NCBI GenBank assembly: GCA_950295325.1 | Contig: OX485804.1 | Coordinates: 28,582,001 to 28,646,000, forward strand | Reading direction: 5' to 3' | Origin: Polytrichum commune | Taxonomy: Eukaryota > Streptophyta > Polytrichopsida > Polytrichales > Polytrichaceae | DNA: 64,000 nucleotides | In this document: positions 1-64,000 of the stretch, one piece after another | How the letters are laid out: every line of letters starts with the position of its first letter | Position numbering within the stretch: position 1 is the stretch's first letter | Program-made: the position numbers and the translations under genes | Notes under the pieces: generated by a model | What the model was told of the DNA's origin: nothing | Databases searched by the model: none | Seen by the model: only the letters and a program-made list of their open reading frames with translations

Positions 1-613
1 TAGGTATTTTGAAGTTGGTCTCTAGTGCTTTCATAGATGGGGTGTGGGCAGTCGCTCTGGCACCAGCAATGATGACAATAAGTGGTTCGATTTTCCATCC
101 TTTGGAAGCAATGTTGGCAATTAGTGGGCTGTATTTGTTATTTTTTGCTTCAATTGCTTCTGGGGAGAATCTGTCATTGCAATATGTGAATTCAATGAAT
201 TGTATGGTAAGGTTAGGGTCAACATCGTTGGGGGGGGCATTTTGATATGGTAGTCCTTTAACACATAGGATATCAGGTCTAAATCTTGCGTTGCAGTGAC
301 ATCTTTGTGTACTACATGTGCAGGGGAGTAGCCAATTGGGGACTGTGTTTTCTTGGGGATTGTTATTGAAGGTGCCAACATTCATGAGAGTAAAGCATCG
401 GGATTTTTCTGATGAGATTAGGAGCTTCCTAATTTCTCCGACTGCTTTGTTATGTCTTTTAACTCTAAGTGAGTGTATATGTTGGTGTTTACATGTAAGT
501 AATACATGTATCCATGTATCTGGTTCATTTGAGTTGCATATGGGGCACGTGATAGTGGGAAATCTTTGGTGGCCAAAGAACATTTGTTTTCTCGCATTAC
601 CCATGTAGGTTCA
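1..613 (-). pseudogene. LINE C-terminus: zinc knuckle plus restriction-like endonuclease (RLE) block, partial
   Basis: An open minus-strand frame runs from the TGA at 613-611 to the window edge without another stop. It shows a CCHC knuckle spaced Cx2Cx9Hx4C (CPIC, then H, then C; about 552-495), then the tripeptide RHN, a PD dipeptide within RPDIL (about 280-266), an acidic-hydrophobic-T strand IEFTY (about 188-174), and a K-x2-KY pair (about 150-131). After that come GW and a glycine turn near GARA. This series (knuckle, RHN, PD, E/D, K) is the signature of the PD-(D/E)xK-like endonuclease that follows RT in R2, CRE and Dualen elements. The upstream TGA replaces what is probably a Trp codon in FRTxTYMG, so the copy is inactive. 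Assignment as RLE rather than a bare zinc knuckle is moderately sure. Confidence 0.62.
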
Positions 614-1970
614 TGTGCGGAATTTGATGAGGCATGATTTTTGTTTGTCGGTGATAGCGGGATTTGTCCAGAATTCGTTCGACAGCTCGTTGTCTATATC
701 TATGTTTTCTGTCCATTTACGGGTGTTGGGGGTTTGTGTAGCCATGATTGCTAGGTTCGTTTCCCTATCATATTTTTTAATTTGTTTTTCTAGAAATCTA
801 ACTGGGCCTTTGTCCGGAACGTCTTCCATCGAGGCCCATACGTCTTTTTGGTAGTAGTAAGGGGTGGCGTGGGCATGTTCGTATGGGTGGGCGGCAGTTC
901 TGTGCTCTAATTCTAGTCCTTTTTTTGCTAGTTTGTCTGCTTTTTCATTGCCGTCAATGTTGACGTGTGCTATAACTTTGTATAGTGTAATTGGTTGTGT
1001 CCTTTTTTGAAGAATTTTTACCATGGAGGCTAGTGTGGTTTGGTCTGGGTGACTATTATGAAGTGTGGGGTGTTTAATTTGGGTGTTAAGTAGGTATAAT
1101 ACATTTAGACTATCTGTGAATATGAATGCGGGTTCGTGGGAAACTGTGTGTTGATAATGCTTAGTGCTTCGTGTATGGCAATCATTTCTGCTCGTAATAT
1201 GTTTTGATGTCCATGTAATCTATTGGCGATGTTTAGCCCTTTGGGGTTGTAGATACCGTATCCAGCTCTTTCTCTACTCCATTCCCCGGGGGCTATTTCT
1301 TTGGGTTTCATAAAGGAGCCATCAGTGTAGTAGCTGAATTGGGGGTGGAATTTTAGTGGTAGGTTTGTTTGGTAGTTTGGGAGTTGTGGGGTGGGAATGT
1401 TATTGTTTGGGGGTATATTTGGGTAGTTTGATTTAGACCATTTTTTACTAGAGTTCACTGTGATGTTTGAAGGGGTGGGTGGTGCAATTTGGGTGTGACT
1501 TTGTAATATTTGGAGATTGTCTGCTATGTCCTTTAGTAATTTCATTTGTTCATAGGTGCCTATGTTATTGTTTTGGTGGTGGATACAAAATATTTGTAGG
1601 GTAGACGGTTCTTTTCTTGTAATATTGAGTTCGGGAGGTATTGTGGGTTCTTCATATGTAATCGTATCGGCTGCAAAGTGGGCAATGATGTGTGTGTCCA
1701 GGAATGGACCTACGTGCGGGTTTGGGTTTTTGTACCAGTCAGTATCCGGAGATATAAGTATAGTGATTGTATATGGATCATTTTGGGCCGCCATGCGAGC
1801 CCAGTGAATGGCTTGTTGTAGGTTTGTTTCGTTGTGGGGGTGAGCGTATCCTATTCCTTGCCATTTGTGGTCAAATGCTTTCCCTAAGGATCCAAATATT
1901 ATGTCACGCGAGAATGGCGAGTAGAATTGGGTGAGTTGCGTGGGACATGTCACTGGGGATGAGAAGTATG
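614..1970 (-). pseudogene. LINE RNase H domain (frameshifted)
   Basis: The RNase H fold is readable across two frames. The first frame carries YYTDGSF (first catalytic Asp, codon near 1323-1321) and LRAEMIAIHEAL (catalytic Glu, near 1187). The second carries IFTDSLNVLYLL (second Asp) and HVNIDGNEKADKLAKKG (the terminal His/Asp motif plus the typical GNEKAD turn). The switch between frames lies near 1105, after the segment ending in YSQ. The first frame continues across the hAT insertion site into the segment at 18645-18842. The domain follows the RT, as in plant L1, I-clade and Dualen LINEs. The frameshift and the stop at 613 indicate a dead copy. Confidence 0.85.
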
Positions 1971-1978
1971 ACTGGTTG
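1971..1978. repeat. 8-bp target-site duplication, left (ACTGGTTG)
   Basis: ACTGGTTG lies immediately left of the hAT terminal repeat and is repeated exactly at 18638-18645. Eight base pairs is the standard hAT duplication length. Keeping one copy and deleting the element restores the LINE reading frame. Confidence 0.95.
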
Positions 1979-1991
1979 CAGGGTTGTCTAT
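1979..1991. repeat. hAT terminal inverted repeat, left
   Basis: CAGGGTTGTCTAT is perfectly inverted at 18625-18637. It starts with CAGGG, a common hAT terminus. Next inside are copies of GTCGTGACGG and its complement CCGTCACGAC, which also occur in the right subterminal region. Confidence 0.95.
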
Positions 1992-2075
1992 TGTGTCGTG
2001 ACGGAGGGTAATCCCGACATAATGTCGTGCCGTCACGACATTATGCCGGATGCTGTCTTTATCCTGACGGACTTG
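1992..2075. promoter_or_regulatory. Left subterminal palindromic motifs of the hAT element
   Basis: GTCGTGACGG near 1995-2004 and CCGTCACGAC near 2030-2039 form an inverted pair with TGTCGTGCCG between. The same words recur at the right end (about 18556-18592). Clustered short motifs next to the ends are where BED-finger hAT transposases are known to bind. Binding here is inference. Confidence 0.5.
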
Positions 2076-2192
2076 AATTTTACCGATTTTTTTGTGTAAT
2101 TACATTAACCCATTTCTGACACGTAGGATTTACAATGTCCACGTGTGATGACATGTCAGCAAAGTAAAGGTAAAGTGGGGAAAAATTTACTA

Positions 2193-2650
2193 GAGCCCGT
2201 CCGCCCCCCCGTCCGCCTCCGTTCCCAACCCCCGTTCCCCCCCGTCCGCTCCCGTTCCCAACCCCGTCCGCTCCCGTTCCCAACCCCGTCCGCTCCCCCC
2301 TCTCCCGTCCGCCCCCCCCCCCGTCCGTCCGCTCCCCCGTCCGCTCCCCCGTCCGCCCCACCCCCGTCCGCTCCCCCGTCCGCCCCCCCCGTCCGCTCCC
2401 CCCCATCCGTCCGCTCCCCCTTCCGCTCCCCCGTCCGCTCCCTTGTCCGCTCCCCCCCCCTCCGTCCGCTTCCCCGTCCGCTCCCTTGTCCGCTTCCCCG
2501 TCCGCTCCCCCGTCCGCTCCCTTGTCCGCTCCCCCCCCCCCGTCCGTCCGCTCCCTCGTCCGCTCCCCCCCCTCCGTCCGCCCCCCCGTCCGGTCCCCCC
2601 CCCCCCTCTGTCCGGTCCCCCCCCCCCTTCTGTCCGGTCCCCCGTCCGAT
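2193..2650. repeat. CCGTCCGC minisatellite 1, upstream of the transposase
   Basis: About 460 bp of degenerate tandem units of roughly 9-14 bp with core CCGTCCGCTCCC, interspersed with C runs and some GTTCCC. Long open frames across it on both strands are composition artefacts. It ends just before a TATA box and about 245 bp before the transposase start codon. Confidence 0.9.
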
Positions 2651-2658
2651 TCGAATAC

Positions 2659-2665
2659 TATAAAT
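2659..2665 (+). promoter_or_regulatory. TATA box for the transposase gene
   Basis: TATAAAT in the context TACTATAAATTGAGG lies directly downstream of the minisatellite and about 230 bp upstream of the ATG at 2896. The leader may hold an intron, because TTTGTATTTGCAG at about 2869-2881 looks like a splice acceptor just before the start codon. Confidence 0.55.
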
Positions 2666-2895
2666 TGAGGGTTCAAGGTGCCATTTTTGCCTCCACTGAC
2701 ATAGTGTGTCTCAAGTCTTTTGATTCTCCTTTGAGGAGTGAGGATTGAATGCGTGAGACCCGAATGCAGAGGATACTTTGTCCAATCTAGTGACTGTGAA
2801 TTAGGGTTGCCCTTGTGGCACTCTTGAACAGGACCTAGTATGCGATCAAAGTTACTTGCTCTAACTTGTTTGTATTTGCAGGTTTTGTTGAAGTC

Positions 2896-5800
2896 ATGCC
2901 ACGCCGAAATGATGCATGGGATCATTGGTACGAGGATAAGGGGATGGTTCCCGGTAAATCACAAAGGCAGGTTAAATGTAGGTTTTGCCCGTTCGTCATA
3001 TCTTACCGAGGAAATAGAATGTTGGCCCACCTTGGTTATAGACCTCCTGTAGGGGGTGCTTGTGATGTTTCCACATGTAGGATGGTACCCCCGCATATTA
3101 GGGTCTTGTTTGAACATTGCGGAGGCATTGTGCCCTTACATGTAGGCATTGTAAATGAGGACTCTCCGGTGCCAGATATTGTACCTCTGAAGCCTATTAT
3201 AGCGGACTCCGTAATTAGTGAAACAGAGCCTTTGCTTATGTCCCAATCCACTCAACATTCTGATGTTGTGATATATGGCACACCTCCTCGTGAATTACGT
3301 CAACTCAACATAACGGAGGGGTTCAATGTGTCAACAAAACAACTCCTTGATAGAGCATGGGCAACGGCTTTTTATGAAGCTAACATTCCTTTCAACATTG
3401 TGAGACATCCTGCATTTGTTCATGCTGTGCGTGAAACTGCCCGTCATCGAATGCCAGCCTACACACCACCATCGTACAATGCCATCCGTACGAAGTTGTT
3501 AACTGATAAAAAGGTTGACCTAGATAGGCAAGTGAAGGAGAAGATGGGAAATTCCGTTGAAAAATACGGTGTTACAATATGTTGTGATGGACAGGACAAC
3601 GTGCAAAACCGACCTCTCCTAAACGTTCTCCAATGCGGCACAAAGGGAGATGTTTTCTTGGGTAACATTGATACCACGGGAAATCACAAGGATCATGTAT
3701 ACGTTGCTGCTCAAATTCAACCATTTGTGGAAAAGGTTGGTCGACATAATGTGGTCCAGATTTGCACCGACAATGCCCCAGTTATGGCCTCCGCTGCTCG
3801 CAACTTGATTCAAGCAAATCCCGATCTATATTTTCAAGGATGTGCTGCGCATTGCCTAGATCTCCTCTTAGAAGATTGGGGGAAGGAGGAATGGGTGAAA
3901 AAGTTGGTAAAAAAGGCGCGCCATATTTGTGTTTTTATCAAAAACCATCATGCTTCTCAAGCTATATTCCGGAGGTTGTCACCAAATCTCTCACTCCGCC
4001 TACCTGTAGAGACCCGTTTTGCAACGAACTTCATCATGATAGATCGTCTTCTTCAAGTACGCAATGCTTTGGAAAGAATGGTGGTTGATGAGGATTGGCC
4101 TACTCTAATGCGTGATATGAGGAGGAGATCTCGCACCTCTTACATGAAGGGCTCTGCTGTGTGAAGCTTTATACGTTCTGATGGATTCTGGAACACGTGC
4201 GAAAATTTCTTGTATATGGTGATCCTGGTTGTTAAAGCTCTTCGTGTATTTGATGGCAAGGCGCCTGCAATGGGAATGGCTTGGAGGGTCATGCATGATT
4301 TACAAACCCATATTCGTGGATTAAGTAAACCTCCATTTCGCTTAAGCCCTGAGCTTGCTGCAAATGCTATGCTAACGTTTCAAAATAGATGGAGGTTGAT
4401 GTTGAATGATCTACATTGGGCTGGAGCGATGTTAAATCCGCTTCTACGTGGTTGGGCCCCACTCCATGAGGATGAGAATTCGAGGACAATCCTAAATCGA
4501 GTTCTTCGTAGGCTTGCTCAAGATGAGGACACTTATGTCCAAATCCTCCACCAGTACCAAAATTTCTTTGAAAATCGAGGGCCTTTTGCTGATTCTACTG
4601 ACCCGAGCGTGCATGCCGCACCTCTCCATGAATGGTGGGATGCAATGGGAGGTGGAGCTAAAGCCCTCCAAACAATAGCAAGACGTATCCTTGCACAAGT
4701 ATGTTCCGCATCCGCATGTGAACGCAATTGGAGCATGTACTCATATGTTCACAACAAGAGTCGCAATCGCTTGAAGCATAGTCGTGCCGAGGACCTCGTC
4801 TACATATATACCAATAGTAGGCTCATTCGACATCGGAGGGGCCCAAGACCTGCGCAATGGTACGAATTGAATGAGGTCCATTCTGACGATGACCTTGACG
4901 AAGAAGATGACAACGAAGATGACGTGGATCCAAATGATAGTGCCGGAAATGATGCTGACAACAATGTTGATGACATCGACTTTGATTTGGATGACCTCGA
5001 TTCCGAGAATCATGATTCAGAAGATGAGGATGGCAATGGTAGTGATGGAAACCTTGGGGTGTTTGATTTTGATGAACCGGATGTCCCCCAACATAACGAC
5101 GGAATGCATGACGATCATGAGGGGTCTATTGGAGAACCGCCTTTTGAAACTCTCCACATTGGACAAGGGTTTCGCCCTGCCCATAATGTTGCTATGGGGG
5201 CAAGTGAGAATGTAGGAATTGAAGTAGATTCCTTGCAACCTCGGAGCGATTCTCTTTCTTTTGGTGAAGGTGACAATGTACTACCCGCAAATGAGCCAAC
5301 GCACGTTCAACAGGATCCATTTCCAGCCCGAGTACATTCTGAATCCATGGACGCCTCCCTCATATCCAACCATCGTATAGAAGATCAAACGCCCAATGTT
5401 CCTGAAATACCTACAACTCGATTCCGTGCTCTTCAAAGAACTGCATCAACCTCTACGGTGCAAGTGCATGCACAAGGTCAACGTCGTCCTCTCACTCGAA
5501 GTATTGCCAATACTTCTAGATTGGGTGTTTCACGTGCAACTGCGGTGGGTGCTACTTTGGTTGCTATACACAATGTTTCAAGAAATGTTACTACAGAGGC
5601 GCCACGTCGTCATTCTGTTCGTCGACATGTTGTTGAGAACATACCAATTGCAATTCCATCCGCATTAGTTTCACTTCCACACAGTCAATCCAATGGAACA
5701 TGTGGCCTTGGAGTTGGAGGCGGAAGTACAACGGGGGATGTTTTTATAGATGGAAGTAGAGATGAAGTGCACTCAAGTCGTGGTACGGGTGGAGGGCGTC

Positions 5801-6093
5801 AGAGAACTACGAGAGGTGTCAAACATACTAGGAAGAGGTATCAGGGAAGATCGCTTCCGTTTACTGCTGAAGACTACAATGAAGATGAGGGTAGACCACA
5901 TCTAGATGAAAATGGCATACATGATGCAGAGGGCTCCCGGCCGACCAAGAAGATAATTTTCTCACAATGTGACCGAGAGTTGCATCTTCGGAGCGCGACT
6001 CCCCAAACGGATGATGATTGCAGCACAGACGAGTCTGAAGAGGACCCAAAATGTGTTGAAGCAAATGATCCCACAGTACGGATTCGAACGTAA
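2896..6093 (+). pseudogene. hAT transposase (BED finger, DUF659, C-terminal dimerisation, acidic tail), one internal TGA
   Basis: The ATG at 2896 begins MPRRNDAWDHW. A BED-type finger follows (CRFC, then a His near NRMLAH). The DUF659/RNase H-like core has CDGQDNVQNRPLLNV, IDTTGNHKDHVY, QICTDNAPVM and CAAHCLDLLLEDWGK, then RLPVETRFATNFI. A TGA at 4162-4164 breaks the frame, but the same frame resumes with FWNTCENFL and runs to TAA at 6091-6093. The hAT dimerisation region follows (LHEWWDAMGGGAKALQTIAR, SASACERNWS, RNRLKHSRAEDLVYIY; about 4625-4830). Beyond it lies an unusual tail of about 420 residues, first very Asp/Glu-rich (about 4879-5090), then Ser/Thr/Arg-rich. Such transposases excise and reinsert DNA at TIRs with 8-bp duplications. 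The TGA could be a nonsense mutation of CGA or lie in an unrecognised intron. Confidence 0.9.
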
Positions 6094-6792
6094 TGGTTTT
6101 GCACAAATGTGGTATTTCGGTGCTCCCACGTACTCCCATAATTTATTACTTACGTCAAAATTGATACAAGTTACAACCTTAGGGCCTTCGGTAAGATATT
6201 TAGACCACAAAGCGAACGTTACCTTCGAAGTTGTAACATTTTATTATAGTAATAAAATTATTTATTGCATGTTTTTGAAAATTTTGAAAATACAATATGG
6301 TTGTCAACTTAGCATTGCAATTAATCTCCAATAACATGTTATGCCTTTATTAATTACTATTTTGTATAATTCTTACTGTGAATGGAGTTTTATGTTTATT
6401 TATTGAGCTTCTTAAAGAATATGCTTTTATAAATATTGCAATCCCCTATTGCTCGATTGTACATGCTTCGTTGGTGACATCCTCTTTTTGAGGACATTTC
6501 TATCCGTTTTATATAATTATATCTTTATGTGGTATTCAATATTGATTATGTAGTCAATAGTACTTTTGGTTAGACTATCATATGAATTACTAATATTCAA
6601 GTAAGTTTTTAAAAGTTTCAAATAACATTAAAACATGTGGCATCCATATGTTATCTTTTACACGATCTTAGAAATGACAACTTGTCGGTAAATCCTCTTT
6701 ATATTACATATACTTTGAACATGAAATATGTTCATTGTGTCCAAAGTCTTCATCCGTTCCTATACAACTTCCTAAACATGGTACAAAAATGC
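6094..6792. other. AT-rich intergenic spacer inside the hAT element
   Basis: It lies between the transposase stop and the end of the converging RING-like gene. I see only short chance frames and AT-rich sequence, presumably the 3' regions of both transcripts. Confidence 0.5.
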
Positions 6793-8648
6793 CTAATCCG
6801 AATCGAGGTCTATTCTAGCTGAAGTAGATCCTCGTCGTGCTCGTGATGATTCCCCCGCTTTCATGCTTCGCGTTGTTCCATGGGTGAGGTATGGACGACT
6901 ACCAGGAGACAATGAAACGGCATTACGTGGTCTAGGCCCACCATTTAGCCATCTCAATACCACATCATCCGCAACTCTATGCAAGAGTGCATCAATTGCA
7001 GCCAACTGCAGCCTGTTCTTGTGGTACCCCACCTCTAACTGCAATTCATATCTCGGATCCCGTTCCGTAGGCATGTCATCTGCATCTTCTTCCAAATCAT
7101 GCTCCGATACTGATTCGAGACCTGCTACATTGTACCAAGGAGGATGAATGCCTCTCTTTAATTGTCTGCTGGTTGAATCCCAATGTCATTCAAGAGTTTG
7201 GTACAAAAATCTTTTCAAGCAATGATCGGAGGGCTTGTTGGGATACAACTCGTCTGTAACATACAAAATTTGACGTGCATTCCGTGTCCAGTCGCCATCT
7301 CTGTTCTCGTGCCATAGCTCAACCTTGGCACAATTGTATAACCAACTCCACTCAACATTCTCCCCATCAAACTCTTGAAGATCGAAGGGAAAGTCCCATG
7401 GTTTTAATACCCAGTCGTTAAGCATGTAATCCCGAAGGCCAAATTGGAGGTACAAACGAGGGTGGAAGGGTGATCTGCAATGAGGACATTGGCGTTTCTT
7501 GATCATATTCCCTATTAGACATTGTGGATGGAATTGGGCCCCATATGATCCAACTTGATAGCATCCCTCTGGGCCAAATGGACATTGGCAAATCGCACAT
7601 GCGGTTCCGTCGAAGACCATTGTATGTGGATTTGGCCATAACAACTCACCCCTCATGCGGAATGGATATTCATGCACTTGGGTTACATCCCAATAGTGAT
7701 ATGGGTCGGTCACTTGACGCCAATCGATGCTCCCGCTTGGCAATGTCCACTCATTATCCCTATCTCACCTACTAGGGTACATCTGCTCATCTTCTGGCCA
7801 TGACGTGAGCATCATATTCCGCATTCTCTGATTGCGGTTCCATTCTTTCTGGATGCTCTCAAACTCAGCTTCAAATTGATGAGCCTTGGCCATAGCAAGC
7901 AATGTGTTTGTCCTCATATTTTTGCGCTCCACAATCGCATCCAACAGAAATTTCTTCAACCTCGCCAATCTTGGCTTCGTGATCAACAACCACTTCATTG
8001 ACCACTTGAAGTTGTTGTTGCATGTCCACCACCTCCTTTTGCAAAACCTTCATCTTTCCTCGCATTACTTCATTCCTCATACATACCTCCAGAGCTTGTG
8101 ACTTTGCAATCTTAGCCTCCTGTAAAGCTGCGTCCCTCTCTGCTTCCAAAGACTGAAGGTTAATTGGTGTACTACTTGAACTGCTAGCCTCCCCCATCGT
8201 AAGTGTTGCAATTCGATTTTCCAACTCGAAAATCATCGTTTTATACTCACGAATTTCCAACGCATGTTGCTTACGCAATTCCTCCATTCTGCTGTCCGTC
8301 GGGTCCGCTCCATGTTCACCAAGGTTTACCTCGTCTAGGACCTCGTTAACCACGTCGTTGATCAGGTTGTTAACCTCGACATTTGCCTCCATGCCCTCAT
8401 CCATATGCTCAAACGCCTCCTCGATGGCCATCTCCACGTCATTGGCTGGTCGTTTACGATTATGTGGTTTTTTTGGTTCCCGACCCTCTGGAATTGGGGC
8501 CCCAGGCTCGTCCACTAGTCGAGGATTCCTCCTGAACCACTCCGGAACGGGAGTGTATGGAATATCTGGAATTGTGCATTTAGTGAATGCAATTCCAATA
8601 CCCCCAAATTTTTGACCATGCAGGGTAGCCAAACTTGACCAATCCACC

Positions 8649-8651
8649 CTA
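8649..8651. repeat. CTA target duplication flanking the CACTA element (pair at 10373-10375)
   Basis: CTA precedes the terminus at 8652 and is repeated directly after 10372. Three base pairs is the CACTA standard, and removing the element plus one copy rejoins the RING-like gene in frame. Confidence 0.85.
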
Positions 8652-9059
8652 CACTAGTAGAAAATTTTGCGTCCGGATCAACAAAAAAATGTTGGTCGCG
8701 GTTGTTACTTAGGACGCGTTGACCTGGACACTCTGTAACACGGTTTTGTTGATCTGTTCTGTTGATCTGGTCATCAAAAGTTTACCAACAAAATTAAAAT
8801 TAAAATTAAAATTAAAAATCAATTTTTTTACTTTCCGGATTTTCCGGAAATTTTTATTTTTTACGGCCTGGATGTTCGGGCAAAAAAAATTAATTTCAGA
8901 CTACTACCACAGCACAAACTACGTCCCCATCAACTCCAACATACTCACCTAGGCTTGCTAGGCTAGGCTAGAGGTCATAGTTGCGGGCCAAGGGATTGGA
9001 ACCCCCAACCTTGGGCTTCCCACTTGGTGGTTTTAACCACCAAGTCAACACACTTTCTT

Positions 9060-9545
9060 GATATAAAGGGAGTGCTTTAAACCCTTTTATAGTGCACCCT
9101 CCATAAATGTTACACCTATAAGTGTTAACCCTCTCTAAATGTTAACTTTCTTCTACTCCCCACATATTGCACACTATAAATGTTAAACGTGTTAATTGTT
9201 AACAAAATGGTACTCCCTTCTTTGTAAATTTAACTTTATAAATGTTAACAAATGAAATACAACCATGAGGTGGATGATAAAGACTACACATTCAATTACC
9301 AAAGAACCATTGATTCATACTTCACCCATGATTTGTAAACTTGATATTGAAATAAAGTTTTAATTGGGTTTGCAATTTTATGAATGGTATTCTCTCATAA
9401 GCACTCTTCACAATTGCTTATATTTATAAATGTTAAGATTTGTATATTGCTCAAAAAAATAATTTTATGATTGTTAGATGTTAACACCTTTATAAATGTT
9501 AACTTTGATCCACTCCCGGAGGTTAACATTTATAGAGGGCAGACT
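9060..9545. repeat. Dispersed repeat with ATAAATGTTAAC motifs, nested in the CACTA element
   Basis: The segment is bounded by related inverted words (near CCCTCCATAAATGTTA and AACATTTATAGAGGGC) and contains many ATAAATGTTAAC copies. About 280 bp of it matches, in opposite orientation, 14955-15233 inside the same hAT. Possible MITE; no clear target duplication seen. Confidence 0.5.
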
Positions 9546-9569
9546 GTATGTGAGGAACACTTCAAACCT

Positions 9570-10085
9570 ATTTACAATATATTTTGATATATACTATTTA
9601 AATAAATTCTTAGTATATACGTATATCCTAAAATAGATTATTTATGTATATTATGAAATATACTATTTATGTGTTTTTTGACACATACTATTTACATATA
9701 TTTTGACATGTTCTATATACATATATTCTGAAATGTAGTATTTACTTATATTCTAAAATATAATATTAACATATCTTCAAAAATATACTAAAAATAATAT
9801 ATTGCAAGTTATACTATAAATAATGTATTTCAGAATACACTATTCACAGTATAATATATCATATCATATTTTTAATATATTGCAGATTGTACTATTTATA
9901 GTATATTTTAAACTATACTATTTTAAGTATATTACAGATTATACTATTTATACTATGTTATGTAATATACTATTTATACTTTATTATGTAATATACTATT
10001 TATAATATAATCTGCATACACTATTTATAGTATACCCTGCACTATATTATTTATAGTATAATCTGCAATATATTATTTACAGTAT
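9570..10085. repeat. AT-rich tandem repeat (TATACTATTTATAGTATA-type)
   Basis: A run of imperfect units of about 30-40 bp built on TACTATTTATAGTATA and similar words. It lies inside the CACTA element and encodes nothing convincing. Confidence 0.7.
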
Positions 10086-11232
10086 TTAGTAGTATTCAAG
10101 ATTCCAAAAGATTCCAAAAGATTCGAATGGTTTAAAAAGATTTCAAAATACTCGAATTTTTTTCCAAAAGGATAATGGAATATTCTAAAGATTCTAATTT
10201 TGCGTGAGTTTTGTTGATTTGGCCATTGTACTACTCGAATCAACAAAAAGTAGGCACCAAACTGTTGGTTTTGGCAAGAAGTTACAAATTCAGTGAAATA
10301 GGTCATTGCAGTGCCCAAATCAATACAAATCTGTTGATTTTCTGTTGATTTGGTCATGATTTTCTAGTAGTGCTAACTCGCAACACGTGCTCCGCATACA
10401 TCATACACGCCACCGACTTTGGAATTGCACTCTTGGGCCATCTATCCAAATTGGAGATACTTCTAAGTATCGTTAGGAATCTCCATTTTGCCTCCACGTC
10501 ATCAAGCTGCATATAACTCGCACTGATGGCCTTGCAGTGTCGCTCGTGACAAGGTCTTGGCCACAACCGATCAAAGTGAGGGAAGCCCACGTACTGCATT
10601 GCAGTCTTCACTGACCACGGTTGTGGTACATTCTCCCAACCTGCCCTGGCTTTTTGGGTGTTGCCATCATAAACATCCCACTCCAACCCAGCGGCCTTGC
10701 GTACATGTGATCTGTGACAACCTGATCCCCCACTTGCCATGTCTCCAGATCCTCCACTTGCCATGTCTGGAAATCCTTCACTTGCCGGATCCACCCAAAT
10801 TGTAGTTTCTAATTCTAATCTAGAACTCTAATTTTTAAATTACTAATTGCACTTCATAATAGTGCTACAAAACATCCAAGCATACACTTCAAAATAGTGT
10901 TGCTGTGGAATTAGTTCAAAAATGTCGTTAAAAATTAAAGTACAAAAATTCAGCACACCCTTCGAGCACCCCGCTACCAGCGCTCACGCAGAGGCCAGTT
11001 GACTGGGCGCGTCACAAGGAATATGCCAAAAAGGCAATATGCCACGTCACAAGGGAACGGGTCCACGTGGATCACACCCACAAACAGGTCAGTAAAAAAA
11101 GTATAAAAGGATCCCAAAAAATGGATCCTTAACTCCTCCGAGCACCACGCTAAACCCCGCACTCTGTAGTAGAGGAGGGTCGTCCGGGCGCCCACAAGGA
11201 GTGGAGTGGGGTATGTAAGTGGTCCCCTCCAC

Positions 11233-11239
11233 TTATATT
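11233..11239 (-). promoter_or_regulatory. Candidate TATA box for the RING-like cargo gene
   Basis: On the minus strand the sequence reads GAATATAAGTGG. It lies immediately downstream of minisatellite 2 with respect to the gene starting at 10794, about 440 bp before its ATG. The position mirrors the transposase and kinase promoters. Confidence 0.45.
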
Positions 11240-11700
11240 CCCCTCCATCCGCTCCCCGTTTCCACCCAGTCCGCGCCCGTTCCCCTCCCAGTCCGCACCC
11301 GTTCCCGCCCCCGTCCGCACTCGTTCCCCTACGTCCGCCCCCCGCGTTCCCCTCCAGTCCGCGCCGCGTTCCCCCCAGTCCACACATGTTCCCTCCCGTC
11401 CGCGCCCGTTCCCCGCCAGTCCGCACCCGTTCCCTCCCGTCCGCGCTCGTTCCCCCCCAGTCCGCACCCGTTCCCAAACGTCCGCCCCCTCGTTCCCTAC
11501 GTCTGCCCCCTCGTTCCCTACGTCCGCCCCCTCGTTCCCTACGTCCGCTCCCCTCAGTCCGCTCCCCCCCGTCCGCTCCATGTTCCCTTACGTCCGCTCC
11601 AACGTTCCTATAAGTCCGCCCCATGTTCCCCTACGTCCGCTTTAGAGTTCCCCTGCGTCCGCTCTAGCGTTCCCATACGTCCGCTCCCGAGTTCCTTTGA
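11236..11700. repeat. CCGTCCGC minisatellite 2, upstream of the RING-like cargo gene
   Basis: About 460 bp of tandem units of roughly 18-19 bp combining GTCCGC with CCCGTTCCC or TCGTTCCCTA. It is the same sequence family as arrays 1 and 3. Long frames across it on both strands are low-complexity artefacts. Confidence 0.9.
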
Positions 11701-12150
11701 ATCTGCACTTTTTAACTTTTTTTGGAAGTTTGGACATAGTCTCGGTTTTTTGGCTCTCAAAAATTCATATGAAGTCCAAAAAATGATTTCTTGGTATCCA
11801 TGGATAGGTAATGAAGTCCTCTACATGAATATGCAATAATATTTCTACTGCACATTCCCGCGTCCCCCCATCCGCACCCCATCTAACTTAGGCCCTTTGC
11901 AAATAATATATGTGACACTAAATATCATTACCGGTGTACTTATCCACACAAAACTAATGAAGGATCCCTCAAGCAACAAAGTAACCAATGTAGTATGATG
12001 ACCAATAAATTATCACCCCTATGGAGACAACGATGTACAAGTAATGACTTTATTATTGCGACGATGGTACAAATGCCTTTTATAAATCACATACATGAAC
12101 AAACCATACACGATTTAATATTCCACTTCATTCCGTCAACTTGACTTCCG

Positions 12151-12700
12151 TCATGGCAACCTCGTAGATGCTTGTGGCTTCCGTCGAGGGTCCATTTTTG
12201 GGAGAGGATTCGGTCGAAGTAAATCAACATAGCTAATCGTTCGGTCTTTCATCCGTTCCTTCAATGGTAGCCGATGAGGCGATAATCCTCTCCTCTTCCT
12301 ACAAAAAGGCAAAGTCCTTGAAGATTCTCCCGCTACCTTGACATCTTCAATGTCGATTGAAGTCTCCTCCACATCCACATCCCCGGGCTTCTCCAAAATA
12401 TCCGTACACAAATCAATCAGATCTCCACCCACGCATTGTGTGTTGTCATTCTCCACCGCATCGATCTCAAAGTTGTCCGCATATCGTCGTTGGTCCTCCT
12501 CCGCCCTCATCCTCCAAGCTTGTGTAGATTGTGAGAAGGGAGTCATGACATTCATCACGAAATCGATCCCTAGCACATCTCTCATCTCTCTCACGCTCGG
12601 TTGATGGATTGAATGGAATATCAGGTTCACCTAAATTTTCTATCTCCTCATCACATCCTAGACCCTCAAACATGTATCTCTTCTCTCCCATCCTATCCAT
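12151..12700 (-). pseudogene. Small cargo gene of unknown function (frameshifted)
   Basis: From ATG at 12700 a first frame reads MDRMGEKRYMFEGLG and on to the PFNPS region. Near 12610-12565 the coding sense appears to move to another frame, which runs to a stop at 12151. It contains MRAEEDQRRYADNFEID, an acidic stretch and a basic Pro-rich end (KMDPRRKPQ). Joined it would be roughly 180 residues. No family recognised. A TATA-like CAATATATAAG lies about 45-55 bp upstream on the minus strand (near 12750). It shares orientation with the other two cargo genes. Confidence 0.45.
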
Positions 12701-12956
12701 GATACTCTACCCTCGTTATATGTATGAGTCTAAATGCTCTACTTATATATTGAGCTCAAAGGACTTTATGAAATATACAATATTTGATGTAATCCAAGAT
12801 GTAGAGGATCCAATTCTCGTTGGTAGGATAAAGACAACACAATAGGAATAAAAAGAAAGTTGGTGAAGTCAAAAAGTTAGTTGCACTTTTTGAAAAAGTC
12901 CTCCGACACCCGCATTGGAAACCTCTTTGAAGCTTCTATATTTGATGGGTTGTCCT

Positions 12957-13247
12957 TTCATTCAACAATTCACATATTTGAGCTTCAACCTTAGTGGTTC
13001 ATATAGTTTCACAACCCACACGCATTCGAATGTCATATTAATTCAACAAAGTACATATTTGTGCTTCAACCTTTGTGGTCCATATGGTTTCATAACGCAT
13101 ATTAGGCATCCGAATGTCATCTTCATTCAACAATTCACATATTTGAGCTTCAACCTTAGTGGTTCGTATGGTTTCACAACCCACACGCATCCCCTTGCCC
13201 TTTCATTCGACAATTCACATATTTGTGCTTCAACCTTTGTGGTTCAT
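12957..13247. repeat. Tandem repeat, about 4 copies of about 80 bp
   Basis: Units share AATTCACATATTTG, GCTTCAACC, TTGTGGTYCATA and GGTTTCACAACCC, starting near 12957, 13042, 13123 and 13203. No coding role seen. Confidence 0.8.
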
Positions 13248-13276
13248 AAACCCTAAACCCCTAAACCCTAAACCCT
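13248..13276. repeat. Short telomere-like tract (CCCTAAA)n
   Basis: About four CCCTAAA-type units, one with an extra C, follow the 80-bp tandem repeat. This is the plant-type telomere unit at an interstitial position inside the hAT element. Confidence 0.7.
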
Positions 13277-14325
13277 ACGTCATTCCAAATTGCTACCACG
13301 TATGTGCCATTGTTTTGTTCTCTCACTCATATAGAAGTGTTTCCATACATGGTTTGAGGGTTTAGGTTCCCAGCTTTCCAACGAACCCACCCGCTTTTTT
13401 TTACGATGTCTACAACGAAAGTTAAACGTTCGCAAATCGCGAGGACTACTTCAAGTTGGCACAATCTCTACTTAGACATATAACTTATGGTATACATTGG
13501 GGTTTTTAGAAGGGGTCATGAACGCACGTGATTCTCAAACATAATGTAGAGTGCATCCCCCGAGTTCCTATAGGCTTCATAAATATATCTTACCAACACC
13601 TTACACAAATTAGAACATTCTAGAAAAACAAATTAATATGGTCCACATTGATATTAAACTAGGGATTTGGTGTGGGCTTAAATTTAATGTGGCCCACATT
13701 AGTGATCATTTGGGGGGGTGCACTATACTAAATCCGTATGAGTATATGTGAGTGCACAAAAGAGGTATTGATTTGAACTTTGTTGTATTATGTATTATTC
13801 TTCACAAAATTATAAGTTGTAGTTATGTAAATATATAGAATAATTCTAAAATATATACAACATCTCTACTAACTTGTATGGTAGTGTCATTAGATTTTAT
13901 AGAATAAGGTTTATTTTATTTTAGTATTGGCTTAAACTGGTACATAAAAAGAACCAACCACAAGTGAACATACGATCTTACATATCATTTGATGGTAGAC
14001 TTCAAAACAATAATTGCATTAGCTTTTATGACATGTATTACAAATCAGAGTATGGGAGGATTGAATGGAAACAGATGCTTAGGGACTTGGAAAAAGCCCC
14101 GGACGTGGCCTACCATGACATTCTTAACAAATTTGATTTGATTTGGGGGGTCAAAGGTCTTATTGTGACCCGTAGCAACTTAGTCCCTACTTGGAAGGAT
14201 AGGCCTCAAATGAGCATTATTTCTAGATTTCCACTTAGGTTGCGCTGTTTCGGCTGGGTTGGTTGTATTTTCAATTTGAATTTTCAATTTGTGCCAAAAA
14301 AAGAATAAGACATGTATTGCAAATA

Positions 14326-14913
14326 TAAGGGCCGGTTTACAATATGGCCAAACTTTGAGAGGTTCAACATTTGGACCAATGAAAATGCTGAAATGCCCAA
14401 AGTCCGTCCTCTCGGCCTTCACACTAGAGGCCGAAGTCCAAAGGACGTGGCCTCCAAAAGAGCCTAGGTGGCAACACTTTTAGGAAGTTATGGCGCCAAG
14501 AGTTCGGCCTCTCGAGCAAAGATTGGGTATAGCAAAATGCTCAACCCAAACTTCCGTCGAGAGGCCGAACTTTTTTTTCATTAAAATAATCAATCATTGA
14601 CAAGATCTTGGCCGTTAGATTGGAGGGGTTATTTTGAGCAAGGAATAAAGTGGCATGCTCCTTTGAGTTTGGACTTTGGGATTGGCCTTTGGAGGCTTCA
14701 CACTTTGGCCATCCAAGCCGAGAGGCCGTGGGAGTTCATGGCCAAAGGTTTGGACTTTGCGCTTGGCCTTTGGAGGCTTCACACTATGCCCAACTAAGGC
14801 TACCCTTACTATATTTTCTTGGCTATTTTCAGTTCATTTCTTTGAACTATCAACAAAGTTGGGCCACTCAATCGCACGGCCTCTCAACTTGGACGGCCAA
14901 GAATATGTCCAAA
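14326..14913. mobile_element. hAT-like MITE, diverged copy inside the giant hAT
   Basis: The internal part closely resembles the element at 57907-58407. Shared words include CTTCACACTAGAGGCC, GACAAGATCTTGGCCGTTA, GGCCTTTGGAGGCTTCACAC and CTCAACAAAGTTTGGCC. Ends are diverged (AAGGGCCGGTTTACAATATGG on the left). A short internal duplication of the GCCTTTGGAGGCTTCACAC part makes it longer. Confidence 0.6.
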
Positions 14914-14954
14914 CTTCCCAAAAAAAGTGATTGTGAATTATATAAATATAAATA

Positions 14955-15233
14955 TAAGCAATTGTGAAGATTCCTTGTGAGAGAATACCATTCATAAAAT
15001 TGCACACCCAATCAAAACTTTATTCAATATCAAGTTTACAAATCACGAGTGAATATGAATCAATGTAACTGGATGTGTAGTTTTTATCATCCATATTATG
15101 GTTGTATTTCATCCGTTAACGTTTATAGAGTCAAATTTACAAAGAAGGGAGTACCATTTTGTTAACTGTTAACACGTTTAACATTTATAGTGTGCAATAT
15201 GTGGGGAGTAGAAGAAAGATAACATTTAGAGAT
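14955..15233. repeat. Dispersed repeat, inverted copy of about 9120-9420
   Basis: Shares, on the opposite strand, GAGAGAATACCATTCATAAA, AGGGAGTACCATTTTGTTAA and CAATATGTGGGGAGTAGAAG with the segment inside the CACTA element. Confidence 0.7.
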
Positions 15234-15659
15234 GTTTTGGATCACGTGTACAACCGATATAACTATTGCAATATTGTGCTCAACTTTAGTTAACTAGATA
15301 TAACTATAGTTGACTACATTTTGTGGCATACCAAAATTAGAATAAATATAGGTAACTGCATTTTTTCAAGACATATCACAAACAACTATAGTTAACTTGA
15401 ACTTAGCACATGGATGTGATAACAACGATGTGAAAGAAGGATGTGGCCTCACGAGAGGCGAGAACCTTGGTTAGCCTCCCATAGACTTCTTCTCGATTAT
15501 GGAGCAAAGGCCTCATGGAGTAGTATGAACATTGCACTAAGATCCATAAACCTCATACAATATACAAGTTTTGTATGAAAAAATGATGGCTTTATTTACA
15601 TGTCCAACGGTTACAAAATTGGTATGATTCAAAATTGTTGCAAAAAAAACAAAAAAAAT
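15234..15659. other. Non-coding spacer inside the hAT
   Basis: Includes AACTATAGTTAACT-type words related to the foldback repeat at 35.3-35.7 kb. No gene seen. Confidence 0.5.
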
Positions 15660-17583
15660 CTATTTTGCAGTGTCACGGAAGCACATTGTCGGGTTAACCA
15701 TGTTGTATGGAGGGGACTTCAAAATGTTCACTACGTGTGTGATGGTTGACCTTTCCGCTGGATTGGTCTTCGTCAATGAATCCAATGCTAACTCAAACCG
15801 CATATTCAAGCCATTTGGATCACTGTTTAGCTGAAACAAGGGGGAAGTCGCATCCCTGGCATAAATCTTCTTTGCCAAAGCACCCACTAAGAAGGATTTC
15901 GATAGAAACGTGTGCCTATGTTTCCGAGCCATCCTCACCGGAGAGGTGGATGTTCCACGCTGCCCTCGTACATGGAATAATTTTGGACCAGCACAGTTGT
16001 ATTTTGCTTTGTGCTTGTTCATCTCATCCACTGAATCTTTTCCATAGTTGGAGGGTGCGTCTTCACCTCCCCAGGATGCCATGCCCCAATCACACACACC
16101 AATGTAAACCGTGTTCTCACGGTCTTGTGGGAAATGCAGCATGACATTGTTGGGATTAAGGTCATTGTGCAACACGTCATGCTTGTGCACTACATCCACA
16201 ATGCACATTAGAGCCCATGCCAAATAAGCTCGATGCCTTCGATATACAACCAACCGTTTCCGTGCTTCAAAGTTTGCCCCGGGCATGTGAAGGATTGTGC
16301 ATGCGCTCGTGGGTTTCCGGAACGCTGAAGTCATAGATCCTCATGTTTTTCAAGGAGCCTCCATTCCACCACATCGAATAGGATTCGTATGTTTTCATAT
16401 TGAAGTATTGTAGCTTGATTACTTCAGGATGATCTACTGGACACGCCAATGCTTCAACTGAACGTTCCTTTCGATTCTCCAAACTATTCGTGGCCTTCAT
16501 GGTCTTCCCAACCCACTCTATCCAGCTAGGGATGAATGATGCTCCATGAATTGCGACTCTCCGCACCACTCCGAAGGTCCCTTGGAAGATTTCCTTATCC
16601 AAGGCTTTGATCTCCGCATTCCTAGGCAACCATATGACACCCTGCCGGCCCTGAGTGGCAATGTTGTCTGCCATCTGCCTGTCAATAAAAATGGGAAGGT
16701 TGCGGGCGGATGTTCCTTTTGCTACTATTACGCCTCTTTTCCAATTCTCTAGCTTCATGTACAGCTCGGACTTCCTGCCACTACTACTTCCCTCGCTAGG
16801 ATGCACAGCATCATATGCCATTGTTGGATTGTAGATTGCTTCCACGGCTTGTTGTTCAATCCAGGTGCCCCAATCGCTCATGCCCCTAGCATCTTCAAAC
16901 TCCGCTCCAGCCGTGGCTTCCGTGAGAATAAGAATCAAATCGTTCCTCACCAAATCCAACCCCTTTGTACCATCATTGAGGTATTTTTTTTCCAAATAAA
17001 CCATGCTGTTATTTCTAAACCACTCCAACAGCACGACCCTACAATGGTTTCGAGCCTCATCGATCCGCGGGTCGCGTTTGCCTCTATTTTTCCTTTTCCT
17101 CGATTGCGAACCTGAAACCCCGAACCCCTCCTCCGTCCCTTCCGAAATTACTGGGCGTTTTTGTCCCCGTCTTTCACCATGCTCCGAACCCTGAGGTACA
17201 TCACGTGCAGGGCTCTCCGGTCTTGATGTCCGCCGTGTCGGAGATCGTGGTGGCACGGACTCTCCATGAGTGGCTGCATTTATATCGGTGGAACTGCCTG
17301 AGCTTGGTCCCCTTCCTGTTCTCCCTCTATGTCCATTGTTTCCCCGACTCCCACGTGTTCCACGGCTTCCACGTGTTTGGTTGCCTCCTGAATGGCCAAC
17401 TGCAAAGAACTCTTCGTCAAACCGAAAAGGATCTGGACGTGGGGGACGTGCTGCAGTGCTTCCACTTCCGGCCTTGCTTCCTGTACCCTCTCCAGTATGC
17501 GCAAGTGGAGTGCTTTGGAGCCAAGCACGGTGCAGCCTCGTATCCTCGTCTTGGTAAGGAGCAATGTCCTCCCCCTCCATCAT
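15660..17583 (-). pseudogene. Cargo gene: protein-kinase-like, frameshifted
   Basis: Translation starts at 17583 (MMEGEDIAPYQDED). The first 200 or so residues are Gly/Arg/Ser-rich (RGSRGTRGSRG, about 17390-17330) with a basic patch SRKRKNRGKRD. A kinase N-lobe follows: IFQGTFGVVRRV resembles the glycine loop and VGKTMKA holds the likely ATP-binding Lys. The coding sense then changes frame near 16340-16270 and the C-lobe appears: VLHNDLNPNNVMLHF (catalytic loop, HND in place of HRD) and CDWGMAS (DWG in place of DFG), ending at 15660. Asp and Asn of the loop and the metal-binding Asp are kept, so the ancestor could have been active. The frameshift makes this copy a pseudogene unless spliced. 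Substrate unknown. Confidence 0.75.
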
Positions 17584-17804
17584 GAAAAAAACCGCGTGAG
17601 TGAGTGAATGTAAAAAGGAGTGAGTGAATGTAGAAATGAGTGCGTGAATCTGGAAAAAAAATTGCGAGGGTTCCCCCACAATTTGCCCTGCCCTCCCAAA
17701 CCCCCTGAGACCCGCGCGGTGCCGCTGTCCTTGGGACGGCAACAAGGTCTCGGGTCCCTTTGTGGTGGGAGGAGAGGAAAGTGAGGGGAACTAAAACCCC
17801 ACGG

Positions 17805-17813
17805 CTTTATATA
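17805..17813 (-). promoter_or_regulatory. TATA box for the kinase-like cargo gene
   Basis: On the minus strand it reads TATATAAAG within CCTATATAAAGCC, about 225 bp upstream of the ATG at 17583 and 65 bp downstream of minisatellite 3. It is a near-ideal plant TATA sequence. Confidence 0.65.
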
Positions 17814-17878
17814 GGCAAAGGGGAGCACAATCATTATGGGATCCCGGTCGGATTTGACATGGGGCACGAAAAGGACGT

Positions 17879-18365
17879 ATGGGGAACGTGGGAACGCGGG
17901 AACGCGGGGGCGGACGGAAGGGAACGGAGCGCGGACGGGAGGGAACGGGTGCGGACTGGGGGGAATGCGGTAGGGAACGGGTGCGGACGTTAGGAAACGT
18001 GTGGGAACGTGAACGCACGGCGGGGGAACGTGGGGCGGACGTGAGGGAACTTGGGGCGGACGGAGCCCTCCGCGTTCCCCCCGTCCGCCCCCGCGTTCCC
18101 CCGTCCGCCCCCGCGTTCCCCCGTCCGCTCCAGCGTTCTCCCCCCCGTTCCCAACCCCCTTCCGCCCCACCCCCGTCCGCTCAACCCCCACCCCCGTCCG
18201 TTCCACCCCCTCCACCGTCCGCTCCACCCCCCTCCCCCGTCCGCTCCACCCCCTCCCCCGTCCGCTCCACCCCCGTCCGTCCGCCCCACCCCCGTCCGCT
18301 CCACCCCCGTCCGTCCGCCCCACCCCCGTCCGCTCCACCCCCCTCTCCCGTCCGCCCCACACCCT
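17879..18365. repeat. CCGTCCGC minisatellite 3 (inverted halves), upstream of the kinase-like gene
   Basis: From about 17879 to 18060 units read GGGAACG(N)GGGGCGGACG on the plus strand. From about 18062 to 18365 they read CCCGTCCGCTCCA, so the block is an inverted repeat of arrays around 18061. Same family as arrays 1 and 2. Confidence 0.9.
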
Positions 18366-18539
18366 CCTTAGTCATATTTTTCTACTTTGATTTTAACAGA
18401 ACCCTAAACACAATGGCAAAATGGTTTACTTGGCAAGGGAAATATGCACATCTACGTCGGCGTTTTCTGCCACATAGGACGCCACCTTGGCAAGAAGGTA
18501 AGTATTTTACCCACCCTAGTCCATTCCCCCTATGTTGAC

Positions 18540-18624
18540 CCTACGTGGACCCTATTGTGTCGTGACGGAGGGGTCCGTCACGACACGACCTGACATGACG
18601 GCACGACACCGTCATGACGTCGCG
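18540..18624. promoter_or_regulatory. Right subterminal palindromic motifs of the hAT element
   Basis: ATTGTGTCGTGACGGAGGG at about 18554-18572 also occurs next to the left end (1990-2008). CCGTCACGACA and several GACGGCACGAC words follow. They are candidate transposase-binding repeats. Confidence 0.5.
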
Positions 18625-18637
18625 ATAGACAACCCTG
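18625..18637. repeat. hAT terminal inverted repeat, right
   Basis: ATAGACAACCCTG is the exact reverse complement of 1979-1991. It is followed by the second ACTGGTTG duplication at 18638-18645. Confidence 0.95.
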
Positions 18638-18645
18638 ACTGGTTG

Positions 18646-19292
18646 ATATTGAATGTGGTTATTAGGAGATCCAATATTGGGGTTGGTATTGTATATTGGG
18701 CACGTTTGAGTGGGTCATTTTTCGGGATTCGGTATTTGTACCTTTGATATAACCAGACAATTTCGGTTTCGAAAGATTGGGTGGGCGGTTCTAGCCCATG
18801 TGTGGTGTTTTTTGCCAATTGGTATTGTTTCCATAACCACATTAGTCTAGTTTTCGGGATGGTGATGAGGTGCCTACCATTATCTTCGTATATGTGAGCG
18901 ACGTCGAATTGTATTTGGATTGTATCGGAGTTGGTTTCGATGTCATTTTCTGGGTTGCATTCATTAATAGAGATATGTGCTAGTGGAATTATTGTGGTAG
19001 GTATGACATATCTCGTGTCTCTTTGTTGTTCTATGGAGAAGTAGGCATTAGTAATGTTTGAGAAGTGTTTGTGTTGTCTTTCCGTGTAGTAATGGGTAAG
19101 TAGGACGGTGTTGTGGTTGCATGTGTTGGCATCGCAATAGGGGTATAGGTCCCTTGGGGTTTACCATTTGTTGTATGTGTGGTTATTTGTTGTAGTCCAT
19201 TGACATAGGTATGACGTGACTGTTCTTTTTATTCCGTTATGGTCGGTAGATTGTTTTTGTTTGTGATCCAGTATTTTGTATATGGGATATTG
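18646..19292 (-). pseudogene. LINE segment between RT and RNase H
   Basis: The minus-strand frame at 18842-18646 (with WLYQRYKYRIPKNDPLK and ILDLLITTFNINQS) is the direct upstream continuation of the frame at 1953, once the hAT and one ACTGGTTG are removed. Between 18842 and 19292 the coding sense is broken and I could not follow one frame throughout. Confidence 0.7.
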
Positions 19293-21330
19293 TCAAAGGT
19301 CCTTAAATATGTTGTTGGGGGGAGGGGGTAGAGGGGGGATGTGAGGGTTTGGGGGGTGTATGGGGGGAGTCGGTAGATGAGGTAGAATGTTATGGTGTCT
19401 TAGTATATATTTGTCTTTGAGGGATCTGGGTGGATGGTGTCGTTGGCATGGTGGGGGGCATTCGTGGTTACAGGGAGGTTGGCAAAATAGTTGATTAGCA
19501 ATGTTTAGTGCGCTTTGGATGAGTTTGGAGGAGGTGGAGTGATAGATTTTGAATTCATCTAGGTTCATTAGTGTGGAGCCATTAGGCATGGTAATTTGAT
19601 CTAGTGTTGTTATATTATGTATGAGCAATTTGTGTAATAGTTTAAGTGAGGTGTTGGGATTTAGCCCCTGTAGCATTTGTACTTCTTGCATCCATGCGTT
19701 TTCGAGTGGGGATGGGTATAGGAGGAAGTTGTTTATTGTACTTTTAAGGTGGACTCCGGCGTTATGCTTGAGCAGAAATAGTGTTCTAGTGATAGGTGAT
19801 CTAACACAGTGGTGGTATTTAATACGGGTAATTTTTTTAGAACCTCCGTATTTGGCAAGAATAAATTGCGTTAAGCCGGTATAAATTTTTCCAATACGGC
19901 CTTTGTTGTTAAGGGCATTTTGTAGTTGCTCTCCAATACACCTCAGATAGGCATTTTGTAGTGAAAATGCTTCAATTCCAAATAGGTTGTGGGGGAGTTG
20001 TGTAGCAATATTAGATGTGCATTTGGGTATTCCGCATATTGTTTTATGGAGTGCGATGATCTTTTTGTCAAGTTTTTTTATGACTGGTATGGAGTATGGT
20101 ACTGCATAAAAGCTATATGTTATTCCAGCGCGTATGACTGTATCAGCCATGTTGATTTTTTGTTTCATAGTGGCTGGGCATGCTACGAGGGTTTGACATT
20201 GCTTGGTTACTTTAGCTGTGGTGGTATTTATTTGTGTTTTCCACTTGAGTGATGGTGCAAGATTTATTCCTAGGTATGTGTAGGGTTCGTGTTGGTTTAG
20301 GACTGGTATAGGTTGGTTTCTATAGTTTATGTTGGTGGATTGGATTAGGGCCTTGAAGGTTGTGGGGTTAAGTTTAGATTTGTTTGGACATCTAGTTACT
20401 GTGCATTTTTGTATTCCTAGATCCATTCCTGTCCATTTGCAGAATTTGTCTAGTTTATGTAATTGTGTTTGTAGTGTCTCTAGTTTGTTGGCTATTGCTG
20501 CAAGATCGTCTGCATATGCTGCTGATGAGATTTTGATTCTAGACGTACCGAAAGTATATCCATTGTTTCCTTGTTGTAGCCATTTGAGTAGGGGCTCTAG
20601 AAATATGATGAATAAGTATGGGCTAAGGGTGTCGCCTTGTATTGTACCTCTTTGGATGTGGATTGGTAGGGTTTTTCCGAAGTGTTCGCCAGTAAATATG
20701 GTTGAAGATTGTGAGTATATGTTTCCTATGAGGTTTATTGAGTCATTGGGGTAACCCAAGTCTTTCATTATGGCTAAGAGTCTGGCGTGGTCAATGGAGC
20801 CAAAGGCGTTTTTGAAGTCAATGTAAAGAATGTATATATCTTGGTTTGTGAGTCTTGCGTCTTCAAGCGCTGCAATTAGTATTTGGATTTGTCTGGAGGT
20901 GCTTCTTTCTGCTCTGAACCCTTCTTGGCTATCGTGTAGTATTTGGTATCTTTCTCCGTATGCTGATAGGATAGAGGTTAGTGTACTTGTGTAAAGTTTA
21001 TATATGGTGTTAGCTAGTGCAATAGGTCTGTGATTTGTTAGTTGTGATGGGCTATCTTTTTTATATAATAAAACTGTTAAGCTAGTTTTCCATGATGCGG
21101 GAATTTGTTTTTGTTTATAGCAGTGCTTAAATAATAGGAAAAATAATTTGTGAAAGCGCGGAGGCATATTTTTTAGAATTGAGTTGAGAATTTTGTCTGG
21201 GCCTGGGGCTTTGTTATTACTTAGGTTTTTAAGACAGAAGTCGTAGGTTTCTTGATCAAAGTATGTGTGTAAGGGTATTTGGGGTTCTCCCCGTTTGTCA
21301 ATTATGTACCCTTCTAGGTCGTGTCATGGG
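19293..21330 (-). pseudogene. LINE reverse transcriptase
   Basis: The frame shows domain 0 (LSNNKAPGPDKILNSIL, near 21230-21180), NHRPIALANTIYKL, GFRAERSTSRQ, IDFKNAFGSIDHARL (first catalytic Asp), QRGTIQGDTLSPYLF and YAADD-type motif AYADDLAAIA (catalytic Asp pair near 20516-20505). Thumb and connection sequences follow, ending in Pro/His-rich sequence. RT copies the element RNA at a nicked target. Two stops (near 21333 and 21324) separate it from the endonuclease in the same frame, so the polyprotein is broken. The motif set is that of non-LTR elements, not LTR retrotransposons. Confidence 0.92.
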
Positions 21331-21332
21331 TA

Positions 21333-23034
21333 TTATCTGACTCCACATGTACAGTGTAGTGGGTGTGTATTTTGATGGTGGCACGTGGGGACTGTTGGAC
21401 GGTTACTGATGGATTGTTGTGCGTAAATCTCTGATGCAATGTCTTCAGGGCTGGTTAATATGTTGTTTTGTCTATCGATGATGGAGTCAAGAGGTGAGGT
21501 TTCAGTGTTTTTGAAGACTTTACGGTTTATTTTCTTGGGGCTTTTTTCATACATTTGGCGGTATTTCGATACGGCTTTTAGAATGCAGTCTCTAGTATAT
21601 TTTGTGGTGATTTTTCTGGCTTCTTTATTTGCAGTTTTTGCGATGGCCGCTATTGTGTTAATCCATTCATCAGGGGATGCTGCTGTAGCAGGTGGGTGCG
21701 GGATGTTGACGTGTTGGTAGTTTCGGATATCGGTTAGGATGGGGTGCACTTGCCAGCTTGGGTCATGTTGTGCTATGTAAATGGCTTTTCTGATAAGGTG
21801 ATATGTGTTGAGGTGTCTTTTCCATTCTCTAGCTTGTTTGCGTGGTAAAAAACCGCCTTGTTGCGATGTTCTGGTTGTAAGGTTGGGTAGTGGGTCTGCT
21901 TTGCAGGTTTTTTCAATTGTTTCTGAGATTTTGTTTATAATGTAGTCCAGTGATGTACAGGCATCTTGCCATTGATCAGGTGTTAAATGTTGGTGGTTTT
22001 CTAGTAGTCTGATAAGTACTTTAGGTTGGGTGGAGTTTTCTTCAAAGAATGTTATTTTAAATTTTTCTAGGTTTTCAAGTGGTATCGGGTTCAGTATTCT
22101 AGTTGGTGGGGTGTTTGTAGGGGGTGGGGGTCTAGCTATAAGTGTGTTGTGTGGGATGTGTAATGTGACCGGATAGTGGTCTGAATTTAGATTCATGTTT
22201 GTGTTTGTAGTGGAGGTGAATTTGCTGTTGTCTGGGGAGTGAATGTAGAAACCATCTATTAGGCTTGTTGATGTGTAGTTGTAGCCACCTTGTCTTGAGA
22301 TACTAGTGTTGGTTTGAATATATTCTAAGTTGAGAGATGTGGTGAAGTTTTTCCATTGGAAGTCTTTTTCTTGTGGGGGGTTGTTAGTGTTGTTATTTTG
22401 TCTACCCCTGAGTGCAATATCTCTATTAAAGTCACCGCAGAGTGTGTATATGTGATTGGGGTGTATAGTGATTTCGTTAGTGATTTCGTTCTTAAGGTGT
22501 GGGATAAGACGTGTGTCTTCTAAGTGCGTGGGCATATACATGTGTATGATCAACCACGGTATTAGTGGGTGGTTATTTATTTTTATTATTTGGAGATATA
22601 GGAAGATGTTTGTTGGTGTGGGGATTTTGGTGACATTTCCCGGGAATGCATATTTATGATGGATAAGTGTAAGTAGGCGACCTCTTCCGGGGGTATAAGG
22701 CATCTTTTGTTGGATGCACCTTGTGAGTGCGTGTGTGTTGTTGAAAATGAGTTTGAATTCCGGGAATAAGTTTTGTATATATTTCGTAAATTTGTTTGCA
22801 GTAAGTTTGGTTTCTTGGATATGTATGATTGTTGTGTTGTTTAGAGAGTTGTTTATTAAGCTTTGTAGGTTTGGTAATGATGTGTTGAGTGATGACGCAT
22901 TCCAAATTATTATGGTCGTTTCATGTTCGGTGTTGGTGTTTATTCTTGTGATTGGTGTGGGAGCGGCTGGAAGTGGGGGTGGGTGTGAGTATTCGCTGAT
23001 GTTTTCTAAGCATCTAAGTGTTTGGGAGGAAAGA
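21333..23034 (-). pseudogene. LINE APE-type endonuclease
   Basis: The frame is open from about 23034 to the stop at 21333. It begins with SSQTLRCLENISEYSH, then IIIWNASSLN (catalytic Asn), IIHIQETKLTANKF (catalytic Glu, near 22815), TLCGDFNRDI (GDFN, 22436-22425), and LNSDHYPVTLHIP (SDH motif, about 22185-22166). These are the hallmark residues of the exonuclease III/APE fold used by LINEs to nick target DNA. The domain lies N-terminal to RT in the same frame, separated now by stop codons. Coding sense shifts to another frame upstream of about 23035. Confidence 0.88.
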
Positions 23035-23037
23035 GAA

Positions 23038-23847
23038 TTATTTCTTGAGGGTGGTTGATGTGGGTGTGGTTACTTGGTTGTGGATGAATTCGTATATTTT
23101 TGCGTGTATTGAGTTTTGAGGGAGTATTATATGTTGATTGTTTTCTATGAACGTTGTGTAGGGGTGCGGTGTCAGTATGTGCCGCTCGGGGGGGTTGGTG
23201 AGGTTAGCTAGTCTAATGATTAATGTGTTGGTCCATATGTTATTAAAGTGGTAGTTTTGGGGTTGGGCTAGCATGTTATTGCATATGTCTATTGCGGGGT
23301 GGATGGTAATAATTAGGGCATATAGGATATGGGTTGGTGGCGACTAGTTTTGTGTTTGGGTATAATGTTGTAGATGTGGGTATGTGGTGATTGCTTGGAG
23401 GTGTAGTGGGTGTGTGTGTTTTAGGATAGGGGCGAATGTATTTGCTAGGTGTTGGTATTCAGGGTGTAGTTTTATAGTATTTGGGATAAAATACGTGTTG
23501 GCTCTTTTTTTGTGTGTAATAGGGTGTGTTCGTAGAATATCAGGCATTGGTCCCGGGTTAGGTTCGATGTCCCCGCATTTTAGTAGATCTAGTATGTCTA
23601 TGAAGTAATATCCGTAGAATTGAAGTATTTTTGGTTTTCTCATATTTATTTTAAGATATTTCAAAAATGTGAATTTGGTTGTGGTAAAGAGGTTAGGCAT
23701 GGCGGGTGTGGTTTTTTCTACTAGTTCGGGTGAGAAGTGTGACATTGCGTTGCTTGTAGATAGTGGTTTTGTTATTGAGTTGGGTTTCCAGTTTTTTATG
23801 AAGTGGTATGTGTTATTTATGTGGCGAGGCCGGAAGGCCGAGGCCAT
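23038..23847 (-). pseudogene. LINE leader unit 3 with 2A-like ribosome-skipping motif
   Basis: The third repeat of the leader opens with an ATG at 23847 (AAAATGGCCTC context) and reads MASAFRPRH. After about 90 residues it reaches LDLLKCGDIEPNPGP (about 23592-23548). This fits the 2A consensus (L-L-x-x-x-G-D-[VI]-E-x-N-P-G then P), in which the ribosome skips the last Gly-Pro bond and releases the upstream peptide. 2A sequences near the N-terminus of LINE polyproteins are documented in trypanosome and metazoan elements. Downstream, a TAG at 23344-23346 and a frame change near 23035 now separate it from the endonuclease. Confidence 0.8.
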
Positions 23848-25668
23848 TTTGTTATTTGGGTAGGGGTTGTATTTTGAGTATGGGTGTTTATGTTTTTGGT
23901 AGGGTTTGTATTTAGGGTAGAGGTGGTATTTGGAGTGGGGGTATGGTGTGGGGTTTAGGTACAATTTGTACATAGGGTGAGGCTTGTGAGATTTTGAGTT
24001 AGATTGGGTTTCTTGTTTTGGTTGGTACCCATACGCTTGTTGGTATTTGTGTTTTGGGTATATTTTGATTTTTGGATGAAATTTATGTTTTAGGTGGGCT
24101 CTATGATTTGGATGAAGCTTATTCCTTGGATGAGGATTGTGCTTTAGGTGGGGGTTATATCTTGAATGAGAATAGTATTGTGGGTGGGGCCAGGTATTTT
24201 TTTGTTTTGGGTGGGTATCTTGTTGTAGGGTGGGTGTTATATTTCCTGATTGGTTGGGTAAAGGGCGTGTTTTGTTTGCTTTTTGGTTTTTCATGCGTAT
24301 GGCTGCAGTTGTGGTAGACGAGTTGGGTAGGGTGTGTGCATTGTTGCATGGTTGTTTAGGTGTGAGGGGAGAGTTGAATTTTGGTTGTGTTTTTTGTTTT
24401 GGATGTAGACTATGTTTTGGATGCGGTTTGGGTTTAGGATGAAGTCCATTTCTTGGGAGGTACCTATATTGTGAGAGAGGCCGATGTATTTTGAGTTTTG
24501 ATTGAGCGGTAAAATTTGGATGTGTAGTGTATTTTGTTCGGGGATTGTACTTTGGGTAGTTGTTGGTGTAGTTTGGTTCATTTATAAGTTTTATACTTGA
24601 TGTATTTGAGGTAGTGGGAGAGTATCTATATAGGTTAATTGTTTTTGGCTTTGTCTTATTTAGTTCTTGATTTTTAATGAGTGCTAGTTTTGTTGTAGAA
24701 GAAATGTGGTGTAGGGTGGGTATTATGTTTTCTTGTTGTTTGGGTAGGGGGTATGATTTCGCATAGTATTTAGGTATTTGATTTGCCATTAAGGTAGGTT
24801 TCCAATTAGTGAGGTGGATTTTGCGGTTAGTTTTGTGGCAAGGCCAGTAGGCCGAGGCCATTTTGTTTGTTAGGTATTGTTTGTATTTTGAGTGGGGGTT
24901 GGGTTGTGAGTGGGGGTAAAGTATGGGTTTTGGACGGGGTTTGTGTTTAGGTTGTAATTTATTCTGTTGGTATGTCTTTAGGTTAGGATAGGTTCCTTGT
25001 TCATGGTGTGGGTTATGTTTTGGATGAGATATGTGTTTTGAGTAAATTGTGTGCTTTGGATGGGATCCGTGTCTTGGAAGAAAGTAGTTTGTTGGATGTG
25101 GTATGTATTTTGGGTACTTTCCATACTTTGGAGTGTGTGTAATGTTACTTGATTGTTTAGTTGTGAGGGGGGGATTTAGTCTTGGGTGTGGTCTTTGTCT
25201 TGGATGTAGACTATGTTTTAGGTGTGGTTTGGATGTAGGATGAAGTTCGTTTCTTGGGAGGCACCTATATTGTGAGTGAAGCCGGTGTATTTTGTATTTT
25301 GGATGAGAGGTATAATTTGGATGTATGGTGTATTTTGTTCGGGGAGTATGTTTTGGGTGGTTGTTGTTGTGTGGGTGATTAGTGTAATTTGGTTTATTTA
25401 TAAAAAAAATATTTATATTTGATGTACTTGAGGTGGAGGGGTAGTATCTAGGTAGGTTAATTGTTTTTGGTTTTTGATTTTTAATGAGTGTGAGTTTTGT
25501 TGTAGAAGAAATTTGATGTAGGGCGGGTATTATGTTTTCTTGTTGTTTGGTTAAGGGGTATGCGTTTGCATAGTGTTTAGATATTTGGTTTGTTATTGGG
25601 GTAGGTTTCCAATTAGTGAGGTGGATTTTGCGGTTAGTTTTGTGGCGAGGCCAGTAGGCCGAGGCCAT
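23344..25668 (-). pseudogene. LINE leader: Lys/His/Pro/Tyr-rich low-complexity region with three related units
   Basis: A 774-codon open frame is made mostly of short HPKH/YPK/HPR-type repeats. Three related units start at 25668, 24861 and 23847 with MASAYWPRHK, MASAYWPCHK and MASAFRPRH, spaced 807 and 1,014 bp, both multiples of three. Each is preceded by AACAAA- or AAA-type sequence and GGCCTCGGCC. Only the third ends in the 2A motif; units 1 and 2 have similar but decayed endings (KPNYTN, INEPNYTN). The basic composition could mean nucleic-acid binding. Equally these may be 5' monomers that happen to be open. Confidence 0.6.
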
Positions 25669-25742
25669 TTTGTTTGTTGAGTATTGTTTGTACTTTGGGT
25701 GTGAATGATGTTTAGGATGTAATTTATTTTGTTGGCGTGTTG

Positions 25743-26264
25743 TTAGGTTGGGATGGGTTTCTTGTTTATGGTGTGGGTTATGTTTTGGGGGCCGGGAGGT
25801 ATGTATTTTGAGTATGGTATGTGTATCGGATGGACTTTATGTCTTGAAAAAAGGTAGTGTGATTGTTTTGGATACTTTCCGTACTCGGTATGAAGGTTGC
25901 TTGTTGGGTGTGGATAGTGCCTTAGGTGGTATTTGTATTTTGAACGAAGCTGGGGTACTTTGTAGCTTGTATGTATTATGTATTTTATACAGAGACTGTA
26001 TTTTGTACGGAAGTTGTAGTACGGGAGGTATATGTATTCTGGTATATGTATTGGGTGGGTGGTTTGTTGGGGCCTACCGTATTGGGGTATAGGTGAAGTA
26101 TGCTTGTATTTCGTATAAGTCTTTTGACACCTTAGGGTACTTTTTATGTAACTAGGGTATAGTATGTTTATTCTAGTATGTATTTGTATTTTGCTATATA
26201 TTTCTATGTATTTGGGGTAGTATTGTAGTAAATACTTTTTTTTTGCTTGGCGGTTTGTGGTCAC
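25743..26264 (-). pseudogene. LINE leader, 5' segment in another frame
   Basis: A 173-codon frame rich in Tyr, Lys, His and Pro (KYIPPGPQNITHTINKKPIPT end) continues the style of the neighbouring leader, but in a different frame. It opens at a GTG overlapping the TGA that ends ORF1 (GAGTGACC, 26265-26258), so no ATG is obvious. Probably the same decayed coding region, shifted near 25740-25670. Confidence 0.45.
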
Positions 26265-28073
26265 TCCACATTTGGTTGGTCTTTAAGCATGAGGTTAGGA
26301 TTTACCAAGCCGGTAATTTGTTGCATCCCGGTAAGTGCTAGGGTTAGGGTACTTTGGATGTCTAGCATTTGTTTTTTCAATTTGTCATTTATTTCATCCG
26401 CATATATGTACGCTTCTCTCACAATATCATTTTTTAATGTCTTTATTCTCTCATGTCTTTATGAAGCTCAAGTTTGAGTTTCTTGTTGCCTTCCTCAATA
26501 GCTTCTTTCATGACGGTAAAAACATCCCCTTTTGTAGCACTTTCTTCCCCTTGAGTTTGGTTTTGAATGGCTTCAATAGTGTTTACCAAACACGTATTGG
26601 TGTCTTCAAATCCAAATTTGATTAGTAATTCCTTGGAGGGTTTGTCAATGCCTTCAATACTCCGGCGGTGTGGAGTAATTTCCACATGGTAAGTTCCGAT
26701 TTTTACCTCTTTCCCTACAAATTTCCTATAGACAAAGGGGTTAAGGCATTCCACGTTGGCACTGCCATTATGCCTCAAACCGTCTTGTTTGTGGAACCAT
26801 ATAGAAACAACATTCTTGGTTCCTAGTATTTTGCAAATTTCTAATGAGGTGTCATCAATGTTCATCAATATTGGGAGGTTGTAAAAGGTTAGGATAAGGG
26901 CCTCTTTCCTTGCCTTTTGCTCCAATGTGAGAGAGGGGCCTTTCTTCATTTGGCCTTCAAGGATTTGGTGGTGAGTAGCAACTTGAAGAGTTTGGATTTT
27001 TTTGGCTTGAAGGGGGGTAGGGGCAACAAGATAGGCATGGTTGTTAGCGGTGCTTTTTTGAACTTCAACAATCTCAAAATTGTGACCTCTTCTAAAGCTA
27101 TTTTCTAGGACATCAAGAAAGAGAGCATGAGGTGACAATCCAATCAATGTATCATTTGAGATTTTGATAGAAAGATTATTGTTCCTAGCAATGGAGTGGT
27201 ATGACTTGCATACCTTGCCAAGGCTTCCACCATTGGAGTGAGGTTCAAAATGAAGGATGAAGGGTCTAAGACCCATGAGTAGGGCTACTCCATCGGTTTG
27301 GGGGTTGAGGAGGTGAAGTTTAATTATCCCAACCCACACTCCCTTGACCCCTCCTCTCTTGATACTCATGCATAAAACTGAGATAGGTTCAATGAGGTTA
27401 GTACCAAGTGGAATGTGCATGTCATTTAGCCTTTCTTTAACAAGCTCTTTAATGTGATTGTGGAATAAGGGGTTGTTAGGGAGCTGAAAATGAATGGCAA
27501 TTTGAAAATCTAGAGACATGCAAGAGATGGGGTCAATTTCAATTTCGGATGGGAGCTGGGTGAGGTTAAGGTGTTGCCCCGGGAGTCCATCACTTCTCAC
27601 ACTTGGATACAATATTTGTGGCACTCTTGGGTAGGAAATGCTTACACTTTCAAGTTCCTCGGCTTCCTTACGAGGGATGCCCCTTGTGATTCTATCAGCA
27701 GTGGTTTCATCTGAGAACAACTCTTCAATCCCTTGCTCTATGGCAAGTTTTTCCATAGATTCAAAGCCTAGCCAAAGCTTGAGTTTTTGGTTCGGTGATA
27801 GCTCCGTGGCATGGGTCCCAGTGCGGGGGGAGGTCTCTTGTTGGGTGTTCAAAGAGGGGACGCTCCGGCCCGGTCCCTGGATCTCTTCCCGCTAGCTGCA
27901 GCTCTTGAATTCACCTTAGCTTTCTCGGCCAGTAGCTTTTTTAGGCTCAGTGATGGGGAGTCTATCTCCATAGTGTCTTCCTCCTCCCCAAAGACCTTAG
28001 CTAGGGCCTTAGGGATCAGCTCTCTTCCAGCTCCTATGTTGCTGTCTCGGTGGGGGGCCCTTGTAGTGGACAT
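26261..28073 (-). pseudogene. LINE ORF1: possible RRM-like RNA-binding protein with C-terminal coiled coil
   Basis: A plausible start is ATG at 28073 (MSTTRAPHRDSNIGAG). After LSLKKLLAEKAKVNSRAAA the sense passes to another frame near 27855 and continues as a 469-codon frame to 26443. Within it, ALILTFYNLPILMNIDDTSL to IGTYHVEITPHRR looks like a beta-alpha-beta RNA-binding fold, with an earlier possible copy near DFQIAIHFQLPNN. A third frame change near 26450 leads to RIKTLKNDIVREAYIYADEI and DKLKKQMLDIQSTL, a heptad-type helix ending in TGA at 26263-26261. Such proteins bind LINE RNA and trimerise or oligomerise. The RRM call is by pattern only. Confidence 0.5.
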
Positions 28074-28118
28074 CTTGATATGTGATGTGTTGCGGGGGCG
28101 GTAGCAGTTCAGACCTGC

Positions 28119-28690
28119 GTGTGTTGTAGCTCGGGGGTGCCTGCACTTGAGACCTGGGTGTATAGAGTTAGTGTGGGTTCGATGCACTGTTTTCGGCGAT
28201 GTAGAGACACTGTGAATTCGATGCAGGGTTTTCGGTGTTGTAGCTCGGGGGCGCCTGCTCTTCAGACCTGTGTGTATATAGTTAGTGTGGGTTCGATGCA
28301 GGGTTTTCGGCGTTGTAGAGACAATGTGGGTTCGATGCAGGGTTTTCGGCGTTGTAGAGACACTGTGAGTTCGATGCAGGGTTTTCGGTGTTGTAGTTCG
28401 GGGACGCCTGCTCTTCAGACCTGCGTGTATAGAGTTAGTGTGGGTTCGATGCAGGGTTTTCGGTGTTGTAGCTCGGGGGCGCCTGCTCTTCATATCTGCG
28501 TGTATAGAGTTAGTGTGGGTTTGATGCAGGGTTTTCGGCGTTGTAGAGACACTGTGAATTCGATGCAGGGGTTTCGGTGTTGTAGCTCGGGGGTGTCTGC
28601 TTTTCAGTCCTGCGTGTTTAGAGTTAGTGTGGGTACGATGCAGGGTTTTCGGCGTTGGAGTTCGGAGATGTCTTCTCTTTAGACCTGCAG
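28119..28690. repeat. Tandem repeats at the LINE 5' side
   Basis: Mixed units of about 42 and 75 bp share TTCGATGCAGGGTTTTCGG(C/T)GTTGTAG, followed either by AGACACTGTG or by CTCGGGGGCGCCTGCTCTTC. They lie just upstream of ORF1 in LINE orientation. Frames open on both strands across them are repeat artefacts. Confidence 0.85.
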
Positions 28691-29009
28691 GGTTAAAGTC
28701 TTGGTGGTTCTGATGTAGCTCTGTGCTCTTTGATGTCGGTCGTTGATGTAGATCTGGGCATTGTTGTTTTGCTAGATCTCCTCCTTTTTCACCACCACCT
28801 CGATCTTCTGCTACAACCCCTTCACTGCTCCATGTGTTGTATGAATCACCTCCACCAGTGGCTGAGCCCTCCACATGCAGATCTCCTTTGTGCCGAAAAT
28901 GTGATTCTAGACCTAGTTGACATGCATCTATGCTATGTGTAAGAAGCAAGGATAATGTAATGACAATGTGTATGAAGGAAAGAAGGAGCCTTCGGCTCCT
29001 CCTATGCAA

Positions 29010-29860
29010 TTCTCTGTCTATTCTGTAAAGTGTAATCCTGGCTCAGTGTGGCGATTCTAGAGTATCAGAATGTTTGAGTCTTTGGTGCTTGTTTCCTCCC
29101 TTCAATGTGATGCGTACAGTTTCAGATCTAAGCAATATCAGTAGCGAAATGCAGTTCTCCTAATCACAACCAAACAAAGCCCCAGCTCATCAGAGTGCTT
29201 TCCCATTAAGATTTAACTGGCATTTCCTCATACCTACATCACCAGATCTAAAACTGAACTTACACGGTACCCCTCAACACTGTCAAGCACCTCTCCAAAA
29301 CGCTCTGACCGTCTGGTTTCTAATGGGCGCGGGGTCACTGCAAGGCCAGCTCCTTAGCAGCACACACATAAGTCTCCAGCGGCTAACTCTTTCGTCGCTC
29401 ACCTCACCAGGATTTACGGAGCTCTCAGCAGCGTTTGCACATTTTTTTCCACTAATCCTTCTTACACCACTCGTCAAATTGACATGGTAATGACAACAAC
29501 ACAATCACTAATTGACTTTTCAAAGGTTGTTAACATACAACTGATTAATTTTGGACAAGCAATCCAATAAGTTAAACTTGAAACTTTGTAGATATGCACC
29601 CAATTTACTTTTGGTTTGAGAATATGTGTACGTTTCAATGGGCCCCAACAAACACAAGCAATGAGTTGAAGAATGTTATGGTTAGCTTCAAAGTCATGAA
29701 TGAGTTTAGTAGATCATAATTGAGATGAATTAAACACAAACCTAGAAGGAGGAATATTTTCAACATGCGATCCATAGGAGGTTCATCCAAGTGTGATGGC
29801 TATATAAGTGCCAAGAGCTCATTTTAGAGTTGCAACGAGAAGATTGCCCACTAACAACTA
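29010..29860. other. No gene seen
   Basis: Mixed-composition spacer with only short chance frames; it includes the unresolved 5' boundary of the LINE. Confidence 0.5.
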
Positions 29861-30298
29861 AGGGCCACTTCACACACGAGACTGAGAGCCCGTGACCATT
29901 ACACTTCAAGCACTCTCATTGGTGGAAAAGGCGGAGCCGGTCCAAGTTCACTTCACACTACGCTTGAGGGACCAACGGAGTATGTGAATGCAAGATGGAT
30001 GTAAAGTCTACATGGATTCCTACATGGCATCGAATGGATCACATTTCATGGTCACTTGGACTATTTTCAAAAACCATCTCTTAGAGGTAGGCCTAACACA
30101 AAACCGGGATACCTTGGCATTTCAAACGCTCACAACCATTGATATATTCTATTTATCATGTGTGACTTCACACTACACTTGAGGGTCCGTGACCACACTA
30201 CATGATTTCGGAGGTGTGTTGGGACGGCCTTTGAACACTTTCTTTTGGGCTCTCATAATTTCATGGTCACGGCTCTTGGCTCGTGCGTGAAGTGGTGT
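29861..30298. mobile_element. MITE, family with AGGGCCACTTCACACACGAG ends (copy 1)
   Basis: The left end is AGGGCCACTTCACACACGAG and the right end is a diverged inverse (CTCGTGCGTGAAGTGG). The interior matches 62659-63161 in opposite orientation, sharing for instance GGCGGAGCCGGTCCAAGTTC (with GGCAGAGCC in the other copy) and CATGGATTCCTACATGGCAT. Confidence 0.75.
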
Positions 30299-30789
30299 GA
30301 GCCAGGATCACCCCCACCCTTGATTGCGTCGTAGTCCAGGTGAGGGATCCCCCTTCCACAAGTTTATCAACTGCTTGCACAAGAGTGTGGCCTTCACCCA
30401 CTTCAATAATGAATTGGTGCTCTTGACACCTCCTCTTTATTACATTTAGCTTCACAAGTATTCAAAAATACTTATGTCACATACACACAATCACACAATA
30501 TTCAAGTTCCTAAACACACTCTAAACTACCCTAGCCTAATTACTCCACCAATGAGGCTCCAACTGATTGCAGCCCTACTTCCTAATTAAGCAAACCCTAA
30601 ACCCTTCACCTCTCCCCCTGGCTGCGGCAGTAGCCACTTCTTTCAACCAATCAGTCACAGTTCTCTGCGTACCAACTACACACTTGAAAGTACAATTAGT
30701 GTTACAATTTCCTTTGTCTTTATTTTGCATTGTCAAAGTTGAGTTCCATTAAGTTTAAATTTTGTAATATCAAATTCCTAGCATATTAC

Positions 30790-31011
30790 ATTTTCTATGA
30801 GGCTCACATATTCTACCTCCAATTCTTCATTTGAAGATCTACAAAAAATGTCATCTAACACTAAATGCGCTTTTGTAAATATTCAAAGTTACTAATTGGT
30901 ACAAATAGTGTTAGAGTTGACATTTAGTGTTCTAACACTATGAAGACAATTGCCATTTAGCGTTTTCGTCGACTATTAGTGTTTCCAACACTACTCTACC
31001 TATTTAGTGTA
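30790..31011. mobile_element. CACTA-like MITE fragment, inverted relative to 33054-33401
   Basis: On the minus strand it starts CACTAAATAGGTAGA and follows the 33054 element closely for about 200 bp (ACACTAATAGTCGACGAAAA, CAACTCTAACACTATTTGTA). The other terminus is missing or too diverged. Confidence 0.65.
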
Positions 31012-31168
31012 CTGAGTCGAGTAACCCAATGCATGCTGGCCCTCTGTGCCTTCCACGCAGTTAGCCAACACCTCCGTCAATCCAATCCGGCCGAAAATGC
31101 TTCCTTATGCCTCCTTCGACAGAGGCTTGGTTTGTTGTATTCACCCTTCGGCTGCCACTACCCTTCAT

Positions 31169-31390
31169 ACCAGGGCCACACCGGTAGGCCTAGCCAGAAA
31201 CACCTGCCCTACATATTCTCCGGGAATACATGGCTGGGATTTCAGATGGCTGGAGCTGCTGGTTGTCTTCTTCCAGCCACTCCAGTAGCTCCAACCATCT
31301 GAAACCCCAGCCCTGTATTCCCGGAGAATACGTAGGGTTGGTGTTTCTGTCTACTGGAGCTGCTGGGGTTTTTGGTGTGGCCCTGGTATA
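31169..31390. repeat. Long hairpin (inverted repeat)
   Basis: TACCAGGGCCACACC at the left pairs with GGTGTGGCCCTGGTA at the right. Further in, TATTCTCCGGGAATACA and GGCTGGAGCT pair with TGTATTCCCGGAGAATA and AGCTCCAACC. The arms are about 90 bp with small asymmetries. Confidence 0.8.
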
Positions 31391-31481
31391 ATCAACCACA
31401 TCTCACCGCAAGTCTGTAGAGGCACCCTCTGTGAGCCAGCAGCCACTTCGGTGGTAACTTAACAATCCAACCAGCAGCGCC

Positions 31482-32117
31482 CCTTCTCCGATCGCCACCA
31501 CAGGCTGGAGCCTCAGAATTGCATTCACATTGAGTCTGCGGCACTTGTAAGTACGATGTTGTTGCGCACTGGCAGATACCAGCATTGATTCCCGAAGCGC
31601 ATTTCTCCTGCGCACTCTCCCAAGCCATCCACACAACCAACCTAAGTTACTGCAACTCGGAACTCTCACTGCTGAATCTGCGGTGTCACTTCATAGCGGC
31701 TCCTCCTTTTCCAGAAGCAACCAGAACCAGATGCATTTCTTTTGTTGAGCTATTCCCCTGCCCTCAGGGCACTCCTTCTACACAACTGCCGAGCTCCTTC
31801 TCCGATCGCCACCACAGGCTGGAGCCTCAGAATTGCATTCACATTGAGTCTGCGGCACTTGTAAGTACGATGTTGTTGCGCACTGGCAGATAAGATACCA
31901 GCATTGATTCCCGAAGCGCATTTCTCCTGCGCACTCTCCCAAGCCATCCACACAACCAACCTAAGTTACTGCAACTCGGAACTCTCACTGCTGAATCTGC
32001 GGTGTCACTTCATAGCGGCTCCTCCTTTTCCAGAAGCAACCAGAACCAGATGCATTTCTTTTGTTGAGCTATTATTCCCCTGCCCTCAGGGCACTCCTTC
32101 TACACAACTGCCGAGCT
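31482..32117. repeat. Tandem duplication, about 314 and 322 bp
   Basis: Copy 1 (31482-31795) and copy 2 (31796-32117) are nearly identical from CCTTCTCCGATCGCCACCAC to CACAACTGCCGAGCTC. Copy 2 has short insertions (TAAGA after GCAGA, and TAT in GAGCTATTATTCCCC). High identity implies a recent event. Frames here are short and I do not recognise a product. Confidence 0.9.
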
Positions 32118-32159
32118 CATGTCTTCTCTCACCCCCTGCGCATGCCCTCCAGATATTTG

Positions 32160-32580
32160 TTGGCTCTGTCTATAGGACAGAGACTATGCTAGTATGCATC
32201 AACTTCTTCGTTTCAAGAGCAAATTTCCTAACCACTTTGTGGTCACACTTGGACGTTACTTGTTCTTGTTATTTTTGGTCCACTTTATGTAATGTGGATG
32301 TTAACTATATATATATATAAGTAGTCCCTAAAATGCATTGAAAGAAATCTAGTTAACTATAGTTAGCTATGCATTTCGGTAGTTCTTGATTATTTATTTT
32401 AAAAAATTTGGGTGATAAATGAGTAACCTGTATTTGAGAAGAAGGTGCACAAAATCCAAGAAAGGTTTGGTATAGTGAATAGCCATGAATTGGCATGAGC
32501 AAAGTGGACAACTACAATTGTAGTCTTTCATAATAAAGGACAGAGCCTCACGGTTCTACCGTTTTCTTGTTTTGATTCAG
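32160..32580. repeat. Dispersed repeat, copy 1 (copy 2 at about 35524-35940)
   Basis: Both copies share CCTAACCACTTTGTG, CACACTTGGACGTTACTTG, AATGTGGATGTTAACTATA, TTTGGGTGATAAATGAGTA, GGCATGAGCAAAGTGGACAA and AAAGGACAGAGCCTCAC in the same order and orientation. Confidence 0.8.
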
Positions 32581-33053
32581 CTCACACAAGGTAATGCAAT
32601 GCAAGGTCTGATTGCAGAATCCCACCACTTGAGCACAAATCTGTTTGACCATTCCTGCAACGATTCATTGAGTAGCCTAGCTCTCCTTCCGGGCTCCCAG
32701 CAAGGTTCCATCCGCATCAAGGCAGCTTCCAGAATTCGATGAAGTCGACTGGAGAACGAGCGTCCAGTGCTTCCCTCCTGCGCGGCAATTTGCCATCTGG
32801 TCTTGCTCATCTCAACCTCCGAACAACAACGAATGCCCTGCTGCCCCTTTGCAGTATCCAGCCAGCCATTAGGCCATGGGCGACTGGAAAACAAGCAGAG
32901 AAGACCAGGTGTCGTCCGTAGCTCCAAAAATCACCCCCCACCCAGCTACAAGGTTTCTTCCCAACTGCCTGGGAGCCATCGCCGCGCCTCAGCTCATGCT
33001 TCTGGCTGAGGTGAGCTCCGCCTCCCCTGTTCCAACCACCGTAACCTCCTGTG

Positions 33054-33401
33054 CACTACACTAAATAGGTAGATTAGTGTTGGAAACACTAATAGTCGAC
33101 GAAAACGCTAAATGTAAATTGTCTCTATAGTGTTAGAACACTAAATGTCAACTCTAACACTATTTGTACCAAGTAGTAACTTTAAATATTTACATGAGCG
33201 CATTTAGTGTTAGATGGTATTTTGTAAATCTTGGAATGAAGAATTGAAGGAAGAAGAATATGAGAACCTCGTAAAAGGTATAATTTGTTCAAACCCTATT
33301 CAAACACTAATTGTAATATCAGTTGAAAATTAGTGTTTTAGGTAACTATTGCATCTAACACTAATCTTCATCTAACACTAATCTACCTATTTAGTGTAGT
33401 G
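33054..33401. mobile_element. CACTA-like MITE (348 bp)
   Basis: The ends are CACTACACTAAATAGGTAGA and its inverse, continuing into TTAGTGTT, about 28 bp of near-perfect terminal inverted repeat. A clean 3-bp duplication is not visible (GTG left, AGA right). No coding capacity. Confidence 0.75.
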
Positions 33402-35070
33402 AGAGGCCGTTCTCGAATCGAGAGACCCCTCCCGTAAACCTAACGGTTTTTCAGCCGACTCCTTAACTTTAACTGGATACTTCCAAGAGTCCCCATGGCC
33501 ACTTGTAACCATAGCCCTTGAACCCTTGGACCCCTAATACCCATTTAAATACTTTTTATTATTTTTCTTCACCCTAATTGCTCCTAGCTTGGAATTTAAT
33601 TCAAATCTATCTAGACTTTGAGCCTAGATCCTTTTTATCTTTTTGGCTAACTTAAAACAATTGCAACTTAAAGGCCAAAATGGTTGTTTGAACATGATAG
33701 AATATTAACATATGTACTCAATGAAAAAAAAAAATTGATAGTAAAAAGATAGAACACTATGTAATTTCAAATAGTAAGTGACATCAAAAATCATATTTAG
33801 TGTAGTAAAAATGGAATACATAATCCACTAGCATTTTTTTCTTCTAAATCCCACTAATATCCAAAGCTTTATATTTCAAAATCAATTGGAAGGTCTTGAA
33901 TTTTGCTCCTTGAAGTAATCTGCCTACTTTGATTACTTATCTTGATCAAATATCTACAAAAACAACTTTGTGAAAGAGATTGGACTAAGTGTTCAAATTT
34001 TGTTAACCATTCTAGGCTCAATACCTAGTCAACATTGGGGGGGGGGGTTGGGGCTATTATGAACTTCTTGTGGCTTGTTGCTAGTGGGTTTTGACAATTC
34101 ATACCAATTTGAGAATTGCTCCAATTGTTTTTGGGGATGACCATGATTCCTCGTATACATTTGTTGATGTCACAAGAATTTCAACTTTGCATATCCGAGT
34201 AGTATAAGAGTAAGTTTACATTATGGTATGTGTCCAAGAAACTTGGGGTCCAAAACACCCCTTAATTGAGCCAAGTATGGGACTCAAGATTGAACCTAAG
34301 CTTGAAGGTTGGTTTCGTGAATTAGGAGGAGTATTGTCTTGAGTGAGGACCGTTGAAATTTGGCATAGAAGTGATTCCATCTTAGCACCATTTCATTTTT
34401 CCATACCCCTTGTGTAATCTCCTTAGGTGCAAATTTTTGCTCTTGACCAATAAGATCACTTGATTATGTAGTTCTTTGGTCTTGGATCATAGTGTACCCT
34501 ACCCTAGGATAGCAAAGAAAATAAACCAACAAATAAGGCCCAAGGTCCACATTGACACGTGCAATTAGATTGCCTCATGCTAATTGATTGACATTCCACA
34601 CTATTTTGAAATTTTATTATCACCATAACCAAATTACATGAGTTGTGTTGTACCTTGGTTGCTATACGAATGAACAAACAAAGCTATAAGAATGTGTGAT
34701 TTGGTTTTGATCACATGTGAATCACATTGGCAAAAAGGCAACCTAATTGCACATATTGGTAAACAAATGTGCACAAAGATAGATGTACCTAATCCGGTGT
34801 TTGATCTTATATGGGCACCTATAATGGAATGGTGTATGGTCGGGTGTGAATCTAAGCACAACCACCAAAAAACCATGTGTTGGTAAATGATTGAACTACA
34901 TGCTAAAAAGATGTCAACCATTCGAGACACAAAAATAAACATAAATGGAAAAAAAAGCATAAGACAATAACCAAAAGATATTCACTTTGATAGTGAATAA
35001 GATATTCATACGAACTCTCAAAATTATGAGGAAAACGGATGCATGCACAATTTAGATTTGCTAATTATCT
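33402..35070. other. No gene seen
   Basis: AT-rich sequence with chance frames only. Words of the ATTTAGTGT repeat family occur near 33797-33805. Confidence 0.5.
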
Positions 35071-35074
35071 TGCA

Positions 35075-35330
35075 CTACTCTAAATATTGTATTTAGTGTC
35101 ACTAATTCTATATGTCTTGCTCAACACTAATTTTGAACCACATGCGTAGTGTCACCAACACTAAAACAATGCTAGGTTTACATTTTCATTTGCTGTAAAA
35201 TAATTGGGCATTGTAGATTTACAATGTTGTAGTTACTGTCACTTAGTAAGTGATTTTTCTTCCAAATTTCAATCGTTTATGAAAATATTTCATTACAAAA
35301 TTGTGTGGGATGCCACATGTACCATATAAA
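35075..35330. repeat. Repeat family with TATTTAGTGTCACYAATTCTA (partial copy)
   Basis: Shares start and order of words (GTCTTGCTCAACACTAA, GTAGTGTCACCAACACTAA, CCAAATTTCAATC) with copies near 57310-58480, 58510-58880 and 61312-61715. Continuation occurs near 35950-36065, after the foldback/dispersed repeat. Confidence 0.65.
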
Positions 35331-35339
35331 CAAAGAACA

Positions 35340-35680
35340 ACTATAGTTAACTAGATATATATAACTATAGTTAACATCCACGTTAAATAAACTAGACCAA
35401 AAATAACAAGAACAAGTAACATCCAAGTGTGAACGCAAAGTAGTTAAGAAATTTGCTTTTGAAATAGAGAAGTTGATGCATTGTCATTGTCTTACAAACA
35501 TAGCCAATAATATAGTAAACTTTGTTGGCTTTGTCTGTAGGACAAAAACTATGCATCAACTCCTCTATTTCAAGAGCAAATCTCCTAACCACTTTGTGTG
35601 CACACTTGGACGTTACTTGATCCTACTATTTTTGGTCCAATTGATTTAATGTGGATGTTAACTATAGTTATATATCTAGT
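35340..35680. repeat. Foldback inverted repeat
   Basis: The left arm (about 35340-35495) and right arm (about 35530-35680) are inverted copies. AACTATAGTTAACATCCACG, CAAGTAACATCCAAGTGTG and GAGAAGTTGATGCAT on the left correspond to complements on the right. The loop is only tens of bases. Part of the right arm belongs to the dispersed repeat at 35524-35940. Confidence 0.75.
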
Positions 35681-36099
35681 TTCTCCCTACGAGGTATTGA
35701 GAAAAATATAGTTAACTATAGTTAGTTTAGTAGTTGTTAATTAATTATTTTAAATTTTTGGGTGATAAATGAGTAGCTTCACTCCTTGACCCGCATTTGA
35801 GAAGAAGGCGCACAAAATCCAAGAAAGATTTGGTTATAAGTATAATAAATAACCATAGACTGGCATGAGCAAAGTGGACAACTACAGTTGTAATCTTTCA
35901 TAGTAAAGGACAGAGCCTCACAATCCGTATTCTTGTTTCAACAATTGACAAAGATTTCATCCAAATTTCAATCATGCATGACAGTGCATGTAAAGTTATT
36001 CATAAAGAGTGTCGTGAGAAAGGATACCACAATGACATAAAGTATCATATGACACCAAATACAATGTTTATTGGAGTTGCGTGTTTCATATCCTACAAG

Positions 36100-37342
36100 A
36101 CGTGGGTGTAGAGAGAAAAGTGCCCATTTAAGACCCGCTTGCCTTGAGAGCCTGAGTGAGACCAAGAAACGAACGATAGAGGGGAGAACGGACGGACGAT
36201 CGGGTGAATGGACGAACGAACGGAAGCAGTAGTCGTCTTCCTCGTCGGGAAGAGCAAGTCCTGCTCAGCTCAGCTCAGCACAGCACAGCACCGCACAACG
36301 ACGTCCAAGCTCCCCTGTTGCTCTGTTTCTCTGTTCCTGCACAAAACCCCTTCGCTCGTCTCGCATTAACATACGCAGCTGCGTTGTGTGCCTTCGCCCT
36401 TTCCATAACCACATCACGATTTCGGAGACCTATTACACGACCCTGCCACGGACGTATTCCGCCCTAGGGCCTTCACAGTAAGTTACTAACGTAGCGCACT
36501 TCCTTGCATTTCTTCTCTCGTGCAGTAAGTAGGCTCGTCGTGGTGTGTCGATAAGCCGAACTCGGTAGCAAGTATTCGCCGTGCTCATAACAGGTTTCTT
36601 GTGTGCGGGATTGAAGTACTGTTGTGACGACGAGGTTGTTTGATTGATTTCGTTTTTGATATTATTATAAATTTCCTAGCGCAAGGGAGGGAGGGGAAGC
36701 TTAATTATTGTTGAGAGTGAATAGGTACACTTAAGACGCGAGGTCCGTGTGATGAGTCAGTAAGTAACAAACTAGCGTGAAGAGCGTTGAGTCCGAAGAA
36801 GCGACGATGTGCGTAAGTGCCTGCTGCTCTGCAGGCAACGGAATTTTGCAGTGGTTCAATGATCTTTTAAAAATCAGACAGCGCGAGTGTAGTAATTGAG
36901 GATTCGATCAGAAGTCAGGAAAGAGCAATGGAGGACGGTTGTCTCGGAGATAGAAAGAAAAGGATGCAGTAGCCGGTACGTGTCTCGTCAATTCGAATAT
37001 TCTCAAAGTAGATGATTCTTACGTCATTGAGGAGTTCGTAAAGATCTGGAAATACTCGAGGAGCCGCTACTTACATGCCTCTAGTCTAAGAAGCAACCAG
37101 TTTTCATGCTTGCTTATGTATAGATTACGTACTGTGATGCATCTAACTTTTATTGTGTGTTGCAATGCTAAAATCCAATGCGTGAAGGACAGATTAAGCT
37201 CCAGATACTTCAAAGTTCCAGCTTGCCAACAAGTTGTCAATGCAACAAATGGACCCTTACGAATTGCTATATGAATTTTGTCACCAAGTTTGGTGAGTAA
37301 GATTTGAGGAAAGAATCGCGTAGTATTTTCACAAAGGAGACG
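36100..37342 (+). promoter_or_regulatory. Promoter and leader region of the histone-fold-like gene
   Basis: GAACGGACGGACGATCGGG and CAGCTCAGCTCAGCACAGC short repeats mark the start of a more GC-rich stretch, likely the transcribed leader. It probably includes at least one intron. No TATA box was pinned down. Confidence 0.4.
37240..37296 (+). CDS. Upstream open reading frame in the leader
   Basis: ATG at 37240 followed by 17 codons (MQQMDPYELLYEFCHQVW) and TGA. It ends 46 bases before the presumed main ATG at 37343, in another frame. If retained in the mRNA it could lower translation of the main frame. It could alternatively be a remnant of an alternative first exon. Confidence 0.35.
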   Translation: MQQMDPYELLYEFCHQVW

Positions 37343-40300
37343 ATGAGGCTTTTAGGAGACAACGGGTCTGGCTACGAGCTGGCACAGAAACTGGAAGAAA
37401 ACTCGACATGGCGGGCATGGCTAGGAGAGAGAGACCACGTTGCGATCCAACCGTACTTAGCAACGCCTGGCTGTTGGTCAGCCTTTATGCAATCGGACAA
37501 CCCTAGCGTACTTATTTTGCAGCTCCGAGTGCGGGCATTGCTGTTCGACAAGGCAGTGGCGTCACTGTATCTTGAAACTGCGGAATCTGCTACTGCGAGT
37601 GCGCTCGACAGCTCATGTAAGTTCAGGAATTCCTTTCTTATTCTATCATTTTATGTTACGATTCTATGCTTTTCCACGAGAAATTCTGATACTGTCGTGG
37701 GTTCGTTTTTGAAGCCATTGGAGTTTTTCTGGAAGAATATAAACAGTCTTTCCTTTATTAAGAGCTGCACCTTAGCTAAACAAATCAACAAGAGGAAGGT
37801 GCAACAGAATGCACACTTGAACAAGTCTATTGTTGTTACAATTCTATATTTTCCACGCAAAGTTCTGGTACTATCGTTTTTGAAGCCATTGGAGTTTTTG
37901 AAGCCATTGGAGTTTTTGTGGAGAAGTGACGAATCTTTCCTTTACTAAGAGCTGCACCTTAGCTAAAAAAATTGAACAAGAGGAAGGTGCCATAGAATAC
38001 TCACTTGAAGAACTCTTAGATTTGTTAATATAGTATGCTTCACATCCCATGCAACTCTTTGTGTTTATTTCGGATAATCATACTTAGAATTTCTGTTTCC
38101 TGAGTGTTTGAGGGATTAGAAATAATCACATAGACTCTACTCAAGCCTGGAGTTGCCTAGTGTTGTGGATCAACATTACATGTGAATGAGATTGGATTAT
38201 TACCTTTTGGAGACAGGAAGAGAGCCTATTCTCTTATTACCGTTGATGTTCTACAGACATTGTTTAGGACTTCATTAGTATTCTTTGAACCTGCCTGCTG
38301 CTTTTAAACATGTGAATTTCGTCTCTGTACATAATTAAGTTTGACTTCAATAATCATCACTTATCCATTTACTACAAGGTGGATTTCTATGAAATAGTTA
38401 TGTAATTAAGAATAGGAAAAAAAAATTCGGATGCCAAGCTCTCATCAAAGTGGGCTTCAATTGCTGACGTGGATCTCTATCTGCTCATGGTTCACTAATG
38501 TTGTTGTGGATGTGGACAGATTTGCAGTTGCATCCAGACAGTGTGTATTATTCTTTGGAGCAAGATGCCGAGGAGTGGGTGAGGATGCAAACCGAGAAGA
38601 CTTCAGCTGTTACTTCTCTCGAGCTCAAGGTTCAATAGTGCAACTCTACCTCTTCATCTGATTCAAAAATTCATACCACTTCAAAGAGGTCAAATGTACA
38701 ATATTATTCCTATAGATGGCTTAATCTAGAGATGATTGTTAAAGTATCAAGTTTTTAACATGTATATTCTACCTCGGTCCTCTTCTTTCTGGTGTGCGAG
38801 TCACTTAATAACACAGAATCAAAAGGGAGGTGGCGAATACTGCCCATTAGGAGTGTTTTAACAGGGATCCTGTGGGCTCTGTACAGTATGGATCGAGTTC
38901 TGCGCAGAGTTCTTTGAGGTACAGTTTCCACAATTTGAATGCATTTTTTCGTTCACATTAGTAATACACATAAAATATGAAGTTGATTGAAATTTCAGTT
39001 ATGCCCTGCATACTTTGCTCATGCATCGTAATATATGCTTCTACTGGATATTACCATGTGAGCAACAGTTTCTCTTGTTGTGATGGTTGTCCAATTCCAA
39101 ATTAGTGGATTACAAATATAATCTTATGCAATGCTGATTGAGGGAAGCAGTTTCACTGATGGAGAAGGTGTGTATGTTGACATCATCAGCTTGCAGACAA
39201 AATCTTTACAAGCAGGTCACAGAGTGTCTAATGCTGTGATCAGCCCCAAGCGGGTAACATTCAATTCCTCAAATCATTGATCATCAATTGTCTCTTGAAA
39301 TTTTGATTATTAATAAAATCATTTCTCCTGCAGACTTCTTGCAAAGCGAAACAAGTGCCAGCCAGAACAAATTATGAGAAAATTTCAGACTTTCTACAAT
39401 AACAGGGAGGCTTAAACTTTTTGATTTAAATATCAATAGGCAAAGAAGTTGGATTACTAGAAAATTGCAGGAAAGACCACCTAGTGAAGAACACGATGAT
39501 CTATCAATTAGAAGCACTACATTTTGCAAACTATAGCCACTTGATTGATATGATTGGAATGTTTCAACTTCATATTTAGAGAAGGTATCTGTGAGAGAAG
39601 AACTATATATGCAAAATTAAATTAAACTTATAAAACTTTCTACTTCTTATCTCAGCCTACTTAAAATGTGTAGTATGCAGTAGTTCAAAACTGATACAAC
39701 CTTCCCTTGTGACATTGTGCAGAATGCAAAGACAGGGTACAATCAGACAGGAAATAGGATTGACCTTGGAACAGTTGGAGAGTTGTGGTACACCCAGTAC
39801 CTTCAGAGGACTCTTACGGCCAGAAGGAATCGGTTAGCGCGTCGCATTTCCCAACAGCAACTCCCTTTTGGTGATCAAGAAGCATGTCTACGAACTCCTG
39901 CTGGCATGGCAGAGTATGCCACGTTTGAAACAAACCACCGGAAAAGACGTCCAGTTCTTCGAACTGATGAGGACTTCAAAGCAGCCAGTAGAAGCTCATC
40001 TTCAGTTTCAGGGACCCCAAACTTAGAACGCACTAGTAGGGACAGCTTTGGCTTGAAGCCCAATCAACCAGGCCATGAGAGATTTATCCAGGGAGGGGAT
40101 GAGGATACTCAGTTCTTTCCGGAGTTCCAATTTTTCAGAAATTGTCTGCCACATCCGGTGCCTTCCCTACAAAGACCATTACTGGATAGATTCAAATCTC
40201 AAAGGGCTTTCTTAGATAGATTGAATCATCTACAGGACCTGTCTTCTGGTTTTGGAACAAAAGGAAAGGACCGTTTGGGAACATCATCAGAAGCCATTGA

Positions 40301-41875
40301 TTGCCATCAAAAAGGTAATATCTTTAGCTCATGCAAGGATCTCCTATACAACATGTACCTAGATATTCAATATTCCTTGCACGTTCTGTAATAAGTGGAC
40401 TTTTGTCATACCATGCTTGTTGTCTTTAGTCATTTATTTACAGTTTTCTTCTTTATTACCATGTTTTTGCTATCTTCTCATGGTTTCATCATTGTATCAC
40501 AGATAATTTGAGCCCACTTACTCATAAAAGTTTAATCTCGGAAGAGGCAGCACAACAGCTTGCTCAACAAGCAGTAGTGAAATTAGTGGCTGCAGCAGAA
40601 TTTGAGGGGTTTGAAGAGAAACCCTTGCAGATGTTGGTGGATCTAATGAAGTGTCATATCCGTAAGTTAGGAAATGGGCTACGCCTCATAGTAGATACAT
40701 ACAAGAATGAGTGCTCCCAAGCAGAGATTCTCAACTTGTACATCCATGGTGCCAGTGGCAGGTAAACTTACTGAAAATGATGCAGCATTACCAAGTACAT
40801 GCAAACAAATCAATAATGATACTATTCTTCTGTGATGTGAGTGAAAGCTGTATTCATGGCGTTATAGTTTCTAAGAACTTGTCATTGAATATGCACGATA
40901 TGATGGCATTTATTAATACAGCTAATGTGTATTTGAGTGCAGCAATGTTGGAGAAATGATGGAATATTGCTCCAACAAACTACAGGTCTCTCAGAAGAAA
41001 AGACCAGCATCTGTTCTAAATCCTCAGCCAGCAACACAGCAGGTATATCTCCTCCTCATCAACATACTCGTGATACTCCTTCAATACCATCATGAAGGTG
41101 TATCCTGATATAAGTGTATAAAGGGACACCTTTGCTTGCCTGCACTAGGCAGGCAATAATTCTCGATCCTAGGAATGGCATTTCATTTCGAACTTCATGA
41201 GACCCTTACATATTTAATCTGCACCTTTGTTTCTATGGGTATAGGATCCCTTATTCATGCCACATGTTCATGTTTCAGTCCTTCTCTTGTCTGTTCTTTC
41301 CACAGTAGTTTGTCTCAATAACTTTAAAATATGGTTACTAACATCATCAAAATATTCTTAAAGGAGTGCTTCCTACATGAGTCTAAAATTTTGCCGTATG
41401 ATCAAGGGAATTTATAGGGGTTCTTGTATTAGGCTCTCTACTGTGGAGGTTATCTGAACCTACAGACCTCAGTCTAATGACAGAATTTTCATGCACACAT
41501 AAGTGTCGTACTTACCAAGTATAGATTGAATCTTGAGAGTGAAGGCAGAGTGGGGTGCAGGCACTAGCGCAATGGCAGGCAAGCCCACAATTAGTTTCAT
41601 TGCCACTTCAGATTTCATACCAGCAAAGTCAATTTCAACATCTGCAACCTGGGTTTGAGAAGCTTGCCAGGAGGCGCCAGCTTGCTAGTGATGCCATGGT
41701 GGTTGGGGATTTAGGTCCGGATGCTGCTTCTCTGACAGCTGGAATATCACAGATGCCCAATCAAATGCTCAGCCAAGGGCACATGTCATGGAATGCACAG
41801 GCTCCAAACTTTGCAGGCTTTCTGCAGACCCACCAGCCTACAGTTCTACAACATCGTTATAAGCAGCATCTTTGA
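37343..41875 (+). CDS. Conserved plant protein with histone-fold-like segment (possible TAF/SPT7-like transcription factor), 8 exons
   Basis: Proposed exons: 37343-37616, 38520-38629, 38851-38918, 39151-39253, 39723-40314, 40503-40761, 40943-41042 and 41561-41875 (or from 41549). Phases match at every junction and the sum is 1,821 or 1,833 bp (606 or 610 codons plus stop). The start MRLLGDNGSGYELAQKLE, with WRAWLGE and LQLRVRALLFDKA, belongs to an N-terminal module I recall as conserved in uncharacterised plant proteins. Residues around LISEEAAQQLAQQAVVKLV to IVDTYKNEC form three helices resembling the Bromo_TP histone fold of TFIID/SAGA subunits. The C-terminus is Gln-rich. The donor after exon 2 (AAG/GTTCAA) is weak, and a missed exon in 39254-39722 is possible. 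Function is inference. Confidence 0.65.
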
Positions 41876-44800
41876 CCTCGTCACTGTCTGTCCTCGGCAG
41901 CAGTAAGGGTTTCATCTTGCCTTGTTACATCTTCTCTGTGTATCTTTGCTTGTGCCACTGTTCCCAATCCCCTTCAAAAGCACTCGAGCCTAAAGTGGAT
42001 TTGTAATGTATCAGCTGATGTTATCATAAATCCAACTGAGAATCTTCTGGTATTTGTTGGGCTTTGTTTTACTGAAATTATTCCGGACAATTGCTTTGGA
42101 TCTATATGAATCTTCACATGACATTGCAGGGTTTTGGGGACAAGTTGTGCATCTATACAAGTCAATGCTGATCTGCCAGTGATCGAGGCTTTCAAACAGC
42201 AGATCATGGATATCTGGAAATTGTTGCTAGTCTGCCCAAGCTGATGGAATCTGAAGGGTTTGGAGTAGTTATATCCTTCTTCCAAATAATGTCTATTTTG
42301 CCAGTGTAAATATATAGTGGGAAAATTTGGTCGAGTTATCCTTGCATTCCAGTCTAGGGGGCCAAAATAATGGTCACTGGTGACTGTTGATAAGTGATCT
42401 TGCATTTTTTTCACATTGTTTGACAATGGATGATAAGAACATGTGATTGAGTTACCTCTATTTGGGAAGCACCCGTGGACATTTTTATTTATTTTTATCG
42501 TAATTTGACAAGATCAGGAGTGAATATCCAAGTGCTGAATTCGTCATCGTGTTTTTTTTTTCCTGATTGTTTCTGTTTGCGGCAACACATCTGGCCTTGC
42601 GATGTGCAGGAGCAATGTAGGAGGTTGGGAGAGTCTCAAGCTTGAACAGTACATTTGCTCAAGCACACTCAGAATTCTTGATTGAAAGAAGGCTGTTGAG
42701 GTGAAGGATGCATTGCTGGGTCACAGTGCTGTGGCTTCTACTTCTCCATATGCTTCTGGTAAACTTGTTGTCTCGGGTATTGCTTATTATTGCATCCACA
42801 GACTAAGTCTTTCTATATTTGTATGTTTTTCTTTTGAGGAGAAATTGAATGACATTTGGTCCCAAGTGCCATCCTGTTCATTGATGTCTGCCGCCTAGCA
42901 AACTATTCTTATGGGGAAACATGCAGAGCTCCGCCATTTCTTGCTTTGCAGGCATGAGTGTTGAACCTTGCCTCTGCAATTGTTCCATGGCTACTCTTCC
43001 CAAATGCTTTCCAAATCACAAAACAGTCACATATCAGAAACAACTTTCACAGCTCCACTGTTTGTTGGGCCATGCCTTAAGGCAGGTCATTGCATCCATA
43101 TTGGTGGTTATCCCTGAGCCCTGAGCCGTTGTGAGTTCCAGTAACAAGTTGTTTGTAACTCGAGCAAGGCTACTTCTAGCCATGATAAACAGAGTTTTCA
43201 TTTCTGTTTCACTACATAGTGTGAACTTCCTAGTTGTGTACTGGGGCATCAAAATTGACGAGCCATGCTGATAAGGGGGGCCTTCATGAATTGTCATGAA
43301 CAAGAGTCCCATGCCACCTAGTTGCCACCCAGGGACTGCAAGATGACTTACAGAGGAATACATGATGGACTAGGACTGAAAGGGGTTACTGGACATAACC
43401 ACTTTGGAGCCCTTTCCTCTAAATCTTTCGATTGTATAGATCGACAGCTTAGATTGAAGACTTGGGAACTTGGGAAGAAGAGTGTTATGCACTTTGGAAG
43501 GTGTCCTCTTGCCCAATCCAATAACGCCATCTCATGTGTTAAATGGTTATGAATAGTGGATTCATGATGATTCAGATGTATCTGTAGTGTACTAACTCTC
43601 GTCAAGCCTATACACCTCAAGGGCAACTTCAACCATCAGGTACATTATGAACTTTGCGATGCGCCGTAAGTCAGGTCATCGCTCGTGCTTTCGTGTTTGG
43701 CTCTTAGCCCTAAGCCTCTGTGAATAAGTACATCATGTGTTTTGATCACAAGAACATTTCCTTGTAGAGTTTAGTTGCCTAAGCATGTGGGATCGTCTCA
43801 AATACAAACAGGATTCTTGTGCCTAGAAGCTTGCTTTACACTAGAGCTACAGTAGAGTTGAGAGCTTTAAAGGGCAAAGTTCAAGTTGATTGTTGGCATT
43901 TCACAAGCTTTCATCCAAATCGCTCAATAGTTTGAGCAAGTGTGAAGTGGGCATGCTCAAAGTGAGAGACATCAAGAGGTGATTGGTACTACACAAAGTC
44001 GAATTCAAGAAAGGGGAAAGAGTACCTGAAAATCTATTGGTGTGGGATCCATAAAATTAGAGCTTGGACATTCCACACCTGTCAAGCGTGCATATATATA
44101 TATATATATATATATATCCATCCTAATAGTGTGGTTTGTTATTTGAAGTTATGCATTGCTATGATTTTCTTTTGTAAAGAGCATCATTTTACTTATTGGG
44201 AGTATGTAATTCCAAATGGTAAATCACATTAATATGTGATATTGATGTAGCTAGCCACATAAGACAAGTGACCACATTAGATAGAAGCACCCAAGTCCAT
44301 TGGCGACCCCAATAATTCTAACACGTATACTTTGTTCCATAGGCAAGTTACTTGTAGAACGCAACAGAGTCATGGGAATGGGGCAAATGACCACTGAAAA
44401 GCCGCCATGTGGAGGCAGTTGGAAGACCCTGGTCTTGGTGCCAATCAAGACTGCCAATCAATTGCCATTGCAACCAATCCCAATAAAAGTTTCCCCCTCA
44501 TCACGTCATAAACCCAACACAATTGCATTCACCGAGAACGGAAATTAGAAATTCTCAGCCCCCTTACAAATCCTTATGACCACAATTGATTAATGGCACC
44601 TCTGATTCCAAGAAAATGGTGCCAAAAAATGACCCAAAGTAGTGGACCCATAAACCATGACACCTCGTCTCCCTCATTAGTTCATTGCATGGGAACTTTG
44701 GGAACCCTTGGACCCTATGTTTTGAATTTGTTCCTTGGAGCTCGATAAAAAAGACAACCCCTCTGTAACAGGATAATACATCTTGATTGTGTGTTTCGTA

Positions 44801-45239
44801 TCCTAGGAGAAGTGGGTTACATTGATTTTCCCATTTAGTGCGTGTTGCTATTTGGAGTTACGAGTGCTATAACTATTTAATGAGAATGTACTGATATTTT
44901 ACCAAGCCAAGTCTTTTATGTTGTAAAATGTACGAACAACCTATTGAACTTTCGTTACTAAAAATTGAAACTCCTGAGGAAGACGTTATTGCTTTGTGTA
45001 AGTTTGAATAGTAACACTCACTCATTGGGAAATACGGTGTAGTCAGAAAAATTAACCATTTAAGACCCATCCACCTTGAAGGCCCTTGAAGTCTTCCACA
45101 GCCCGCCCGGAGTCCTGAATTACACATAATTATTCTTTGGAATCTCACATTCGCTTCGATGCCGTGTGCAACGCATGCTCCGGCATTTCGCTTGCATAAC
45201 CTTAATGTTTTTGATGCTTACACATGTAGCCCAGGCAGA
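41876..45239. other. Downstream region, no gene seen
   Basis: Probably holds the 3' untranslated part of the preceding gene. Beyond it are short frames only, plus a TA microsatellite at about 44093-44118. Confidence 0.5.
44093..44118. repeat. (TA)n microsatellite
   Basis: Thirteen or so uninterrupted AT dinucleotides. Confidence 0.9.
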
Positions 45240-45653
45240 TTAGGCAAGCCTGCTCCTAGTAAGATTACGATTGTGTCGTCGGTCTTGTCGATTTAGCAAA
45301 GGAATTAGAAGTTTAGCCACAAGAATATCGAACCTGTTGTAGTAAGCATTCTTCTCTGTATCCCCCGGATAAGCATCATTATTATCATCATCTACGCAAG
45401 CGGTGTTGGAGGAATTTGTACTTTCAGACAGCTTGGCAAGGTTTTTGTTTGTTTTTTTTCCCCGATTGTGGAACTGGGATCGAGTGCAGGAGCTCGCTTT
45501 GTAACTTAGTTTGGTGCGAAACTCCTTCGAAGTTTGACGCCTGACTCGGCCATTTTTCTGAAGTAAAGATAGCCATAGAGGATCGAGTACCAAGAACCGA
45601 TCGGTACTTGGGAAGAGAAATTCCTCGAGTGAGAAACAACTAGGTAGTTCCAT
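45240..45653 (-). CDS. Hypothetical frame, divergent from the DUF819 gene
   Basis: An ATG at 45653 opens 137 codons (MELPSCFSLEEFLFPSTD start, Arg/Asn-rich end). It starts 41 bp from the DUF819 start on the opposite strand. No family recognised. It may simply be antisense to the DUF819 leader, and its composition gives no strong coding signal. Reported at low confidence. Confidence 0.2.
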   Translation of the reverse strand: MELPSCFSLEEFLFPSTDRFLVLDPLWLSLLQKNGRVRRQTSKEFRTKLSYKASSCTRSQFHNRGKKTNKNLAKLSESTNSSNTACVDDDNNDAYPGDTEKNAYYNRFDILVAKLLIPLLNRQDRRHNRNLTRSRLA

Positions 45654-45694
45654 CCATCTTTCTTAATACCAAACTATTGTTAACTTGCCTTGGT

Positions 45695-48600
45695 ATGGCA
45701 GCCGTGGCGTTCCTTCGAGGACCTATGGGCGCATCTTCGTGTTTCTCTCCGAGCGCGGTGAATTCGTCGCCTACCAATTCGCGAATCGCAGCTGTAATTG
45801 GAAGAAACAGCCAGAGGAAGTTATCTCCAATTTCCAAATTTGCGCGCCCTCAGATTGACCTGTCCTCTCCGTTTCTTGGATCTAGCCAAGGTCGGGTCAT
45901 TTTGGTGCCCAGAAAATGCGCAGGCAAGAAGAGCGAGGGTAAAGAAGAGAACACGAGTAAGAGTGGAATCTGTGCTTCCCTTGCAACACCTCTAATTGCC
46001 GCAACGGACACATGGGGAACCTGGACTGTGTTACTTGCGGCAGGCTCCTTCGGCTTATGGTATGAGTATTCCCATTTTCATTGTGGGGCAATTCAGTATG
46101 GTTTTATATGGTATAATGTATTTAAAGACCAGGAAGTTGGTGGGGGTCCTTGAGCTCATAATTTGGATGAAACACCTTGCATTGGTTTGCTGAAAACTGA
46201 TAACAGTTTTTTTGGGATTAGCACATAAAATGTCAGTGACCAGCGTTTGATGTGTTGGAGTCAGTTGTGGACACACACATATCCTTCAGGGTTGAGTATC
46301 TTTTGTGTGCTATTTCATCTAGCATTTAGTAACATTTAGGTATTGACCTATGACTGTCAGGCATTGATTGATCCGATGTTGTAGTTTGATGTCATGAAAA
46401 CAATGTAGAATCAGTGTTGATGTATGAATCCAGAGGTTTGTGATGTTATACCCTAAGCATTCCGATCTTCTCGTCTGTCACTGCAAGAGCAATTTGTTTG
46501 GGTTGAGTTGTTGTAATGTATTTGAAAACCATGTAGTCAGTGGTCCTTAAGCTGATAATTTGGATGCAACATCTTGGGTCGGTTTGCTGAGAGTTGGTAG
46601 CACATTTTTCATGGCGCTTTGCTTTGCGTGCATCATGACAAAATGCAAGTGACCAGCGTTTGATGTGGATGCATACTACCTATCCTTCAGGGTTGAGTAT
46701 CAACATGGATTCAGCTCATGATTCAACCTTTTAGGTCTTTCAATCACAAATTGTAGACACCAAAGTTCAAATCTGCAACCCTATGTTTGGCAGGCATTGA
46801 TAGCTTCAATGTTGTACTTTGATCTTTAACGTGAAATTAGTGTTGATGATTTATGAAATTAGAGGTTTGTGATGTTACACCCTAAGTATCTCCATCTTTA
46901 GCTTCAATGGTCTCTGGCACCGTGACTACAGGCAAGCACGATCAAGTTTCAGAAATGAGGAATGGCATTGCACCATAATCTCTTGGTTTTTGCTTTTCTG
47001 GCCAGTTTCACAATCTGCCTCCACCTGATCTTGTTGGTTGTGGATGAAGGTCAGAAAACACGCAGTGGGGAAGCGCCCTAAGTGGGGCATTAGTGAGCAC
47101 ACTTGTGGGTCTGTTGGCAAGCAATGTGGGGCTCATTGCAGCTGAAGCACCAGCTTATGTTGCTGTGAATAAGTATCTTCTACCACTAGCTGTCCCACTG
47201 CTCCTCTTTGCAGCGGACATGCGGCGGGTGCTGGCCTCCACCGGCCGTCTTCTCACTATTTTTTGTGTAGGATCTGGTAAGGCTTCCAAATACATTAGAG
47301 TTACCCTTCAACTCAATAGGACTTTTTTGTTGGGTGTTTGTTCCCAATGATTTTCCATTGATTGTTTTGCATGCAAAAGGAGTAATTTCTTCCCACTTGT
47401 GGTGCATGCTGGGAAGTAGTGTTTAAATTAGAAGAATAAGCAATTATTACGGCTCATTAAGGGCCAAGCTCATTTTAGCACCTCTTGGCATGCCAAAACG
47501 AGTTTGAGCGCTCAATGAACCACTATAGAATATTCTTCAATCAAACCTCCACACTTCCTCCAAGTATGCACCTAAACTTACTGAAACATGGAAGGTGTTG
47601 TATGCAGAACAACCAACTCCGGACTAAAATTCATGTTGAGGTAGAGGATAACTGTATTACCTCGTCACAAGAAGCTTTGTGCTCTCAGCAATTGTATTGT
47701 GGGATTGCATGACAAGCGAAAATTTTCAAGGCAGTAGCAAATCAGATTACTTTTCTGTCATGGTTGAGAATCTATACATTGTGTCTCCTTTGGTGCAGCT
47801 GGGTTGTTCCAGGCGGGCTTATTATTCTGGTGGTATTAAATGGCATGGCAGTGGCTACAACATTGGGTACACTTGCAGCAATGGTGCTGGTGCCTCTCAA
47901 ATCCTTGGGGCCTGATGGCTGGAAGATTGCCGCAGCGTTAATGAGCCGCCACATTGGAGGAGGTCTGGTTTTCATCTGCTTCTCTGAAATTTTTCTTGGG
48001 TTCAGTAGGTCTGAAAGGGTACAGCTATATGTGTAACCTTCATACCATCTGGATGCACAATTTCTCAATCATTAACCAAATGTCCATGTGCTAGCTATAT
48101 ATGTGAGAATCTGGAGATATAAATTCCTAGTTGAAAGACAAGGCAACTTATCAAACCAAGGAGTATCTCAGTCACTATTCAAATGTGCTTGTTCTAGCTT
48201 TATGTGAAACCTTTGTAGAATCTGGATGCACAGCTTCTTAGTTGAAAAGCAAGGCAACTTATGAAACCAAGGCGTATTTCTCAACCACTAATCAAATGTC
48301 CTTGTTCTTTCAATGTTGTCCAACCTAAGTGCTGCAGAGATTGTGAATTTTGATTGCAGATGATGTTTACTGAGAAACCATTCTCGTTCTGTGTGGCAGC
48401 TGTAAATTATGTGGCTGTTACTGAGGCCTTAGGGGCCTCTCCGTCCATAGTAGCAGCTGGGCTAGCAGCAGATAATCTCATATGTGCCCTCTATTTCACC
48501 TCTATTTTTGCTTTGGCATCGTCAATCCCTCCAGACCCGGTGGTATCACCAAGTTCAGGTACCTGATCTCAAAGTCCATATCATGTCACACACCTCCAAT

Positions 48601-50431
48601 AGACAATTGCATCACTAAACGGTTATTTATGATACCTATGCAAAATTCGTGGTCACGATTTGACCTTAAACCCTCCTGTTAGTGACCAAGAGCTGGAATG
48701 CTAAAACTAAACCTATTCTTGTGGAGGTGGTTCCTTTCCAGAAGGGTTTGACACAACAAGAAGTTCGTTGTTCCATGAGTATTTATGTGACAACTGTTAA
48801 GATGAGAATATTCGTATCCTGTCGAGCATCAAACTTATAGGGGTTGTTTTCTCACTGGAGCAGGGGATAATGAAGAGAACAAGGAAGGGAGGGGACAAGT
48901 AAGAGTTCTTGAGGGTTCCATTGCACTCACATTGTCTGCCATTATATGCACTGCTGGAGTGGCAATGGCAAAACATTTTGGCATGCAAGGTGGAAGCATC
49001 ACATTTATTACTGCCATAGTAGTATTTCTAGCTACTGTCTTTCCATCCTGGGTTGGCTCTCTTGCTCCCTCTGGAGAGGGTTTGGCTACCATCCTCATGC
49101 AGGTGTGTTTATTTGACCTCACCCCTACTCTCTCTTTTGATCATTCATTGTCAACCATGCAAACGACATATCTAGCACAGGAGTTTACTGCAGCTGAGGT
49201 CGCTTACTGAATCCAATCAAGCTAGTGTTTGAGTCAAGGTGAAGGGCTCCAGTTGCAAATGAACCCTTCTACCGAAGTTTTTCCTTCTGTGAACATCAAC
49301 CTACACCACTGCTGTTTCTTGTGAACATACTTTTTTCAAGCAAAAGGTTCTTGACTCTAGAGACCTATGCACTCCAATATGTTCTCAACAAAATGCTTTC
49401 CCAACACATTAATCTTATGAATATTCATGCTAGTATTGACTGGTTATTGCCAAAAGCACCTACCTTCCACTTTCCTGATCCTCGATAATCTCCATTAAAT
49501 CTTGAAATAGCCAACTATCTTTATAGCTTTCCTGGAGAATACATTTGAAAATATTTGCACAAACAACTAACTTGTAATGCTCATCACGATGAAAGGGAGT
49601 CTTGAGGGATAGAGTTATTAGCCTAATTATTCACATATTATCAGAGATCGCATGTGCTGAAATCATGGAGAAGGATCCTTTTAAACAACTCAACAGGGGA
49701 TGAGAAGAAAGGGTCCAAAATTATAGTGGCGATTAAATTCGAAGTTGTTGAGGATTGTCAAAGAGAAGAGCCTCAAGATGAGAAATATGTGCATGTGCCC
49801 CCTATTCATTTGGTGGATGACACTGCTACACCAGTTAGCATGACATGCTTTGTATCAAAGAGATCAAAAGAACACTCAATTACAAATGCTTCATTGTTGT
49901 CTGTGAGAGTGGGTTTGTAACTTGCATTGTAAGTACGCAGAAGATGTGCAACAACCAAATTATTAAGATAGAAGCTTTATGAGTATAATTGAACGAATCA
50001 ATGATTAACACATTTTAGTCTACAGTTACTGGACGTTAGGGGTACACGTTTCATCAATCTTTCACAAGCTCAGATATTCAATGTTGGTTCTATTGTCCCT
50101 GTGGCAGATGTTTTTTGCGACTGTAGGTGCAAATGGAAGTGTGAGCAATGTGATCAAGACAGCACCGGCATTGTTCTTTTTCAGTCTAGTTCAGATTGTG
50201 GTTCACCTCATGATTATAATTGGAGTTGGGAAGCTGATGAAGTTTGAGATGCGGGAGATCCTCCTTGCATCGAATGCAAATGTTGGTGGCCCCACGACAG
50301 CAGGTGGTATGGCAACAGCCAAGGGTTGGAGAACACTTCTGGTTCCATCCATTCTTGCAGGCATCTTTGGCATTGCCATTGCTACTTTCCTGGGAATCAT
50401 TTTTGGTGTAACTGTTCTCAGCAAGATGTGA
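45695..50431 (+). CDS. DUF819 family membrane protein, probably plastid-targeted, 6 exons
   Basis: Exons: 45695-46059, 47050-47276, 47852-47962, 48400-48558, 48864-49102, 50108-50431. They total 1,425 bp (474 codons plus stop) with matching phases. The first 75 or so residues are Ser/Arg/Ala-rich with few acids (MAAVAFLRGPMGASSC), like a chloroplast transit peptide. Then come hydrophobic helices with signatures familiar from Arabidopsis DUF819 proteins: WGTWTVLLAAGSFGLW, WGSALSGALVSTLVGLLASN, YLLPLAVPLLLFAADMRRVL, GWKIAAALMSRHIGG and VNYVAVTEALGASPS. The last exon has NANVGGPTTAGGMA. Length and order match the family. Its biochemical role is unknown; bacterial relatives are predicted transporters. 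It is convergent with the GT64 gene. Confidence 0.93.
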
Positions 50432-51462
50432 TTGTTCTTGGGGTTGATATTCATCCTCCCAAACCTAGGATGTCTTATCCTCACCAAGTCATAGATGGTG
50501 AATGCATTAGTACCCTTAGGTTCATTGGAACGTTGTATGTTGTCAATTAGCATCACGTGTGCAGAGAAGGATCATTAAGTGGACACACATTTACCTGAAC
50601 TGAGTTTTATTTTATCATAATAGAAGAAAATCTGCTCTACTTCGGATCTGGAATTCACTTTGATATGCAATGGTGGTGGTCTGAATGTGCCTGACAATAC
50701 AAACTGGAACTCTGGTCTTTGGACATTCATTTGGAGGTTATTTCTGTGAGCTCGATAACCATTGTTGGTTATACCATCTCCTAGATTGTACCACTATGAG
50801 CAGTGTTCTTTGCAATCTTCTTGATGGTTAATCATTTATTGGCTCTGTGCTAGAGCTCTAAGTTTGCCTTTCTTTTTCTCCCATAAGTTTGTTCTTGAAT
50901 GAATGCATGCTGATACTAGATAACTAATGTGGGTGAAACTAAGTTTAGAAACTTTAGATAACTAGAAATTAATGTATCTTAAGAACCTAAGTTAACTAGT
51001 CTTGAGGTAAGGCGTAGGGAGAGCTATGGACAGAGCCTTACGTGCATAGAACCTTTGGGTCCTTACATTTGATCACTTCATAGTCCAGAAGTCCTTGATA
51101 AAAAATTTGGTGCACATTTGTATCATGAACTCACCTTTCACTCCAGATATTTGACACAGTGATTCCTTTGGTTCTGGTTGTATTATATTCTGTCTGCGAT
51201 TGTTCAAGATATTGCAATACCAACCCTCCAGTCAGAGAACCAAAGGCTTTGCAATTGAAAAAAAACACCAAACCGGAGAGCCAAATGCATGTTATGTTTA
51301 ATCCAGAAGCCACACTATTGTTAATCTGGACAGTAGCATAGAAAAAGCATATAGCTCCTCGCCAGGATTGGACATAAGGTTTGTACAAAAGGAAGGCTGT
51401 TTCTTAGAATGGCAGTGACTTGTGCATTGAAGTGTTATAAAATTTCAGATTTAAACCAGATA
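50432..51462. other. Convergent 3' region between DUF819 and GT64 genes
   Basis: Short frames only. It presumably contains both 3' untranslated regions. Confidence 0.5.
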
Positions 51463-54400
51463 TTACCAAAACCATTGATGTTGTGCATCAACAACCTTTA
51501 CATGGCTGGAAACAAGGGGCATATGCCCAAATAGAGAAACAAAATGGTTCATACATTGTGATCGGTGCTCACTGTGACCTTGCAGGCTGCTGATACCAGT
51601 TGAGCCAATCTCATAAATTCTAGCTGCACATTCATCAGAAAAGGAGCACAGATCATGAGGACACGAGTGAGCACACAAGACTTCAGTGATCACAATGTGG
51701 TGACTAACTACAAACAATGTCATAATACCAGATGCACATAACAAGGTGAATCATGAAAGTAGTGAGTTCTACCTTTAACCCAAATTGGTGGAGCACCAGT
51801 TACGTTTGCAACCAAAAAAGACATCGCAATATCCTCACAGTTCCTGTGCAATTCACATGGAAATTATTTGATCGGGATCAGTTGAAGTCTACAACGTGCA
51901 AAAAGATCATCTTCATGATTGAATACCTCTGAAATGACTAAGAAAGAAAGTCCAATACTTTTGAGACAAGATATATCATACAATATATCATTTGAGAGAG
52001 CAACCTTTTGTTCGTCACATAGTTGCGGACTGCTGCAGGCATGTCATGCGTGTACAGCTCCAAATATTTCCGATGAATAAAAGCAGCCTTTGAGAGGACC
52101 ATGCTATAGGAACCCATCCACCAAACTGACCACCACCCGCCATATGTGTACTCATAATGCTCAACAGGAAGATTCTGTGCATTTAAACCACAAAGCTAAG
52201 TTGATGTATCCAAGATGATAACTTCCAATGAGCCCAATTGAACTCAGCACATGACAGTATACCTCTAATACCCCTAAAAGTAAGGAATTTTTTGACAAAT
52301 AGCCTTTAGATGATAACTAGTTAATTAGGCAGCGCGCATTGGTTCTAGTAACATTATTGAACAAATAATGGAAATCTGACCCTGAACCTTGAATTTAGGT
52401 GCATGAGGACAGCCACGTTGACCTCAAAGCTACATGTAAAACACAAAGTGATAAGAGAAATGAGATGAAGGGCCCTGCAACAAGATCCATGCATCAGAGA
52501 AATTTAAAGCTTTCCTCTAGGTTGCGAGTACACATTTGGTGCAACATCAACATAGGTTTCTCATCATTTTTTAGCACTTCCTTCCAATGCTATCAACAGA
52601 TGTTATGAAGACTATTGTGATAGTATTGTTGGTGAAACGCATTCTGTTACAATGATTGTCATGTTATATCCATATTTTTCCAAAATTGCAACTTTTGCAC
52701 AGGATTGAAAACCTATGCCCCCTGCTGGAAGTAAAACCATCTATCTAAGTGATGGATATAATATCCTCAACAATAAAGTATAAAAGCATGTAAGGTATGT
52801 GGGCCTTATGCGATCACTCTTCTTTATTGGACCCCTATGTCTTAGTGGTATATGGCAAGGTTTATAGTTAAGAATGGACAGATTATAGACACCAACTTAG
52901 GTTCAATAAGGAACATGATTGAGATTACCAATGTGATCATTCAAAGCGAGGGAATGACCAGTTTGGACTCTTAAAACTTTCGCATCTGTCCTCCGATTTT
53001 GAAACTTGAAACGACATTCTTTGTGGTTTGCAAATGCTAACTGGGTGAGACAAATCCCTAACCAAAATTGTCTGTGGAGTTGGAAGTGCCCACAATAAAG
53101 CCATACATCTTACAACACAAATTTTCAATATTGATTAACACATCATGTAAAGTGAGGAGTGAAGAAAGGTATTCACCGTAGATTCGACCCAGTGCATTCG
53201 AGGCACAAATCCCACCATACTGTCTGGTGCGCTTGTCCAGACACTAAATGCAAATTCCAGAGTAGGACATGGCACCAGCACATCATCATCAATTGAGAAA
53301 ACAGCATCTGTGCGCAGACCATCGAGAGGCTTGAACCTGTTGTTCAGGTTGTCTTGCGCGTGAACATCAAACCGCAGGTCCACCTGCTGGTACTTTTTCC
53401 GAGAGCCAATTTCTACCCTGTCTTCCAGCTTCCTTTGTAGATCTGCAGGAGGAGGGACCGGCTCACTCCACACAACTCGGATTGCATCAACCCCTTCACA
53501 TGTTGCATAGTGAGCAACTGTTTGCTCAAGTAAGTCATTCCGTTTCCAAGTGTTTATCAGCACAGTGTACTGATGCCTGGACACACAGAATACTTTGTCA
53601 GTGAAATTGCCTCCTAATCCTCATAACCATCGTACTCGATTGCCCTTTCCATCGCAGATCTAACATAGAGAGAAAGAGAGTGGTGAAGCCTATGTTGCCA
53701 CCAGCATAAATTATGATGTTTCTTAATGTGTAAATTGGTCTAATTCTATATGCAATCCCAAACCAGGCATCACAAGAATTAGAAGGACCTTGAAGGCCAC
53801 TGCCTCCTTGCAAAGATGAACACCTTGAACGGGCACAGACAAGTTGGCCTGCATCTATCACCCCCAAGAGCAAGCCCCTAGGTTCCCACATGGTTGGTTG
53901 AAAATATCACAGTGAACACGAGGTGTGGGTGGGCTATACTGGTGCACCGGAAAAAAGGTTAGAAGGTCACCCATCTGAGCACTGTTCAGGCATTAGGCAG
54001 CTTAGCCTCAGAGTTCCCAGGGGATCTTGGATAAGGCCTTGGGTTTAAACCACCATTTTGGTCCAACATTGATTACAGAACACCCTTAAAGGCAATCTGA
54101 AGGTGAATGATATATACATCTTAAGAAGCGTTGTAAGAGTTTAGAATTATGTCAGTCACAAGTAAAAGCCCCATAACAATACACTGTGGAGAGAGGAAGC
54201 GAGTAGGATAAGTGATTGTAAACTGACTCTATTTTATAAGGAAACTGTGGACCCGTTTATGGGGAGGCAAATGTTAAGTCCCTGAAATCACTCAACCCCT
54301 TCACCTCTGATGATGAAGAGAGAGCACCCTCTCCCTTTTCATCTTTGTGCCTGTCACTATTGTCAAAAAATGAGAGCTGCACCATCTGCACCTGCATGAA

Positions 54401-54651
54401 GGAGATTTATTTGCCATGATACAGGTTGAATGCAAGCATAATAACAAAAAAATGGATAGTCACTTGTGCATAAAAATAACAAAACCAAAAAAAAACCAAA
54501 AAAGTTGATCCTCCAGGTTCACAGGAGTGCTTCAACGGAGAAATAGTGAAAGCCCGAGACGTAATTGCATCGCTAGGCCCTGAAGACGGGGATTCTTGTT
54601 GAATGCGAGCATCCTGTGCTCGCTTAGATTGCATATCCATTTGGGATATAT

Positions 54652-54690
<39 letters not shown>

Positions 54691-55325
54691 TATTTAAATG
54701 ACAGAGCACTAGAGAACAAATATTCTGAAAAGATGAAGAATGCCAAACATGAAGCCAGTATCTGTAATCTCTGAGAGGCAACATGTATTTTGAAAGACCC
54801 TTCCCTTTTCGTGAACAATTTAGGCAAGCTACACAACACAGTGAGAATCGCATTACACACAATTGCAGACCACACCAGGGCCTCGCGACAAAACAAAACG
54901 AGCAAAACAACCCTACAACAGAGGACCGAACCTTCCAAGCAACAAAAGAGTTTCGGTACGTCAGAAATGCGATGCTTATTGTAAACAGGCTAAAAGGATC
55001 ATGAACAGAACAGAATAGAACAGATTAGCTGGATGTGGGAAGGGTTAAAAAAATCCTATGATTACCTGAGAGGTATTCGAGGAGTTTGGTGATCATGCCT
55101 CCAACCCATGATTGAAGATGCTCGACTAATGAGAAGAATAAGCCCCAAGATGAGGCTGAAGAGCACTAAAAACCTGACCCTGTATCCCGCGCTGTTGCAA
55201 TTGAACAAGTAGGTGCGCCAGCGCACAAAGGAGCGATCGCGAGAGCCTTTCATCATCATCTTCTCCTTCAATGACGAGGAGTATAGAAGGCCAGGGTCCT
55301 GCCCTCCGCCAAGCATGGAGGACAT
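51463..55325 (-). CDS. GT64 glycosyltransferase, EPC1-like, 5 exons
   Basis: Minus-strand exons: 55325-55066, 53576-53177, 52174-52005, 51843-51773, 51623-51463. They total 1,062 bp (353 codons plus stop) with matching phases. The start MSSMLGGG is the first ATG after an in-frame TGA. One membrane helix (VRFLVLFSLILGLILLISRA, near residue 60) indicates a type II Golgi protein. The catalytic domain has YTVLINTWKRNDLLEQTV, IRVVWSEPVPP, LNNRFKPL, AVFSIDDDVLVPC (the DxD motif), MVGFVPRMHW, YGGWWSVWWMGSYSMVLSKA, NCEDIAMSFLVANVTG and IYEIGSTGISSLQGH. These match the exostosin-related GT64 family, in which Arabidopsis EPC1 acts in cell adhesion and sphingolipid or wall glycosylation. Exact substrate here is inferred only. 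Confidence 0.92.
54647..54694. repeat. (ATTT)n microsatellite in GT64 intron 1
   Basis: About eleven TTTA units, intronic in the GT64 gene. Confidence 0.9.
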
Positions 55326-55487
55326 CCACTTCTTCACTTTACCTTCAGGTGGGAGCAGACAATATCTTCTTCCTCCTCAGTGGTGATCTTGATGATGATG
55401 TTGCAGCAGCATCCCCCATAATTTCCCCCCCTGCTGCACGGGCGCCCACAGGAGGGGGCAGCCCAAGCCCAGCTACCATGCAAGCAA

Positions 55488-56035
55488 AGCCTTCGACCTC
55501 CACAAGGAATGCTTAGCCACAACAACCAATAATCGCCTACCTGTGTGTGTCTTTCTTTCCCTACCCCGCTAAATATGTGCTCAAAAAATGTTGAACGTCC
55601 GCTATGAGCAACCTAATTGCGATAATGCTACAACCATGCGAGAAGCCTTCGACGCACAAGGAATGCTTTACTACCACAACTACTACTGCTTTATCGTTGC
55701 AGCCACAAGACGCCCTCGTGTGGGTGTCTTTTTCCCTTACCCCACCAAATAGGTGCTCAAATAATGTTGAATGTTTGCTCCGAGCAACCTGATTGCGATC
55801 ATGATGATGCAAGCATGCAAGAAGCCTTCGGTGCTGCTGCAACAGGGATTTTCTTTGCCACCACAACTACTCCTTCCTCGTTGCAGTCTTGAGACCCCTG
55901 CCTGTGTGTGTGTGTCTTTGTTCGTTGCACCGAAGAAACTCGGTGACACCGCCTTCCGCTTCCAGCTTCGCAGCTCCGTGCAAATCCTTCCTTACCCCAC
56001 CAAATAGGGGCTCGATAAAAAGTGCTGAATGCTCG
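55488..56035. repeat. Three diverged tandem copies, about 140-200 bp, upstream of the GT64 gene
   Basis: Each copy carries AGCCTTCG, then CCACAACTACT or a relative, a TGTGTGTCTTT or GTGGGTGTCTTT block, and CCTTACCCCACCAAATAGG followed by GCTCAA or GCTCGA. Copies begin near 55488, 55630 and 55818. Confidence 0.7.
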
Positions 56036-57305
56036 CGTATGGGGAAGAAGAAGAAGAAATAATCGAATAGTACCTAGCCCACGCACTAGAAATACCATCG
56101 ATCGCCCTGCCTCCTGCTTCCTTTGATTAAAGAAACTGAGGCGCGGTAACACTCTACCTACTCCACCTACTACATATTCTCTCTAAGTTACGTCATGCGA
56201 AGACCAACCCTTCCGTGACACTTCTCGTCATATATCCATGTGCACAGGACACCTCCCCAGAAGACATCATCAGCACCACACACGAAGCAACCAACATTCT
56301 GTCCCTAACCTTAACTTACATACAAAATGAAGCAGACAAACAAGCTCACCTTCCTATAAGTTTCCCTGCCCTTCCCTTCCCTTCCCTGTCACAGAATCCT
56401 CCGTCACATTATCCCTCTACCTACCCCTCCTCACGTACACGAACAAAAGACGAGAAGATATAATAAGGCATGGCATTGCAAAGTCGCAAAGAAATCCTCC
56501 CTCTAAGTTACCTACTCCCCCTCCTCACGCTTGCATTGTAACTTACACATAACCTACACGTGAAAAACTGAGGCAAAGTTGCAACCACAGACAACAACAA
56601 TCGCTTAGGTCTTCTTCTTCCTCTCCTCCTTTGTCGTTGTCGTCGTCGTCCTCAAAGATAAAGGTAAGCTAATCAACTTTTATGCGGTTGTTGTTGCCAG
56701 TCAACAAAGACTACTTCGTAGTTCGAAATCTCTATCTGATGCGAGTATTATAAGAACATCGTAACATACATCATATATGTTTCACTTAAGAGTGTTTATT
56801 ATGTACATATTTCGTGAGCCTGCAAGGTGATCCTCCCCTGCGTCCTACCTACTCAAAAACGATGCATCCGACCGCAATGCAGCTTCCCCACAAGAGTCAG
56901 GATGCCACAACATATCTATCTAACTCCATCTTAAATCCACCTCCGACTCTCTCTCTGTCTCTCTCCCTCCCTCTAACTCAAACTCAAAATTACTAGGCTA
57001 TTCGAAATTTCATGGAAGCACATTGATGAAACTGCGTCCTAATCACGGACAATCACCTGCACAACTAATATGATTGGAAACAGCAGCAGCAGGAAACTAT
57101 GTAACTCTCTGGCTAGTAAATCCCCCTGAGTTCTGATAGGCTCCAAAAATTGAGGTAAGTTAGATACTACTGCTTCCGAATTCTCTCATCGCAGGAGGTG
57201 GGCTGCTTCGGAGACGAAAATCAGGGGATGAGGCCGCAGCCGTGCCGCTTCTTACTTTTACAGCGGCTTACCTAATACTTCTGGACCTAAACCCTTAAAC
57301 GCTTT
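56036..57305. other. No gene seen
   Basis: CT-rich stretches (near 56600-56650 and 56940-56975) and chance frames only. Confidence 0.45.
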
Positions 57306-57406
57306 CTAGCACATTCCAGTTACTTCTAAATATAGTATTTAGTGTCACCTCTTCTATTTTCTTCTTACTCCATACCACTGTAACACAGCCCATGTAGGGT
57401 CACCCA

Positions 57407-57731
57407 CACTACACTAAATATGATATTTAGTGTTTGATTATATTTAGTGTTGTTACCACCCTACCATGCTCAATACTAATTTTCAATTCTTTAATAATTA
57501 GTGCTAGATATAAATGTGCCGCTATCTTCCCTACTGCCACCTTCTTTATTACATCCTTTTTTCATATCCTTATTAACATTAAATTCAAACATGTAACTTC
57601 CACATATTATCATAGTTGATATTTAGTGTTTGAGTTTACATTTAATGTTGCTTACTTTCGTAGGGTTATTGATATTTAGTGCATGCGTTCGTATTTAGTG
57701 TATCAAACACTAAGTATCATATTTTTGTGTA
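57407..57731. mobile_element. CACTA-like MITE nested in the older repeat
   Basis: The left end CACTACACTAAATATGATAT continues into TTAGTGTTTG. The right end is the imperfect inverse CAAACACTAAGTATCATATT. No coding capacity. Confidence 0.65.
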
Positions 57732-57908
57732 CATGTGAACCTAACATCATCCGTCGTTCCTTGTGAGAAATTGGATTTACTGTGTTATGTTTATTGTCAC
57801 TTACTTACTAAGTGACTTTTCATCCAAATTTCATTCATCCACGACAATATTTCATCACAAAGGTGTTAGGATGCAGAATGTACCAAACTAATATATGCTT
57901 GCACTAAG

Positions 57909-58406
57909 GGTCGCTTCACACTATGGCCGAAGGTCGAGAGGCCATCGAATCCCACCAATCGTATCGCAAGAAACCAAGAATTAAGCCTCCGACCCTTCAC
58001 ACTAGAGGCCAAAGTCCAAAGGCCGTCGCGATTGAAAATGTCTACATGGCAGTCCTTTTTGACCAAGGTGACGGATGTTTCAAAGGAAGTTTGGGTTGGA
58101 CGGGAATGGAAAACCCAAACTATGGTCGAGAGGCCATAGTTGATTTCTTTTCGTAAAAAAATCAAAAACAGACAAGATCTTGGCCGTTAAGATTGGAGGG
58201 GTTGTTCCGGGCAGGGAACGAAGTGGGATGCTCCATCTTCCTTTGGACTTTGGGCGTGGCCTTTGGAGGCTTCACACTATGCCTGACCAAAGGCTCCAAT
58301 TCCTGTATTTTCTTGCCTATTTTCAACCCATTTCTTTGGATTCTCAACAAAGTTTGGCCATTCAATCCCACGGCCTCTCGACTAGGACGGCCATAGTGTG
58401 AAGCAA
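57909..58406. mobile_element. hAT-like MITE with CACTAAG direct repeats (498 bp)
   Basis: GGTCGCTTCACACTATGGCC on the left is inverted on the right as GGCCATAGTGTGAAGCAA. CACTAAG flanks both sides (57902-57908 and 58407-58413), a 7-bp match that may be part of an 8-bp duplication. Close relative of 14326-14913. Confidence 0.75.
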
Positions 58407-58509
58407 CACTAAGAGTAAGTTGGAATGACAATTGTTCATAACAAGTTGTTCTTTAAAATAGTTACCATAATGACATAAAACACCATCTCACACTATATAT
58501 GATATTTAG

Positions 58510-58880
58510 TGTAGCACAATAAATATTGTAGTTAGTGTCACCAATTCTAAACGTCTTGCTCAATACTTATTGTAAGCCGCCCGTGTAGTGTCACTAACAC
58601 TCAATGCGAACCTAACATTATTGGTCATTCCTTGTAAGAAAATTTGTGCATTATACATTTACGTGGTTGTAATTAATTGTCACTTATTAAGAGATTTTTC
58701 ATCCGAATTTCAATCAACCGTGACTATTTTACTGCATAATGGTTAGGATGCAGAATCTACCAAATCAAAAGTAAGTTGGGATAACAGTACTTGTAAATTC
58801 GTTGATGAGAAGTGTCATTAGAAAAGTTACCACAACAACATGAAGTACATTTGACCCTAAACACACTATTTAGTGTGGTA
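58510..58880. repeat. ATTTAGTGTCACC repeat family, fuller copy
   Basis: About 370 bp from AATATTGTAGTTAGTGTCACC to CACACTATTTAGTGTGG, colinear with the copies near 57306, 61312 and 35075. Confidence 0.7.
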
Positions 58881-60007
58881 TGCCATTTATGGTATTTAGT
58901 GCCACATGCAAGAGAATGTCACTTACCCTGTTTTGAGGCGCATGTTAGTTTACATTGATGATTAACAACTTCATCATAAGTGTCACCCCATGACACTTGG
59001 CGTTCAAGCGCTTACTAATGATATTCTGGCATGAGCATGTTCAATAGTGTTATGAGTTGCATGCCTATGTTACACAATGGTCTACAAGTTGACTAATGTG
59101 CACATAAATGACACTTGTCATTAGTATGCTCAAAAAGAATATGTTCCTCTTGCATACTAAAATGTAAACACATGACACTTGGCATTCGTACACTCAGGAA
59201 TATCTTCCCCTTACATACTAGAACGCAAGACTATCATCTAACATTTCCCAATGTGCTACTCTAAATGTCATAATGTAGAATTTATTTTTCATTTAAAGAA
59301 GATACTTATGTTGATGAATGGAATCAGACTGATAATTAACGGGTGTGACACTTTGAGACCTCTAGGCATCTACTTAAGGCCCTTTGCAAACAGTGTACGT
59401 GATACTAAATACCATAACGGTGTAGTTCTATACACCTACTTGTGTGTGTAATACTAGTCGAGTGTTTTCTCTTTTACTAGTAGATGATATGAATCTCATT
59501 CAAGCTCTTTCTAAGTTACTTGATGTGGGTGTCATGAAGTTAGGTTAACTTTGCAAACACAAAAACAAAAACAAAAACAAAAAAGCTATCACTATCTAGT
59601 AGTATCAAAAAGTGGCTAAGGATTCGTGGTGTTTACATAAACTCATTCATTAAGAAGGTGAAATTGTAGGAAACTAGATTATAGGCAACACTACCTATTT
59701 ATAGAGTAATTAACTCCGGAAATAACTTCAAATACCTTGAATTAGTCTTAAGAACTCTAGTTGAAATGAGCTGCCAGCCCTCAACCTTGTATGGGATTTT
59801 TTTTTTTGAAGTCCCTTCATCTACAATGGACGAGTTTACATGGATGTCATGAACCCCAAGCCCCAAAAAGTCACATCATAAAGTAAATTCATGTTGAACA
59901 ATTAATGGCCAAAACTTTGTGGTGCAGACATAAAATCAACTACAGGGAATGTGAAAATGCATAAGTATCTTGGATGTCTCCATTTTGGATGACTTGGCAA
60001 TGGATTC
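58881..60007. other. No gene seen
   Basis: AT-rich. A short segment near 59375-59460 (GGCCCTTTGCAAA, GTGATACTAAATACCAT) resembles 11890-11960 inside the hAT. Confidence 0.45.
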
Positions 60008-61174
60008 GCCCCGGGCTAGATCATATCTTCATTCGGTGGACCCCGCCTCTCCCTCGCCTCCTTCACTGCCCGCCCCTGCGTGGAAATTCTTCTCCGTTGG
60101 GAACCACTGTGACAATGCTTGGTCACTTAACCCCTAAGTGCCCAAGCCTTTCGGAATGCACTTTTCCTAAGAAATATGTGCATGGCTTTAATACAATCCC
60201 CAATGGAGGAATTTGTCTTTTATCCAAAATCTAACCGTATAGATGTTTAAAGAACTTGTTTATTAGTATGCATACCAATTTTGAGACCGAGATTGCATAA
60301 GAGTTGTGAGATACAAACAGGAGAAATGTATACATTCTTTTTTTTGTATGCCGCCCCTCCCCACAATGTTGGTATGATTTGCTCATAAGTGTTTTTAGGA
60401 GTTTGAGGTGACATGAACAACTCCAACATGTGAAAGAATACAAAAATGTGATTCCAAAGACCCTATGTATGCATATAGAGCTATCCCAATCATTTCGCAA
60501 TCCTCCTTGCAATTCTTGAAATGCATTTTCTTTATTTTAACACTTGACGATTTGATATTGCAAATTACTTCACATTGGTAATTGTGAATACTAATATTCA
60601 ACGGTCAAAAATACGGAATTTTTTTACTCTTTCCACTACGACACTTTTCAAAAGAAATGAATAATGAGAACTCTTTGGATGTCAAAAACAAGTACAATAG
60701 TCCAATTAGCTGAAACATTGAGGAAGTAGTAAAGCACTTTCTCCACCCATTCCCTACATCACGGACACATATGCCTTTCCGACCCTCTCTAAAATCGAAT
60801 ATTTACTCTTTTTGGTCAAAAATGCCTCAATCCAAAAGTTGCCCTTCCATACTGCCCGCCAAAAAAATTTACGCGGTCAAAGGAATTTTACCTGCCCACA
60901 CACAAACGAGCCGAAATTTTTGATCAACCATATATGGTTGCTCGGGCACTTAGGGGTTAAGCCATTAAGCTCCTTTGGCATGTGAAGTCCATCATTTCAC
61001 TTGGGAATAATGAAAATGATGTCAACTTGAATATTTGTAATTTTGACCAGGTATTGTCACATTGGTTCCCAAGAAAGAAGAGTTCCCATGCAAGTGTGGG
61101 CAGGAAGACTGGGCAATGAAGAAGGCATGGGAAGGGTGGGGCCCAACTGAATGAAGATGTGATCTAGCCGGGGC
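60008..61174. mobile_element. Candidate MULE-type element with long terminal inverted repeats (1,167 bp)
   Basis: The left end GCCCCGGGCTAGATCATATC and the inverse of the right end GCCCCGGCTAGATCACATCT are near-identical. Similarity continues inwards for about 140 bp (CTTCATTC, GGGAACCA, TGTGACAAT). A second inverted pair, CACTTAACCCCTAAGTGCCC and GGGCACTTAGGGGTTAAG, lies further in. No target duplication is convincing and no transposase frame is present. Confidence 0.6.
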
Positions 61175-61311
61175 ATGAAGTTCATACTAAGTTTATAATA
61201 CTAATATTGTATCCTCTCTTTACTAGATGACAACTTTGTATCAAGCTCTTACTAAGCTACTTTATGTGGGTGTCATGAAGCGTAGCCGTGCAAAACAAAG
61301 CGCTATCACTA

Positions 61312-61715
61312 CACTCAAATATTGTATTTAGTGTCACCAATTCTATGTGTCTTGCTCCCTACTAATTGTAAAACTGCCCGTGTAGTGTCACCAACACCAA
61401 ATGTTAACCGAAACATTATTTGTCATTCCTTGTCAAAACAATTTGGGCATAGAGATATACAATGTTGCAATTGTTGTCACTTCCTAAGTGGCTTTTCATC
61501 CAAATTTCAATCATTAATGACAATATTTTATTACATGAATGTTAGGATGTGGAATATGCCAAGCTTTGTTCCAATAATTGGCATTTGGATGAACTAAAAG
61601 CAAGTTGGGATGATAATATAAATATTTTAATACTTATTCATAAAAAGTGTCACTAGAAAAGTTATCAAAAGTGACATAACATACAAAGATGACACCAAGT
61701 ACAATCTTTAGTGTA
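61312..61715. repeat. ATTTAGTGTCACC repeat family, another copy
   Basis: About 400 bp colinear with 58510-58880, from CAAATATTGTATTTAGTGTC to CAATCTTTAGTGTATCTAG. Confidence 0.7.
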
Positions 61716-61722
61716 TCTAGTA

Positions 61723-61849
61723 CTCCCTCCGTCCCAAAATGATTGTCCTATCCCCCCTCCCCGAGTTTTATGTCTCAAAATGTTTGGGATGAAACATTTT
61801 GGGATGAAAAACTCTAGGGGGTAGGACAATCATTTTGGGACAGAGGGAG
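61723..61849. mobile_element. Stowaway-type MITE (127 bp)
   Basis: It begins CTCCCTCCGTCCCAAAATGA and ends with the inverse (TCATTTTGGGACAGAGGGAG). TA flanks it on both sides (61721-61722 and 61850-61851). These are the classic Tc1/mariner-derived Stowaway termini and target site. Confidence 0.93.
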
Positions 61850-61851
61850 TA

Positions 61852-62658
61852 CCAAAAAGTCACCTCATAATGTGTATTTGTGTTGTAAAATTAGTGGGCT
61901 AGGGTTTGTGATGTCTACATCAAACTCTACTATAAGGAAGGAAAAAAACACATGAATATCTTGAATAACTCTATTTCAAACAATTTGACTATGGAAACAA
62001 AATCAAAAACCTCAATCTTGTCTACTCTAATCATCCCGATTAGTGTGTATATTATTCGAAGTTACACAATGCTATAACCATTCTAATGGAACATATTGTT
62101 TTACCAAGCAAGGTCATTTATGTTCTATGTTGTCCAAACGACCTATTGGACTCCTGAGTAAACGGTTATTGCACCACGTAAACTCTAAATAAGTAACACA
62201 CACTAATTTGGGATAATCAAAGTATTGGGATCTAGTTGGAATGCATTTCTAGCACCTCATACCAATTATGTAGTACTAATTATGTATTCTCTCTTTGCTT
62301 TCTATGGTACTTTATATGGGTATCACAAAGCCTAAGCTTGTAAACAAATATAAAGAAAACTAGCATATCTACCAAAAAGTCAGTCACATCATAGTGTGTA
62401 ATTCATGAGATACAATTGATGGCCAAAGCTCCGTGGTGTCTACGTAAACTCAACCATAAGGAACGTGAGAAAACGTCCAAATCCTTGAATATTTCTATTC
62501 TAGTTGATTTGATTCCATGTATGAGATCAAAGACAAGTCGATTTTGTTTACTCAAACAATTTGAACCCGTGCTCAATTTGTAAGGAATTTCTTCTACCTC
62601 AATGCCCCTTTATCCACAATACATGTCGAAGTTTGGATCCAAAAGTGTTTAGGAATTA
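61852..62658. other. No gene seen
   Basis: AT-rich spacer with short chance frames. Confidence 0.45.
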
Positions 62659-63161
62659 AGGGCCACTTCACACACGAGCCAAAAGCCGTGACCGTGAAAT
62701 TGTGAGAGCCCAAAAGAAAGTGTCCAAAGGCCGTCCCACCACTCCTCCAACATCATGTAGTGTGGTCACGGATCCTCAAGTGTACTGTGAAGTCATATGT
62801 GACTAGACCCTCAACTAGATGCTATTTCAAGGAATTTTTATTCATGCATGTCCTCACACATGATAGAAATAGAATAAATCAACAATTGTGAGCATTCGGA
62901 GTGCCATGGTCTCCTGGTTTTGTGCTAGAGCAACCTCCAAGAGGTCATTTTTGAAAATAGTCCAATTGACCATGAAATATGATCCATTCAATGCCATGTA
63001 GGAATCCATGTAGACTTTTACATGCATCTTGCATTCACATACTCCATTGGTCCCTCGAGCGTAGTGTGAAGCGAACTTGGACCGGCTCTGCCTTTTCCAC
63101 CAATGAGAGTGCTTGAAGTGTAATGGTCACAGGCTCTCAGTCTCGTGTGTGAAGTGGCCCT
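62659..63161. mobile_element. MITE, family with AGGGCCACTTCACACACGAG ends (copy 2, 503 bp)
   Basis: The left AGGGCCACTTCACACACGAG and right CTCGTGTGTGAAGTGGCCCT are inverse with 19-20 bp identity. The interior matches copy 1 (29861-30298) on the opposite strand. Flanks (AGGAATTA and AGGTATAC) give no clean duplication. Confidence 0.8.
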
Positions 63162-63925
63162 AGGTATACACCATAATCACAAAAGAGATCTATCATGCAT
63201 AGGGTTTTTTTTTACAATTGAGGTGGAGTGTTCCGATTGGTTGAGAGCCAAATGTTACACACAAGAAGTTTGTCGGAGTAGCTTCATTGGTTTTGAAACC
63301 AAATTAATTAATTCCTTAAGTGAAGTGTGCCACATGTCATGCAGTAGTTGGTTGGTTGGTTGGTTGGTTGGAATGTTTTGAAAAAGTTGATGTACCATGG
63401 GAATGAAGTCAATTTTGGTTACAAAGCACTTGAACTAAAAAGCTACTAGCTACATTTGACAAAGGTCCAAGTCCAAAGTACGAAGAAAATGGAGTGGCCC
63501 AAACCCTAGGTTAACCTCTTCCCCACCACCAAACTTGTGAGTCCCAACTTGAAAAAACATTCCACCCAATTTGGAAGTCCAATCTTCACTCTTATGTTCG
63601 ATTTTGAGATCAAATGTAAGGTCCGTGAAGTGGTGTTTGGGACTCAAAGTTTTTTGGACATGAACCCTAATGTAATTCCATTTTGGGGTATGAAGGTTTA
63701 TCCACAAGGGTGGCATCCAAGTTGTCCATTGTTCAAGAATGACAAACATGACCATCATAACGTCACTCAATTACATTTGAATGAAGCATGTTCTCTTTCT
63801 AGACCTAGGAAGATTCACTCCCAATCTCCCATGCATTTCAAAGTCATACAAAATCTTAAGCAAGATTACATATTTGTTCATGTTTTTAAGAAGGTTGGAT
63901 GCATCAATTTTGATTTATGATATTT
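63162..63925. other. No supportable gene
   Basis: A 127-codon frame (63537-63920) and an antisense frame overlap without recognisable family. GGTT tetranucleotides occur at about 63346-63370. Confidence 0.4.
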
Positions 63926-64000
63926 CACTAGTAGAAAACTATGCCCAAAAAAACCGCAGCCAAAAAATAAGCGTTTTGGTGCGTGTAATATACCATTAGA
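63926..64000 (+). mobile_element. Left end of another CACTA element (truncated by window edge)
   Basis: CACTAGTAGAAAACTATGCC shares its first 13 bases with the left end of the CACTA element at 8652. The rest lies beyond the window. Confidence 0.6.

Follow-up and report, generated by a model that had tools for sequence, protein, structure and literature searches.

A large hAT element family with a recurrent set of three accessory genes in the moss Polytrichum commune

The element in the window and its genes

The window, a stretch of 64,000 nucleotides from Polytrichum commune (contig OX485804.1, positions 28,582,001 to 28,646,000, assembly GCA_950295325.1), contains a copy of a hAT element that spans positions 1979-18637 (16.7 kb; Table 1). 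The initial annotation had placed its boundaries by perfect 13-bp TIRs, a perfect 8-bp duplication, and the restoration of a LINE frame, and each of these was borne out. Both TIRs are exact and form the only pair in the window, with no further match to CAGGGTTGTCTAT at 0 or 1 mismatch elsewhere in it; the duplication ACTGGTTG is identical on both sides; and in-silico excision of the element together with one TSD copy regains a 462-aa minus-strand LINE frame that is continuous across the junction. The LINE frame neighbouring the interrupted one matches RVT_1 at 3.5e-31. An 8-bp TSD, a short TIR starting with CAGGG, and a C-terminal dimerisation domain, all found here, are characters of the hAT superfamily.

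Table 1. Features of the hAT element copy in the window, with its target site duplicates
Feature	Position	Strand	Remarks
Left TSD ACTGGTTG	1971-1978		Exact 8 bp
Left TIR CAGGGTTGTCTAT	1979-1991	+	Exact 13 bp
G+C-rich tandem array, CGTCCG core, upstream of transposase gene	2196-2650		
hAT transposase gene, DUF659 + Dimer_Tnp_hAT	2896-6093	+	1065 aa in intact copies; TGA at 4162-4164 here
RING-like gene	6793-10785	-	767 aa in intact copies; CACTA insertion, two more in-frame stops, and a frame change here
CACTA-type insertion CACTAGTAGAAAA...TTTTCTAGTAGTG in RING-like gene	8651-10366		3-bp TSD CTA
CGTCCG tandem array upstream of RING-like gene	11238-11696		
SML, small accessory gene	12151-12700	-	186 aa in intact copies; frameshifted here
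84-bp tandem array upstream of SML	12951-13248		
Kinase-like gene	15660-17580	-	About 635-638 aa in intact copies; one frameshift here
CGTCCG tandem array upstream of kinase-like gene	17905-18367		
Right TIR, reverse complement of CAGGGTTGTCTAT	18625-18637	-	Exact 13 bp
Right TSD ACTGGTTG	18638-18645		Exact 8 bp

The DUF659-type transposase that had been proposed was confirmed together with a hAT dimerisation domain: in Pfam, the intact protein matches DUF659 at 8.5e-35 and the dimerisation domain PF05699 at 3.8e-10. A C-x2-C...H pattern can be read by eye at its N terminus, for which Pfam gives no zf-BED. In the window copy the gene is broken by a nonsense codon, TGA where other copies read CGA, and C>T or G>A accounts for 16 of the 22 copy-specific changes in this gene, a bias that appears consistent with the way in which methylated DNA decays.

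Three extra genes had also been claimed. The kinase-like and RING-like genes stood, but the ORF at 10357-10827 was rejected as a gene of its own, being the 5′ part of the RING-like gene cut off by the CACTA-type insertion, which is missing in other copies (e.g., copy F; blastn against the window copy). The third extra gene is instead the 186-aa SML frame, and a Pfam scan of its intact protein returned no family. Judging from its frames, the window copy is inactive because of the transposase nonsense codon, the CACTA insertion in the RING-like gene, and the frameshifts in the kinase-like gene and SML.

The kinase-like protein carries protein kinase motifs (Gly loop GTFGVV, K359, HNDLNPNN, DWG, and an APE-type GPE) that are mostly conserved in a second kinase family of the same genome (25% identical), and its match to Pkinase (2.8e-6) scores 27.4 bits vs. 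a Pfam cut-off of 31.7. The RING-like protein matches zf-RING_2 at 2.9e-5 (24.7 bits vs. a cut-off of 27.3) and resembles RNF38 (8.6e-5). Motif reading recovers seven of the eight zinc ligands, the segment CGAQFH being without the ligand that normally follows its third Cys; we call the protein only RING-like because the eighth ligand is apparently missing. A distant relative at C6:21589268 reads CGHMGH. AlphaFold2 gave pLDDT values of 30 and 35 for the kinase-like and RING-like proteins, respectively, from shallow alignments, values too low to inform on the folds.

Weak kinase matches (C6:9379723 and others) were rejected as a host source gene, as they belong to a separate, repeated, intronless family (25-29% identical). 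The 44% RING match at C6:42602820 was likewise rejected as an outside homolog, being a decayed member of the same hAT family, and the weak RING matches form a dispersed decayed family.

Copies and gene orders in the genome

The genome searched comprises 408 Mb with seven chromosome-sized contigs, a number that would suit Polytrichales. A moss host is also suggested by one light-harvesting gene, which matches the chains 7xqp_9/8htu_9 at about 364 bits, vs. about 240 bits or less for other LHC chains of green plants; a polyprotein chain of entry 9vfj scores 375. The entries 7xqp and 8htu are photosystem I of Physcomitrium, and their chain 9 is Lhcb9, a protein of mosses. In the genome we found 494 exact matches to the 13-bp end CAGGGTTGTCTAT on the plus strand and 515 on the minus strand, vs. 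0 and 1, respectively, for a reversed-pattern control. Pairing each end with its neighbour over the first 34.6 Mb of C1 gave 11 intervals of 10.8-18.4 kb and 24 of 0.5-1.9 kb. Protein searches returned at least 99 transposase copies, about 95 kinase-like copies, about 95 RING-like copies, and >100 strong SML matches, all counts being lower bounds from the best candidates scored in one genome. The RING-like, kinase-like, and SML genes all lie within 25 kb of the transposase in at least 71 of the 99 transposase copies, whereas random placement gave a mean of 0.85 and a maximum of 5 such copies. The initial annotation had envisaged that a search for paired ends might reveal large copies with cargo common to independent insertions, and this was the result. 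The contrary outcomes that it named were, first, that all other copies would be without the cargo, which the same count contradicts, and, second, that a single intron-bearing host locus would match the cargo; no such locus was found, and the homologs found are decayed dispersed repeats. An artefact of nested insertions was also rejected, given the same gene set beside 71 transposase copies.

We read both ends of eight further large copies. Seven of these have an exact 8-bp TSD, each at a different target (GCTGCTGG, ATGACATT, GTAACACC, AAGTCGAT, GTGATATA, CTTCCACA, and CCCCGTTT), and copy G has no TSD at its two ends. Because the TSDs differ between copies, segmental duplication was rejected as the whole explanation. 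An exact 8-bp TSD is also found in two short copies; since ends and TSDs are shared, the copies of 0.5-1.9 kb are probably non-autonomous derivatives that arose by internal deletion.

Full-size elements measure 14.6-18.4 kb, and long aligned blocks between copies are about 94-97% identical. The transposase genes are 97.2-99.5% identical among the main-group copies read and 93-94% identical to those of a rearranged subfamily. Intact genes are all single-exon open frames. In copies C and I the four genes are open and full length or nearly so, and in copy F they are open with the RING-like gene stopping early near its end. Two small duplicate clusters are present in the genome, at C1:21.87-21.97 Mb and at C2:35.85/35.94 Mb.

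With the transposase (T) set to plus, three main orders of the transposase, RING-like (R), SML (S), and kinase-like (K) genes were observed: T+R-S-K- (37 copies), T+R-S-K+ (23 copies), and K+S-T+R- (9 copies). The four-gene set is retained though the order changes, because the rearranged K+S-T+R- copies have all four genes. In one of the rearranged copies, C1:46383500-46398092, the TIRs are exact, the two sides of the TSD differ at a single position (CCTGCGAG/CCTGTGAG), and the protein identities are 71-82%. In both subfamilies CGTCCG arrays precede the transposase, RING-like, and kinase-like genes, with 20-107 CGTCCG cores observed per element vs. 2.5-6.6 expected.

Constraint on the genes and an SML homolog in a second transposon

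We estimated omega by the Nei-Gojobori method, pairwise and from few copies, between the main and the rearranged subfamily, with binomial P values. Omega was 0.47 for the transposase (P = 2e-7), 0.55 for the RING-like gene (P = 6e-6), and 0.50 for the kinase-like gene (P = 2e-5), which indicates that these three genes are under purifying selection. For SML the constraint was not significant within the hAT family (omega = 0.85, main vs. rearranged). In the youngest copies dN/dS scatters around 1, with the cargo reaching about 1.3; ratios near 1 are expected in such copies because of recent decay.

Homologs of SML (45-50% identical) also occur inside an unrelated repeat that is very abundant and has a transposase-like gene of the SWIM type. 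For this gene there were 2,492 first-look candidates, and Pfam gives its protein only a weak SWIM match (0.077). Among the loci listed, the SML homolog and the SWIM-type gene are convergent and 2.4-3.6 kb apart at eight, vs. a random mean of 0.12. Three copies of the SWIM-type element end in the common terminus CGGACGACAYAGCTATG and have unrelated flanks. Between the hAT and SWIM-type elements, omega for SML was 0.44 (P = 1e-3).

Readings of the cargo and known relatives

We consider it likely that the copy in the window is a damaged member of a defined family of large autonomous hATs with four genes, in which the accessory proteins would most probably serve the element. The cargo is read as a family trait because of its recurrence, the independent targets, the single-exon frames, the second gene order, and the purifying selection; at the sequence level, a conserved accessory gene set is supported over a one-off capture. 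As recorded in its copies, the whole unit was demonstrably mobile in the past, and the transposase would have cut and pasted it as one piece of 15-18 kb. The three accessory proteins would then most likely keep the element expressed or transposition-competent against host silencing; the kinase and the RING-like protein would have host proteins or the transposase as their targets, and a DNA-binding protein of the element would work through the arrays upstream of each gene. By analogy, the cargo may have a counter-silencing or host-manipulation role. The family as described suggests a plant transposon equipped with helper proteins of its own. Its roughly 100 copies, several of them seemingly intact, its recent activity, and a gene common to an unrelated transposon make it a tractable case for studying how helper genes are acquired, retained, and exchanged by transposons.

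Few large DNA transposons of plants have a fixed set of several genes, and VANDAL/VANC is the main case in which anti-silencing by transposon proteins is understood in detail. The VANDAL MULEs of Arabidopsis (VANA/VANB/VANC) are, like the moss element, autonomous DNA transposons with accessory genes. VANC target motifs are arrayed in tandem, within element genes or upstream of them, and the non-coding motif arrays near VANDAL genes turn over between copies (PMC5735166); the moss element similarly has arrays of tandem motifs in non-coding DNA close to its genes. The two differ in that the transposase is of the MULE type in VANDAL and of the hAT type here, and in that anti-silencing has been tested in VANDAL whereas we infer it here. 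Neither VANC-type domains (DUF1985/DUF287) nor a MULE transposase was found by Pfam in the intact moss proteins. More tentatively, the three genes could be a toolkit that passes between unrelated superfamilies of DNA transposons in this moss and counters host silencing, i.e., a multi-protein anti-silencing system unrelated to VANC. Ulp1, which occurs in MULE and CACTA elements (KI-MULE and Cactavine), shows that the same accessory domain can occur in different DNA-transposon superfamilies (PMC2528002). SML is likewise common to two transposon types; Ulp1, however, is a protease domain, and not a kinase, RING, or SML.

Two other readings are less likely than a cargo that serves the element. Kinases and RING-type E3s are common host regulators, and constraint on a gene is silent on who gains from it, so that the cargo might consist of stress, defence, or immunity genes with selection acting on the plant and not on the element. 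We regard this as unlikely: the many copies, their frequent decay, and the recent age of most of them fit selection at the level of the element, and SML recurs in an unrelated transposon. About equally unlikely is transduplication of the kind known from Hatvine-6 or Pack-type elements, with kinase, RING, and unknown genes taken from the host in a single capture and now carried passively, with no role for the element. Capture of host sequence by plant hATs is documented, for example in Hatvine-6, and captures in grapevine hATs are mostly unique to each copy (PMC2528002). The high cargo dN/dS of the youngest moss copies would suit such transduplication, but between the subfamilies the cargo is constrained about as strongly as the transposase, and all four genes were retained after rearrangement. 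Moreover, the cargo genes are whole and single-exon rather than host fragments with introns, the homologs found are all dispersed, decayed repeats themselves and not intron-bearing host genes, and SML is present in a second transposon too. Slightly less probable again is a composite in which the kinase block, perhaps along with RING and SML, would be independently mobile and would repeatedly hop into the hAT or recombine with it via the arrays. The kinase block does occur in both orientations and at one end of the element or the other, the arrays flanking the genes are possible recombination substrates, and another element also carries SML. Yet the kinase block alone was not seen to be bounded by a TIR or TSD pair, and the outer TIRs are identical in all arrangements.

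The preferred reading, a defined family of four-gene hATs, places the moss element beside Ac, Tam3, hobo, and Hatvine, with which it shares 13-bp CAGGG TIRs, an 8-bp TSD, DUF659, the dimerisation domain, and short derivatives with the same ends. It is unlike the grapevine hATs in being 14.6-18.4 kb long with a fixed three-gene cargo: complete grapevine elements are listed at 2-5.5 kb, with one family variable, and no hAT with a fixed multi-gene set is reported among them (PMC2528002). We found no description of a four-gene moss hAT family in the open-licence literature. ToxhAT (now ToxTA) and the Starships of fungi are likewise large DNA elements with cargo (14 kb). Starships use tyrosine recombinases, and the Pfam scans gave no match to the Starship tyrosine recombinase DUF3435. 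ToxhAT has a TA TSD and 74-bp TIRs, is present as a single copy per genome, and was reclassified out of hAT (PMC12506042). After the reclassification of this best-known case, the moss copies indicate that large hATs with recurrent cargo do exist.

SML homologs in a second transposon-like family, and a repeated kinase family

SML, the small gene of the hAT element, has a homolog in another transposon-like family, which is very abundant (2,492 first-look candidates in a genome search) and has a transposase-like gene of SWIM type. An intronless kinase family is also repeated (L057 and about 10 similar loci), with decayed copies present; it shares 25-29% identity with the element's kinase, and a further mobile element may carry it as an accessory gene. 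A tandem cluster spanning 95 kb holds at least 14 light-harvesting genes that are nearly identical, the match being confined to one exon in each.

Coordinates of the features (C1, C4, C5, and C6 are contigs of the source genome)
Feature	Location	Strand
SWIM-type family with SML homolog, L055	C6:19117900-19124400	
SWIM-type family with SML homolog, L051/L062	C4:5010000-5020999	
Intronless kinase, L057	C6:9379200-9380900	
Light-harvesting cluster	C5:1751760-1846160	
Non-autonomous hAT member	C1:7131924-7133036	
Copy B	C1:14039782-14055416	
Region of copy B and the element apparently hosting it	C1:14034798-14061601	
Open frame between SML and kinase gene	window 13925-14308	+
CAGGGTTGAGTAT, first site	window 46287-46299	
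CAGGGTTGAGTAT, second site	window 46688-46700	

Nesting within the hAT family

Judged from coordinates, a larger copy, with its transposase at C1:7126834, has a non-autonomous 1.1-kb family member inserted in its kinase gene. Copy B, a further large copy, appears to lie within a different family member, and its target matches a segment present at window 14120-14150.

Extra open frame and TIR-like sites in the window

The extra open frame encodes 127 aa in the window copy vs. 181 aa in copy F, another large hAT copy; it returned no match in a Pfam comparison, and is possibly a fragment of another repeat. CAGGGTTGAGTAT, which differs from the hAT TIR by at most two mismatches, occurs twice in the same orientation, 401 bp apart, possibly through chance likeness.
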